Shown here one piece after another: positions 1-64,000 of a stretch of DNA of 64,000 nucleotides. The notes below the pieces were generated by a model that was not told where the DNA came from, searched no databases, and saw nothing but the letters and a program-made list of their open reading frames with translations. The translations under genes were made by a program, and so were the position numbers. Position 1 is the stretch's first letter. Every line of letters begins with the position of its first letter. The stretch is taken from assembly GCF_008795985.1 (NCBI RefSeq), contig NZ_VMHP01000003.1, positions 1 to 64,000 on the forward strand, given 5' to 3'. Source of the stretch: Marinobacter halotolerans (GTDB taxonomy: Bacteria > Pseudomonadota > Gammaproteobacteria > Pseudomonadales > Oleiphilaceae).

Positions 1-77
1 GAACTCAGCCGTGAAACAGACCAGCGCCGATGGTAGTGTGGCTTCTGCCCATGTGAGAGTAGGTCATCGTCAGGCTC
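1..77 (+). rRNA. rrf: 5S ribosomal RNA, 3' part (truncated by window start)
   Basis: The first 77 bases read as the 3' two thirds of a bacterial 5S rRNA, including the GATGGTAGTGTGG and GAGAGTAGGTCATCG segments typical of gammaproteobacteria, and end just before an intrinsic terminator. The 5' part, and presumably the 16S and 23S genes of the same rrn operon, lie upstream of the window. The 3' end is placed by analogy and may be off by one or two bases. Confidence 0.93.
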
Positions 78-85
78 CTAATACC

Positions 86-120
86 AAAAACCCCAGTTCG
101 GATACGGACTGGGGTTTTTT
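86..120 (+). terminator. Intrinsic terminator of the rrn operon
   Basis: A 10-bp stem (91-100 with 105-114, one T-G wobble, loop GATA) is flanked by A5 and T6 and begins about 10 bases after the 5S end. This is a textbook rho-independent terminator. Confidence 0.92.
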
Positions 121-162
121 ATTGCCTAAAAGAAGTCCTTCTCTGAGCAGCAGCGACCACCT

Positions 163-191
163 TTGTTTTTTGTCTCAGCGTGGTGTTTAAT
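163..191 (+). promoter_or_regulatory. Candidate sigma-70 promoter for birA
   Basis: TTGTTT (163-168) and TTTAAT (186-191) are separated by 17 bases, about 40 bp before the birA start, in the only space between the rrn terminator and birA. The match to consensus is moderate, so this is a prediction. Confidence 0.45.
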
Positions 192-229
192 CGCGCCCTG
201 ATGCTGATCTATTTATCGGGCGATCCTCC

Positions 230-1198
230 ATGAAATCCAGAGCGCTAATAGGCCTCCTTGCCGACGGTCGGGTTCACTCCGGCGAATCACTTGCTGCATC
301 CCTGGGTGTCAGCCGCACCGCCGTCTGGAAGCAGATAAAGCGAGCGGCGGACGAGGGCTTTAGCATCGAAACCATCCGCGGCAAGGGCTATCGGTTGGTC
401 ACGCCAGTGGACCTGCTGGATGGCAATGAGATAGTCCGACAGCTTCCTGCCCGGCTTCATTCCACTATCGACCTCCAGGTTCACGAGGAACTGGACTCGA
501 CCAATGCGGAAGTCATTCGGCAAAGGGCCCGCCAGAGCAGCGGAAGAACAATGGTCTGCCTGGCCGAGTGCCAGACTGCCGGGCGAGGGCGTCGTGGCCG
601 GCAATGGCAGAGCCCGCGCGGCGAAAATCTGTACCTGAGCTTGGGGCTGACCTTTCGTGGCGGCTTTGCCATGCTCGATGGCTTGAGCCTGGTGCTGGGC
701 CTGGCAGTGGCCGAGGCGCTGGAGGCCCAGGGAGTCCGGGATGTCGGGCTGAAGTGGCCCAACGATATCTATGTTGGGGGAAGCAAGCTAGCGGGTATTC
801 TGGTCGAACTGCAGGGTGAGCTGGAAGAGGGCGTGGTGCAGGTGGTTGCCGGCATCGGAATCAATGTTCATATGTCTGCAGCCGAAGGGGTCGATCAGGC
901 CTGGACCAGTCTTGCCCGTGCTATGCCCGCGCAGCAGTGGCACAGAAACCTTATTGCGGCGGGCGTGATTGCTTCGCTACTCGATGCCGCTACCGAATTT
1001 GCGAAGACCGGCTTTACGAGTTTCCGGGCGCCATGGGAGGCCAGGGATATTTTCACGGGCCGGCCGCTGACGAGTGATTCCGGAAAGCTGTCCGGTACGG
1101 GGCGGGGAGTCGACGAGCATGGAAACTATTTGATGGATGTAAATGGCAAGCTGGAAAAAGTCCGCGCCGGTGAGATCAGCCTGCGGGTTCAGTCATGA
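230..1198 (+). CDS. birA: Bifunctional biotin-protein ligase / biotin operon repressor BirA
   Basis: BirA activates biotin as biotinyl-AMP and transfers it to the biotin carrier lysine of acetyl-CoA carboxylase. In its two-domain form it also represses biotin synthesis genes. The 322-residue product has a winged helix-turn-helix at about residues 5-60, which points to the repressor type. The biotin-AMP loop GRGRRGR lies at 118-124 and KWPND at 175-179, followed by a SKLAGIL segment. The length matches E. coli BirA (321). The stop overlaps the coaX start as ATGA, so the two are translationally coupled; the pairing of birA with coaX is common in Pseudomonas relatives. Confidence 0.97.
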   Translation: MKSRALIGLLADGRVHSGESLAASLGVSRTAVWKQIKRAADEGFSIETIRGKGYRLVTPVDLLDGNEIVRQLPARLHSTIDLQVHEELDSTNAEVIRQRARQSSGRTMVCLAECQTAGRGRRGRQWQSPRGENLYLSLGLTFRGGFAMLDGLSLVLGLAVAEALEAQGVRDVGLKWPNDIYVGGSKLAGILVELQGELEEGVVQVVAGIGINVHMSAAEGVDQAWTSLARAMPAQQWHRNLIAAGVIASLLDAATEFAKTGFTSFRAPWEARDIFTGRPLTSDSGKLSGTGRGVDEHGNYLMDVNGKLEKVRAGEISLRVQS

Positions 1199-1929
1199 GG
1201 CTGCTGATCGACGCGGGAAACACCCGTCTAAAGTGGCGGCTTGACCGGCAGGGCGCGGTTGTCAAGAGCGGGGTTTGCCTGTGCGACAGTGAGAGTTGGC
1301 TGAGTGAGCTGGCCTCATATGCGGCTGATATTGAGCGTATCGCGGTTTCAACCGTTGCTTCCGAAAGCCGTCGGTCCGTCCTGGACGAGCAGCTGAACCG
1401 TCTTACTGGAACAGATGTGCAGTTTTACTGGTCTGAAGCCCGGCGCGCCGGCCTGATAAACGCCTATACCGATACCGCAAAGATGGGCGCTGATCGTTGG
1501 CATGCCATGTACGCAGGGTGGCATCAGAAACCGGGTGGGTTTGCCGTGGTTGATGCGGGCAGTGCCATAACCGTGGATTATGTGGCTCCCGATGGCACCC
1601 ATCTTGGCGGTTATATCCTGCCGGGCAAGCAGATGATGCTGCGTTCGCTTCAGCAGGATGCTGCGCGGATTGGTTTCGAAGAGGTAGATGCTGGTGGTGG
1701 CCAGCCAGGGGTATCGACAACCGAATGCGTCCAGCACGGTGTTGTCTGGCTCTGGGAAGGCCTGATCCAGCATCTGGTTGCGGACTGCCGCGAGTATGGC
1801 CTTGAGCGTATCTTGTGTACCGGTGGCGATGCCGGGTTGCTTCTGTCTGCTGGCTTGCCCGGGGTGCACGACTCTGATCTGGTTATCAAGGGGCTGGCAG
1901 CGATTGATTCAGAGAGTGCGGGTATATGA
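1195..1929 (+). CDS. coaX: Type III pantothenate kinase
   Basis: CoaX phosphorylates pantothenate, the first committed step of coenzyme A synthesis, and belongs to the ASKHA fold rather than the CoaA family. The 244-residue protein shows the N-terminal phosphate-loop motif IDAGNTRLKW (5-14), the GADRW motif (98-102) and DAGSAITVD (120-128), which carry the conserved acidic residues of this family. It overlaps birA by four bases upstream and the SPOR gene by four bases downstream, so the three form one transcription unit. No coaA-type gene is visible in the window. Confidence 0.96.
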   Translation: MRLLIDAGNTRLKWRLDRQGAVVKSGVCLCDSESWLSELASYAADIERIAVSTVASESRRSVLDEQLNRLTGTDVQFYWSEARRAGLINAYTDTAKMGADRWHAMYAGWHQKPGGFAVVDAGSAITVDYVAPDGTHLGGYILPGKQMMLRSLQQDAARIGFEEVDAGGGQPGVSTTECVQHGVVWLWEGLIQHLVADCREYGLERILCTGGDAGLLLSAGLPGVHDSDLVIKGLAAIDSESAGI

Positions 1930-2684
1930 GGTGGTTGGTCCTGATTCTGCTGGCCGTTAATGTTCTGGTCTGGTTCGCAGATGACATCTGGATGCCCGGC
2001 AGGGTTCAGATGGTAGCAGAGGACCGAACGCTGCCACGGGTATCAACGTTGAAGCTCGGTGCTGCAGTTCCTGAGGAGAAAAGAGAAGAGGTGGATTCGG
2101 TTGAAGGGGAGCCGGTGGAGACCGAAATGCCGCCACCCGACCCTGAACCCGAGCCCGAACCTGAATCTGAGCGGGCCGTTGCGACCGCAGCACCGGAGCC
2201 CGTTTGCGTGCGCCTGGGCTGGTTTGATACGGCAGATGGCGCCCGGGAGCGCTACGCTTCAATGGGCCAGCCGGGCGAGAACATGACGGTGCTGGAGCAG
2301 CAGCGGACGCTTGAGCCCCTGCACTGGGTTATTATCCCGCCGCAGCCCGGGAACAAGGCGCTGGCGCTGTTCAACGAACTGCAGCGCAAGGGAGTGGATT
2401 CCTACCTTGTGACCCGTGGAGAGAACACCAATGCCATCTCACTGGGGCTTTTTGAATCAAGAGAGGCTGCTCTGCGGGTGCTTGAGGCAAAAAAACGTCA
2501 GAATCTCAATGCAGTACTGGCCAACTTCCCGCGTAATCAGCTAAGCTACGCCCTCGTTTTTGAAGTACCTTCTTCTGCCGATGCAGAGCAAGGAGTCGGG
2601 CGGTTAGAGGATTACCGGGACGATTTCGAAATGGTTGAAATCAGTCGTTGCGCAGGTATTGCAACGAATCCTGAAAATCCGTAG
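1926..2684 (+). CDS. SPOR-domain membrane protein, probable cell-division-site peptidoglycan binder
   Basis: The 252-residue product begins with one transmembrane helix (about residues 2-20). A long Pro/Glu-rich linker (about 45-85) and a C-terminal SPOR-like region follow (about 95-220). SPOR domains bind glycan strands stripped of stem peptides at the septum. The arrangement of a short cytoplasmic N-terminus, one helix and a periplasmic SPOR domain fits that family. It overlaps coaX (ATGA) and is followed by the tRNA operon, an order also known near tuf in pseudomonads. The exact function is not known, and the tRNA promoter overlaps its stop codon. Confidence 0.82.
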   Translation: MRWLVLILLAVNVLVWFADDIWMPGRVQMVAEDRTLPRVSTLKLGAAVPEEKREEVDSVEGEPVETEMPPPDPEPEPEPESERAVATAAPEPVCVRLGWFDTADGARERYASMGQPGENMTVLEQQRTLEPLHWVIIPPQPGNKALALFNELQRKGVDSYLVTRGENTNAISLGLFESREAALRVLEAKKRQNLNAVLANFPRNQLSYALVFEVPSSADAEQGVGRLEDYRDDFEMVEISRCAGIATNPENP

Positions 2685-2687
2685 TAT
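2659..2687 (+). promoter_or_regulatory. Promoter of the tRNA-tuf operon
   Basis: TTGCAA (2659-2664) and TAGTAT (2682-2687) lie 17 bases apart. A GC-rich stretch (CCGCCCTCG) follows the -10, the discriminator type expected at stringently controlled stable-RNA promoters. The first tRNA begins 28 bases downstream. The -10 overlaps the stop codon of the upstream SPOR gene. Confidence 0.65.
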
Positions 2688-2715
2688 ACCGCCCTCGCTG
2701 AAGAGGCGAATGTGG

Positions 2716-2791
2716 GCTGGCGTAGCTCAGTTGGTAGAGCAGCTGACTTGTAATCAGCAGGTCGGGGGTTCGATTCCGTCCGCCAGCTCCA
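2716..2791 (+). tRNA. thrU: tRNA-Thr (anticodon TGT)
   Basis: The full 76-base cloverleaf has GCTGGCG pairing with CGCCAGC in the acceptor stem. The anticodon stem GCTGA/TCAGC encloses the loop CTTGTAA (anticodon TGT), and CCA is encoded. It is first in a Thr-Tyr-Gly-Thr-tuf order matching E. coli thrU-tyrU-glyT-thrT-tufB. Confidence 0.97.
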
Positions 2792-2834
2792 CTTTTTAAG
2801 TTTTAGCGGATTTGCCGATTGGCAGGTCCGATCG

Positions 2835-2918
2835 GGAGGGGTTCCCGAGTGGCCAAAGGGATCAGACTGTAAATCTGACGCGAAAGCTTCGCAGGTTCGA
2901 ATCCTGCCCCCTCCACCA
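2835..2918 (+). tRNA. tyrU: tRNA-Tyr (anticodon GTA)
   Basis: This 84-base tRNA has the long variable arm of tRNA-Tyr. The acceptor stem GGAGGGG/CCCCTCC and anticodon loop CTGTAAA give GTA, and CCA is encoded. Confidence 0.97.
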
Positions 2919-2928
2919 CTTATTGCTC

Positions 2929-3003
<75 letters not shown>

Positions 3004-3019
3004 ATTTGAAGTGCGAAAC

Positions 3020-3095
3020 GCTCATGTAGCTCAGTTGGTAGAGCACACCCTTGGTAAGGGTGAGGTCGGCGGTTCAAATCCGCCCATGAGCTCCA
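3020..3095 (+). tRNA. thrT: tRNA-Thr (anticodon GGT)
   Basis: This is a 76-base cloverleaf with acceptor stem GCTCATG/CATGAGC and anticodon loop TTGGTAA, giving GGT. CCA is encoded. With the TGT tRNA upstream it covers four Thr codons. The tuf start lies 52 bases downstream. Confidence 0.97.
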
Positions 3096-3146
3096 TCATT
3101 TTGTCCGGTCAACGTTACGGTCAGGTTGATTAGGGAGATAGGTCGA

Positions 3147-4343
<1,197 letters not shown>

Positions 4344-4379
4344 TTTGCTCGAAGTAAGTGCGCTGAGTTGTTTCGGTGC

Positions 4380-4455
<76 letters not shown>

Positions 4456-4485
4456 TTTTTTAACATCCGGATAAAGCTGATTCCC

Positions 4486-4854
4486 ATGGAGTCAAAAGCC
4501 GATCGTTCAACCAGCAGCTTTGATATTGTCAAGTGGCTGGTCGTATTTGTCCTGATTGCCATCGGTGTCGTTGGCAATCAGTATTTCAGTGCCGAGTCAC
4601 TACTGTATCGGGTGCTGGGTCTTGTGGTGCTTGCGCTTTTGGCAGCACTCGTTGCGTTGCAGACCGACCGTGGACGTCGGTTTGCAGCACTCCTGAAAGA
4701 AGCACGGGTTGAAATCCGGAAAGTCGTATGGCCCACCCGGCCGGAGCTTATCCAGACCACGTTTATTGTTGTGGTTTTTGTATTGGTAGTAGCTTTGATC
4801 TTGTGGGGTATGGATTCGTTGATCAGTTGGCTGGTCTCCGGAGTTATCGGGTAA
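4486..4854 (+). CDS. secE: Preprotein translocase subunit SecE
   Basis: SecE is the small essential partner of SecY in the inner-membrane Sec channel. The 122-residue protein has three predicted membrane helices (about residues 13-32, 40-60 and 90-118) and, before the last one, the conserved cytoplasmic segment EVRKVVWPTR-like (here ARVEIRKVVWPTRPE). Start ATG 4486 is chosen because upstream in-frame codons run into tRNA-Trp. The length agrees with the three-helix proteobacterial form. nusG follows 12 bases later. Confidence 0.97.
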   Translation: MESKADRSTSSFDIVKWLVVFVLIAIGVVGNQYFSAESLLYRVLGLVVLALLAALVALQTDRGRRFAALLKEARVEIRKVVWPTRPELIQTTFIVVVFVLVVALILWGMDSLISWLVSGVIG

Positions 4855-4866
4855 CAGGAGTGGGCA

Positions 4867-5400
4867 ATGGCTAAGCGCTGGTACGTCGTACATGCGTATT
4901 CTGGCTTTGAAAAGCACGTAATGCGCACTCTCGGAGAGCGCATTGCGCTCAATGGAATGGAAGACAAGTTCGGCGAGATTCTGGTTCCAACAGAAGAAGT
5001 CGTCGAAATGCGCGAAGGAAAGAAGCGCAAGAGCGAGCGGAAATTCTATCCGGGTTATGTGCTTGTTCAGATGGAAATGGACGACGCTACCTGGCACCTG
5101 GTCAAGAACACTCCGCGTGTTCTGGGCTTCATTGGTGGCACAAAAGACAAGCCGGCACCGATCACAGAGCGTGAGGCAGAAGCTATTCTGCGCCGCGTTG
5201 AAAGTGGTGCCGACAAGCCCAAGCCCAAGACACTGTTTGAGCCGGGCGAAGTGGTTCGGGTTACAGAAGGCCCGTTTGCCGACTTCAACGGCGTGGTAGA
5301 AGAAGTTGACTACGACAAGAGTCGGGTCAAGGTTGCTGTTCTTATTTTCGGTCGGTCTACGCCGGTTGAGCTGGAGTTCGGACAGGTCGAGAAAGACTGA
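4867..5400 (+). CDS. nusG: Transcription termination/antitermination factor NusG
   Basis: NusG binds the RNA polymerase clamp, suppresses pausing and links polymerase to Rho or to ribosomal S10. The 177-residue product has the NGN domain (about 1-115, beginning [13 protein letters not shown]) and a C-terminal KOW domain (about 125-177, with [16 protein letters not shown]). It is preceded by an AGGAG ribosome site and lies in the usual secE-nusG-rplK order. Confidence 0.98.
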
Positions 5401-5422
5401 TCAGCGGCTGTTTATGCTGAGA

Positions 5423-5452
5423 GCTCGCGCGCCCAGGCGACGCGGGCTTTTT
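5423..5452 (+). terminator. Terminator-like hairpin after nusG
   Basis: GCTCGCG (5423-5429) pairs with CGCGGGC (5441-5447, one wobble). The stem is extended by CGCC/GGCG with a bulged A, and T5 follows. It lies 22 bases after nusG and may end or attenuate secE-nusG transcription ahead of rplK. Confidence 0.65.
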
Positions 5453-5482
5453 GTGTCTGCTTTGTTGCAGTTGAAAGAAACC

Positions 5483-5507
5483 GGGGAGCCGAAAGGCGTT
5501 TGAACCC
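5483..5507 (+). promoter_or_regulatory. Candidate L1-responsive leader hairpin before rplK
   Basis: GGG (5483-5485) pairs with CCC (5505-5507), and GCC (5488-5490) with GGC (5495-5497), under a GAAA loop. An asymmetric internal loop lies between the two stems. The hairpin is directly upstream of the AGGAG site of rplK, where L1 represses the rplKA operon in E. coli. That it binds L1 is inferred from position and shape. Confidence 0.45.
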
Positions 5508-5521
5508 ATTAGGAGAAAATC

Positions 5522-5953
5522 ATGGCTAAGAAAATCGAAGCGTATATCAAGCTTCAGGTTGCTGCCGGTAAGGCCAACCCGAGTCCTCCCGTTGGTCCTG
5601 CACTGGGTCAGCGTGGCGTGAACATCATGGAATTCTGTAAGGCGTTTAACGCCGAGACTCAGGACATGGAGCCTGGGCTGCCGATTCCTACCGTGATCAC
5701 CGTATACAGCGATCGCAGCTTTACCTTTATCACCAAGACGCCGCCGGCACCAGTTCTGCTGAAAAAAGCAGCTGGCATCAAAAGCGGATCCGGTCGTCCG
5801 AACACCGAGAAGGTTGGCACGGTTACCCGTGAGCAGCTGGAAGAGATCGTCAAGACCAAAGAGCCCGATCTGACCGCTGCAAATATGGATGCCGCTCTTC
5901 GCACCATCGCCGGAACCGCCCGTAGCATGGGCCTCAACGTGGAGGGCCTGTAA
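5522..5953 (+). CDS. rplK: 50S ribosomal protein L11
   Basis: L11 binds the GTPase-associated centre of 23S rRNA and is needed for RelA activation and for EF-G and release factor action. The 143-residue product has the family N-terminal domain with [15 protein letters not shown] and the C-terminal rRNA-binding domain. An AGGAG site precedes the ATG. rplA begins one base after the stop, so L11 and L1 are made together. Confidence 0.98.
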
Positions 5954-5954
5954 C

Positions 5955-6653
5955 ATGGCAAAGCTTAGCAAGCGTCAGAAGCTGATTCGTGAAAAAGTCG
6001 ACAGTGCCCGTTCCTATACCGTTGATGAGGCAGTTGCACTGCTGGTAGAGCTGGGCTCAAGCGTGAAGTTCAAGGAGTCCGTGGACGTTGCGGTAAACCT
6101 TGGCGTTGACGCACGTAAATCCGATCAGGTTGTTCGTAGCAGCACTGTTCTGCCTCACGGCACTGGCAAGACCGTCCGTGTTGCAGTATTCACCCAGGGC
6201 GCCAACGCTGAGAAAGCCACCGCTGCTGGTGCTGACATTGTTGGCATGGATGATCTGGCTGAAGAAGTTAAGAAAGGCAACATGGATTTTGACGTGGTTA
6301 TTGCCACACCAGATGCCATGCGTGTCGTAGGTCAGCTGGGCCAGATTCTTGGTCCTCGCGGCCTGATGCCGAACCCGAAGGTTGGTACTGTGACTCCGGA
6401 CGTTGAGACTGCGGTCAAGAACGCCAAGGCAGGTCAGGTACGGTATCGTACGGACAAAAACGGCATTATCCATGCGCCTATGGGTAACGTGGAATTCTCT
6501 GCTCAGAACATCAAGGAAAATATTGAGGCTCTGATTGCAGATCTGAAAAAGGCCAAGCCCTCTTCGTCGAAAGGTGTTTACCTCAAGAAGGTAACCCTGT
6601 CGTCGACGATGGGTCCTGGCCTGGCTATCGACCAGAGTGCTTTGAGCATTTAA
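5955..6653 (+). CDS. rplA: 50S ribosomal protein L1
   Basis: L1 forms the mobile stalk at the E site and in E. coli represses its own operon. The start is ATG 5955 ([10 protein letters not shown]), one base after rplK; the longer in-frame reading would begin inside rplK. The 232-residue product contains [15 protein letters not shown], the family rRNA-binding signature. Confidence 0.98.
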
Positions 6654-6689
6654 GTCTTTGGTCGGTAGTGCTTTGTAGTCTGGGCGGAA

Positions 6690-6871
6690 GCCAAGGCTGT
6701 CAAAGACCGCAGGCCCCTGAGGCTGCCTTGCGAGGCAGTCAGAGGGGTTAAAGCAATGCCTGCGCAGACGGTGTGAAGACGTTCTCTCTGAACCCAAACA
6801 CCGTTAGGAGCCCCGCGAGGGGTATATGTGGGTTTGCCGGGATAAACCCGGCGAAATCGAGGAGAAATCCA
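6690..6871 (+). promoter_or_regulatory. rplJ leader (L10/L12 autoregulatory region)
   Basis: The 218-base rplA-rplJ spacer is highly structured. GGCTGCC TTGC GAGGCAG forms a hairpin at about 6721-6739, followed by the GGGTTAAAGCAATGCCTGCGC stretch and by GGAGCCCCGCGAGGGG. This matches the placement and general look of the L10 leader that binds the L10(L12)4 complex and lowers rplJL translation. Exact pairings were not computed. Confidence 0.7.
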
Positions 6872-7402
6872 GTGGCAATTAGACTCGAAGACAAGAAGGC
6901 GATCGTCGCTGAAGTCAACGAGACTGCCGGTGGTGCTCTGTCTGTGGTTATGGCTGATTACCGTGGTGTCACCTCTGGTGATATGACGGCGCTTCGTGCC
7001 AAGGCTCGTGCCGAGAACGTAATCCTGAAGGTTGTTCGTAACAACCTGGCGAAGATTGCGATTCGTGGTACCGAGTACGAGTGCATCGACGAAGCATTGG
7101 TTGGCCCGACCATTCTGGCATTCTCTATGGAAGATCCAGGCGCGGCTGCGCGTCTGCTGAAGGATTTTGCCAAAGAGAAAGAGGCATTTGAGATCAAAGG
7201 CCTGGCTGTCGGCGGTGAGCTGATGGGCGCAGACCAGATTGATCGCCTTGCCAAGCTGCCAACACGTCACGAAGCATTGACGATGCTGGCCGCAACCACA
7301 CAGGCACCGATCACCAAGCTTGCGCGGACACTGAACGAAGTTCCAACGAAAGTGACCCGTGCAGTAGCGGCAGTTCGAGACCAGAAGCAAGAAGCTGCTT
7401 GA
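6872..7402 (+). CDS. rplJ: 50S ribosomal protein L10
   Basis: L10 anchors the L7/L12 dimers of the ribosomal stalk. I place the start at GTG 6872 ([12 protein letters not shown]), after GAGGAGAAA at 6859-6867. An upstream in-frame ATG at 6773 would add 33 residues with no family character and overlap the leader. The 176-residue product matches the usual length, with the C-terminal helix that carries L12. Confidence 0.96.
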
Positions 7403-7441
7403 TTCTGTTGAACACCATTTTTATATTTTTGGGAGAAAGTC

Positions 7442-7819
7442 ATGGCTCTGTCTAACGAAGACATTTTGAACGCAATTGCTGAAATGAGCGTAATGGACGT
7501 TGTTGCGCTGGTTGAAGCAATGGAAGAGAAGTTTGGCGTATCTGCTGCTGCAGCAGTTGCTGCTGCTCCTGCCGCTGCTGGTGGCGAAGCTGCCGCTGCT
7601 GAAGAGCAGACAGAATTTGACGTTGTTCTGACCGGTCCTGGTGAGAAGAAGGTCAACGTGATCAAGGCCGTTCGTGAACTGACTGGCCTGGGTCTGAAGG
7701 AAGCGAAAGAAATGGTCGATAGCGCGCCTTCCGTAATCAAGGAAGCAGCGAGCAAAGACGACGCTGAAGCAGCCAAGAAGAAGCTTGAGGAAGCAGGCGC
7801 TTCTGTTGAGCTCAAGTAA
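7442..7819 (+). CDS. rplL: 50S ribosomal protein L7/L12
   Basis: L7/L12 forms the flexible stalk that recruits translational GTPases. The 125-residue product has the N-terminal dimerisation domain, an Ala-rich hinge (about 34-54) and the C-terminal factor-binding domain with [25 protein letters not shown] site precedes ATG 7442. rpoB follows after a hairpin-containing 239-base spacer. Confidence 0.98.
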
Positions 7820-7856
7820 GCTGTTGTTGATCGAAACCATGCATTAAGCATGGATA

Positions 7857-7886
7857 GGCTGGTGGCCCAGTGCCACCGGCCTTTTT
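7857..7886 (+). terminator. Terminator/attenuator between rplL and rpoB
   Basis: GGCTGGTGGC (7857-7866) pairs with GCCACCGGCC (7872-7881, one wobble), followed by T5. E. coli has a partial attenuator in the same place that makes rpoBC expression lower than that of the stalk proteins. The rest of the 7820-8058 spacer shows no further convincing element. Confidence 0.75.
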
Positions 7887-8058
7887 CTGTTGTATATGCT
7901 GCAGGTTCGGAACGTCAGGACCATTACGCTGTCGGAGCCTTTAACCTACAGCCAGGGTCTTGTTCAAGACGGCGCAGTAAGCCGAGCAATTCGGCCCCGA
8001 AGCAGAAAAATGGTTGCTTCTTGATACCAGGTATCAGGTCTAAAGCTGGGGAATGCAG

Positions 8059-11000
8059 ATGACTTACTCCTATACTGAGAAAAAGCGGATTCGCAAAGAT
8101 TTTAGTAAATTGCCTTCCGTGATGGATGTCCCCTATTTGCTGTCTATTCAGCTGGATTCGTTCCGGGACTTCCTCCAAAGTGAAGCCGAGCCCGATAATC
8201 GTCGGGAAACCGGTCTCCACGCAGCATTCAAATCCGTATTCCCGATTGTCAGTTATTCTGGCAACGCCGCGCTCGAATACGTGAGTTACCGCATCGGCGA
8301 GCCGGTATTTGACGTCAAGGAATGCCAGCTTAGGGGCGTAACCTACGCAGCACCGCTGCGGGTCAAAGTAAGACTTATCATTTATGATAAGGAATCGTCC
8401 AACAAGGCGATTAAAGATATTAAAGAGCAGGAAGTCTACATGGGCGAAATGCCCCTGATGACCGAGAACGGTACCTTCGTTATCAACGGTACCGAGCGGG
8501 TTATCGTTTCCCAGCTCCACCGTTCACCGGGTGTGTTCTTCGATCATGACAAGGGCAAGACCCACTCATCAGGCAAGCTGCTGTATTCGGCGCGGGTGAT
8601 TCCTTACCGTGGTTCCTGGCTCGATTTCGAGTTCGACGCCAAGGATTCGGTCTTTGTCCGTATTGACCGTCGCCGCAAGCTGCCTGCCTCTATCCTGCTG
8701 CGCGCACTGGGCTACACCTCCGAGCAGATGCTCGAGATGTTCTTTGATACCAGTAAGTTCGGCATTGGTCCAGAAGTGTGCAAGCTGGAGCTGGTGCCTA
8801 GCCGCCTGCGCGGCGATATTGCCACCTTCGACATCAAGGACAAGAAGGGTAAGGTCATCGTTGAGGAAGGCCGCCGTATTACCGCGCGCCACATCAAGCA
8901 GCTTGAAAAGGCTGGCCTGACCGAGCTGGAAGTGCCGACCGAGTACCTTTACGGCCGCGTCCTGGCAAAAGACATGGTGGACACCAAGTCCGGCGAAGTG
9001 CTGGTAGAGTGCAACACCGAGCTGACTGAAGAAATCGTTACCAAGATCCTGGATTCCGGCGTCACAGATATTGAGACCCTGTACACCAACGATCTGGACT
9101 GCGGTCCCTTCATGTCCGACACGCTGCGCATTGATCCGACCCGTAGCCCGCTTGAGGCGTTGGTCGAGATCTACCGCATGATGCGTCCGGGCGAGCCGCC
9201 CACCAAGGAATCAGCCGAGAACCTGTTCAACAACCTGTTCTTCTCTGAAGAGCGGTATGACCTGTCCTCGGTTGGCCGGATGAAGCTCAACCGTCGCCTG
9301 CGTCGTGAAGAAAGCACCGGCGAAGGCACGCTGACCCACGATGACATCATCGACGTTCTCAAAACGCTGATCGATATCCGCAACGGTGAAGGCAATGTCG
9401 ATGACATCGACAACCTGGGTAACCGGCGCGTCCGTTGTGTTGGCGAGATGGCCGAAAACCAGTTCCGTGTCGGTCTGGTCCGTGTTGAGCGCGCCGTCCG
9501 CGAGCGTCTGAGCCTGGCCGAGAGTGAAGGCCTGATGCCTCAGGACCTGATCAATGCCAAGCCCGTTGCCGCGGCGGTGAAAGAGTTCTTCGGTTCCAGC
9601 CAGCTGTCGCAGTTCATGGACCAGAACAACCCGCTGTCCGAGGTCACTCACAAGCGTCGTATCTCGGCCCTCGGTCCAGGTGGTCTGACCCGTGAGCGTG
9701 CAGGCTTCGAGGTTCGCGACGTACACCCGACTCACTATGGTCGTGTGTGTCCAATCGAGACTCCGGAAGGTCCGAACATCGGTCTGATCAACTCGCTGGC
9801 GACTTATGCACGCTCCAACTCCTACGGTTTCCTCGAGAGCCCGTATCGGAAGGTTGTTGAAGGCAAGGTCACCGACGAGGTGGTTTACCTGTCAGCGATT
9901 GAAGAAAGCAATTACATCATCGCCCAGGCAAGCGCCGCGATGGACGACAAGAACCATCTGTCTGACGAGCTGGTAACGGTTCGTCACCAGAACGAGTTCA
10001 CCGTCACGCCGCCGGAGAACGTTAACTTCATGGACGTATCTCCGCGTCAGGTTGTGTCTGTTGCAGCCTCGTTGATTCCGTTCCTGGAGCATGATGACGC
10101 CAACCGCGCACTGATGGGTTCAAACATGCAGCGTCAGGCTGTGCCGACCCTGCGCTCAGAGGTGCCCCTGGTAGGTACCGGTGTAGAACGCACCGTGGCC
10201 CAGGACTCCGGTGTCTGTGTGTCGGCCCGCCGAGGTGGTGTGATCGAGAGTGTCGATGCGGCCCGTATCGTGGTGCGAGTTAACAACGACGAAACCGATG
10301 CCGGTGATGCTGGTGTGGATATCTACAACCTCACCAAGTACACCCGTTCGAACCAGAACACCTGTATCAACCAGCGCTCCATTGTGCGGGAAGGTGATCA
10401 GATCGCCCGCGGTGACGTGTTGGCCGATGGTCCGTCCATCGATCTGGGCGAGCTGGCTCTGGGTCAGAACATGCGCATCGCGTTCATGCCCTGGAACGGT
10501 TACAACTTCGAGGACTCCATCCTGATCTCGGAGAAAGTGGTTCAGGAAGATCGCCTGACCACCATCCACATCCAGGAACTGACCTGTGTGGCCCGGGACA
10601 CCAAACTGGGTAGCGAGGAAATCACCGCGGACATCCCGAACGTTGGCGAGAGCGCGCTGTCCAAGCTGGATGAGTCCGGTATCGTCTACATCGGTGCCGA
10701 AGTGGGCGCCGGCGATATCCTCGTGGGCAAGGTGACGCCCAAGGGTGAGACCCAGTTGACTCCGGAGGAGAAACTGCTGAGGGCCATCTTTGGCGAGAAG
10801 GCGTCGGACGTGAAAGATACGTCCTCACGTGTGCCCACCGGCACTCGTGGCACGGTTATCGACGTTCAGGTCTTTACCCGTGATGGCATCGAGAAGGATG
10901 CTCGCGCCCAGGCTATCGAGAAAGAACAGCTGGACGAGTACCGCAAGGATCTGAAGGACGAGTACCGCATCGTTGAAGGCGCGACTTATGAGCGTCTGAC

Positions 11001-12135
11001 TTCCGCGCTGAACGGCCAGGAAGTGATTAGCGGCCCCGGCCTCAAGAAGGGCGCAAAGCTGGACGAGTCTTACCTGGCAGAACTGCCACGGGATGACTGG
11101 TTCAAGCTGCGGATGAAAGACGAAGCCCTGAATGAGTTGCTGGAGAAGTCCGAGCAGGGCCTTGAGGATCGCAAGAAGGACCATGAAGCTCGCTTTGATG
11201 ACAAGAAAGGCAAGCTGCAACAGGGTGATGACCTTGCCCCGGGTGTTCTTAAAATCGTCAAGGTTTACCTTGCGATCAAGCGTCGGATCCAGCCAGGCGA
11301 CAAGATGGCCGGCCGTCACGGTAACAAGGGTGTTATCTCTGCGGTGATGCCGATAGAGGACATGCCCTACGACGAGTATGGCAACACCGTTGATATCGTG
11401 CTGAACCCTCTGGGTGTTCCGTCACGGATGAACGTTGGTCAGGTTCTTGAAACTCACCTGGGTGCCGCCGCCAAGGGGCTGGGTGAGCGTATCAGTCGCA
11501 TGCTGGACGAGCAGCGCAAGGTGGCCGAGATGCGTAAGCTTCTGGACGAGATCTACAACCATTCGGATGAGGTCACGAAAGTGGACCTGGATTCGCTGAA
11601 TGATGAAGAGATCTTTGCGCTGGCCAATAACCTGCGCGCTGGTGTGCCCATGGCAACACCGGTGTTCGACGGCGCCAAGGAAGCTGAGGTCAAGCATATG
11701 CTTGAGCTGGCAGGCCTTAGCACCACAGGTCAGACCGTGTTGTACGATGGCCGTACCGGCGATGAGTTTGATCGCCCGGTGACTGTTGGCTACATGTACA
11801 TCCTGAAGCTGAACCACCTGATCGACGACAAGATGCACGCTCGTTCCACCGGTTCGTACAGCCTGGTTACCCAGCAGCCGCTGGGTGGTAAGGCGCAGTT
11901 CGGTGGTCAGCGCTTCGGTGAGATGGAAGTGTGGGCCCTTGAGGCTTACGGCGCAGCGTATACGCTGCAGGAAATGCTCACCGTTAAGTCTGATGATGTG
12001 AATGGTCGGACCAAGATGTACAAGAACATTGTCGATGGCGATCATCGTATGGAGCCGGGCATGCCCGAATCCTTCAATGTTCTGGTCAAGGAAATCCGCT
12101 CGTTGGGTATCGACATCGAGCTGGAATCCGAGTGA
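8059..12135 (+). CDS. rpoB: DNA-directed RNA polymerase subunit beta
   Basis: This subunit forms one pincer of core RNA polymerase and part of the active site. I prefer ATG 8059 ([15 protein letters not shown]) over ATG 8053, because GGGG at 8048-8051 lies about 7 bases before it and the N-terminus then matches the family. The product is 1358 residues. The rifampicin region reads [18 protein letters not shown] and SALGPGGL, with no typical resistance change; one Ile-to-Val difference from E. coli is conservative. Confidence 0.98.
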
Positions 12136-12159
12136 GCCGAATTGTTTTTGGCAGCGAGA

Positions 12160-12180
12160 GCGGGCACCGTCGGTGCCCGC
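12160..12180 (+). other. Stem-loop in the rpoB-rpoC spacer
   Basis: A perfect 9-bp stem GCGGGCACC/GGTGCCCGC has the loop GTC. No T-run follows, so it is not a standard terminator. It could stabilise or mark processing of the rpoB-rpoC transcript. Confidence 0.75.
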
Positions 12181-12211
12181 CCGAGAATAACGCCATCCGG
12201 AGCTGTTACTG

Positions 12212-16426
<4,215 letters not shown>

Positions 16427-16440
16427 GTTCGCGACAGCGT

Positions 16441-16477
16441 GACCACCCGCCGGAAGATACCTATCCGGCAGGTGGTC
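16441..16477 (+). other. Stem-loop after rpoC
   Basis: GACCACC-GCCGGA (16441-16454) pairs with TCCGGC-GGTGGTC (16464-16477) around one C-A mismatch, with a 9-base loop. An A-run rather than a T-run follows, so on the plus strand it is at best a weak terminator. It may protect the rpoC 3' end. Confidence 0.65.
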
Positions 16478-16495
16478 AAAAAGAGACCAGTCATC

Positions 16496-16524
16496 TTGAC
16501 TGTTCGGGGGTGCAGGCTTAAACT
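16496..16524 (+). promoter_or_regulatory. Promoter of the str operon (rpsL-rpsG-fusA-tuf)
   Basis: TTGACT (16496-16501) and TAAACT (16519-16524) are 17 bases apart, about 70 bp before rpsL and after the rpoC stem-loop. The -35 is one base from consensus. Confidence 0.7.
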
Positions 16525-16539
16525 TGCGACCCTCAAATT

Positions 16540-16562
16540 TTACCCCCGCCTGTCGGGGGTAA
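16540..16562 (+). other. Hairpin in the rpsL 5' leader
   Basis: TTACCCCCG pairs perfectly with CGGGGGTAA, loop CCTGT, within the predicted 5' leader of rpsL. Only GTTT follows, so it is a leader structure more than a terminator. No function is assigned. Confidence 0.65.
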
Positions 16563-16596
16563 GTTTCATTGATACGGTTTTTTGGAGTTTGCTTAC

Positions 16597-16971
16597 ATGG
16601 CAACGATTAATCAGTTGGTGCGTAAGCCTCGTAAACGTAAAGCGGCCAAGAGCGACGTTCCTGCTCTGCAGGCTTGTCCGCAGCGCCGTGGTGTTTGCAC
16701 TCGTGTATACACCACCACGCCGAAGAAGCCGAACTCAGCACTGCGTAAAGTGTGCCGTGTTCGCCTGACTAACGGCTACGAGGTTTCCTCATACATTGGC
16801 GGTGAAGGCCACAACCTTCAGGAGCACAGTGTTGTGCTTATCCGTGGCGGTCGAGTAAAAGACCTTCCGGGTGTGCGTTATCACACTGTTCGCGGAACGC
16901 TGGACACCCAGGGTGTACAGAACCGTAAGCAGGGTCGCTCCAAGTACGGTGCAAAACGACCCAAGTCCTGA
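16597..16971 (+). CDS. rpsL: 30S ribosomal protein S12
   Basis: S12 lies at the decoding centre and helps control accuracy. ATG 16597 ([12 protein letters not shown]) is preceded by TTGGAG; an in-frame extension of five residues upstream is unlikely. The 124-residue product keeps Lys in [12 protein letters not shown] and in GGRVKDLPG, the positions where streptomycin-resistance changes occur, so it looks wild type. Confidence 0.98.
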
Positions 16972-17084
16972 TGTACCGAACGGGTATCTTTTATCGTTGC
17001 TAAGAATAACGGTAAGAGTAAGGCTGAGTAGCTAATGCTATCTCAGGGGTTCCTGAAGACCTTTTAACAGATAAGGGCTTATCG
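16972..17084 (+). promoter_or_regulatory. rpsL-rpsG spacer, candidate S7 control region
   Basis: The 113-base spacer has a hairpin TCAGG-GGTT-CCTGA (17043-17056) and GATAAG-GG-CTTATC just before the rpsG start. In E. coli, S7 represses the str operon by binding the spacer at this position. The claim rests on location; the two structures are seen but not compared with a model. Confidence 0.35.
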
Positions 17085-17555
17085 ATGCCTAGAAGAAGAG
17101 TTGCAGCAAAACGGGAAATCATCCCGGATCCCAAGTTCCATAGTGCGCGGTTGGCAAAGTTTATCAACCACGTAATGGAAAGTGGCAAGAAGGCAGTTGC
17201 AGAGCGCATTGTTTATGGCGCGCTCGATATCGTTGCCGACAAGTCAAAAGAAGAGCCGATCGACATGTTCGAGAAGGCACTGGAGAACATCCAGCCGATG
17301 GTTGAGGTTAAATCCCGTCGTGTGGGTGGTGCTACCTACCAGGTGCCTGTTGAAGTGCGGCCTTCGCGTCAGAACGCGCTGGCAATGCGCTGGCTCGTAG
17401 AGTTTTCACGGAAGCGTGGCGAAAAGTCCATGGCTCAGCGTCTGGCAGGTGAAATCCTGGATGCCGCTGACAGCAAGGGCTCCGCTGTTAAGAAGCGCGA
17501 AGACGTTCATCGCATGGCAGAAGCCAACAAGGCGTTCTCTCACTTCCGTTTCTAA
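17085..17555 (+). CDS. rpsG: 30S ribosomal protein S7
   Basis: S7 nucleates assembly of the 30S head and contacts E-site tRNA. The 156-residue product begins [18 protein letters not shown] and contains [11 protein letters not shown], both typical. fusA starts 19 bases downstream. Confidence 0.98.
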
Positions 17556-17574
17556 TCAGCCGAGGTTTATTACA

Positions 17575-19680
17575 GTGGCACGCAAGACTCCGATTAAAAA
17601 GTACAGAAATATTGGTATCGTCGCCCACGTTGACGCGGGCAAGACGACCACCACCGAGCGGGTCCTGTTCTACACAGGTATTTCCCACAAAATCGGTGAA
17701 GTTCACGACGGTGCTGCGACCATGGACTGGATGGAGCAGGAGCAGGAGCGTGGTATTACCATCACGTCTGCTGCAACGACCTGTTTCTGGCAGGGCATGG
17801 ACAAGCAGTACCCTGAGCACCGTATCAACATCATCGACACCCCGGGACACGTTGACTTCACCATCGAAGTAGAGCGTTCATTGCGCGTTCTCGACGGTGC
17901 AGTGGTTGTGTTCTGTGGTTCCTCAGGTGTTGAGCCGCAGTCAGAAACTGTATGGCGTCAGGCTAACAAGTATGAAGTTCCGCGCATGGTGTTCGTCAAC
18001 AAGATGGACCGTGCCGGCGCCAACTTCATCCGCGTCGTCGAGCAGATCAAGAAGCGCCTGGGCGCAACTTGTGTACCTGTTCAGTTGCCGATCGGTGCTG
18101 AGGACGAGTTCGCAGGGGTTATCGACCTGATTCGTAACAAGGCGATTTACTGGAACGAAGACGACGCCGGTGCTACCTATGACCAGCGCGACGTTCCCGA
18201 GAATATGGTTGAGGAAGTCGCCAAGTACCGCGAAGAGATGATGGAAGCGGCCGCCGAAGCGAATGAAGAGCTCATGGAGCGCTACCTCGACGAGGGCGAG
18301 CTGAGCATTGAAGACATCAAGAGAGGTCTTCGCCTGCGCACCCTGGCCAACGAGATTGTCGTGGCGACCTGTGGTTCAGCTTTCAAGAATAAAGGTGTTC
18401 AAGCGGTTCTGGATGCGGTTATCGAATTCCTTCCTGCCCCGGATGAAGTTAAGGCTATCCGTGGCGAGATTGATGAAGACGGCACCGAAGAGACACGTCA
18501 GGCAGATGACGATGCACCTTTTGCCGCCCTGGCATTCAAGATTGCAACGGATCCGTTCGTCGGCACCTTGACCTTCTTCCGGGTTTATTCCGGCAAGCTT
18601 GAGTCCGGTAACGCGGTTTACAACTCCGTCAAAGGCAAGAAAGAGCGCGTCGGCCGTATGGTTCAGATGCACTCGAAGGATCGTCAGGAGATCAAAGAGG
18701 TTCTTGCTGGCGACATCGCTGCTGCGATCGGTCTGAAGAACGTAACGACCGGTGATACCTTGTGCGACGAGAACCACAAGATCATTCTCGAGCGCATGGA
18801 GTTCCCGGATCCGGTTATCTCTGTTGCCGTTGAGCCGAAGTCAAAGGCCGATCAGGAAAAAATGGGCATTGCCCTTGGCAAGCTGGCTCAGGAAGATCCT
18901 TCTTTCCAGGTTCGCACGGACGAAGAATCAGGCCAGACCATCATTTCCGGTATGGGTGAGCTTCACTTGGACATCATCGTTGACCGTATGCGTCGCGAGT
19001 TCAAAGTAGAAGCCAATATCGGTAAGCCGCAGGTTGCGTACCGTGAGTGCATTCGCAAGCCGGTTGATGTCGAAGGCAAATTCGTACGTCAGTCTGGTGG
19101 TCGCGGTCAGTACGGTCACGTCAAGATCAAGCTTGAACCACTGCCGTTGGATGACGAAGATGGCGAAAACTTTATTTTCGTCAACGAAATCGTGGGTGGT
19201 GTGGTTCCCAAGGAATACATACCGGCGGTTCAGCAGGGTATTGCTGAGCAGATGAAGAATGGTTGTCTGGCGGGGTACCCGCTGCTGCGGATCAAGGCCA
19301 CGCTGTACGACGGTTCTTACCACGATGTCGACTCGAACGAGATGGCGTTCAAGGTTGCCGGATCGATGGCTATGAAGAAGGGTGCCCTTGAGGCAAGCCC
19401 TGCACTTCTGGAGCCTTTGATGCGCGTCGAGGTTGCCACCCCGGAAGATTACATGGGTGACGTCGTTGGTGACCTTAACCGTCGTCGTGGTCTCGTTCAG
19501 GGTATGGAAGATACCCCGGCTGGCAAGACGATTCGTGCAGAAGTTCCGTTGTCGGAGATGTTCGGTTATGCCACCGATCTGCGTTCCGCAACGCAGGGTC
19601 GGGCGTCTTATGCGATGGAGTTCTCTCGCTATATGGAAGCTCCTTCGAACATTGCCGAAGCGATCATTAAAAAGGGTTGA
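17575..19680 (+). CDS. fusA: Elongation factor G
   Basis: EF-G drives GTP-dependent translocation and, with ribosome recycling factor, splits ribosomes. The start is GTG 17575 ([16 protein letters not shown]). A longer in-frame reading from 17416 lies inside rpsG in another frame and is rejected. The 701-residue product has [17 protein letters not shown] and NKMD in the G domain and all five domains by length. Confidence 0.98.
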
Positions 19681-19715
19681 TCCCCAGGACTTAAGAAACA
19701 GGAAGAGGTGTAACC

Positions 19716-20912
<1,197 letters not shown>

Positions 20913-20929
20913 CTCTCGTTCGATCTTGG

Positions 20930-20958
20930 AAAAAGGGGCTGCAACTCAGCCCCTTTTT
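20930..20958 (+). terminator. Terminator of the str operon
   Basis: GGGGCTG (20935-20941) pairs with CAGCCCC (20947-20953), flanked by A5 and T5, 18 bases after tufA. Confidence 0.93.
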
Positions 20959-21006
20959 CTGTTTCTGTCGCAGAATCTGACCCAGTGGAGTCGCTGCTGA
21001 TCGCAG

Positions 21007-21035
21007 TTGACACTGCTGGGTATTATGCATACAAT
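21007..21035 (+). promoter_or_regulatory. Promoter of the S10 operon
   Basis: TTGACA (21007-21012) and TACAAT (21030-21035) are 17 bases apart: consensus -35 and one mismatch in the -10. This is the strongest sigma-70 promoter seen in the window. The predicted start near 21042 leaves a leader of only about 60 bases before rpsJ. Confidence 0.88.
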
Positions 21036-21101
21036 GCGGCTCCTTTTTTTGAAGGTCGGCTAGCGAGCTAGCTGCTACGTACGAGTGGAGTTTGGTGCAT
21101 C

Positions 21102-21413
21102 ATGCAAAGCCAAAAAATTCGAATTCGGTTGAAGGCGTTTGATTACCGCCTGATCGACCAGTCAACGCAGGAGATCGTCGATACCGCCAAGCGGACCGGC
21201 GCCCAAGTGCGTGGACCAATCCCTCTGCCGACGCGGAAGGAAAAGTACACCATCCTGATCTCCCCGCACGTCAACAAGGACGCGCGTGATCAGTATGAAA
21301 TTCGTACTCACAAGCGTTTGCTCGACATTGTTGAGCCGACGGAAAAGACAGTAGATGCTTTGATGAAGCTGGATCTGGCAGCGGGTGTAGACGTTCAGAT
21401 CAGCCTCGGCTAA
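21102..21413 (+). CDS. rpsJ: 30S ribosomal protein S10 / NusE
   Basis: S10 is a 30S head protein and also partners NusB and NusG in antitermination. The 103-residue product begins [19 protein letters not shown] and contains [13 protein letters not shown]. It is the first gene of the S10 operon. The 74-base spacer after it carries an unusual rRNA-like sequence described separately. Confidence 0.98.
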
Positions 21414-21423
21414 CGCGAAGCGT

Positions 21424-21476
21424 TAGTCTGTGTAACTGTCATAAGGCCATAGAGGGTGAGAGCCCCGTACACACTA
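21424..21476 (+). promoter_or_regulatory. 23S-rRNA-like structured element before rplC (candidate L4 site)
   Basis: Bases 21445-21473 read GGCCATAGAGGGTGAGAGCC then CCGTACACA. From memory, E. coli 23S domain I (helix 19-20, about nucleotides 310-340) has ATACAGGGTGACAGCCCCGT then ACACA, so the two differ at few positions. Upstream TAGT-c-TGTGTA (21424-21434) can pair with TACACA-CTA (21468-21476) to close the element. L4 binds this part of 23S and represses the S10 operon in E. coli by mimicry. Its presence here, after rpsJ, is my inference and not a known annotation. Confidence 0.5.
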
Positions 21477-21487
21477 AGAGGTGAAAC

Positions 21488-22126
21488 ATGGCAATTGGTA
21501 TTGTCGGTCGCAAGGCCGGTATGACCCGTATTTTTACGGAAGATGGGCAAGCAGTGCCTGTCACGGTAGTTGAGGTTGAACCCAACCGAATTACCCAGCT
21601 GAAAACTCTCGAAAGCGATGGCTATCGTGCGGTTCAGGTAACCGTTGGTAAGCGTCGTTCCTCTCGTGTGACCAAAAGCGAAGCGGGCCACTATGCGAAA
21701 GCCGGTGTTGAGGCTGGTCGCGGTTTGTGGGAATTCCGGCTCGCTGACGGCGAAGGCGACGAACTGACTGCAGGCGGCGAAATTACAGCCTCCATCTTTG
21801 CAGACGGTCAGGTTGTTGATGCTACTGGTCAGTCCAAGGGTAAAGGTTTCCAGGGCGGCGTTAAGCGCTGGAACTTCTCCATGCAGGACGCCACACACGG
21901 CAACTCCCTTTCTCATCGTGCTCCGGGTTCCATCGGTCAGAACCAGACTCCGGGTAAGGTATTCAAGGGCAAGAAAATGGCGGGCCAGATGGGCAATGCG
22001 CAGGTAACTGTGCAAAACCTTGAGGTTGTCCGCGTAGACGCCGAACGCAACCTTCTGCTGATTCGTGGCGCTGTTCCCGGTGCAACCGGCGGGAACGTTG
22101 TCATCAAGCCTGCAGTTAAAGCCTGA
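21488..22126 (+). CDS. rplC: 50S ribosomal protein L3
   Basis: L3 is an early assembly protein reaching toward the peptidyl-transferase centre. The 212-residue product has [13 protein letters not shown] and a long basic loop ending [16 protein letters not shown] 21488 follows an AGAGGTG site 11 bases after the rRNA-like element, which could therefore control its translation. Confidence 0.98.
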
Positions 22127-22137
22127 GGAGCGGTGCG

Positions 22138-22743
22138 ATGGAATTAACTATTACAGGTAGCGGCAAGGGGATTTCTGTTTCCGACGCTGCATTTGCCAAA
22201 GATTTTAACGAGTCGCTGGTTCACCAGGTGGTCACTGCTTATATGGCAGGCGGTCGTCAGGGTACCAAGGCTCAGAAAACGCGCTCTGAAGTGTCCGGCG
22301 GTGGTAAGAAGCCGTGGCGTCAGAAAGGCACAGGCCGTGCCCGTGCCGGTACCATCCGCAGCCCGATCTGGCGTGCCGGCGGTGTAACCTTTGCAGCAAA
22401 GCCACGCAGCTTTGAGCAGAAGGTTAACCGTAAGATGTACCGCGCCGCGATGCAGTCCATTTTCTCCGAGCTGGTTCGTCAGGAGCGTTTGGTTGTGGTT
22501 GACGACATGACTGTCGATACGCCCAAAACCAAGGCCTTCACTGCCAAGCTGAAAGATCTCGGTGTCAGCAATGCGCTGATTCTGTCCGACAGCGTTGAGC
22601 AGAACCTGCATCTGGCGTCCCGCAACATTCCTCACGTAGACGTGCGCGATGTTGCCGGCCTGGATCCGGTCAGCCTGGTCGCCTTCGAGAGTGTTGTGGT
22701 GACTGTTCCCGCTCTGAAGAAGATTGAGGAGATGCTGGGATGA
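22138..22743 (+). CDS. rplD: 50S ribosomal protein L4
   Basis: L4 lines the exit tunnel and, in E. coli, represses transcription and translation of its own operon. The 201-residue product has the tunnel loop with [18 protein letters not shown]. It overlaps rplW by four bases (ATGA). Confidence 0.98.
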
Positions 22744-23033
22744 ATCAGGAACGTATTTATCAGGTTCTTCTTGGGCCGCACGTGTCAGAGAAATCTTCTC
22801 TGGTTGGTGAGAAAAGCCAAGTGGTTTTCCGGGTTGCGCCTGACGCAACCAAGCCCGAGATCAAGAAAGCCGTTGAGCAGTTGTTCAACGTCACCGTCGA
22901 AGGTGTTCAGGTTCTGAACCGTAAGGGTAAGCTTAAGCGTACCGCTCGCGGCTTCGGCAAGCGTAATGATCTTCGCAAGGCTTATGTGCAGCTTGCGGAA
23001 GGTCAGGACATCGATTTTCTGGATGTGGAATAA
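22740..23033 (+). CDS. rplW: 50S ribosomal protein L23
   Basis: L23 sits at the tunnel exit and docks trigger factor and SRP. The 97-residue product begins [19 protein letters not shown]. It is translationally coupled to rplD by an ATGA overlap. Confidence 0.97.
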
Positions 23034-23050
23034 GGTAAAGGGGTCGTAAA

Positions 23051-23878
23051 ATGCCGATCGTCAAAACCAAACCAACATCTGCCGGCCGCCGTCACGTTGT
23101 TAAGCTCTTTAACCCTGATCTTCACAAGGGGCGCCCTTACGAGCCGTTGTTGGAAACACTGAGTAAATCGGGTGGTCGTAACCATTTTGGTCGCATCACT
23201 ACCCGTCACGTTGGTGGTGGTCACAAGAAGCACTACCGAGTTATCGACTTTAAGCGGACCAAAGATGGTATCCCGGCGACAATTGAGCGCCTGGAATACG
23301 ATCCTAACCGCTCTGCGCACATTGCGCTGATCAAGTATGCCGATGGCGAGCGTCGCTACATTATCGCTCCCAAAGGCATGCAGATCGGTGATCCTGTGCG
23401 CTCCGGCATCGACGCGCCGATTAAAGTAGGAAGCACGCTGCCGCTCCGGAATATTCCGGTCGGTTCTGTGATTCACTGCGTCGAAATCAAGCCTGGCAAA
23501 GGTGCTCAGCTGGCTCGCTCTGCGGGCGCATCCGTACAGCTGGTTGCTCGGGAAGGTGCTTATGCCACCATCCGCCTGCGCTCAGGTGAAATGCGTAAGG
23601 TGCTTGTTGACTGTCGTGCAACGTTGGGCGAAGTGTCCAACAGCGAACACAGCCTCAAGCAGCTTGGCAAAGCGGGTGCATCACGTTGGCGCGGTAAACG
23701 TCCAACAGTACGTGGTGTTGCTATGAACCCAGTTGACCACCCACATGGTGGTGGTGAAGGGCGTACCTCTGGCGGGCGTCACCCGGTTACTCCGTGGGGT
23801 GTTCCGACCAAAGGACATAAGACTCGTAAGAACAAACGTACTGACAAAATGATAGTACGTCGTCGTTCAGCCAAGTAA
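23051..23878 (+). CDS. rplB: 50S ribosomal protein L2
   Basis: L2 is needed for subunit joining and peptidyl-transferase activity. The 275-residue product ends with the conserved [20 protein letters not shown] segment, which includes the functionally important His, and a basic tail. It lies 17 bases after rplW. Confidence 0.98.
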
Positions 23879-23901
23879 ACGACTACATAGAGGTAATTGC
23901 T

Positions 23902-24177
23902 GTGCCACGTTCTTTGAAGAAAGGTCCTTTTATAGACCTGCATCTGTTGAAGAAGGTCGAGGCAGCTCTGGAAGCGAACGACAAGCGACCGATCAAGACC
24001 TGGTCGCGTCGTTCCACGGTCTTTCCAGAGTTCGTAGGCTTGACCATTGCAGTCCACAACGGCAAGCAGCACGTGCCGGTTTATGTCACCGAAGATATGG
24101 TTGGACATAAGCTGGGTGAGTTCGCGGCAACGCGTACTTATCGTGGTCATGCGGCCGACAAGAAAGCTAAACGCTGA
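23902..24177 (+). CDS. rpsS: 30S ribosomal protein S19
   Basis: S19 pairs with S13 in the 30S head. The start is GTG 23902 ([15 protein letters not shown] follows), preceded by AGAGGT. The 91-residue product has the [20 protein letters not shown] segment. Confidence 0.98.
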
Positions 24178-24193
24178 TTGTGAGGTAATAGAA

Positions 24194-24526
24194 ATGGAAG
24201 TAGCAGCCAAGTACAAGGGCGCTCGCCTCTCAGCTCAGAAAGCACGTCTTGTCGCTGACCAAGTACGCGGCAAGGCTGTTGAGGATGCCCTGAATATTCT
24301 GACTTTCAGCCCTAAGAAGGCGGCGGTCGTGCTCAAGAAAGCTCTTGAGTCTGCCATTGCCAACGCTGAGCACAACGAAGGTCTGGACGTAGATGATCTG
24401 CGGGTTTCCACCGTAATGGTGGATGAGGGTCCGACGCTCAAGCGAATCAAAGCTCGAGCCAAGGGGCGCGCTGACCGAATTTTCAAGCGCACCTGTCATA
24501 TCACCGTCAAGGTCGCCGACAAGTAG
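24194..24526 (+). CDS. rplV: 50S ribosomal protein L22
   Basis: L22 lines the exit tunnel, and changes in its loop give macrolide resistance. The start is ATG 24194 ([18 protein letters not shown]). A longer reading beginning inside rpsS is rejected. The 110-residue product equals the E. coli length. Confidence 0.98.
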
Positions 24527-24537
24527 GAGATGCTCAG

Positions 24538-25221
24538 ATGGGTCATAAAGTAAATCCAACCGGCATGCGCCTGGGTGTGATCAAAGAGCACAACTCAGTG
24601 TGGTACGCCGAAAAAGCGGAATACGCGAACAACCTGTTGAATGATATTCAGGTTCGTGAATTCCTCGACAAGCGTCTGGTTAAGGCGTCTGTCAGCAAGA
24701 TTGTGATCGAGCGCCCGGCTCAGAACGCCCGTATCACGATCCATACCGCCCGTCCCGGTATCGTTATCGGTAAGAAGGGTGAGGATGTTGACCGTCTTCG
24801 TCGCGAAGTCAGCGACATGATGGGTGTGCCGGTGCACATCAACATCGAAGAAGTCCGCAAGCCGGACCTTGATGCCCGCCTGGTCGCGCAGAACGTTGCC
24901 GGTCAGCTGGAGCGTCGCGTTATGTTCCGTCGCGCCATGAAGCGCGCCGTGCAGAACGCCATGCGCCAGGGTGCGAAAGGCATCAAGATTCAGGTCGGCG
25001 GTCGTCTCGGGGGTGCTGAAATTGCCCGTTCCGAGTGGTATCGCGAAGGTCGTGTACCGCTGCACACACTGCGTGCAGATATTGATTACTCGACCTACGA
25101 AGCGAAAACCACCTACGGCATTATCGGCGTCAAGGTATGGATCTTCAAAGGTGAGATTCTTGGTGGTATGGAGCAGGTCCGTGCTGACAAGAAAGCCTCT
25201 GGGAAGAAAGGTTCTAAGTAA
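24538..25221 (+). CDS. rpsC: 30S ribosomal protein S3
   Basis: S3 lines the mRNA entry channel and takes part in the helicase activity of the ribosome. The 227-residue product has a KH domain with [14 protein letters not shown] and the C-terminal domain with [20 protein letters not shown]. Confidence 0.98.
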
Positions 25222-25233
25222 AGGGGCACTCTT

Positions 25234-25647
25234 ATGCTGCAACCAAAACGCACCAAATTTCGCAAGGTAATGAAAGGCCGTAACACCGGTCTTGCACACC
25301 GCGCTAACAAGGTGAGCTTCGGTGAATACGGATTGAAGGCGACCAGCCGTGGACGTATAACTGCGCGCCAGATTGAGGCAGCGCGTCGTACCATGACTCG
25401 CCGCATCAAGCGGGGCGGGAAGATCTGGATCCGGATATTCCCGGACAAGCCGATCTCCAGTAAGCCGCTGGAAGTACGAATGGGTAAAGGTAAGGGTTCT
25501 GTCGAGTATTGGGTGGCTGAAATTCAGCCAGGCCGCATGCTCTATGAGATGGAAGGTGTTGCGGAAGATATCGCACGCGAAGCTTTCACTCTGGCGGCGG
25601 CGAAACTGCCCGTACAGACCACCTTTGTAACGAGGAAGGTGATGTGA
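25234..25647 (+). CDS. rplP: 50S ribosomal protein L16
   Basis: L16 contacts A-site tRNA near the peptidyl-transferase centre. The 137-residue product begins [17 protein letters not shown] and includes the [11 protein letters not shown] loop. The stop shares one base with the rpmC start (TGATG). Confidence 0.98.
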
Positions 25648-25838
25648 TGAAAGCAACAGAGCTGCGTGACAAGTCAGTCGAGGAGCTGAACAAAGAGCTG
25701 ATCGACCTCCTGAAGGAGCAGTTCAACCTGCGCATGCGCAAGGCGACAGGTCAGCTGAATCAGTCTCACCTTCTTCCGAAGGTGAAGCGCGACATCGCTC
25801 GCGTGAAGACAGTTATGAACGAAAAGGCAGGACAGTAA
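25647..25838 (+). CDS. rpmC: 50S ribosomal protein L29
   Basis: L29 lies at the tunnel exit beside L23. I choose ATG 25647 over GTG 25644 because GAGGAAGG at 25632-25639 is then well spaced and the product is 63 residues, the E. coli length ([15 protein letters not shown]). The S17 gene starts one base after the stop. Confidence 0.97.
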
Positions 25839-25839
25839 C

Positions 25840-26106
25840 ATGACTGAAGCTACCCAAACTGCCAGAACCCTGAGCGGCAAGGTCGTGAGCAACAAGATGG
25901 AGAAATCCATCGTGGTTCTGGTTGAGCGCCAGGTGAAACATCCTCTGTACGGTAAGTACATGAAGCGTTCATCCAAGATCCATGCTCACGATGAAAGCAA
26001 TCAGTGCAACATTGGTGACACCGTTACAATCCAGGAAACCCGTCCGGTCTCCAAGACCAAGAGCTGGGCTCTGGTTGAGGTCACCGAGCGTGCATCCAAG
26101 GTGTAA
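25840..26106 (+). CDS. rpsQ: 30S ribosomal protein S17
   Basis: S17 is a primary 16S rRNA binder. The 88-residue product has the OB-fold signature [14 protein letters not shown] and ends the S10 gene set. No promoter is evident before rplN 18 bases downstream, so the S10 and spc operons may be cotranscribed here. Confidence 0.97.
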
Positions 26107-26124
26107 TTCGCCCGGAGAACAACC

Positions 26125-26493
26125 ATGATTCAGACTCAAACAATGCTTGAAGTCGCGGACAACAGCGGTGCACGGCAGGTTCAGTGCATCAAGGTCCTGG
26201 GCGGTTCACATAGGCGTTATGCCAGCGTTGGGGATATCATCAAGGTAACCGTCAAGGAAGCCATCCCCCGCGGTAAAGTGAAGAAAGGCCAGGTCCTGAA
26301 AGCTGTTGTTGTGCGTACTCGTAAAGGCGTGCGTCGTCCAGACGGTTCGCTGATCCGTTTCGACGGAAACGCGGCGGTACTTCTGAACAATCAGGACGCA
26401 CCTATCGGTACCCGTATCTTCGGACCGGTTACCCGTGAACTGCGAAATGAGAAGTTCATGAAAATTATTTCACTGGCACCCGAAGTACTTTAA
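26125..26493 (+). CDS. rplN: 50S ribosomal protein L14
   Basis: L14 forms an intersubunit bridge and binds the silencing factor RsfS. The 122-residue product begins [20 protein letters not shown]. It is the first gene of the spc group. Confidence 0.98.
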
Positions 26494-26509
26494 GGACCAG
26501 AGGCCGGTT

Positions 26510-26830
26510 ATGAAAAAGATCAAACGAGATGACGAAGTCATCGTCACAACGGGTAAAGACCAAGGCAAACGTGGTAAAGTCCTGAAAGTTCAGGACGATG
26601 GTCGAGTGCTTGTTTCAGGGATCAATATGATCAAGAAGCACACGAAACCAAACCCGATGCTTGGCACCCAGGGTGGCATCGTCGAGAAAGAAGCACCTAT
26701 CCAGGCTTCCAACGTGGCTATTTTTAATCCGCAGACCGGCAAAGCCGATCGCGTAGGCTTCCAGATCAAGGAAGACGGCGCCAAGGTGCGGATTTTCAAG
26801 TCCACGAAAGAAGTCGTCGATAACCAGTAA
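26510..26830 (+). CDS. rplX: 50S ribosomal protein L24
   Basis: L24 starts 50S assembly. The 106-residue product has a KOW motif ([20 protein letters not shown]) and [15 protein letters not shown]. Confidence 0.98.
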
Positions 26831-26845
26831 GCGGTGGTGGTTACG

Positions 26846-27385
26846 ATGCTTAATATGAAAGAGCAGTACAGTAAGGAAGTGGTACCCGCCCTGCAGAAAG
26901 AGTTCAGCTACAAGAACATTATGCAGGTGCCGCGTATCGAGAAGATCACCCTGAACATGGGTGTCGGCGAAGCTGTTGGCGACAAGAAGCTGATCGAAAA
27001 CGCCGTCGCAGACCTGGAAAAGCTGGCTGGCCAGAAGGCTGTTGTCACGCTTGCCCGGAAGTCCGTGGCGGGTTTCAAGATCCGTGAAGGTTGGCCGATC
27101 GGCTGCAAGGTTACCCTGCGCGGTGAGCGCATGTGGGATTTCTTTGATCGTCTGGTTCACATTGCGGTTCCCCGCATTCGTGACTTCCGCGGTCTGAATC
27201 CCAAGTCCTTCGATGGTCGTGGTAACTACAGCATGGGCGTGCGTGAGCAGATCATTTTCCCCGAGATCGAGTACGACAGAGTCGACAAGATCCGTGGTCT
27301 GGACATCACCATTACCACCACTGCCGGTACCGACGATGAAGGTCGTGAACTGTTGAGAGCGTTCGGCTTTCCGTTCAAGAAATAA
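26846..27385 (+). CDS. rplE: 50S ribosomal protein L5
   Basis: L5 binds 5S rRNA and P-site tRNA. I choose ATG 26846 ([16 protein letters not shown]), which gives 179 residues as in E. coli, over GTG 26834, which adds four residues. In E. coli the S8 repressor target of the spc operon overlaps this start; I did not find a convincing match here. Confidence 0.95.
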
Positions 27386-27397
27386 GGAACGAGTGTA

Positions 27398-27703
27398 ATG
27401 GCTAAGGTTTCCATGAAGAACCGTGAGTTCAAGCGCGAAGAAACGGTTGCGAAGTACGCAGCCAAGCGCGCCGAGCTCAAGGCGATTATCAAAAACCCGA
27501 ATACCAACGATGATGACCGCTGGGACGCACAGGTGAAGCTGCAAAAGCTGCCTCGCAATGCGTCTCCATCGCGTCTTCGTAATCGTTGCCAGGTGACAGG
27601 TCGTCCTCACGGCGTTCTGCGCAAGTTCAAGCTTTCTCGTATTAAGTTGCGTGAAGCTGGCATGCGCGGTGACGTTCCGGGTCTGACCAAAGCAAGCTGG
27701 TAA
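27398..27703 (+). CDS. rpsN: 30S ribosomal protein S14, zinc-independent type
   Basis: S14 is a 30S head protein. The 101-residue product is the long form without the CxxC pairs, beginning [15 protein letters not shown] and ending [14 protein letters not shown]. The 88-base spacer to rpsH is the longest inside the spc group and contains two hairpins. Confidence 0.97.
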
Positions 27704-27707
27704 GGCA

Positions 27708-27759
27708 GGTATCAGGCGATAAGCCCGATACCCGTTGGTAAGCGGTGTAGCGCACCGCT
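27708..27759 (+). other. Two tandem hairpins in the rpsN-rpsH spacer
   Basis: GGTATC-a-GGC (27708-27717) pairs with GCC-c-GATACC (27723-27732), and AGCGGTG (27741-27747) pairs with CACCGCT (27753-27759). Neither has a T-tract, so they are not terminators. Being just before rpsH, they could form an S8 control site, but no consensus was matched. Confidence 0.55.
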
Positions 27760-27791
27760 GCACAACTAAAAAGAGCAGGAGTCTCATACCG

Positions 27792-28184
27792 ATGAGTATG
27801 CAAGATACGCTTGCGGATATGTTTACACGTATTCGTAACGCACAGATGGCACAAAAGGTCGATGTGGCCATGCCGTCTTCAAAGATGAAGATCTCCGTAG
27901 CCCAGGTCCTGAAGGACGAAGGCTATGTGGCAGATTTTTCCGTTTCAGCTGATGCCAAACCCCAGTTGACGATTAATCTCAAGTATTTCGGCGGCAAGCC
28001 GGTTATTGAGAAAATCACGCGGGTTAGTCGTCCAAGTCTGCGCCAGTACAAGGGCACAGGGGAGCTGCCGAAGGTTTCCGGTGGTTTGGGAGTCGCGATT
28101 GTGTCTACGTCCAAGGGCGTAATGACCGACCGTGCCGCACGTGCCGCCGGCGTGGGTGGCGAAGTCATCTGCACCGTATTTTAG
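27792..28184 (+). CDS. rpsH: 30S ribosomal protein S8
   Basis: S8 organises the 16S central domain and represses the spc operon in E. coli. The start is ATG 27792 ([18 protein letters not shown]), giving 130 residues. The longer in-frame reading from 27735 lies in the hairpin region and is rejected. The C-terminus has GGEVICTVF. Confidence 0.97.
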
Positions 28185-28193
28185 GAGAACATT

Positions 28194-28727
28194 ATGTCCA
28201 GGGTTGCCAATAATCCTGTCGTTCTGCCTTCCGGTGTTGAAGTTAAGCTGAACGGACAGGAAATCAATGTGAAGGGCTCCAAAGGTGCGCTTCAGATCAA
28301 TATCCACCAGGCGGTCGAAGTGAAGCAGGAAGAAAATGTCCTGCGTTTCATCGCTCGCGATGGTGCTAAACAGTCCCGCGCTCTTGCTGGTACGACCCGT
28401 GCGCTGGTTAACAACATGGTCACCGGCGTGACGACAGGCTGGGAGCGTAAGCTGGCACTGACGGGCGTAGGCTACCGTGCGCAGGCGCAAGGTAAGAAGC
28501 TCAACCTTACACTGGGTTTTTCTCACCCGGTCGAGTATGAGCTGCCCGAGGGGATTACCGCAGAGACTCCGTCCAACACGGAAGTCGTAATCCGCGGTAT
28601 CGACAAGCAACAGGTTGGCCAGGTCGCTGCTGAAGTCCGCGCGTTCCGTCCGCCCGAGCCTTATAAGGGTAAGGGTGTTCGTTATGCGGATGAGCAGGTC
28701 AGACGCAAAGAAGCCAAGAAGAAATAA
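28194..28727 (+). CDS. rplF: 50S ribosomal protein L6
   Basis: L6 lies beside the factor-binding site. The 177-residue product begins [17 protein letters not shown] and ends with the [20 protein letters not shown] segment. It lies nine bases from rpsH. Confidence 0.98.
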
Positions 28728-28736
28728 GGCGGGACT

Positions 28737-29084
28737 ATGAGCGCGAATAACGAAAGATTGCGTCGCGCACGTAAAGTGCGCATGAAAATCCGTAGGTTGG
28801 GTACTGACCGTCTGTGCGTTCATCGCACACCGCGTCACATGTATGCTCAGGTTACGACTGCAGACGGCAGCAAAGTAATTGCCGCTGCCTCCACGTTGGA
28901 TAAGGACCTGCGCCAGGGTGCAACCGGTAACGTGGACGCCGCCAAAAAGGTCGGTCAGCTGATTGCTGAGCGTGCCAAAGCGGCAGGCATCGAAAAGGTC
29001 GCATTCGACCGTTCCGGTTACCGTTATCACGGCCGTGTTCAGGCTCTGGCCGATGCAGCCCGTGAAGCTGGCTTGCAATTCTAA
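28737..29084 (+). CDS. rplR: 50S ribosomal protein L18
   Basis: L18 carries 5S rRNA into the large subunit. The 115-residue product contains [15 protein letters not shown] and [20 protein letters not shown]. Confidence 0.97.
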
Positions 29085-29096
29085 GAGGTGGAGAAG

Positions 29097-29597
29097 ATGA
29101 GCGTTAACGAACAGAAGGCGCCTGAGCTCCAGGAAAAGCTGGTCCAGGTCAATCGTGTTGCCAAGGTGGTCAAGGGCGGTCGTATCTTCGCTTTTACCGC
29201 ACTGACAGTCGTTGGTGATGGCAAAGGTCGCGTTGGTTTCGGTCGTGGCAAGGCGCGTGAAGTGCCGGTTGCGATCCAGAAAGCGATGGAAGCTGCACGC
29301 AAGAATATGGTTGAGGTTCCGCTGGACGGAACAACTCTGCAATACGCCGTAAAGGCTCAGCATGGCGGCTCCAAGGTCTACATGCAGCCTGCGTCTGAAG
29401 GTACCGGCATCATCGCCGGCGGCGCGATGCGCGCCGTACTGGAAGTTGCCGGTGTGCAGAACGTACTGTCCAAGTGTTACGGGTCCACCAACCCGGTGAA
29501 CGTGGTACGTTCCACCATCAAGGGTCTCCAGGCTACTCAAGCGCCTGAAGATATTGCAGCCAAGCGCGGTAAATCCGTGGAAGAGATTCTGGGTTGA
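29097..29597 (+). CDS. rpsE: 30S ribosomal protein S5
   Basis: S5 affects decoding accuracy and mRNA entry. I choose ATG 29097 ([16 protein letters not shown]) after GAGGTGGAG, giving 166 residues, rather than GTG 29088. The double-stranded RNA-binding fold has [20 protein letters not shown] and [11 protein letters not shown]. Confidence 0.96.
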
Positions 29598-29601
29598 AGT
29601 C

Positions 29602-29790
29602 ATGGCGAACGCAAAAACGATTAAAGTAACTCTGACCCGCAGCCCTATCGGCTGTCAGCCCAAGCACAAGTTGTGTGTAAAGGGCTTGGGTCTTCGCAAA
29701 ATCGGTCACACCGTGGAAGTGGAAGATACACCTTCTGTCCGCGGCATGATCAACCGGGTTAACTACCTGGTTCGGGTAGAGGAGAACTAG
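29602..29790 (+). CDS. rpmD: 50S ribosomal protein L30
   Basis: L30 is a small large-subunit protein. The start is ATG 29602 ([17 protein letters not shown]), four bases after rpsE; a longer reading overlapping rpsE is rejected. The product is 62 residues, slightly longer than the 59 of E. coli. Confidence 0.96.
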
Positions 29791-29791
29791 G

Positions 29792-30226
29792 ATGCGTCTG
29801 AACGAACTTAGTCCGGAACCTGGTTCACGTCCCGATGCCAAGCGCGTCGGTCGTGGTATCGGTAGCGGTCTCGGCAAGACCGGCGGTCGTGGCCACAAGG
29901 GTCTGAAAGCCCGTTCAGGGGGCAGTGTTGCACCCGGTTTTGAGGGTGGTCAGCAGCCTTTGGCCCGTCGTCTGCCGAAGTTCGGTTTCACATCGCGCCA
30001 GCAGCGCTATGTTGCCGAAATTCGTCTGAACGAACTGGCAAAGGTCGAAGGCGACGTCGCAGACCTGGATGCTCTTAAAAAGGCAGACATTGTTCGTGAA
30101 GAGATTCGCGAAGCAAAGGTTATCCTGTCCGGCGAGTTGAGCCGTGCGGTGACCGTCAAAGGTCTTAAAGTGACCAAAGGCGCACGCGAGGCTATTACTG
30201 CCGCGGGCGGAAAAGTCGAAGACTAA
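29792..30226 (+). CDS. rplO: 50S ribosomal protein L15
   Basis: L15 is a late assembly protein with a long Gly/Arg-rich extension. The 144-residue product has [20 protein letters not shown] and the [14 protein letters not shown] segment. It starts one base after rpmD. Confidence 0.98.
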
Positions 30227-30243
30227 GGCGAGTCGAGGACTAA

Positions 30244-31566
30244 ATGGCCAAGACAGCATCATTGCCTCCTGGCGGGGGAAAAGGACTATCAGAGCTGAAA
30301 TCCCGGCTCTGGTTTGTCTTCCTGGCACTGTTGGTGTACCGGATCGGTGCCCATATTCCGGTGCCGGGTATCAATCCTGACCGCCTGGCAGCATTGTTTG
30401 AGCAGAACCAGGGCACAATCCTGAGCATGTTCAACATGTTTTCCGGTGGTGCGCTTGAGCGCATGAGTATCTTCGCGCTGGGCATCATGCCTTATATCTC
30501 TGCCTCTATTATCATGCAGCTCATGACGGCGGTCAGCCCGACGCTTGAGCAGCTGAAGAAAGAGGGAGAGGCAGGTCGCAGAAAGATCAGCCAGTACACT
30601 CGCTACGGCACGGTGATTCTGGCTCTGGTTCAGGGTGCGGGTATTTCCGTAGGGCTGGCGTCTCAGGGCGTCACCTTCAACGACAGCTTCAGCTTTCACT
30701 TTGTGGCGGTCGTGTCCTTTGTCAGCGGCGCTGTATTCATGATGTGGCTGGGTGAGCAGATCACAGAGAGAGGTGTCGGTAACGGCATTTCCCTGCTGAT
30801 CTTTGCCGGTATCGTTGCGGGCCTCCCGGGCGCGATTGGGCAGACTCTGACTCAGGCCAGAAATGGCGAAATGAGCCTGTTGATGGTTCTGGGCATCGCG
30901 ATTCTGGCCGTTGCTGTTATCGGCTTCGTGGTCTTCATGGAGCGCGGTCAGCGTCGGCTGACGATCAACTATGCCAAACGGCAACAGGGTCGCAGGGTGT
31001 TCGCCCAGCAGTCCAGCCATCTTCCGCTGAAGGTTAATATGGCCGGTGTAATCCCGCCCATTTTTGCCTCTTCCATTCTGCTGTTTCCGGCATCGCTTGG
31101 GCAGTGGTTTGGCCAGGGAGAGGGCATGGGGTGGCTTAGTGATGTATCCCAGGCTCTGGCGCCCAGTCAGCCCCTGTACATCATTCTGTTCGCCGCAGCC
31201 GTTGTGTTCTTCTGCTTCTTCTATACGGCGTTGATGTATAACCCGAAGGAAGTTGCCGATAATCTCAAGCGCTCAGGCGCCTTTATTCCGGGCATCCGTC
31301 CGGGCGATCAGACCGCCAAGTATATTGACGGTGTGCTGACTCGCCTGACTCTGTTCGGTGCAATGTACATCGCAGCAGTGTCCCTGTTTCCACAGTTTCT
31401 GATGGTTGCAGGAAATGTGCCCTTCTATCTGGGCGGCACCTCACTGCTGATTGTTGTAGTCGTGGTGATGGATTTCATGGCGCAGGTTCAGTCGCACCTG
31501 ATGTCTCATCAATATGATTCGTTGATGAAGAAATCCAATCTCAAGGGCTATGGTCGGAACGGTTAA
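30244..31566 (+). CDS. secY: Preprotein translocase subunit SecY
   Basis: SecY forms the protein-conducting channel of the inner membrane with SecE (gene at 4486) and SecG. The 440-residue product has ten hydrophobic helices. The second includes the plug region ([20 protein letters not shown]), and the conserved cytoplasmic loop [20 protein letters not shown] lies before helix 9. It is in the usual place after rplO. Confidence 0.98.
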
Positions 31567-31595
31567 TCCGTTCCCCTTGAAAACTGGAGTCGACA

Positions 31596-31709
31596 ATGAA
31601 AGTACGCGCTTCGGTAAAGAAAATTTGCCGTAACTGCAAAGTAATTCGTCGCAATGGCTCGGTAAGGGTCATCTGCTCGGAGCCTCGTCACAAGCAGCGT
31701 CAGGGTTAA
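31596..31709 (+). CDS. rpmJ: 50S ribosomal protein L36, zinc-binding type
   Basis: This gene was found by reading the spacer after secY. The 37-residue product begins [19 protein letters not shown] and ends RHKQRQG. Cys11, Cys14, Cys27 and His32 form the C+ zinc ribbon. ATG 31596 follows TGGAG. A zinc-dependent L36 is often paired in genomes with a zinc-free paralogue induced on zinc starvation; none is in this window. Confidence 0.97.
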
Positions 31710-31746
31710 TCCTTACGGATTCAGCACTGACATTGTAGAGGGTACG

Positions 31747-31788
31747 AATAATGGCGCTTGACCTCGCATGGGGTCAGGCGCTATTATT
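31747..31788 (+). promoter_or_regulatory. Long hairpin in the alpha-operon leader, candidate S4 site or attenuator
   Basis: Bases 31747-31764 pair with 31771-31788 in an 18-bp stem including three wobbles and capped by a 6-base loop. In a competing fold, GGCGC (31777-31781) pairs with GCGCC (31791-31795), followed by CTTTT, a weak terminator shape. In E. coli, S4 controls the alpha operon through a pseudoknot just before rpsM. The two folds are seen in the sequence; S4 control is inferred. Confidence 0.6.
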
Positions 31789-31804
31789 TCGCGCCCTTTT
31801 ATAG
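31751..31804 (+). other. Possible 17-codon leader reading frame inside the alpha-operon hairpin
   Basis: ATG 31751 opens [17 protein letters not shown] and stops at TAG 31802. GAGGG (31738-31742) lies 8 bases before it, a good ribosome site. Six of 17 codons are Leu. Ribosomes on this frame would disrupt the hairpin that contains it. It may be chance. Confidence 0.3.
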
Positions 31805-31850
31805 TGGCGGAAAATTCACACAGCAAAGCTTTGAACGCGGAGTAATTTGG

Positions 31851-32207
31851 ATGGCACGTATAGCCGGTGTCAATATACCCGATCACAAACATGCTGTTGT
31901 TTCCCTGACTTACATTTTTGGAGTCGGCAAGACAGCAGCCCAGAAGCTTTGCGATGCAACCGGTGTAAAGCCGGACGTCAAGGTCAAAGACCTGTCCGAC
32001 GAGCAGCTTGAATCACTTCGTACTGAAGTGGGCAAACTGGCCGTTGAAGGCGATCTGCGTCGTGAAGTTCAGATGAACATTAAGCGTTTGAAGGATCTCG
32101 GTTGCCACCGTGGTCTGCGCCACCGTCATGGGCTTCCAGTCCGTGGCCAGCGCACAAAGACCAACGCACGCACCCGTAAAGGTCCTCGCAAACCTATTCG
32201 TAAGTAA
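31851..32207 (+). CDS. rpsM: 30S ribosomal protein S13
   Basis: S13 bridges the 30S head to the 50S subunit. The start is ATG 31851 ([18 protein letters not shown]). The longer in-frame reading from 31758 lies within the leader hairpin and is rejected. The 118-residue product ends with the basic tail [18 protein letters not shown]. First gene of the alpha group. Confidence 0.97.
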
Positions 32208-32220
32208 CAGGTAGGCAAAC

Positions 32221-32610
32221 ATGGCAAAGCCAGGTACACGTACCCGTAAAAAGGTGAAAAAGACGGTTGTTGATGGCGTCGCGCACATTCACGCGTCCTT
32301 CAACAACACTATCGTGACCATTTCTGACCGTCAGGGCAACGTACTGTCCTGGGCCACCTCTGGTGGTTCTGGTTTCCGTGGGTCACGCAAGAGTACACCT
32401 TTTGCTGCGCAGGTAGCAGCTGAAAGAGCCGGTAATGCGGCTGCTGAATACGGCCTTAAAAACCTGGACGTAGAGGTTAAAGGTCCGGGGCCCGGACGTG
32501 AATCCGCTGTACGCGCGCTTAACGGCTGCGGGTACAAGATCACCAACATCACTGATGTGACGCCGATTCCCCATAACGGTTGTCGTCCGCCCAAAAAGCG
32601 CCGCGTCTAA
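32221..32610 (+). CDS. rpsK: 30S ribosomal protein S11
   Basis: S11 lies on the platform near the E-site mRNA. The 129-residue product contains [20 protein letters not shown] and ends [11 protein letters not shown]. Thirteen bases separate it from rpsM. Confidence 0.98.
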
Positions 32611-32628
32611 CACAGGAGACAGTGAATT

Positions 32629-33249
32629 ATGGCTCGTTACATAGGCCCGAAGTGCAAGCTGTCTCGTCGTGAAGGGACAGATCTTTTTCTGAAGAGCGGT
32701 GTTCGCGCGCTCGATACGAAGTGCAACATCGAGACTCCGCCGGGTATGCACGGCGCGCGTCGCGGTCGTCTGTCCGAATATGGCGTACAGCTTCGTGAAA
32801 AACAGAAAGTCCGTCGTATCTACGGCGTTCTGGAAAAGCAATTCCGCAACTATTACAAAGAAGCCGCCCGAGGCAAGGGTGCAACCGGTGAAAACCTGTT
32901 GCAGCTGCTCGAGGGTCGTCTTGATAACGTTGTGTACCGCATGGGTTTTGGTTCTACCCGTGCTGAATGCCGTCAGCTCGTTTCGCACAAGGCGATTCTG
33001 GTTAACGATAAGCTGGTGAACATTCCGTCTTATCAGGTTAAGCCAGGTGACGTCGTGAGCGTGCGTGAGAAGGCAAAAAACCAGCTTCGCGTTAAAGGCG
33101 CGCTGGATCTGTCTTCCAGCCGTGCACCGGTGAGCTGGGTAGAGGTCGACGCCAGCAAGATGTCCGGCGTTTACAGTTCCGTACCAGAGCGTACTGAACT
33201 GCCGGCCGACATCAACGAGAACCTCATCGTCGAGCTTTACTCCAAGTAA
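32629..33249 (+). CDS. rpsD: 30S ribosomal protein S4
   Basis: S4 is a primary 16S binder, antitermination helper and, in E. coli, the repressor of the alpha operon. The 206-residue product begins [18 protein letters not shown] and has the S4 RNA-binding domain (about 95-155, with [19 protein letters not shown]). Confidence 0.98.
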
Positions 33250-33283
33250 AGCCGAGTTAGCAACGATAGCAATAGGGGCGTCT

Positions 33284-34288
33284 ATGCAGCGTTCAGTACA
33301 TGAGTTATTGACACCTCGTACCATTGACGTGAAAGAGTCCAGCGCGATGCGCGCCAAGGTCACGCTGGAGCCTCTGGAAAGAGGCTTTGGCCATACCCTG
33401 GGCAGTGCCCTGCGCCGTATTCTTTTGTCCTCAATGCCGGGTTGCGCGATCACCGAAGCACAGATTGACGGTGTTCTGCACGAGTACAGCGCGATCGAGG
33501 GTGTCCAGGAGGACGTCATCGAGATTCTTCTGAATCTCAAAGGCGTCGCTGTAAAAATGGGCAGCCGGGACGATGCTGAGGTTACCCTGAGCAAGAAGGG
33601 TCCGGGCGTTGTGACCGCTGGCGACATCACGCTTGATCACGATGTGGAGATTACCAACCCGGATCACGTGATTTGTCACCTCAGTGCCAAAGGCGAAATC
33701 AACATGCGTCTGAAGGTCTCTCGTGGTCGGGGCTATGAGCCTGCGGATCAGCGCGGTCTTGATGAGGACGAAACCCGTGCCATTGGACGTCTGCAACTGG
33801 ACGCAACCTTCAGTCCTGTTCGCCGTGTCGCTTATGCAGTAGAAAGCGCCCGTGTCGAGCAGCGCACTGACCTGGACAAGCTGGTTATTGATCTGGAGAC
33901 CAATGGGACGATCGATCCGGAGGAAGCGATTCGCCGGGCGGCCACCATTCTCCAGCAGCAGCTGGCTGTATTTGTCGATTTCGATCACGAGAAAGAGCCA
34001 GAGCGCGTCGAGGAAGAGGAAGAAATTGATCCGATCCTGCTGCGTCCGGTTGATGATCTGGAATTGACAGTTCGTTCAGCGAACTGCTTGAAGGCTGAGA
34101 ACATTTACTACATCGGCGATCTGATCCAGCGCACAGAAGTTGAGCTGCTGAAGACGCCTAACCTTGGTAAAAAGTCGCTGACCGAGATCAAGGACGTTCT
34201 GGCCTCTCGTGGCCTGTCCCTGGGTATGCGTCTTGATAACTGGCCGCCGGCTAGCCTCCGTGGCGACGACCGGGTACTGGGCGGTTAA
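33284..34288 (+). CDS. rpoA: DNA-directed RNA polymerase subunit alpha
   Basis: The alpha dimer starts polymerase assembly, and its C-terminal domain binds UP elements and activators. The 334-residue product has the N-terminal domain (about 1-235, with [21 protein letters not shown]) and the C-terminal domain (about 250-325, with [19 protein letters not shown] and [19 protein letters not shown]). Confidence 0.98.
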
Positions 34289-34321
34289 TCGCCGATTAGT
34301 TTAAGGTAAGGAATTAGAGCA

Positions 34322-34720
34322 ATGCGTCATCGTAAGAGTGGTCGTAAGTTCAGCAGGACCAGTGCGCATCGTAAAGCCATGTTCCGTAACATGACTTCGT
34401 CACTGGTTGAACACGAGCTGATCAAAACTACTTTGCCCAAAGCGAAAGAGCTTCGTCGAGTGGCAGAGCCTTTGATCACGCTGTCAAAGAATGATTCGGT
34501 CGCGAACCGTCGTCTGGCGTTTTCACGCCTGCGTGACGATGCAGCCGTTGCCAAGCTTTTCAATGAGCTTGGCCCGCGGTTCAGCGAGCGTCCGGGTGGA
34601 TATCTCCGTATCCTCAAGTGTGGCTTCCGTGCAGGCGACAATGCCCCAATGGCATACGTCGAAGTAATCGGTCGTCCGCTGGATGTGGAAGTAGAAGAAG
34701 TCGAGGAAGGCGAAGAGTAA
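34322..34720 (+). CDS. rplQ: 50S ribosomal protein L17
   Basis: L17 is a large-subunit protein near the tunnel exit. The 132-residue product begins [20 protein letters not shown] and ends in an acidic tail ([10 protein letters not shown]). It is the last gene of the ribosomal cluster and is followed by a strong terminator. Confidence 0.98.
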
Positions 34721-34737
34721 GCTCTAGCTGGAATCAT

Positions 34738-34770
34738 AAAAAACCGGAGGTCTCGACCTCCGGTTTTTTT
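34738..34770. terminator. Bidirectional terminator between rplQ and uvrA
   Basis: CCGGAGG (34744-34750) pairs with CCTCCGG (34757-34763), flanked by A6 upstream and T7 downstream. It works on either strand: 18 bases after rplQ and 12 bases after the uvrA stop on the minus strand. Confidence 0.93.
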
Positions 34771-34781
34771 ATGTCTGATTG

Positions 34782-37616
<2,835 letters not shown>

Positions 37617-37788
37617 AACTCTCCTCGGTCAAGAAAAACGATAAGTATACCGTGTTTGGTGGCCCCGCTGCTAAGGCAAGACCACGATTCCGCAGCAGGT
37701 GGAACTGCCCCGAATGCGGTGCTTCTGATACAATACGCGGCCTGATGACGCACGACCCAATCCTGAAACACCCTGAAGAAGGCAAGCC

Positions 37789-39159
37789 ATGAATTCTCTT
37801 GAAAGGCGCTCTGTAGCAGCACTGGCATCGGTTTACGCCATGCGCATGCTTGGGCTTTTCATGGTGATGCCAGTGTTTGTGTTGCTCGGCGATGAGCTTG
37901 AGGGCGCCACGCCCGCCCTGATCGGCCTGGCCATTGGTATCTATGGTTTGGGGCAGGCGGTCCTGCAGATCCCCTTTGGCATGCTATCTGACCGGTTCGG
38001 TCGCAAAAAAATGATCTACATTGGCCTCGCGCTTTTCGCGATGGGCAGCTTGCTGGCCGCATCCGCTGACTCGATATACGTTGTAATCGCCGGTCGGATT
38101 CTTCAGGGGGCCGGCGCAATTGCCAGTGTGCTGATGGCGCTGCTCAGTGATCTGACTCGGGAAGAGGAACGCACCAAGGCCATGGCGATGGTGGGCGTCT
38201 CGATCGGTGTGTCTTTCTCGCTGTCGCTGGTTCTGGGCCCGCTGCTTGGGTCGGTCTTTGGTCTTGCCGGGATTTTCTATGTCACCGCCGGACTGGCCCT
38301 GATTGCCATGCTCATTGTGTCGCGACTGGTGCCAACGCCCCATCAGCACACTACCAGTGCCGACACCCGGCCCGCACGGGAAATGCTCGCCGGGGTTTTG
38401 GCTGATCCGCGCCTGTTGCGACTGGATTTCGGCATCTTCGCCCTGCATCTGGTATTGACCGCAGTCTTCCTGATATTCCCCACCCTGTTGCAGGAGCAGT
38501 TCGGTTTACCCTCATCCTCCCACTGGTGGTTTTACCTTACGGTCATGGTGACTTCCTTCTTCGCCATGGTTCCGTTCATCATCATTGGTGAGAAAAAACG
38601 TCTCATGAAGCCCGTTCTGTGCGGCGCGATTGTCATGCTGACGCTTGCCACAGCGGCGATCGGTTATCTTTCCCAGACGCTGCTCGTGGCCTGGTTTGTG
38701 CTGTTCTTCTTTTTCATGGCCTTCAACCTGCTTGAAGCGAGCCTGCCGTCCCTGGTCAGCAAGGAATCGCCGGCGGCCGCGAAGGGCACGGCTATGGGCG
38801 TCTACTCAACCTCCCAGTTTATGGGTGCATTTCTGGGTGGTGCCCTGGGCGGTGTTCTACTGGAGCAGGCAGGTTTGCAGGGTGTAATCTGGCTGATGGT
38901 TGGCGTTCTTTTGTCGTGGCTACTGGCCGCACTCACCATGTCGGCCCCGGGTCACACGGCCAGTTTCGTGGTACAGTTGCGGCACCAGGCGCCGGCCCGG
39001 TTCGACGACATTGATGAAAGCCTTCGGCGGCTGCCGGGCGTGCAGGATGTTGTTATTCTGGAAGAGGCCGACACGGCCTATCTGAAGGTGGACCGTCGCC
39101 AGTTTGATGCAATGCGGCTTACAGACTTTCCGTTTGTCCGGCCGCTAAACGAAACGTGA
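37789..39159 (+). CDS. yajR: MFS transporter, YajR-like, with C-terminal ferredoxin-fold domain
   Basis: The product is a 456-residue inner-membrane transporter with 12 predicted helices and a soluble C-terminal domain (about residues 390-456). Motif A (GMLSDRFGRKKM) follows helix 2, and SPAAAKGTAMGVYSTSQFMGA lies before helix 11. The overall pattern, including the C-terminal domain, matches E. coli YajR as I remember it. The substrate is unknown for this group. It is divergent from uvrA, and ssb follows 58 bases downstream, an order also found in pseudomonads. TACAAT at 37729-37734 may be its -10. Confidence 0.85.
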   Translation: MNSLERRSVAALASVYAMRMLGLFMVMPVFVLLGDELEGATPALIGLAIGIYGLGQAVLQIPFGMLSDRFGRKKMIYIGLALFAMGSLLAASADSIYVVIAGRILQGAGAIASVLMALLSDLTREEERTKAMAMVGVSIGVSFSLSLVLGPLLGSVFGLAGIFYVTAGLALIAMLIVSRLVPTPHQHTTSADTRPAREMLAGVLADPRLLRLDFGIFALHLVLTAVFLIFPTLLQEQFGLPSSSHWWFYLTVMVTSFFAMVPFIIIGEKKRLMKPVLCGAIVMLTLATAAIGYLSQTLLVAWFVLFFFFMAFNLLEASLPSLVSKESPAAAKGTAMGVYSTSQFMGAFLGGALGGVLLEQAGLQGVIWLMVGVLLSWLLAALTMSAPGHTASFVVQLRHQAPARFDDIDESLRRLPGVQDVVILEEADTAYLKVDRRQFDAMRLTDFPFVRPLNET

Positions 39160-39217
39160 ACACAGGTAGCCCGAAGGGATATCGGGTCAACCGCTGACGC
39201 AAAATCAGGAGCGAACC

Positions 39218-39718
39218 ATGGCACGAGGCGTAAACAAGGTTATTCTGATCGGCAATCTGGGGCAGGACCCTGAAACCCGCTATACCCCGAACGGTAATGC
39301 GGTGGTAAACCTGAACCTGGCGACCGATGAAAGCTATAAGGACCGCCAGACCGGTCAACTGGTGCCCAAGACCGAGTGGCACCGCATTGTCATGTTCGGC
39401 AAGATCGCCGAAGTGGCAGGGCAGTACCTGAAAAAAGGTTCCAAGGTCTATATCGAGGGCAAGCTTCAGACCCGCAAGTGGCAGGGTCAGGACGGTCAGG
39501 ACCGTTACACCACTGAGGTGGTGGTGGATATCAACGGCCAGATGCAGATGCTCGACAGCCGTGGCGGCGAAGGCGGCGGTGCCAGTCAGGGCGCGCCTGC
39601 AGGACGCCCGCAACAGTCAAATCAGGCGCCGGCCCAGAACCAGCAGCCGCAACAACAGCCTTCCCAGGGCAGCATGCCCGAGCCCATTGATGATTTTGAT
39701 GACGACATCCCCTTCTGA
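39218..39718 (+). CDS. ssb: Single-stranded DNA-binding protein
   Basis: SSB coats single-stranded DNA and recruits repair and replication partners. The 166-residue product has the OB fold (about 1-108, [19 protein letters not shown]), a Gln/Pro/Gly-rich linker (about 113-155) and the acidic partner-binding tip [17 protein letters not shown] precedes the ATG. In Vibrio and Shewanella, ssb is followed by csrD (mshH) and then mshI; here mshI follows directly. Confidence 0.98.
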
Positions 39719-39733
39719 CGCATTAATGGCCAC

Positions 39734-39763
39734 AAAAAGCTCCGAATAATCGGAGCTTTCTTT
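39734..39763 (+). terminator. Terminator after ssb
   Basis: AAAGCTCCGA (39736-39745) pairs with TCGGAGCTTT (39750-39759), loop ATAA, followed by CTTT. It starts 16 bases after ssb. Confidence 0.88.
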
Positions 39764-39818
39764 GTTACCGACTTGCAAAACGTAGGTTAAATTTACAGAA
39801 AAACATGGAATTACAGTG

Positions 39819-39833
39819 AATAGTTCAACTATT
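39819..39833. promoter_or_regulatory. Palindrome upstream of the MSHA locus, candidate operator
   Basis: AATAGTTCAACTATT has perfect 7-bp arms around one base, and the match extends outward imperfectly (TGAA / TTCA). It lies 50 bp before mshI in the only sizeable intergenic space at the head of the operon. TTCAAC (39824-39829) and CACAAT (39847-39852), 17 apart, form a weak promoter that would overlap it. The binding protein is unknown. Confidence 0.4.
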
Positions 39834-39882
39834 ATTCAGCTGTATCCACAATTGCTCATAGTTTGAGCGCTGAGGCTGGCCA

Positions 39883-41394
39883 GTGTTCCGAGGCTTAATA
39901 ACAAGAATAACCGGTCGTTCTGATCGTCGAAAGCGGGTGTATCTTGAAGTCCGCCCGGACGGTATTGCGTGGGCGACGAGCGCCGATGATACCGGTTTTA
40001 TTGAGTGCTCTCCGGCCAGGCGTGAGCAGGAACTCAGTGCTGTGGTCGCTCAGCACGGCTGGTCTGGAGCGCGAACCATACTGGTCCTGCCCCTGGACCA
40101 ATATCAGGTCTTCCAGCTAGAGCGGCCCGAAGGTGTTGACGAATCCGAGTTGGGGGACGCCCTCAAGTGGAAGCTGAAGGATTTTCTTGATTTCAGTCCT
40201 TCCGACGCCGTATCCGATGTATTCCCATTCCCTGAAGATGCCTCCCGTGGTCGTGGTGACCTGGTCAACGTGGTGGCAGCCCGCAAATCCCTGGTGCTCG
40301 AACTGATCGAGCTGGTTGATGCCTGCGGCCTTGAGCTTGTCCAGATTGATATCGCGGAACTGGCCTTGAGCCACCTTGTAGAGAAGCTGGACCAGAACCG
40401 GCGCGGGGCAGCGTTGGTGCACATGCGCGGTCGCTACGGTCAGATGGTGGTGGGTAAGGGCAACATGCTCTACCTCTCGCGTCGGCTCGATGTGTCGGTT
40501 GATGATCTCCACGATGCCTCTCAACAGGAGAATGCGGTTCAGTCGCTTGCGTTGGAGATGCAGCGGTCCCTGGATTATTACGAGAGCCAACTTGGGCAGG
40601 TCCCGCCCGCTCGAATCCGTTTTGTTACACGGGATACCGCTCTGCCTCTTTCCTCCATGCTCGGCTCCTATCTTGCCAGCGGTGTGGAAGCATTGGAGTG
40701 GTCGGACCTGGGCCTGGAACGTGACATTGACAGCCGCTGTCTGACCGCCTGGAGTGCCGGACTTTCTGCGCCTGAAAGTCCGGACGTGCCCCAGCGAATC
40801 AATCTCTATACCGAAGAGCTGCGCCCGAGTAAGGAAAAACTTCAGGCAGGCACGGCCGCGATCCTTGCAGGGCTGGCTCTGGTTGTCATTGCTGTCGCTG
40901 CAGGGGTCGTGCGATACCAGCATGAGCAGCTCGGCGAGCAGGTAGCTTCCCGGGAGCAACAGGTTGAAAGCCTGCAGCAGTCGGTGGACCAGTTGACCCG
41001 GCAGGCAGAATCCCGGCAGCCGGACCCGCAGGTTGAAGCAGCATTGGCCAGGGTTAGCGAGACTCTTATCCGGCGGCAGCGTCTGCTGACCCAGGTTGAA
41101 AGCCTCATGTCCACGGCAACGGCAGGCTTTGCCGCGCCTCTGGAAGCCCTGGCGCAACAGGTGCCGGATGGTCTCTGGCTGACGGACATTCGATTGAACG
41201 CCCAGAGTGGCAACGTCGGGCTCAAAGGTCGAGCTCAGGCCGGTCGGTTGGTGCCGGCTTATCTCGAAGCACTTGGCAAAGAACCCGCCTTTCAGGGGAA
41301 GACCTTCGGGGCGTTCCGACTGGAGCGAAGTGAACAGGGCAACTGGATTGATTTCCGCGTCGCCACTGATCAGAGCGACGGAGGTAAACCGTGA
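39883..41394 (+). CDS. mshI: MSHA biogenesis protein MshI, PilM-PilN-like fusion
   Basis: MshI is part of the inner-membrane assembly platform of the MSHA type IV pilus. The 503-residue product has a cytoplasmic actin-like half resembling PilM (about 10-300), one membrane helix (about 323-343), a coiled coil (about 350-390) and a periplasmic PilN-like end (about 395-495). In Pseudomonas these are two proteins. The start is GTG 39883, after GAGG at 39872-39875. mshJ overlaps its end by four bases. Confidence 0.88.
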   Translation: MFRGLITRITGRSDRRKRVYLEVRPDGIAWATSADDTGFIECSPARREQELSAVVAQHGWSGARTILVLPLDQYQVFQLERPEGVDESELGDALKWKLKDFLDFSPSDAVSDVFPFPEDASRGRGDLVNVVAARKSLVLELIELVDACGLELVQIDIAELALSHLVEKLDQNRRGAALVHMRGRYGQMVVGKGNMLYLSRRLDVSVDDLHDASQQENAVQSLALEMQRSLDYYESQLGQVPPARIRFVTRDTALPLSSMLGSYLASGVEALEWSDLGLERDIDSRCLTAWSAGLSAPESPDVPQRINLYTEELRPSKEKLQAGTAAILAGLALVVIAVAAGVVRYQHEQLGEQVASREQQVESLQQSVDQLTRQAESRQPDPQVEAALARVSETLIRRQRLLTQVESLMSTATAGFAAPLEALAQQVPDGLWLTDIRLNAQSGNVGLKGRAQAGRLVPAYLEALGKEPAFQGKTFGAFRLERSEQGNWIDFRVATDQSDGGKP

Positions 41395-42086
41395 GCCAGG
41401 GCCTGAAGCAGACATGGCAGAAAGGTGCCGACTGGTTTAACGAAAGACCCATTCGTGAGCGTGTACTTATTACCGCCACCTGTCTGGTGCTGTTGCTGGT
41501 TGTGGGTTGGGAGCTTGCCGTTACCCCCGTCGTTGCGACGAATGATGCTCTGGACTCGCGTTTGAAATCCCTGTCACAACAACAGCAGGCTCTGCTGGAA
41601 CAGCAGCAAACCCTGACCGCCCGGCTGTCGTCTGATCCGTCACTGGAGCTGCGGCAGCGCCTGGAGGCCCGTCGGGCGAGGCTGGAAAGGCTGGATGCCG
41701 AACTGGCGGAAACCACCGGCCGACTGATTGCTCCGCGAGCCATGGTTACGCTGCTGCGGGATATCCTTGTGGCCCAGGACGAGCTGGAACTGGTGGGGGT
41801 GGAGCTGCTGGCGCCCACACCGATTTTTGATGAGCAGACCGGCAAGCCGGAGGACGCTGCTGCCGAGCCCGAAGCGACCAGCGGGCCACTGCTGTATGCC
41901 CATGATGTGGAAATCGTTGTGCGCGGAAGTTATCTCGACGTGCTGGATTACATCGAAACACTGGAAACCATGGACGACCGGCTGGGGTGGGTCTCGCTGA
42001 ACTATCAGATGAAGGAATACCCCCGCAATGAAATCCGCATCCGTGTGCGCACACTGAGCCTCGACCGAGCCTGGCTGGGAGTCTGA
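41391..42086 (+). CDS. mshJ: MSHA biogenesis protein MshJ, PilO-like
   Basis: The 231-residue inner-membrane protein has one helix (about 23-47), a coiled coil (about 50-110) and a periplasmic ferredoxin-like region, the layout of PilO and GspM. It should pair with the PilN-like part of MshI. The start GTG 41391 overlaps the mshI stop (GTGA), and mshK starts one base after its stop. Confidence 0.85.
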   Translation: MSQGLKQTWQKGADWFNERPIRERVLITATCLVLLLVVGWELAVTPVVATNDALDSRLKSLSQQQQALLEQQQTLTARLSSDPSLELRQRLEARRARLERLDAELAETTGRLIAPRAMVTLLRDILVAQDELELVGVELLAPTPIFDEQTGKPEDAAAEPEATSGPLLYAHDVEIVVRGSYLDVLDYIETLETMDDRLGWVSLNYQMKEYPRNEIRIRVRTLSLDRAWLGV

Positions 42087-42087
42087 C

Positions 42088-42426
42088 ATGGCATCTTTTC
42101 GCTTATCGCTGGCATGGATGCCCCTGGTAACTGCGCTTCTGCTGGTGTCGGCGCAGAGCCATGCTCTGCAGGATCCGACCCGGCCAAGCGGGTTTCGTTC
42201 AGCACCGGCTGAACCAACGCCTGCGCGCGCCTTTGATCTGGCCTCGATCATTATCGGCGCGGACAGAAAGGTGGCCGTCATCAACGGCAGACCCCGTCAG
42301 GAAGGGCAGACTTTTGAGGGTGTCCGCCTCAGGCGGATCTACCCGGATCGGGTGGAACTGATTGATCAGGGACGAGTACGCATTCTAAAGCTTGATACCC
42401 TTCCGCAAGTGCGGAGTTCGCAATGA
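42088..42426 (+). CDS. mshK: MSHA biogenesis protein MshK, PilP/GspC-like
   Basis: The 112-residue protein has a signal sequence (about 1-27, ending SAQSHA) followed by LQDPTRP, the start typical of small periplasmic linkers between platform and secretin. The C-terminal part has the small beta domain with GADRKVAVINGRPRQEGQ. The stop overlaps the mshL start (ATGA). Confidence 0.85.
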   Translation: MASFRLSLAWMPLVTALLLVSAQSHALQDPTRPSGFRSAPAEPTPARAFDLASIIIGADRKVAVINGRPRQEGQTFEGVRLRRIYPDRVELIDQGRVRILKLDTLPQVRSSQ

Positions 42427-44153
42427 AACAGAAACGAGCCCCTATGACACTGAACCAGACCTTCATCAGCCTGATCCTCGCTGGCGTTTTGGCGGGATGC
42501 AGCACCAATCCGCTACTGCGCTCCAGCCAGGCAACGTCCACGGATGCCGCCGACGCAATTGTCGATGAGTTGGCCCAGGCCGCTGAAGCAGAAAATGCGG
42601 AGCCGTCCAGCGGCAACAGGGGCGAGCCGGCCATGAACGAAGCCCTCAGTCAGGCGCTTTTGCCACCGCTGGCCAGCAGTGGCGGTGGTGAGGACCGGTT
42701 TGACGTCAATGCCAGCGGGCTGGCGGCGGCGCCCTTTTTTGAGGCCCTGGTTGAAGGTAGCCGCTACAACGTAGTGGTGTACCCGGGAGTGGACGCTCTC
42801 ATCGATCTGCGTCTGAAAGAGGTCACGGTTCCGGAGGTCATGGATATCGCCGGTGATATCTACGGTCTGGATATCGAGCGCAACGGGCGCCTGTTCAAAG
42901 TGAAGTCGGGTGGCGCCCAGACGCGCATCTTTGCCATCGACTACCTGAGCTTCAAGCGTCGTGGCAGTTCCGAAACACGGGTCAGCTCGGGCCAGGTCAG
43001 CAGCTCCCGGAGCGGCTCCTCTGGTGAAGGTGTGGGCGGCTCCAGTCAGCAATCCGAGGCAACCAACCTGGTGGGCACACAGATCTCCACCGAGACCCAG
43101 TCCGATTTCTGGCAGGATATCCGGCAGGCGTTACAGATGATTGTGGGCACCAGCGATGGCAGCCAGGTCATCGTGAATTCCGATGCGGGGCTGGTCATGG
43201 TTCGCTCCGACAGCAGTGCCATGGCCATGGTCGATGAGTATCTGCGCCGCACCCAACTGATCATGCAGCGCCAGGTGGTGCTGGAAGCCAAGATTCTGGA
43301 AATTCAGCTCAATGAAGGCTATCAGCAGGGCATCAACTGGTCTGATATTCAGAGTGCTTCCAGTATCACTGCGTCTGACGGCCTGCCCCAGGATTTTACC
43401 GCCCAGGCCCTGGCTGGCCAGGCGATCCAGACCGCGGATATTGGCGGGCTGTTTTCCGCCAGTGTCCGGGCCGGTGACTTTACCGCCCTGATTGAGCTTC
43501 TGGGTGAGCAGGGTAACGTTCAGATACTGTCAAGCCCGAGAATCTCGACAGTGAACAACCAGAAGGCGGTAATCAAGGTTGGCACCGATGAGTTCTTCGT
43601 CACTGATATCGATTTTCAGGACGACCAGTCGATTAATGCCGCTTCTGACAGCACGTCCACCTCGGTGGAGCTGACGCCTTTCTTCTCCGGTATCTCCCTG
43701 GATGTGACGCCGCAGATCTCCGAGAACGGCACCATTATTCTCCATGTCCACCCCTCAGTCAGTGAAGTGAACGATCAGGAAAAACTGATCACCGTGGGCA
43801 ACCAGGATGTCACTCTGCCCCTGGCCAGAAGTACCGTCCGCGAAACCGACAGCGTGATCCGGGCCGAGAGCGGCCAGATCGTGGTGATCGGTGGCCTGAT
43901 CCAGAACAGCAGTGAGGACAGGAATTCGGCCGTTCCTTTCTTCAGTGAAATACCGGTCGTGGGTGAACTGTTCAAGCAGCGCCGCTTCGAATCCACCAAG
44001 AGCGAGCTGGTGATCCTGTTGCGCCCGGTTGTGGCCGGCGCTGAGGAAATGAGAGGCGATGTCGCCGCAAGCCGGGAGCGCATGAGCGTGCTTCGTGAGG
44101 TGCTGGAATCGGCGGAATCCACCATGCCCCAGGCTGCGGAGCCCAATCGCTAG
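42423..44153 (+). CDS. mshL: MSHA outer-membrane secretin MshL
   Basis: MshL forms the outer-membrane ring through which the pilus leaves. The 576-residue product is a lipoprotein precursor (lipobox LAGC at about residues 23-26). It has a Ser/Gly-rich linker (about 185-210) after an STN/N0-type domain (about 95-175), then the secretin domain (about 285-545, with VVIGGLIQNSSEDRNSAVPF and VVGELFKQRR). The start overlaps mshK; ATG 42444 (MTLNQ) is an alternative. mshM follows one base after the stop. Confidence 0.93.
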   Translation: MKQKRAPMTLNQTFISLILAGVLAGCSTNPLLRSSQATSTDAADAIVDELAQAAEAENAEPSSGNRGEPAMNEALSQALLPPLASSGGGEDRFDVNASGLAAAPFFEALVEGSRYNVVVYPGVDALIDLRLKEVTVPEVMDIAGDIYGLDIERNGRLFKVKSGGAQTRIFAIDYLSFKRRGSSETRVSSGQVSSSRSGSSGEGVGGSSQQSEATNLVGTQISTETQSDFWQDIRQALQMIVGTSDGSQVIVNSDAGLVMVRSDSSAMAMVDEYLRRTQLIMQRQVVLEAKILEIQLNEGYQQGINWSDIQSASSITASDGLPQDFTAQALAGQAIQTADIGGLFSASVRAGDFTALIELLGEQGNVQILSSPRISTVNNQKAVIKVGTDEFFVTDIDFQDDQSINAASDSTSTSVELTPFFSGISLDVTPQISENGTIILHVHPSVSEVNDQEKLITVGNQDVTLPLARSTVRETDSVIRAESGQIVVIGGLIQNSSEDRNSAVPFFSEIPVVGELFKQRRFESTKSELVILLRPVVAGAEEMRGDVAASRERMSVLREVLESAESTMPQAAEPNR

Positions 44154-44154
44154 C

Positions 44155-44994
44155 ATGTACGAATCCCATTTCGGACTGCAGGAAGCACCGTTCGCATTGA
44201 CGCCCAATACTCGCTACTTCCTGCGGGCGCGTAGCCATAATGACGCCCTGGAACTGCTGCTGGTGGCGCTGCGTGAGCGCGAGGGCTTTATTAAGATCAC
44301 CGGCGAGGTGGGCACCGGCAAAACCCTGCTGTGCCGGTTGCTGCTCAATGAACTGGAGCAGGAAGCCTACACCGCCTATATACCCAACCCGCACCTGACG
44401 CCGGAAACTCTCTACGCCGCCGTGGCGGAAGAGCTGGGCGTGGACGTGAATACCTGCGCCAACACCCATCAGATCCTGAAGGCGCTGAACGAACGGCTGA
44501 TCAGCCTCGCCATGGAACAGCGCCCGGTGGTGCTGGTGATTGATGAGGCCCAGGCCATGCCGGAAGAAACCATCGAAGCGCTGCGACTGCTCACCAACCT
44601 TGAAACCGAGAGCATCCGCCTTTTGCAGGTGGTGCTTTTCGGGCAGCCGGAACTGGATGAACTGTTGAAGCGTGACAGCCTTCGCCAGCTCAAACAGCGG
44701 ATTACCTTTCAATACCACCTGGCACCATTGGACAAGGTGCTGGTTGCCCAGTATCTGCGACACCGGCTTGCCCAGGCCGGTTACAACGGTGGGGACTTGT
44801 TTTCGTCATCTGCCCTGAAGCTGATCACCCGATCGTCCGGAGGCATTCCCCGGCTGGTGAACATTATTGCTCACAAAGCCCTGCTGGCGGCCTGGGGCAA
44901 GGGCGACCGTCAGGTCGACCGTGCCCACGTGATGCTGGCCATCCGCGACACCGACAGCGCCAGGATGCCTGGCCTGTTTGCGAGGTGGATATGA
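44155..44994 (+). CDS. mshM: MSHA biogenesis ATPase MshM, ExeA-like
   Basis: MshM is an AAA+ ATPase related to ExeA, which helps place secretins through the cell wall. The 279-residue product starts at ATG 44155 (MYESHFGLQEAPFAL); a longer reading inside mshL is rejected. Walker A is GEVGTGKT (50-57) and Walker B VVLVIDEAQAM (near 125). Unlike ExeA it has no C-terminal membrane or peptidoglycan-binding domain, which MshN may supply. Confidence 0.92.
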   Translation: MYESHFGLQEAPFALTPNTRYFLRARSHNDALELLLVALREREGFIKITGEVGTGKTLLCRLLLNELEQEAYTAYIPNPHLTPETLYAAVAEELGVDVNTCANTHQILKALNERLISLAMEQRPVVLVIDEAQAMPEETIEALRLLTNLETESIRLLQVVLFGQPELDELLKRDSLRQLKQRITFQYHLAPLDKVLVAQYLRHRLAQAGYNGGDLFSSSALKLITRSSGGIPRLVNIIAHKALLAAWGKGDRQVDRAHVMLAIRDTDSARMPGLFARWI

Positions 44995-46130
44995 GCCTGC
45001 TCAACAATGCACTGCGTGAAGCCGAACAGCGTCAGAGCCGCCCGGAAGTCGCGGGCGCCTATACCGGCGCTGTTCAGCAGAATCGTGAAGGACCGCCGCG
45101 CCTGATTTTTCTGTTGGTCCTGGTGATCCTTGTACTGGCCGGTCTCGGCGTTTACTGGTTTGGTATGACCGAGCCTGCGATACCGGAAAACCCCGCTGTT
45201 GTTGCTCAGCCTGACCCTGAACAGGGCCAGGTTGAGCGGACTGCAGTGGAAAAACCAGAGGAAGACGGGGCGGTGGCGCAGCAATCTGAAGCGGTGACCG
45301 AGCCTGAACCGGAACGTTCGCTTGAACCGGAGCCGGTCCCTCCGGAAACACCCGGCCAGGACGTTATTGTTGAGAGGGCGACACCGAAGCCCGAGGTAGC
45401 GCAGCAGCCTTTAGTCAGAGCGGCACCGCCTGAGCCGGAACCAGAACCAGAACCTGAAACGATCCAGGCAGAAACATCAGCTGCGAAAGCCCCTGAAATG
45501 AAGGCTTCAGAGGAGCCAGCGGCGTCCGACCCGCCGTCAGTGGTGAAAACAATCCCACAGACTCCGGAAGCGATTGACCGCAGAACGGCCCGGGAACTTG
45601 AAACGCTGCTGGCGAATGGGCAGATGACCCAGGCAGAACGCCGCCTGGCGGCACTGACGCAGACTCAAATGGCTCCGCTCAGCCGGTTTGTATTGGCCCG
45701 ATCCTTACTGGTGGATGGCGATGTCGATCGAGCCCTGGACTGGCTTCCCCGGGACGCCGCGGCAGCGGATGCGAATCTGCGCATGCTACGGGCCAGAGCG
45801 CTTCATGCCAGTGGCGAGCTTGATGCAGCGGTGGCGACCCTGGAATCGAACGTGCCGGCCGTCGCCGAGCTGCCAGCCTATCGGGTGACCCTGGCAACGC
45901 TTCTGCAGCAGCAGGGGCAGGGCCAGGAGGCCGCCGCCCAGTGGGCGGAACTGATCGCCTGGGATGACAGTCGCGCGCCCTGGTGGGTGGGGCTTGCCAT
46001 TGCCCTTGAGGATCAGGGAGAAGTCCGTGGTGCCGCCCGGGCCTACCGGCAGGCAGCTGAATTGCCGGGGCTGCCGCCGTCGCTGGCGGATTACGTCCAG
46101 CGCCGGCTAGCGTCACTGAGGGCAGGATAA
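44991..46130 (+). CDS. mshN: MSHA biogenesis protein MshN, TPR protein
   Basis: The 379-residue product has a short cytoplasmic start (MSLLNNALREAEQRQ), one membrane helix (about 38-58), a Pro/Glu-rich spacer (about 65-190) and TPR-like helices (about 195-375). I choose ATG 44991, overlapping the mshM stop (ATGA) with GAGG just before it, over GTG 44985. TPR proteins here are thought to help secretin assembly, much like ExeB or PilF. Confidence 0.87.
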   Translation: MSLLNNALREAEQRQSRPEVAGAYTGAVQQNREGPPRLIFLLVLVILVLAGLGVYWFGMTEPAIPENPAVVAQPDPEQGQVERTAVEKPEEDGAVAQQSEAVTEPEPERSLEPEPVPPETPGQDVIVERATPKPEVAQQPLVRAAPPEPEPEPEPETIQAETSAAKAPEMKASEEPAASDPPSVVKTIPQTPEAIDRRTARELETLLANGQMTQAERRLAALTQTQMAPLSRFVLARSLLVDGDVDRALDWLPRDAAAADANLRMLRARALHASGELDAAVATLESNVPAVAELPAYRVTLATLLQQQGQGQEAAAQWAELIAWDDSRAPWWVGLAIALEDQGEVRGAARAYRQAAELPGLPPSLADYVQRRLASLRAG

Positions 46131-46133
46131 TCC

Positions 46134-47918
46134 ATGGCTGAAGCAAAGAAAAAGATCCGTATCGGCGACCTGTTGGTTCAGAACGAGGTTATCACCGAGC
46201 AACAGCTGATGACCGCTCTGAAAGAGCAGAAAAATACCGGTCGCAAGCTGGGGCGCACGCTGATTGATCTGGGGTACGTGGAAGAGGACAACCTTCTCAA
46301 TATCCTATCGAGTCAGCTGGATGTGCCTTTCGTTCAGCTTCGCCACTACCAGTTCAGCAACGAGCTGGTGAAGAAGCTACCGGAAGCCCTGGCCCGCCGT
46401 TTCCGCAGTATTGTACTGGCGGAGCAGCGCGGGGAGCTGCTGGTGGGCATGGCCGACCCGCTTGATATTTTTGCCTACGATGAGCTGGTTCGTGTATTGA
46501 AGCAGCCCATCAAACAGGCGGTGGTGCGCGAAAGCGAACTGCTCAGCACACTGGATCTGGTCTACCGACGCACGGATGAGATTGCGTCCCTGGCGGAAGA
46601 GCTGGAAGACGAACTGGGGGATGACGCCTTCGACCTGGCGGACCTGTCTGCCGAATCAGAAAGCGCGGAAGCACCTGTTGTTAAACTGCTTCAGACTCTG
46701 TTTGAGGACGCTGTTCAGGCCCGCAGTTCGGATATTCACATCGAACCGGACGAGACTGTGGTGCGGATTCGACAGCGTGTAGATGGCGTGCTGCAGGAGC
46801 AGGTGATGAAGGAGAAACGGGTCAATTCCGCCCTGGTCCTGCGCCTGAAACTGATGGCCGGGCTGAACATTTCCGAAAAACGGATTCCCCAGGACGGGCG
46901 CTTCAACGTGCGCGTGAAGGGCCGCAGTATCGACGTGCGGGTGTCCACCATGCCGGTGCAGTATGGCGAATCCGTGGTTATGCGTCTGCTGGACCAGAGT
47001 CAGGGCATGCTGAACCTGGAAAGTACCGGCATGCCGCCGATGCTGCTAGAGCACTTCCGACGGATGATCAAAAAACCCCACGGCATGATTCTGGTTACCG
47101 GCCCCACCGGTAGCGGTAAAACTACCACGCTTTACGGGGCCTTGACGGAACTGAACCGCCCGGAGGTAAAGATCATTACCGCCGAGGACCCGGTGGAATA
47201 CCGGCTACCGCGGATTACCCAGGTGCAGGTCAATCCCAAGATCGGACTTGAGTTCGCCACCGTGCTGCGGGCCGCTTTGCGGCAGGATCCGGACGTGATT
47301 CTGGTGGGCGAGATGCGGGACCACGAAACCGCCGAGATCGGGCTGCGGGCCGCCATGACAGGTCACCTTGTGCTTTCCACTCTGCACACCAATGACTCGA
47401 TCAGTAGCGCCATGCGCCTGATCGACATGGGCGTGGAGCCTTTCCTGGTGGCCAGCTCGCTGCTGGGCGTGGTAGCACAGCGACTGGTGCGCAAGGTCTG
47501 CGATAACTGCGTCGAGGCCTACGAGCCCACGGATCAGGAAAAGGTGTGGCTGTCCGGTTTTAATCTGGACCCGCTGGATCTGGAAGCGGGCTTTGTGCAC
47601 GGCAAAGGGTGCTACCAGTGCGGCAACAGCGGTTATCGCGGACGCCTTGGCGTCTACGAAATGCTGGAAATGAACGAATCCATGCTCGATGCCCTGCGTC
47701 GACAGGATATTGCCCTGTTCACCCGCGAAGCCCGCGAGAGCTCGCTTTACCGTCCTCTGGGCCTTTGCGCCATGGACTTTGCTCTGCAGGGCGTGACCAC
47801 CCTTGAGGAAGTCTCCCGGGTAGCAGCGACATCAGAAGGCGAGGTATCCCTGGAAGACGTGCCTGAATTGCAGGATGCAATAGCCAGCGAGCATCCGGCC
47901 CCGGGGGGAGGTAACTGA
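46134..47918 (+). CDS. mshE: MSHA pilus extension ATPase MshE with MshEN c-di-GMP domain
   Basis: MshE is the cytoplasmic motor that drives pilin polymerisation. The 594-residue product has an N-terminal MshEN domain with two tandem motifs (RIGDLLVQNEVITEQQLMTA near 9-28 and KLGRTLIDLGYVEEDNLLNI near 39-58). This domain binds c-di-GMP in Vibrio cholerae MshE. The GspE-type ATPase follows, with Walker A GPTGSGKT near 323-330, LVGEMRD and a CxxC pair of zinc sites (CDNC near 456, CYQC near 493). It overlaps mshG by one base (TGATG). Confidence 0.95.
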   Translation: MAEAKKKIRIGDLLVQNEVITEQQLMTALKEQKNTGRKLGRTLIDLGYVEEDNLLNILSSQLDVPFVQLRHYQFSNELVKKLPEALARRFRSIVLAEQRGELLVGMADPLDIFAYDELVRVLKQPIKQAVVRESELLSTLDLVYRRTDEIASLAEELEDELGDDAFDLADLSAESESAEAPVVKLLQTLFEDAVQARSSDIHIEPDETVVRIRQRVDGVLQEQVMKEKRVNSALVLRLKLMAGLNISEKRIPQDGRFNVRVKGRSIDVRVSTMPVQYGESVVMRLLDQSQGMLNLESTGMPPMLLEHFRRMIKKPHGMILVTGPTGSGKTTTLYGALTELNRPEVKIITAEDPVEYRLPRITQVQVNPKIGLEFATVLRAALRQDPDVILVGEMRDHETAEIGLRAAMTGHLVLSTLHTNDSISSAMRLIDMGVEPFLVASSLLGVVAQRLVRKVCDNCVEAYEPTDQEKVWLSGFNLDPLDLEAGFVHGKGCYQCGNSGYRGRLGVYEMLEMNESMLDALRRQDIALFTREARESSLYRPLGLCAMDFALQGVTTLEEVSRVAATSEGEVSLEDVPELQDAIASEHPAPGGGN

Positions 47919-49147
47919 TGCAGTTTAGCTACCGTGGCAAAGACAGCCGGGGCTCGACCCAGCAAGGTGCTCTGGCCGCACCCAATGCGGACGCCGCCGC
48001 ATCCGAACTGATGCGCCGTGGTATTACGCCCCTGTCCATCCGCGAGGTGCAGCAGACTGAGTCCTTGACGGACAAGCTGTCGGAACTGCCCCTGTTCCGG
48101 AAAAAGATTTCCCTGGATGAACTGATCGTTTTTTGTCGCCAGATGTATGCCCTGACCAAAGCTGGCATTCCGCTGATCCGCACCATGCGAGGCCTGGCGG
48201 ATACCACCCGGTCGCCGGAACTGGGTCGGGTACTGGACGACGTTACTACCCGACTCGAAGGCGGCTCCACCATGGCAACGGCCATGCAGGCGCACCCGAA
48301 GGTTTTTCCGGACCTGTTTATCGCTATGATTCACGTTGGCGAGAACACCGGCCAGCTGGATGATGCTTTCAAGCGGTTATCGGAGATTCTCGAGCTGGAA
48401 CGGGATACCAAGCGGCGCCTGAAGCAGGCCCTGCGCTATCCGACTTTTGTGGTTATTGCCCTTTTCGCTGCGCTTATGGTGGTGAATTTTCTGGTCATTC
48501 CCAAATTTGCCACCGTGTTCAACAAGCTGGGCGCCGACCTGCCGTTTCTGACCCAGGTGCTTGTGGGCACCTCCAATTTTCTGCTGGCTTACTGGTACTT
48601 TTTGCTGGCGGCCATTATCGCCGGCTCCATACTGGTGAAACAGTGGAAGGCGACCGAACAGGGCCGCCTGATATGGGATCGCTACAAACTGAAAATGCCC
48701 ATCATCGGGCCGTTAATTGAGCTGATCACCCTCAGCCGTTTCGCCCGCAACTTTGCCAGCATGCTGGCGGCTGGTATGCCGGTGACCCACGCCCTCAGCG
48801 TGGTGGCAGATGCCACCGACAATGCATGGATATCGAAACATATCAAAGAGATGCGTTACGGTATCGAGAGGGGCGAAAGCCTGCTGCGAACCGCAAGACA
48901 CAGCAATATGTTCACACCCCTGATCCTGCAGATGATTGCAGTGGGTGAAGAGACCGGTTCGGTCGACGATATGCTGGTTAACGTTGCGGATTTTTACGAT
49001 GAAGACGTGGATTACGGCCTCAAACGACTGGCGGAATCCATAGAGCCAATACTGATTGTAGCCATGGGCATACTCGTTCTGATTCTGGCGCTGGGTGTGT
49101 TTCTGCCGATCTGGGATCTGGGGGCGGCCGCCATGGGGCGGGGATAA
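47918..49147 (+). CDS. mshG: MSHA inner-membrane platform protein MshG, GspF/PilC family
   Basis: MshG is the polytopic platform protein that contacts the motor. The 409-residue product has two repeated T2SSF domains (about 65-190 and 270-390) and three membrane helices (about 170-192, 212-235 and 375-400). The N-terminus MQFSYRGKDSRGSTQQGAL is typical. No retraction ATPase gene lies in the locus. Confidence 0.94.
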   Translation: MQFSYRGKDSRGSTQQGALAAPNADAAASELMRRGITPLSIREVQQTESLTDKLSELPLFRKKISLDELIVFCRQMYALTKAGIPLIRTMRGLADTTRSPELGRVLDDVTTRLEGGSTMATAMQAHPKVFPDLFIAMIHVGENTGQLDDAFKRLSEILELERDTKRRLKQALRYPTFVVIALFAALMVVNFLVIPKFATVFNKLGADLPFLTQVLVGTSNFLLAYWYFLLAAIIAGSILVKQWKATEQGRLIWDRYKLKMPIIGPLIELITLSRFARNFASMLAAGMPVTHALSVVADATDNAWISKHIKEMRYGIERGESLLRTARHSNMFTPLILQMIAVGEETGSVDDMLVNVADFYDEDVDYGLKRLAESIEPILIVAMGILVLILALGVFLPIWDLGAAAMGRG

Positions 49148-49150
49148 ACC

Positions 49151-49735
49151 ATGGCAGGGCAGCGTCTGAGGGACTCCGGAGGCCTGAAGAGTGCCCGCTG
49201 GTTCCGGAACCTGGTTGCCGTGATCCTGTTGTTTGTTTTGTTGTGGTTCCTGCTGGACGCGCTGGAGCGGGAACTGCAGAGAGCCGAAGAGCAGGCCGTC
49301 GCCCTGGTGCTTAGCCAATTGCGCTCGGCACTGGTGGTGAAGGGGGCTGAGGTCATGCTTGACCAGCATGCCAGCCTGGCAGAGCAAGAGGGCATCAACC
49401 CTTTTGAACTGATGACCCATCAATGGGCTAACTACGCCGGGCAGTGTGGCGGTGACAGGCCGGAGCCAGGGGTCTGGTGCTTCAGGGAAAGGACACAAAA
49501 AGAAACAGTAAAGCCGGGCAGGGGGTGGTTAATTTACAACCCAAAGCAGCCGATGAGCATTCAGAGTCGGCAAACTGAAGGTGATGAACCCCTGGCCTGG
49601 AAAGTGGAAACGCAATTTTCAGATCGCAATGGAAACGGACAGCGCGAAAAAAACGAACGACTTACCGGTCTAAGGATGGTGCCAGTGTCGTTGACTGAAA
49701 GGTCGGCGAATGCGTCAAGTGAGGCGCTACGTTGA
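49151..49735 (+). CDS. mshF: Probable MSHA biogenesis protein MshF
   Basis: The 194-residue product has one membrane helix (about residues 18-38, NLVAVILLFVLLWFLLDALE) and a periplasmic remainder with no motif I can name. It sits exactly where mshF lies in Vibrio and Shewanella, between mshG and the pilin genes, and the name rests mainly on that. The 3' half has lower GC than its neighbours, so the protein is probably fast evolving. Confidence 0.65.
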   Translation: MAGQRLRDSGGLKSARWFRNLVAVILLFVLLWFLLDALERELQRAEEQAVALVLSQLRSALVVKGAEVMLDQHASLAEQEGINPFELMTHQWANYAGQCGGDRPEPGVWCFRERTQKETVKPGRGWLIYNPKQPMSIQSRQTEGDEPLAWKVETQFSDRNGNGQREKNERLTGLRMVPVSLTERSANASSEALR

Positions 49736-49769
49736 TGTTAAACACTAAGATGCCGGGGGAATAGTGACC

Positions 49770-50297
49770 ATGAAACAGATGAACAGACAAGACCAACAAC
49801 GGGGTTTCACCCTGATCGAGCTGGTGGTGGTTATTTCCATCCTGGCGATTCTGGCGGCGTTTGCGCTACCACGGTTTGCGCAGCTTTCGGAGCAGGCGCA
49901 TCAGTCCACGATTCGGGCTACCGCTGGCGCATTGGCGGCCGGTGTGGCACTGACGAAAACCCAGTGGGTTTCCAATGGATTTACAGCCGCGACCACGGAT
50001 GTTCAGGGTTTCGGTAACGACAATGTGGATGTGAGTGGCGACGGCTGGCCGACGGCGACCAACGATAACACGAGTCCCGACATGACGGTTGCTCGCTGTC
50101 AGCAGGTGTGGGCCGGTGTTCTGCAATCGAACGCCCCCACGATTGCAGGCGCAGATGCCGATTACACGGTTACCGTGCAGCCAGACGCGGACGGCGACCC
50201 CGGTGCTGACTGTGTGTTCACCTATGAGCTGGATGGCCAGGGCAGCACGATTACCTATGACGCCGACACTGGCGAAATTAACACAACGATTAACTGA
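49770..50297 (+). CDS. mshB: Type IV pilin MshB-like
   Basis: The 175-residue prepilin has a short leader ending QQRG, cleavage before FTLIELVVVI with Glu at +5, and a long hydrophobic helix. Two Cys near the middle and C-terminus (VARCQQVW and GADCVFTYE) may form the usual pilin disulfide. ATG 49770 is chosen, with GGGGGA nine bases before, over GTG 49764. It is first of two adjacent major-type pilins; which one is the main fibre subunit is inferred by order. Confidence 0.82.
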   Translation: MKQMNRQDQQRGFTLIELVVVISILAILAAFALPRFAQLSEQAHQSTIRATAGALAAGVALTKTQWVSNGFTAATTDVQGFGNDNVDVSGDGWPTATNDNTSPDMTVARCQQVWAGVLQSNAPTIAGADADYTVTVQPDADGDPGADCVFTYELDGQGSTITYDADTGEINTTIN

Positions 50298-50339
50298 TCA
50301 AACTTAAAGCCAATTGGCGAACGAAGACGGAGTACTCTT

Positions 50340-50810
50340 ATGAAAGCGATGACAGCTATTGCAGCAAGAAAAGAAAAAGGTTTCACCCTGATCGAACTGG
50401 TCATGGTGATTGTGATTCTGGGGATTCTGGCGGCGTTTGCGTTGCCGCGGTTTGCGGATTTTGGTGGTGATGCACGTTCTGCATCTAGAGATGGAATTGC
50501 CGGGGCCATCAGGTCCGCTAGCTCCATCGCTCACGCGAAGTGTCTTGCATCAAGCACATGCTCGAATTCAGCCGCTACATCAACAATAACACTGGAAGGT
50601 GTGACGGTAGATATGGTGTACGGTTATCCCGCATCTGTTGCGGACTCGGGTGTTGGAATCGCGGGTGCAGCTCAATTGGATGGAGTCGATTTTGATGCAT
50701 CAGCTGATCCGGTCACTGTGACGATCGCATCTGACTGCACCGTAACCTACACTCAGGCGACCTCGGAGACGGTGCCACCTGCGATTGCTGGTGATGAAAC
50801 TTGCAGTTAA
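50340..50810 (+). CDS. mshA: MSHA major pilin MshA
   Basis: The 156-residue prepilin has leader MKAMTAIAARKEKG, cleaved before FTLIELVMVI. It contains VDMVYGYP, a segment typical of MshA, and four Cys (CLASSTC, DCTV and the C-terminal CS). Its N-terminal 90 bases are clearly related to mshB, so the two arose by duplication. REP-like palindromes with a T-tract follow, which could make this the most abundant transcript end. Confidence 0.87.
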   Translation: MKAMTAIAARKEKGFTLIELVMVIVILGILAAFALPRFADFGGDARSASRDGIAGAIRSASSIAHAKCLASSTCSNSAATSTITLEGVTVDMVYGYPASVADSGVGIAGAAQLDGVDFDASADPVTVTIASDCTVTYTQATSETVPPAIAGDETCS

Positions 50811-50823
50811 AAAGTTTAGTTCT

Positions 50824-50910
50824 GTAGGTCGGATTAGCGCAGCGTAATCCGACAAATCTGATCACCGTGCCACCCAATGTCGGATTACGGCTTCGCCTAA
50901 TCCGACCTAC
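50824..50910 (+). repeat. Pair of inverted REP-like palindromes (BIME-type) between mshA and mshC
   Basis: Element 1 is GTAG followed by GTCGGATTA/TAATCCGAC around an 8-base loop (50824-50853). Element 2 is the same in reverse orientation with a 10-base loop and CTAC at its end (50879-50910). A leading GTAG before an imperfect palindrome is the format recognised by RAYT (TnpA-REP) transposases. T6 follows directly, so element 2 could also act as a terminator on the plus strand. Confidence 0.82.
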
Positions 50911-50956
50911 GTTTTTTGCGTTGTGACTAGGTGGCATGGGGAATCCGGGAGGGGGC

Positions 50957-51436
50957 ATGGGAACAAAGATCGCCCCGAGGGCATCGGGGTTCACCCTGGT
51001 CGAGCTGGTGATGGTCATTATTCTGATCGGCGTGTTGTCGGCGGTTGGAATTGGACTATTTGCAGGTCGGTCTGCCTTTTCTCCCTTGCTGGCTACCCAG
51101 CAGCTATCCTCGGCCACGCTGCTTGCTCAGCAGGCAGCGCTGGCAGGGAATGCGTCTGACACATTGACCATCCGGCAGACGAGTGACGAGCTGCTATTTT
51201 CAGCGGCCTCTTCCCAATTCAGCCTTCAGCGCAGCGGCGCCACCATGGCCTTCAGCGTGGGTGGCAATTCGTTCACCAACGTTCCTTCTGGCGGCGTGAC
51301 CATCGGATTTGATGATCTCGGGCGAGTCGCATCCCCGGCGGCGAGAACCAGCATCGATTTTCGCATCGCCGGCGATAGTACCTTCAACCTTTGCCTGAGC
51401 TCGCTTGGTGCGGTCTTTGAAGGGACCTGCCCATGA
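50957..51436 (+). CDS. mshC: Minor pilin MshC
   Basis: The 159-residue prepilin has leader ending RASG before FTLVELVMVIILIG, with Glu at +5. I choose ATG 50957 because GGGAGGGGG (50947-50955) lies directly before it; ATG 50936 would lengthen the leader by seven residues. The size and position fit MshC, a GspH-like minor pilin. It overlaps mshD (ATGA). Confidence 0.83.
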   Translation: MGTKIAPRASGFTLVELVMVIILIGVLSAVGIGLFAGRSAFSPLLATQQLSSATLLAQQAALAGNASDTLTIRQTSDELLFSAASSQFSLQRSGATMAFSVGGNSFTNVPSGGVTIGFDDLGRVASPAARTSIDFRIAGDSTFNLCLSSLGAVFEGTCP

Positions 51437-51942
51437 CTGGCCGGCAAAGCATCACGCGCTTTCAACGCGGTGCCACCCTGGTGGAGCTGGTCATCACCAT
51501 TGTGATCATCAGCGTGGCAATTGCCGGCGTGGTGGGCGCCTTTGCGCTGATTACCGGGCGAAGCGCCGACCCGCTGAACCAGACCCGGGCGGTGGCTCTG
51601 GCGCAAATCTACATGGACGAAATTCTCAGCCGGCGTTACGACGAGGACACCCCGGTTGGCGGCAATCCCCGGCAGCCGGGCTGCGACATCGATACCGAAG
51701 AAGCCGATCGTTCGGATTACGACGATGTGGATGACTACAATGCCATCAGCAATGCCACGCCAGAGAACGCCGAGGGTACGGCGTTGGGGGCGGACTATGG
51801 CAATTTCCGTGTGTCTGTGACGGTGCAGTGTGCCGGTGATGAGATCGGACTGGCGGCGGACGAGGCCAAGCGCGTTGACCTGACGATCACCGATCCCAGC
51901 GGTCAGGACTATGGTTTCTCAGCGTACAGGGCGAATTTCTGA
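51433..51942 (+). CDS. mshD: Minor pilin MshD
   Basis: The 169-residue prepilin has leader MTGRQSITRFQRG before ATLVELVITIVI. Ala rather than Phe or Met is at +1, which is tolerated in some minor pilins. Glu at +5 is kept. It resembles GspI/PilV-like minor pilins and overlaps mshC and mshO at its ends (ATGA, TGATG). Confidence 0.83.
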   Translation: MTGRQSITRFQRGATLVELVITIVIISVAIAGVVGAFALITGRSADPLNQTRAVALAQIYMDEILSRRYDEDTPVGGNPRQPGCDIDTEEADRSDYDDVDDYNAISNATPENAEGTALGADYGNFRVSVTVQCAGDEIGLAADEAKRVDLTITDPSGQDYGFSAYRANF

Positions 51943-52718
51943 TGACCCGCCAGACTGGCTATACGCTGATTGAACTGATCATGGTGATCGTGCTGCTCAG
52001 CATTGTGGCGACGGTGTCGGTGCGGTTTGTCGGCCTCTCCACACAGGGGGCGCTGGATACCAGTACACGCCAATTGCGGGCCTTGCAGTCGGTGGTGATC
52101 AGCGAGCAGCTGACCCGGGAGCTGCGGGCGGCCTTCCCGCTATCGGTAAGAACCAATGGTTCCTGCATTGAGTGGCTACCGCTGGAAGCGGGCACCAATT
52201 ATCTCAGGCGCACCCGGGGCCCGGATTTTGATGAAATCGAGATTGCCGCTTTCGCCCAGCCACCTGCGACCGGGAATACCCGGGCGGTGATCTACGGTTA
52301 CGGCACCAGTACCGGTGACCTGTATACCGCATCGGATCCTGGCCCCGTGTCGTCGACAATTTCTGCCATTAATAACACGGCGTCACCGGCAACCATTACC
52401 CTGTCGTCCAGCCATCGGTTCAATACCAACTCCCCGTCGCGGCGCCTTTTTGTGGTGGGCGAGCCGGTAAGTGTTTGCCAGAGCGGGCGTTTCCTGTATC
52501 GGTACAGCGGTTACTCGCCGAGCGACACCCAGCCGGAGCCGCCCTCCGGAACACCGGAAGTGCTGGCAGCCAGCCTGACCGGCACCGTGGATTTCCGCGT
52601 AATGCCGGCAACCCTTCAGCGTGCAGCAGTTGTTCAGTTCACGTTTGAGCTGGAAAGCCCGGACGGCGAAGAAACCACCACCGTCAGCCAGGAGGTACAG
52701 ATCCGCAATGTGCCCTGA
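51942..52718 (+). CDS. mshO: Minor pilin MshO
   Basis: The 258-residue prepilin has the very short leader MTRQTG before YTLIELIMVIVLLS. It is larger than the other pilins, as expected for a GspJ/PilW-like tip subunit. Its end overlaps the start of mshP by 11 bases, so the two are coupled. Confidence 0.85.
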   Translation: MTRQTGYTLIELIMVIVLLSIVATVSVRFVGLSTQGALDTSTRQLRALQSVVISEQLTRELRAAFPLSVRTNGSCIEWLPLEAGTNYLRRTRGPDFDEIEIAAFAQPPATGNTRAVIYGYGTSTGDLYTASDPGPVSSTISAINNTASPATITLSSSHRFNTNSPSRRLFVVGEPVSVCQSGRFLYRYSGYSPSDTQPEPPSGTPEVLAASLTGTVDFRVMPATLQRAAVVQFTFELESPDGEETTTVSQEVQIRNVP

Positions 52719-53121
52719 CAGATTCCGGAAACACCAGCGCGGTGCAGGCCTGCCCATCGCCATCTTCGTGATTACTGCGCTGGCGCTGATTGTTGCGGGT
52801 ATGGCCCAGCAGCAACAAAGTACGGGGTTGGCCGTCAGTCAGCAGATCCTGTCCCAGCGGGCGTTTTATGCGGCGGAAAGCGGGGCTCAGGCCGGTGTCA
52901 CGGAGGCGCTTTATGGCAGTGGCTGTGGTTCTGTCCCGAGTTCATTAAGTTTCGCGCAGGCTGGGCTGACTGGTTGTAGCGCCGGTCTTAGTTGTTCTGC
53001 AGTGCAGGCTGATATTAGCGGTAGTCCCGCACCCGAGACGATTTATACCCTAGTCAGTGCCGGTCAGTGCGGGTCTGGTAGTGAACAGGCAGAACGAACA
53101 ATTGAGGTGCGCGTGAGATGA
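52708..53121 (+). CDS. mshP: Minor pilin-like protein MshP
   Basis: The 137-residue product starts at ATG 52708 (MCPDRFRKHQRG) within the end of mshO. It lacks the Glu at +5 and has AGLPIAIFVITALALIVAGM, then RAFYAAESGAQAG, the pattern of PilX/GspK-like proteins that sit at the pilus tip. AGGAGG at 52690-52695 is a somewhat distant ribosome site. Confidence 0.82.
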   Translation: MCPDRFRKHQRGAGLPIAIFVITALALIVAGMAQQQQSTGLAVSQQILSQRAFYAAESGAQAGVTEALYGSGCGSVPSSLSFAQAGLTGCSAGLSCSAVQADISGSPAPETIYTLVSAGQCGSGSEQAERTIEVRVR

Positions 53122-56100
53122 GCGTTGTCAAATGTTACCTGTCGGGCCTGGCGATCGTTTTCGCTATTCTTTTGTCACCACAGTCATTTGCGGCCCAGTG
53201 CTCCGATGTCTTCAGCGCTTCGAATGGTGTGAATGATAATCTACAGGCCTCCGGCAACACACTTGACCTGGCTGACGTTAGTTGGAGTAACGGTTCGTGG
53301 CCACCTACTGGCGACTCAGTGTCAGGGGGGGGAAAGTATGTCTCCGGGAATCCGGGCGCAGATTATCAACTTGTCCTCCAGTCAAGTGCACAGACGGTCA
53401 TTTTCGTGAATGGTAGCCTGACCATTGAAAGAGGGACTCGCCTAAATGCGGGTGGCTCCCCGAGTCAGTTGCTCATTGTGATCCGTGGAAGTCTTACGAT
53501 TGATGGTGGCGGCAATAGCGCCCGCGACCGGGTGGTTATCAACGGTCTGCTCTATGCGGCGGGTTCCGCAACCATCGGAAGTAACGTTTATATTGAAGGT
53601 GCAGTCGCCGCCGCCGGCGCCGTTGTGACGGGCAATCGACCAATTGATTTTGAACCATCAGATGTCAATCCAGACTTGCTGGACGGGCTTTGTCAATCCG
53701 GCGCAGGGGCTGGCCCATTGCCTGTTTTCGACGACTTCGAAACCTACACCCCCGGCACAATAACTGGACTCAATGGCGGCACTGGCTGGGGCGACAGCTG
53801 GCAGGGAAGCAGTGGGCAGAGCATCGTTGATACCAGCGTTAATCCTCTTCTGTTTCAAGCAAGCAATGGTCTGAGTATTCGCTCGCTAACGACCCTTGAA
53901 ATTGTCGGAAACAATAACCGGGTCGCCTCGCGCGCGTTGTCGGATGCTTTCTCGAGTGACCAGGTCTATCTCAGTATGCTGGTACGGTTCCAGGGCACGC
54001 CTGGCGACAATGATTTTCTGGGCTTCTGGGTTCAACGGCCAGGCTTCGGTGACTCGCCGCAGTTCGGGGTAAAAGTCAATGAGGGCGGCGGTGGCAACGC
54101 TGACTTCTTTGTTCGACTTGATACCAACGCCGCCTATTCAACGGATTTCCAGGCGGACCAGACCTACTTGCTGGTGGCCCGCTTTGATAAGAACAGCGGC
54201 GACTTCTTTGATCGGGGGCGTCTGTGGGTGAATCCCCAGTGTACCGATTCGCCACCGCCCACCCCTTCCGCGACCATTTTCCGCAACCCCAGTAACAAGG
54301 TCACAGAAATTACGGAGCTGGGCCTCCGTTCCGAGAACCTCGGTGGCGGGGAAAGCATACAGGTGGGCCAGGTGGCGGCTGGTGAGCGCTGGACGGACGT
54401 GGTCCAGTGTACCTGTTACCAGAATGGCCTCGAGGCCACTTTCTACAATAACTACCAGAGCAATCAGCCTTTCCCGGATTCCCCGGTTCTGACCCGTCTC
54501 GACCCCGGTGTGGATTTCGACTGGGGCAATGGTTCTCCGGACCCGGTGGTTGATGATAATGACTTTGCGGCTCAGTGGCAGGGGGCGATAGAGGTCCCTG
54601 AAACCGGCCTGTATGAGTTTCGCACGCGCACTGACGACGGCGTCCGTCTGTGGGTTGAGGATCTGACCTTTGGTGCCGCTATCATTGATGACTGGAACGA
54701 CCAGTCAGCTGCCAATAACACCAGTGATGCTATCAGGCTCGAGGCCGGCCGTCGCTACGCTATCCGCATGCAGTTCTATGAGAATGGCGGTCAGGCGGTG
54801 GCGGAGTTGCAATGGAACAGACCGGGGGGAGGCGGCTTTGAAATCATCCCCGAGCAGAACCTTTTTGCCTGTCTGCCCGTGTCGGCACCGGTCCTGCAGT
54901 CTGCGTCGGCAGTGTGCGGTGCTTCCGATCTCTTGCGGGTAAGCTTTGACCAGTCATCGCGAACCCGCATGCTTGATAGCGCTTCCGTTGAAAACACCTC
55001 GTTCTACTCAATAGAAGCGGTTGGTTCAGGCGATAGCATCAGCGTGGCATCGGCCTCGCTGGAGTCGTCCGGTTACAGCGTTCTGCTGAACCTGTCGACG
55101 CCCCTTTCAAGCGAGGAAAGCTACCAGATCACTGTATCGGATATTCAGGATGTTGGCGGCGTTGTTATGTCGCCGAACCCGGCAACGGTTGAGTTTGAAG
55201 CGAGCAGCACCGGGCTGAGTACCTTTTACTGGAACAATCGCGATCTCAGTGGTCCGACTGTGGCCCAGGAGGTTTCCGCCACCATTGATGAAAATTACGG
55301 CAATGGCAGCCCAATCCCCGGCACAGTGAACAATGATCGGTTCTCTATCCGCTGGACCGGCTTCATTGTGCCCTCTGTAACCGGGGATTATCGCTTCAGG
55401 ACACGAACTGACGACGGCGTGCGGCTCTGGGTCCAGGACCTGAGTAACCCCATCATCAACGAATGGGTCGATCAGTCACCCACCAACCATGAATCTGGCG
55501 TACTCACTCTTCAGCAGGGTCAGGCCTACGCTCTAAAGATGGAGATGTACGAAAACGGCGGTGGTGCGGTGGCGCAATTGTTCTGGGACACCCCGGAGTC
55601 GAGCGGTTTTGAGATCGTGCCGGCGTCAGCTCTGTTTAATTGCCCCGAGGCCGCTGATGCCCTGGATCATTTTCGTATTATCAGTGGTGGCAATGCCGTT
55701 ACCTGCAGCCCAGCCCCAGTGACTATTCAAGCCAGCGATGCCAATGGTCAGCCGGTCACGGATTACACCGGCGCAGTGGATCTGACTACCTCCACGGGTT
55801 TTGGAGACTGGTCGTCTGGCACGGGTGCCGGTGGCGCGTTGGTTCGCGGGCCCGGAAACTCCGGCAGGGCAACCTACAGCTTCTCTGCGGCAGACAGCGG
55901 CGTGGCTACGCTCAACCTTCGACATACCCTTGCGGATACGGTTAACGTCAATGTCACTGAGGGCAGTATCGGCGAACTTGCCTCTTTTGATCCGAATATT
56001 GTCTTTGCGGAAACGGGATTCATTTTTCATCAGGCCGGTGATCTGACCAGCCGGATCCAGAACCTGGTCGCGGGCAAGGATTCTTCAATTGCTCCTGGCA

Positions 56101-57758
56101 GTCAGGACCTCCGGCTCACGGCCGTGCGAACCAATGACAATACAGGAGCCTGCGAGGCCTTTCTGACTGGCCCCCAGAGTGTTGAAGTGGGCTATGCCTG
56201 CGACAGTCCGGGCACCTGCGCACAGACGAACGCACTTCGGGTCAATGGGCAGACGGTGGCCTCCAACAACAGTGGCGGCACCGGCAATACCGGAATCGTG
56301 AGCCTTGATTTCGGTGACAGTTCGACTGGTTCTGCAGCGTTTCTGCTCAACTATGCCGATGCCGGTCGAATCTCCCTGTTCGCCCGCAAACCTCTTCTCG
56401 ATGCGGACGGCAACCCCACTGGAGGAGAAATAGCGGGTAGCAGCAATGCGTTTGTGTCGGTGCCCGCCGGCTTCTGCATTGCCGCCACCGATGCTAACAG
56501 CTCATGCACGGGCGATCTGGCCAGCTGCTCTGTGCTTACCAGTGCCGGCAGTGATTTTCCCGTCAGCTATCGAGCTGTCGCGTGGCAGCAGGCGGGAGAA
56601 AGTGGTGCCGAATTCTGCAGTGGTAATCCGGTGACCCCGGCCTTTGAACGGCTCAATATGAATATAACGCAGGAGCTGGTTGCGCCGGTTGGCGGCGAAG
56701 CGGGCACTTTTACCCCGCAACAATCGACTTTTTCGACTGGCGGAGGTGGCACGTCAGATCAACTCCAGCGCATCAGCGAAGTCGGTGTATTCAGGATCCG
56801 AATTCCCGACGGCCAATCGTATCTGGGAACGGTCTTACCCGGAGGCGAGAGTGCACCCGTGGGCCGATTCATACCCGCAAGCTTTGCCGTAACACTGGCA
56901 ACGCCCGGGGAGATAGGCCCCGCATGTACTGGATTGCCCGGCTTCACCTATACCGGGCAGGACTCCGATTGGCAGGTGCCGCCCAGAGTTCTGATTGCCG
57001 CACTTAACGAGCAGGCGGAGCTGACTGCAAACTATACTCGTGGAGATTTCCAGAAGCTCCAGGCAGGAGACGTGCTCAGGGCTTTGCCTGCCACGGACTC
57101 CTCTCGCCAACAGGCGGATAACACGGGTCTACTTGATGTGATTGTCGCAGCCCAGCCCGCAAATCTTTCGGCCGTAGCGTCGACCCCGGGTCGGATGGCT
57201 TACGAGTTTTCTTCGGCAGATACCCTGACCTACCCCAAGACCAAGGCCTCTCTGGTCGCGCCTTTCAATCCCAGCCTGGCTTTTGCCATTAATCAGGTTG
57301 TTGACAGCGATAATGTCAGTGGTGCCACCAGCCTGCCGCTCGGCTTCGAGCCAGCGGCTAATCTGGACATTCGCTATGGACGATGGTCGATGGAGAACGT
57401 GTACGGGCCTGAGACCATCTCAGAGCTGGAAATGCCTTTCGAGGCACAGTACTGGGTCGGTGACCGGTTTGAACTGAACGAAGCGGACAACTGCAGTGTC
57501 TGGGATACGACAAACATTACCGGCACGACCGACCACCACAGCCTGGTGGCGGCTTCCGGCACTGTTAGTAATGGTGCCGGCGGGCCATTGGTGCTTGAGC
57601 CTGATGGCAGCCAGGGAACAGACACGCTGATCTGGGAGGTGCCCGCGTGGCTCCAGGATTTCTGGAACGATGCAGCCACGTTGCAGAATCCCGCGGCCAC
57701 CGCCACCTTCGGCGTCTACCGTGGCAACGACCGTGTGATCTACTGGCAGGAACGCTAG
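53118..57758 (+). CDS. mshQ: MshQ, very large pilus-associated adhesin-like protein with two PA14-like domains
   Basis: The 1546-residue product has a signal peptide (about 1-26, ending SFAA) and a Gly-rich beta region (about 45-185). A LamG-like region follows (about 205-425), then a PA14-like domain (about 435-585, with RTRTDDGVRLWVED). Next come an SbsA-like Ig region (about 590-695), a second PA14-like domain (about 698-842) and a C-terminal DUF6701-type part (about 850-1546). PA14 domains often bind carbohydrate, so this is probably the surface or tip adhesin. It overlaps mshP (ATGA). Start and end of each domain are estimates. Confidence 0.86.
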   Translation: MSVVKCYLSGLAIVFAILLSPQSFAAQCSDVFSASNGVNDNLQASGNTLDLADVSWSNGSWPPTGDSVSGGGKYVSGNPGADYQLVLQSSAQTVIFVNGSLTIERGTRLNAGGSPSQLLIVIRGSLTIDGGGNSARDRVVINGLLYAAGSATIGSNVYIEGAVAAAGAVVTGNRPIDFEPSDVNPDLLDGLCQSGAGAGPLPVFDDFETYTPGTITGLNGGTGWGDSWQGSSGQSIVDTSVNPLLFQASNGLSIRSLTTLEIVGNNNRVASRALSDAFSSDQVYLSMLVRFQGTPGDNDFLGFWVQRPGFGDSPQFGVKVNEGGGGNADFFVRLDTNAAYSTDFQADQTYLLVARFDKNSGDFFDRGRLWVNPQCTDSPPPTPSATIFRNPSNKVTEITELGLRSENLGGGESIQVGQVAAGERWTDVVQCTCYQNGLEATFYNNYQSNQPFPDSPVLTRLDPGVDFDWGNGSPDPVVDDNDFAAQWQGAIEVPETGLYEFRTRTDDGVRLWVEDLTFGAAIIDDWNDQSAANNTSDAIRLEAGRRYAIRMQFYENGGQAVAELQWNRPGGGGFEIIPEQNLFACLPVSAPVLQSASAVCGASDLLRVSFDQSSRTRMLDSASVENTSFYSIEAVGSGDSISVASASLESSGYSVLLNLSTPLSSEESYQITVSDIQDVGGVVMSPNPATVEFEASSTGLSTFYWNNRDLSGPTVAQEVSATIDENYGNGSPIPGTVNNDRFSIRWTGFIVPSVTGDYRFRTRTDDGVRLWVQDLSNPIINEWVDQSPTNHESGVLTLQQGQAYALKMEMYENGGGAVAQLFWDTPESSGFEIVPASALFNCPEAADALDHFRIISGGNAVTCSPAPVTIQASDANGQPVTDYTGAVDLTTSTGFGDWSSGTGAGGALVRGPGNSGRATYSFSAADSGVATLNLRHTLADTVNVNVTEGSIGELASFDPNIVFAETGFIFHQAGDLTSRIQNLVAGKDSSIAPGSQDLRLTAVRTNDNTGACEAFLTGPQSVEVGYACDSPGTCAQTNALRVNGQTVASNNSGGTGNTGIVSLDFGDSSTGSAAFLLNYADAGRISLFARKPLLDADGNPTGGEIAGSSNAFVSVPAGFCIAATDANSSCTGDLASCSVLTSAGSDFPVSYRAVAWQQAGESGAEFCSGNPVTPAFERLNMNITQELVAPVGGEAGTFTPQQSTFSTGGGGTSDQLQRISEVGVFRIRIPDGQSYLGTVLPGGESAPVGRFIPASFAVTLATPGEIGPACTGLPGFTYTGQDSDWQVPPRVLIAALNEQAELTANYTRGDFQKLQAGDVLRALPATDSSRQQADNTGLLDVIVAAQPANLSAVASTPGRMAYEFSSADTLTYPKTKASLVAPFNPSLAFAINQVVDSDNVSGATSLPLGFEPAANLDIRYGRWSMENVYGPETISELEMPFEAQYWVGDRFELNEADNCSVWDTTNITGTTDHHSLVAASGTVSNGAGGPLVLEPDGSQGTDTLIWEVPAWLQDFWNDAATLQNPAATATFGVYRGNDRVIYWQER

Positions 57759-57761
57759 CCG

Positions 57762-59189
57762 CTAGTCTTCCTCGGTTTCCGGGTGGTCCATATTCAGTTC
57801 GTTGATCTTCCGGGTCAGGGTATTGCGGCCCCAGCCCAGCAGGATGGAGGCATCACGGCGGCGACCGCCGGTGTGTTTGAGAGCGGTTTCAATCATGATG
57901 CGCTCGAACTCTGGCACGGCCGTGTCCAGAATCGACTTTCGTCCTCTCTTGAGTTCCTGTTCCGCCCAGTTGCGCAGGCCATCCTGCCAAGTCTGGCCGG
58001 TGGCGGGGGCTTCGGCCTGTTGCATCAGCTCCGGCGGCAGGTCATCAATGTGAACTTCGCGGCCGCTGGCCATCACCGTCAGCCAGCGGCAGGTGTTCTC
58101 CAACTGGCGGACGTTGCCCGGCCAGGGCAGGGTGGTCAGGTATTCTTCCGCTTCCGGTCGCAGGATTTTGGTTTCAACCGCCAGTTCCTTGGCCGCCCGT
58201 TTCAGGAAGTGCTCCATCAGCCTGGGGATGTCCTCCCGTCTTTCTGCCAGCTTTGGCAGGTGCACGCGGATCACGTTCAGGCGGTGAAACAGGTCTTCAC
58301 GGAAAGTGCCGGCCTGAACCAGCTTTTCCAGGTCCTGATGTGTGGCGGCAATAATGCGCACGTCGACTTTGATGGCCGTGGTGCCGCCAACCCGGTAGAA
58401 CTCACCGTCCGCCAGTACACGAAGCAGGCGGGTCTGTGTATCGGCAGGCATGTCGCCAATTTCATCCAGGAACAGGGTGCCGCCGTTCGCCTGCTCGAAG
58501 CGGCCCTGGCGAGCGGCGCCGGCACCAGTAAAGGCGCCTTTTTCGTGGCCGAACAGCTCTGACTCGATCAGGTCCTTGGGAATGGCAGCCATGTTCAGTG
58601 CAATGAACGGATGGTTGGCTCGGGGGCTGTGGTTGTGCAGTGCCTGGGCCACCAGTTCCTTGCCCGTGCCGCTTTCCCCGTTGATCAGCACCGTGATATT
58701 GGAGTGGGACAGTCGTCCGATGGCACGGAAGACTTCCTGCATCGCAGGCGCTTCGCCAATGATCTCGGCGTTGCGCTGGTTGCTGTCCACCTGGGGCTCG
58801 GTTGTGGCCCGCCGTTCATGGCTATGGGCGACTGCGCGTTTGGCCAGGGCCACGGCGTCGTCCACATCAAACGGTTTGGGCAGATATTCGAATGCGCCGG
58901 TCTGGTAACTGGTGACCGCACTCTCAAGATCGGAATGTGCAGTCATGATGATGACGGGCAGATCCGGAAAGCTCTCCACAATGCGCGATAGCAGGGTAAT
59001 GCCATCCACTCCCGGCATGCGGATATCGCTGATGATGGCGTCAGGCTGCTCGTGATCCAGCCGCATCATGATGCTTTCGCCACTGTCAAAAACCCGGGGC
59101 TGCATACCGGCCTGGTTCAGGGCGCGCTCCAGCACCCAGCGAATACTGCGATCGTCGTCTATGATCCAGACGTTTGCCGGTTGGGTCAT
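57762..59189 (-). CDS. ntrC: Nitrogen response regulator NtrC (NR-I)
   Basis: NtrC~P activates sigma-54 promoters of nitrogen genes. The 475-residue product has a receiver domain with Asp55 (SDIRMPG) and acidic Asp11-Asp12. The AAA+ domain has GESGTGKE and the sigma-54 contact GAFTGA, and a C-terminal Fis-type helix-turn-helix ends in LGWGRNTLTRKI. Its start overlaps the ntrB stop by four bases. The 3' end is only three bases from the mshQ stop on the other strand, with no terminator between. Confidence 0.97.
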   Translation of the reverse strand: MTQPANVWIIDDDRSIRWVLERALNQAGMQPRVFDSGESIMMRLDHEQPDAIISDIRMPGVDGITLLSRIVESFPDLPVIIMTAHSDLESAVTSYQTGAFEYLPKPFDVDDAVALAKRAVAHSHERRATTEPQVDSNQRNAEIIGEAPAMQEVFRAIGRLSHSNITVLINGESGTGKELVAQALHNHSPRANHPFIALNMAAIPKDLIESELFGHEKGAFTGAGAARQGRFEQANGGTLFLDEIGDMPADTQTRLLRVLADGEFYRVGGTTAIKVDVRIIAATHQDLEKLVQAGTFREDLFHRLNVIRVHLPKLAERREDIPRLMEHFLKRAAKELAVETKILRPEAEEYLTTLPWPGNVRQLENTCRWLTVMASGREVHIDDLPPELMQQAEAPATGQTWQDGLRNWAEQELKRGRKSILDTAVPEFERIMIETALKHTGGRRRDASILLGWGRNTLTRKINELNMDHPETEED

Positions 59190-60268
59190 TGTTTGTCCTC
59201 CAGAGGCAGGAAGATGATGAAATCGGTTTGGCCGGGCTCGCTCTTACATTCCACAAGCCCGTGATGTTGTCCGATGATGCTTTGGGTGATCGACAGTCCC
59301 AGGCCGGTACCGCTGGCCCGGCCGCTGATCATCGGGTAGAAGATGTTCTGAAGCAGATCAGCGGGAATGCCGGGGCCGTTGTCGATGACGTCCACACGGC
59401 AGACCAGCCGGTGCCTTCGGTGCCCGATGGTAAACTGGCGCAGGGCCCGGGTGCGGAAGCTGATGGTGGGCGGCTCTTTCCGGTTGCTGTCTGACTGGTT
59501 TTCGAAAGCGGCTTCCATGGCGTTGCGGGCAATGTTCAGAAATGCCTGGATAAGCTGTTCCTTGTCGCCCTGGAATTCCGGAAGGCTGGGGTCGTAATCC
59601 CGATGAAAATTCAGTCGCCCACGGCTTTCGGCCTCCAGCAGGGTTCTTACCCGCTCCAGCACCTCATGAATGTTGGTGGCTGCCAGTTTGGGGGCCTTGT
59701 TGGGGCCGAGCATGCGGTCCACCAGCGATCGCAGCCGGTCGGCTTCGTCGATGATTACCTGGGTGTATTCTCGCTGGTCCTCGTCGTCCAGTTCCCGGTC
59801 CAGAAGCTGGGCCGCGCCGCGAATCCCGCCAAGTGGGTTCTTGATTTCGTGGGCCATGCCCCGCACCAGAATACGGGTGGTTTCCTGTTGGGAGATGATG
59901 TCCTCTTCACGACTGATGCGAAGGAGGCGATCCCGGGGCTGAATCTCGATAATCAGTTCTGACGGGTCGGGGCTGACGGAGGTCACCGAATAGTCGACGG
60001 TCAGTCTGGATCCGCTGGCCAGAATAAATTCTGCCTCTCGACGGGTGTAGCTGTGCCCGGTTTCGGCGGCCGCATGCAGGGTTTTCAGAGCGTCTTCGGA
60101 GTCTATCAGGATATCGCTGATGGGCGAACCGATACTCCGGGTGACGCTGGTCTCGAACAGGCTTTCAGCGGCGGGGTTGAGGTAATGCACGCACAGGTTG
60201 CCTTTCAGCACAAGAATCGCCGTGGTCAGGCTGTCCAGGATGTTCTTGTACTCCGCCGGTAACGCCAT
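59186..60268 (-). CDS. ntrB: Nitrogen regulation sensor kinase/phosphatase NtrB (NR-II)
   Basis: NtrB phosphorylates or dephosphorylates NtrC in response to PII. I choose ATG 60268 (MALPAEYKNILDSL), preceded by GGAAAGGG, over GTG 60292. The 360-residue product has an N-terminal PAS domain (about 5-115), His140 in RGMAHEIKNPLGG and a HATPase domain (about 240-360, with DNGPGIP and GTGLGLS). It lacks membrane helices, as expected for the cytoplasmic NtrB. Confidence 0.96.
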   Translation of the reverse strand: MALPAEYKNILDSLTTAILVLKGNLCVHYLNPAAESLFETSVTRSIGSPISDILIDSEDALKTLHAAAETGHSYTRREAEFILASGSRLTVDYSVTSVSPDPSELIIEIQPRDRLLRISREEDIISQQETTRILVRGMAHEIKNPLGGIRGAAQLLDRELDDEDQREYTQVIIDEADRLRSLVDRMLGPNKAPKLAATNIHEVLERVRTLLEAESRGRLNFHRDYDPSLPEFQGDKEQLIQAFLNIARNAMEAAFENQSDSNRKEPPTISFRTRALRQFTIGHRRHRLVCRVDVIDNGPGIPADLLQNIFYPMISGRASGTGLGLSITQSIIGQHHGLVECKSEPGQTDFIIFLPLEDKQ

Positions 60269-60297
60269 GTTCTGTCCCTTTCCGATTGGCACCCCGA

Positions 60298-60346
60298 ATC
60301 ACATGTGATCAAGTGCAAAAAGTCACCCAGGATCAGGTGCAAAAAG
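60298..60346. repeat. Palindrome and tandem 16-bp direct repeats upstream of ntrB
   Basis: ATCACATGTGAT (60298-60309) is a perfect palindrome. GATCAAGTGCAAAAAG (60307-60322) and GATCAGGTGCAAAAAG (60331-60346) are direct repeats with one difference, 24 bp apart. On the minus strand each reads CTTTTTGCAC(C/T)TGATC and so contains TGCAC, the NtrC half-site core. They lie 30-80 bp before the ntrB start. Confidence 0.7.
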
Positions 60347-60575
60347 CGAACCACTTTAAGAAAATAGGATCCGGGGATGCGCGTTTAGCGGGCATATGCG
60401 CTCCAGGGCGATCTGTTACGCCGTTGGTTAGTGCAAATGTCTTATTGAATTGGAAAAACGCTCTGATATCCGCCCCGTCAAGGAACAGAGTATGGCCAGT
60501 TTATGGTGCGCGTGCACCAAAATAAAGCACAGCAGTCATCGTGCGGGGGATCAGCAGGTGGTTCGTCAGGTCAGA
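60347..60575. other. Rest of the ntrB upstream region with one NtrC-like half-site
   Basis: Together with the repeats this 307-base gap holds no credible gene. TGGTGC-GCGT-GCACCA (60504-60519) is an inverted repeat, and TGCACCAAAAT (60513-60523) matches the left half and centre of the E. coli NtrC site. No sigma-54 promoter and no convincing sigma-70 promoter for ntrB was found. Confidence 0.45.
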
Positions 60576-61106
60576 TCAATTCTGTACGCTGGGCTGATGA
60601 ACGGTAAAGCTGATGGTTTCGCCGGGTTTAATGGTAACGCCGTCGCTGTCCACAATGCTCACGGTGGCCTGGTGGGTGCCACGGTAGACGTTGTTCACAT
60701 TGATTGTGCCAGATCTCGATTGGCCCACGGGCTGGCCGTCCAGGGCTACCTCGTACTTGTGACCGTTCCTGAGCCCAGGTGTGCTGGTGACTTCGAAGGA
60801 AACGTTGCCAGCACCGCGCCAGAAAGCCTGCTGATCGTTGGGAGAGAGAAAACGCACATCAGAGTAGGCGGCGCCTTCGGTCTCTACTTTTTCCCGCAGT
60901 TCTTCCGGCTCGCGAACGGCTTCCGGTTTCGGCAGCGTAATGGTGGTAACGGGTTTGACGTCCACGCGTTCAACCGGAGCATTGCCGGATGGCTCGTCCG
61001 TATAGGTCACATTGCCCTGGGCGTCCACCTGCCGGTAGATATCGGCTGAGACAGGAGCAGATAGCAATACTGCGATGCCGGTTACAAGAGTGAGCCTGCG
61101 CGTCAT
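60576..61106 (-). CDS. DUF4124-type periplasmic protein
   Basis: The 176-residue product has a signal peptide (about 1-21, ending APVSA) followed by DIYRQVDAQGNVTYTDEPSG, the hallmark of DUF4124 proteins, and a C-terminal beta-rich region with LDGQPVG and PGETISFTVHQ. I choose ATG 61106; an in-frame ATG at 61163 would bury the signal sequence. The function of the family is unknown. Its position between glnA and ntrB is shared with several gammaproteobacteria, so it may be linked to nitrogen control or merely a passenger. Confidence 0.8.
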   Translation of the reverse strand: MTRRLTLVTGIAVLLSAPVSADIYRQVDAQGNVTYTDEPSGNAPVERVDVKPVTTITLPKPEAVREPEELREKVETEGAAYSDVRFLSPNDQQAFWRGAGNVSFEVTSTPGLRNGHKYEVALDGQPVGQSRSGTINVNNVYRGTHQATVSIVDSDGVTIKPGETISFTVHQPSVQN

Positions 61107-61175
61107 ACGACCAACCTTTTGTTGATTTTCTTCGATTATCGGTGTGGTGGTGCTGGTTTTCAATCCTGCAATAAC

Positions 61176-61200
61176 AAAAAGCCCCGCACAAGCGGGGCTT
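61176..61200 (-). terminator. Terminator of glnA (minus strand)
   Basis: AAGCCCCGC (61179-61187) pairs with GCGGGGCTT (61192-61200), loop ACAA. On the minus strand the stem is followed by T5, so it ends glnA transcription 27 bases after its stop. Confidence 0.9.
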
Positions 61201-61226
61201 CAGACTACAGTTTCCGGCTAAAGCAA

Positions 61227-62630
61227 TTAGCAGGAGTAGTAGAGGTCGAACTCAACCGGATGGGTTGTCATGTTCAGACGCTGAACTTCAGAGCGCTTCA
61301 GTTCCACATAACCGGCGATCATGTCTTCGGTGAAGACACCGCCGCGGGTCAGGAACTCGTGGTCCTTCTCGAGCGAGTCCAAGGCTTCTGCCAGGGTCTC
61401 TGCAACGGTCGGGATGTTAAGCGCCTCTTCTTTCGGCAGGTCGTACAGGTCCTTGTCCATGGCATCGCCAGGGTGGATCTTGTTCTGGATGCCGTCCAGG
61501 CCAGCCATCATCAGGGCAGCGAAGGCCAGGTACGGGTTCGCAGACGGATCCGGGAAGCGTACCTCGATGCGACGTGCCTTGGCGCTGTTTACCCAGGGGA
61601 TACGGATAGAGGCGGACCGGTTACGGGCAGAGTAGGCCAGCATTACCGGAGCTTCGAAGCCTGGAACCAGACGCTTGTAGGAGTTGGTCGACGCGTTGGT
61701 AAAGGCGTTGATCGCAGTCGCGTGCTTGATGACGCCGCCGATGTAGTACAGGGCGGTTTCGCTCAGGCCGGCATAGCTGTCGCCGGCGAATACGTTTTTG
61801 CCGTCTTTGGCCAGAGACATATGGACGTGCATACCAGAACCGTTGTCGCCAACCACTGGCTTGGGCATGAAGGTAGCGGTTTTGCCATAAGCGTGAGCCA
61901 CGTTGTGCACGCAGTACTTGAGGATCTGAACTTCATCCGCTTTCTTGGTCAGGGTGTTGGCGCCAACGCCGATTTCACACTGGCCGGCTGTGCCCACTTC
62001 GTGGTGGTGTACTTCGATTTCCAGACCCATGGATTCCATGGCAGCACACATCGCGCCACGCAGGTCGTGCAGGCTGTCTACTGGCGGAACCGGGAAGTAG
62101 CCGCCTTTAACGCCAGGGCGGTGACCAATGTTGTTACGCTCGAAGTCGTCGCCGGATACCCAGGCGGCTTCTTCAGAGTGGATTTCGTACATGGCGCCTT
62201 GCATGTCGACTTTCCACTTCATGGAGTCGAATACAAAGAACTCGGGCTCAGGGCCGAACAGTGCGCTGTCCGCGATACCGGTAGATTTCAGATATTCTTC
62301 CGCGCGACGTGCAACAGAGCGGGGGTCTCGCTCATAGCCCTGCATGGTCGAAGGCTCGACGATGTCGCAGGTCAGGTTGAGGGTGGTTTCCTCGGTGAAC
62401 GGGTCCAGAACGGAAGTGCTGTCGTCCGGCATAAGAATCATGTCGGATTCGTTGATGCCTTTCCAGCCAGCAATAGACGAGCCGTCGAACATCTTGCCGT
62501 CAGCGAAGAAGTCTTCGTCGACTTCAGAGGAAGGCAGGGTCACGTGCTGCTCTTTACCGCGGCTGTCGGTGAATCGAAGGTCGATCCATTTGACTTCGTG
62601 TTCTTTGATCAGATCAATCGTTTTGGACAT
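61227..62630 (-). CDS. glnA: Glutamine synthetase, type I (adenylylated form)
   Basis: GlnA makes glutamine from glutamate, ammonia and ATP in the cytoplasm as a dodecamer. The 467-residue product begins [20 protein letters not shown]. It has the catalytic NGSGMHVH and [10 protein letters not shown] segments and the adenylylation-loop Tyr in [10 protein letters not shown], so it should be switched by GlnE. A sigma-54 promoter lies 155-170 bp upstream. The gene is on the same strand as ntrB-ntrC, separated by the DUF4124-type gene. Confidence 0.98.
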
Positions 62631-62783
62631 TGTACATGCTCCGTCTGTTATCCCGCCGGGCGGGCCATTTCTGTGTAGATGCGTGCCGGATCGTTCAGCA
62701 TTACTGAAGCCCGATCTTTTTCAGGTCTGGCAGCTTATCAAAAGCTATCGCCAGTTACCTACAAATTCGGCTGCTGGAATCGA

Positions 62784-62800
62784 AGCAATAGGCTTGCCAA
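62784..62800 (-). promoter_or_regulatory. Sigma-54 promoter of glnA
   Basis: On the minus strand the sequence reads TTGGCAAGCCTATTGCT, with GG and GC ten bases apart as required. It matches YTGGCACGNNNNTTGCW at all but one or two positions. Transcription should start near 62772, giving a leader of about 140 bases. Confidence 0.85.
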
Positions 62801-62872
62801 TTTCTGCTACAGGTGTGCTAAGTGCGCCAGAACTGCGCAATCAGAGGGGTTTCGGGCGTTTTTAGAGCGAGC

Positions 62873-62946
62873 GCACCAATCTGCATCCCGCTTTCGCCCT
62901 GTTGTGGTGCGTTAGTTTGGTGCAGATTTGCTGACAATGCACCAAT
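62873..62946. promoter_or_regulatory. Cluster of NtrC-like half-sites upstream of glnA
   Basis: GCACCAAT (62873-62880), TGGTGC (62905-62910), TTGGTGCA (62917-62924) and TGCACCAAT (62938-62946) resemble halves of the NtrC site TGCACC-N5-GGTGCA. They lie about 100 to 175 bp upstream of the predicted glnA start, near the -108 and -140 positions of E. coli sites. TTGGTGCA and TGCACCAA form a perfect inverted repeat around 13 bases. Confidence 0.55.
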
Positions 62947-63079
62947 TAAGAGCAAACGGTTTTCCTCTCAGCTTCGTATCATTGTTCATATAAACATCAC
63001 TCCTATTGCTATATACTGCGCGCCACTTATTTTCACCCCATTTTTCACCCCCGTTGGTGCATTCTGCAGGAATAAAGTT
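62947..63079 (+). promoter_or_regulatory. typA upstream region with a possible extended -10
   Basis: TATACT (63012-63017), within TGCTATATACT, could be a -10, but no -35 at the right distance is evident. One more GGTGCA occurs at 63055-63060. The 449-base glnA-typA gap holds no other gene I can support. Confidence 0.35.
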
Positions 63080-64000
63080 GTGATTGAGAAACTTCGTAAT
63101 ATCGCCATTATCGCCCACGTTGACCATGGCAAGACCACCCTCGTCGACCAGTTGCTGCGTCAGTCCGGCACGCTGGACCGCAAAGAGCTCGAGAGCGAGC
63201 GCGTCATGGATTCCAACGACCAGGAAAAGGAAAGGGGCATTACCATCCTGGCCAAGAACACGGCGCTTAAATGGCACGACTACGATATCAACATCGTGGA
63301 CACCCCCGGCCACGCGGATTTCGGCGGGGAAGTCGAGCGGGTCATGAGCATGGTGGACTGTGTACTGTTGGTAGTTGATTCCATCGACGGCCCCATGCCC
63401 CAGACCCGCTTTGTGACACAGAAGGCTTTCGCGGCCGGTTTGCGCCCGATCCTGGTGGTTAACAAGATTGACCGCCCCGGTGCCCGGCCCGACTGGGTTG
63501 TGGATCAGGTGTTCGACCTGTTCGATAACCTGGGTGCCACGGACGAGCAGCTGGATTTCCCGATTGTATTCGCCAGCGCCCTGAACGGCATTGCCGGTAT
63601 GGACCACGAGAAACTGGACGACAACATGGACGCTGTATTTCAGTCCATTGTTGACCATGTGCCAGCCCCGAACGTTGACCCGGACGGCCCGTTCCAGATG
63701 CAGATTTCCCAGCTGGATTACAGCAGCTTCCTGGGTGTAATCGGTATCGGACGGATTGCCCGCGGCAAGGTGAAGACCAACTCGCCGGTCACCGCGATTG
63801 GTGCCGACGGCAAAAAGCGTAACGGCCGTATCCTCAAGATCATGGGCCATTCCGGACTGCATCGCGTCGAAGTCGATCAAGCTCAGGCGGGCGATATCGT
63901 CTGCGTCAGCGGCATGGACTCGCTGTTTATCTCCGATACGCTTTGTGACCAGTCCAATGTTGAGGCTCTTCCTCCGTTGACCGTTGACGAACCCACCGTT
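63080..64000 (+). CDS. typA: Translational GTPase TypA/BipA, 5' part (cut by window end)
   Basis: TypA/BipA is a ribosome-associated GTPase of the EF-G family, important for 50S assembly and stress or low-temperature growth. The first 307 codons are present, about half the usual 600. The start is GTG 63080 after CAGGAA ([18 protein letters not shown] follows). The G domain shows [28 protein letters not shown] and [10 protein letters not shown], followed by domain 2. It is divergent from glnA, as in E. coli. Confidence 0.97.

Follow-up and report, generated by a model that had tools for sequence, protein, structure and literature searches.

Feedback by L4 on the S10 operon is a textbook regulatory loop. 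In the parts of the literature covered here, E. coli L4 represses its own operon (PMC10931766, section 3.3) and binds both its own leader and domain I of 23S rRNA, each of which competes with another L4 target (PMC7186457); the domain I RNA is a known target that competes for the protein (PMC7186457; PMC10931766, section 3.3). The mRNA site is considered to resemble the 23S site in structure (PMC10931766, section 3.3; PMC7186457), lies 5′ of rpsJ and acts both on transcription, through NusA and termination at a leader site, and on translation (PMC10931766). Stem D of this leader is required for L4-mediated regulation, stem E is the attenuator, and the control reaches rpsJ too, as set out in the relevant parts of PMC10578931. 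The 2024 review states in its section 3.3 that the L4 site has proved conserved in enterobacteria, Haemophilus and Vibrio, and that its conservation was not demonstrated for Pseudomonas (PMC10931766).

Other described RNAs come near in single respects. An L4 r-leader candidate from Archaeoglobi (Eckert and Weinberg 2020, PMC7247131) is a structured RNA 5′ of rplC-rplD-rplW-rplB with L4 as its suggested ligand; it is archaeal, borderline according to its authors and, in Table 1 of that survey, without a mark of rRNA similarity. The r-leaders that imitate rRNA (L20, eL15 and S15) copy particular regions or one junction, as described in section 9 of the same survey. Binding of L4 in the E. coli tnaC-tnaA spacer is intercistronic and reduces translation of the gene that follows but not of the gene before it; this is no ribosomal-protein operon, and the parts of PMC7186457 covered liken the site to the S10 leader and describe no copy of a 23S unit.

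We analysed a window of 64,000 nt from Marinobacter halotolerans (contig NZ_VMHP01000003.1, positions 1 to 64,000), in which the spacer between rpsJ and rplC holds an RNA element built like a unit of 23S domain I. It shares its operon and its proposed regulator, L4, with the E. coli S10 leader, but lies between rpsJ and rplC instead of 5′ of rpsJ and, unlike that leader, copies rRNA in both sequence and secondary structure. The copy takes in the whole unit, junctions and a long-range pair included, in contrast to the partial copies of the L20, eL15 and S15 r-leaders. We read the element as a putative autogenous L4 operator in the mRNA, a near-complete domain I mimic that would repress rplC and the genes after it with rpsJ left outside; judging from sequence, we put the probability at roughly 0.8. 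No Rfam family covers the element, the parts of the r-leader survey covered hold the archaeal L4 candidate and no such gammaproteobacterial element (PMC7247131), and our literature searches found no report of it; an earlier mention is possible. The features of the locus are listed below; R1 is a covariance model of 71 positions made from 67 rpsJ–rplC spacers, the Marinobacter window among them.

19716–20912: tuf, the gene 5′ of the rpsJ region
20927–20961: terminator-like hairpin 3′ of tuf, from a scan of the window
21007–21035 (+): sigma-70-like rpsJ promoter, TTGACA-17 nt-TACAAT, 11 of 12 consensus matches
21102–21413 (+): rpsJ (S10), 5′ of the element and hence outside it
21414–21487: rpsJ–rplC spacer, 74 nt
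21422–21487 (+): whole element, as matched by R1 (62.4 bits)
21430–21432 (+): 5′ strand of the closing helix P1, GUG
21433–21435 (+): junction UAA (mostly NAA in relatives; 23S consensus gAA)
21436–21445 (+): P2 hairpin, short and weak in Marinobacter
21446–21452 (+): core GCCAUAG, whose first G (21446) forms a long-range pair with C21463
21454–21466 (+): P3 hairpin, GGG-UGAGAGC-CCC
21467–21469 (+): junction GUA
21470–21472 (+): 3′ strand of P1, CAC
21478–21481 (+): rplC Shine-Dalgarno sequence GAGG, 5 nt past P1
21488–22126 (+): rplC (L3), the nearest gene 3′ of the element
22138–22743 (+): rplD (L4, the proposed ligand), second gene 3′ of the element
26510–26830: rplX (L24), well 3′ of the element

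A single A separates the core from the GGG of P3 when the spacer is read in this way, and rplW follows rplD. Given the promoter-like site at 21007–21035, the 5′ UTR of rpsJ would be only about 60 nt long, with the start site placed by inference. The hairpin at 20927–20961, being terminator-like, would set the str genes apart from rpsJ.

Sequence and structure of the 23S rRNA copy

The initial annotation had singled out a 23S rRNA-like stretch just 5′ of rplC-rplD, and comparison with the native rRNA confirms it at that place: GGCCATAGAGGGTGAGAGCCCCGTA shares 23 of 25 residues with the 23S of this genome (locus L001) in an ungapped alignment. This match scores 40, against a maximum of 32 over 500 dinucleotide shuffles of the spacer, none of which scores as high. 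R1 aligns to the window along its entire length of 71 positions (62.4 bits, E 4.9e-15) and, although made from mRNA copies, also finds the genome's own 23S over the same full model length (47.9 bits, E 6.1e-11), which makes the match to the native gene significant on both counts. Rfam behaves differently at the same locus: over 20900–21700 at E up to 10, the LSU family (RF02541) gives no match and the whole database gives eight weak, unrelated ones, none within the spacer; in 16 related loci, four of them element-bearing, no family reaches its gathering score.

The likeness extends to the layout. For the same stretch of 23S, which we take to be helices 19–20 of domain I, the Rfam LSU alignment begins with a closing helix of three pairs and continues through gAA, a hairpin, aC, a C-G pair enclosing AUA, GGG, a 7-nt loop, CCC and GUA to the closing strand. 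The element repeats this order with closing helix, NAA, a variable hairpin, GCCAUAG, a GGG/CCC hairpin and GUA; helix order, junction residues and junction lengths all agree, and the form of 23S that it resembles is the one with GCCAUAG. Residues conserved across the mRNA copies are largely the junction residues of 23S, with both length and sequence of P2 free. Sixteen 23S loci were examined, of which 12 fit our parser; the other four comprise one with a GCC/AGC form and three with a GAUAC- or GAAAC-type core. Those three (L385, L388 and L393, from the same class) carry the E. coli-like core in place of GCCAUAG.

Relatives uphold both the core and the stem pairs, with compensatory changes. Pair counts rest on 88 distinct sequences. 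P1 is paired at its three positions in 83, 87 and 88 of the 88 copies, values equalled by 1, 4 and 0 of 2,000 shuffles, and the first five pairs of P2 form in 88/88, 82/88, 71/87, 65/69 and 62/67, above the best of 2,000 shuffles at every position (84, 71, 64, 59 and 60); both sets are corrected for two misparsed copies (L119 and L331). Because the parser demanded the letters CC-AG-GGG and AG-CCC, the invariance of these is by construction; a list of 5′ strands served to place P1. The closing pairing first proposed for the element, TAGT-TGTGTA with TACACA-CTA, stands in its inner part, GUG(UA)/(UA)CAC, which is conserved, and falls in its outer TAGT/CTA part: the first outer pair is present in 30 of the 88 distinct copies (the two misparsed included), below the shuffled mean of 41.6.

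In alignment A3 of the 88 copies, 95.8% of cells pair, a figure that is favoured by the fitting of A3 to a model of the same structure. Changes on both sides of a pair occur in 60 cells, against 12.4 in shuffles and 2–23 in slid versions, and affect 8 of the 12 pairs, which 1 of 500 shuffles equals; P3 and the C-G pair never vary and are uninformative either way. A scan of mutual information adds one non-nested pair, between columns 101 and 150 (21446 and 21463 in the window). This pair is G-C in 84 and A-U in four of the 88 copies with zero mismatches, each A-U copy belongs to a different coded family, and the counterpart in 12 parsed 23S units is G-C in nine and A-U in three. A long-range pair that switches in step in both the mRNA copy and 23S is the sharpest sign of true structural mimicry. 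The element has in this respect the covariation-backed secondary structure by which r-leaders are recognized.

Hairpin sizes vary widely. P2 spans 7 to 56 nt in parsed relatives, and in L315, L320, L326 and L355 it is extended to 40–56 nt but retains its basal helix, a sign that the tip may make no contacts. Between its GGG and CCC strands, P3 holds 39 nt in L128 and 35 nt in L117, with the flanking core intact. In the Pseudomonas copies, GCUCUGAAA might be read as boxA-like; this was rejected, since its letters vary while the hairpin pairs stay.

Thermodynamic stability was also considered as evidence and set aside, being unsupportive for the window and mixed for the family. The window RNA alone has a z-score of +1.13, with 169 of 200 shuffles folding at least as well. 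Across the 88 copies (the two misparsed included), P1 is complete in 47 minimum-energy folds, and just one copy has the exact rRNA-like fold within 2 kcal/mol of its minimum. With such poor intrinsic folding, the fold would need a protein to hold its junction.

Distribution among genomes

All 33 same-genus relatives with an rplC match (36 searched) carry the element, in addition to the window itself. At the level of the order, where 145 genomes were searched and 139 have rplC, it lies directly 5′ of rplC in 114 of the 139, a number composed of 92 genomes with an R1 match among the matches listed and 22 of the remaining 47 by individual reading. Duplicate rows from multi-copy genomes, at sites distant from rplC, were excluded from that listing. 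Carriers are found in 48 of 80 named loci and include Pseudomonas, Oceanospirillum, Chromohalobacter and Microbulbifer; for Pseudomonas, where conservation of the E. coli site was not demonstrated, the element is a concrete candidate for such L4 control. The other 25 of the 139 genomes, from nine coded families (f175, f188, f23, f184, f173, f179, f19, f21 and f17), lack it, so that it is dispensable in some families. Element-less spacers of f188 (L312, L314, L322, L327 and L329) and of f175 (L328, L330, L332 and L336) are alike within each family and, by eye, might fold into short hairpins unlike either L4 motif.

The class sample took 150 of 169 rplC-bearing genomes, our own included; of these, 146 lie outside the order and have a readable rpsJ, and the element is found in none of the 146. 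The phylum sample gives R1 matches in 27 genomes outside the order; one locus from each of 15 of these overlaps 23S rRNA in 15 of 15 cases, without rpsJ. Altogether, 369 loci (L002–L370, repeat genomes included) divide into 164 element-bearing, 203 negative and two without a readable rpsJ, and R1 at E up to 1 finds no match in the latter 205.

Proposed ligand and mode of control

From the end of P1 to the called rplC start there are 12–20 nt in 78 of the 85 distinct copies with a called start, and 0–4 nt to a Shine-Dalgarno-like tetramer in 77 of the 85 (counts from the parsing that misread two of the 88 copies). Akin to r-leaders in the broad sense, the element is a structured RNA consistently 5′ of ribosomal-protein genes whose likely ligand is encoded in the operon that it would control, rplD being the second gene 3′; it lies between cistrons rather than at the transcript's 5′ terminus. 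A scan of the window finds no terminator-like site in the rpsJ–rplC spacer, where the E. coli leader has termination at a leader site, which points to translation rather than attenuation. With its end abutting the rplC Shine-Dalgarno sequence, translation initiation at rplC is the natural target.

A mechanism can be proposed on this basis. The domain I unit copied in the element is the one that L4 binds during ribosome assembly, and L4 in excess of free 23S rRNA would bind the copy in the mRNA. Bound L4 would then hold the P1/P2/P3 junction closed beside the rplC Shine-Dalgarno sequence, blocking translation of rplC and, by coupling, of rplD and later genes. Synthesis of S10 would escape this control because the element is 3′ of rpsJ.

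Hairpin E of the E. coli leader is tied to L4 control. Aligning 26 upstream regions from Enterobacterales and neighbours, we see in 13 a hairpin that carries the loop UCAAUCGWAA and precedes a U-rich stretch; its position leads us to take it for attenuator hairpin E. The loop pattern leaves 13 of these 26 leaders of other groups unrecognized and so is no test for every S10 leader. Such a loop on a stem occurs 5′ of rpsJ in 14 loci, all Enterobacterales. It (or a close variant) also occurs on a stem within the rpsJ–rplC spacer in 20 of the 146 class genomes outside the order (L138, L140, L146, L155, L164, L165, L170, L174, L180, L183, L188, L189, L197, L198, L208, L217, L220, L222, L231 and L233). 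Eighteen distinct spacer hairpins, collected with no filter on the stem, all form their first four pairs, with pairs two to four exceeding the best of 1,000 shuffles; the stem of the spacer hairpin co-varies across the 20 class genomes.

Element-bearing loci differ from the E. coli type in this respect: none of the 164 has an attenuator-type loop on a stem, 5′ of rpsJ or in the spacer, in a search that reached at least 100 nt upstream of rpsJ in 164 of 164 loci and at least 250 nt in 149. Two of the 164 carry the loop letters upstream, without a stem. The E. coli-like L4 hairpin and the rRNA mimic therefore appear to be two alternatives for a single control position. That an E. coli-type loop hairpin shares the rpsJ–rplC spacer in 20 of 146 class genomes, and is found in none of the 164 element-bearing loci, strengthens the reading of the element as an L4 operator.

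Because L24 too binds the minimal domain I site of L4, the ligand cannot be named from mimicry alone. The element could accordingly be read by L24, or jointly by L4 and L24, instead of by L4 alone, and the spread of conserved residues over the whole unit fits such sharing of the minimal fragment; we consider this unlikely, given that rplX lies well downstream whereas rplD is the second gene after the element, and that the E. coli-type attenuator loop occupies the same spacer in 20 other genomes of the class. Intercistronic cleavage often gives the flanking cistrons different mRNA half-lives, and the place of the element between two cistrons would suit a structural operon RNA with another role, such as processing or stability at rpsJ–rplC, that merely resembles rRNA. 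Residues of the 23S unit are kept, down to the co-varying long-range pair, which processing would not need, and this makes such a role distinctly improbable. A functionless relic of a 23S fragment inserted near rplC would explain the high similarity across the whole unit, but it would have decayed, whereas the element persists across many of the order's families, keeps a narrow distance to the Shine-Dalgarno sequence and shows compensatory changes that contradict the idea, to which we give very little weight. That a short GC-rich stretch matches 23S by chance is hardly credible, for the close match in the window is only 25 nt long but is equalled by 0 of 500 shuffles and conserved across the order.

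Repression by L4 is the reading to which we return. The possible L4 control site of the initial annotation finds support from the sequence and gains from its place 5′ of the rplC Shine-Dalgarno sequence, from rplD as the next gene but one and from the short leader of rpsJ; the word "relocated" fits the site relative to E. coli, with no direction of movement implied. As a putative operator that leaves rpsJ outside, the element makes the exemption of S10 from L4 control open to testing. It is also a very complete natural mRNA copy of an rRNA site, and its natural variation accordingly hints at the rRNA residues that the ligand requires, those of the junctions, and at those it might do without, in the P2 loop.

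A wider picture is tentative, and we would place the odds somewhat against it. Gammaproteobacteria may have arrived at two unrelated RNA solutions for the same operon and protein at the same spot: some orders would have an E. coli-like hairpin, and this order a whole rRNA unit, possibly derived from a fragment of 23S that was copied. Both would lie 3′ of rpsJ and thereby exempt S10, a protein with a further role in transcription antitermination, from L4; the enterobacterial site 5′ of rpsJ would be derived, and the rRNA-like version could sense L4 and L24 together. Separately, five loci (L155, L162, L204, L233 and L236) have long rpsJ–rplC spacers in which promoter-like and terminator-like stretches are seen by eye, as if rplC opened a transcription unit of its own.
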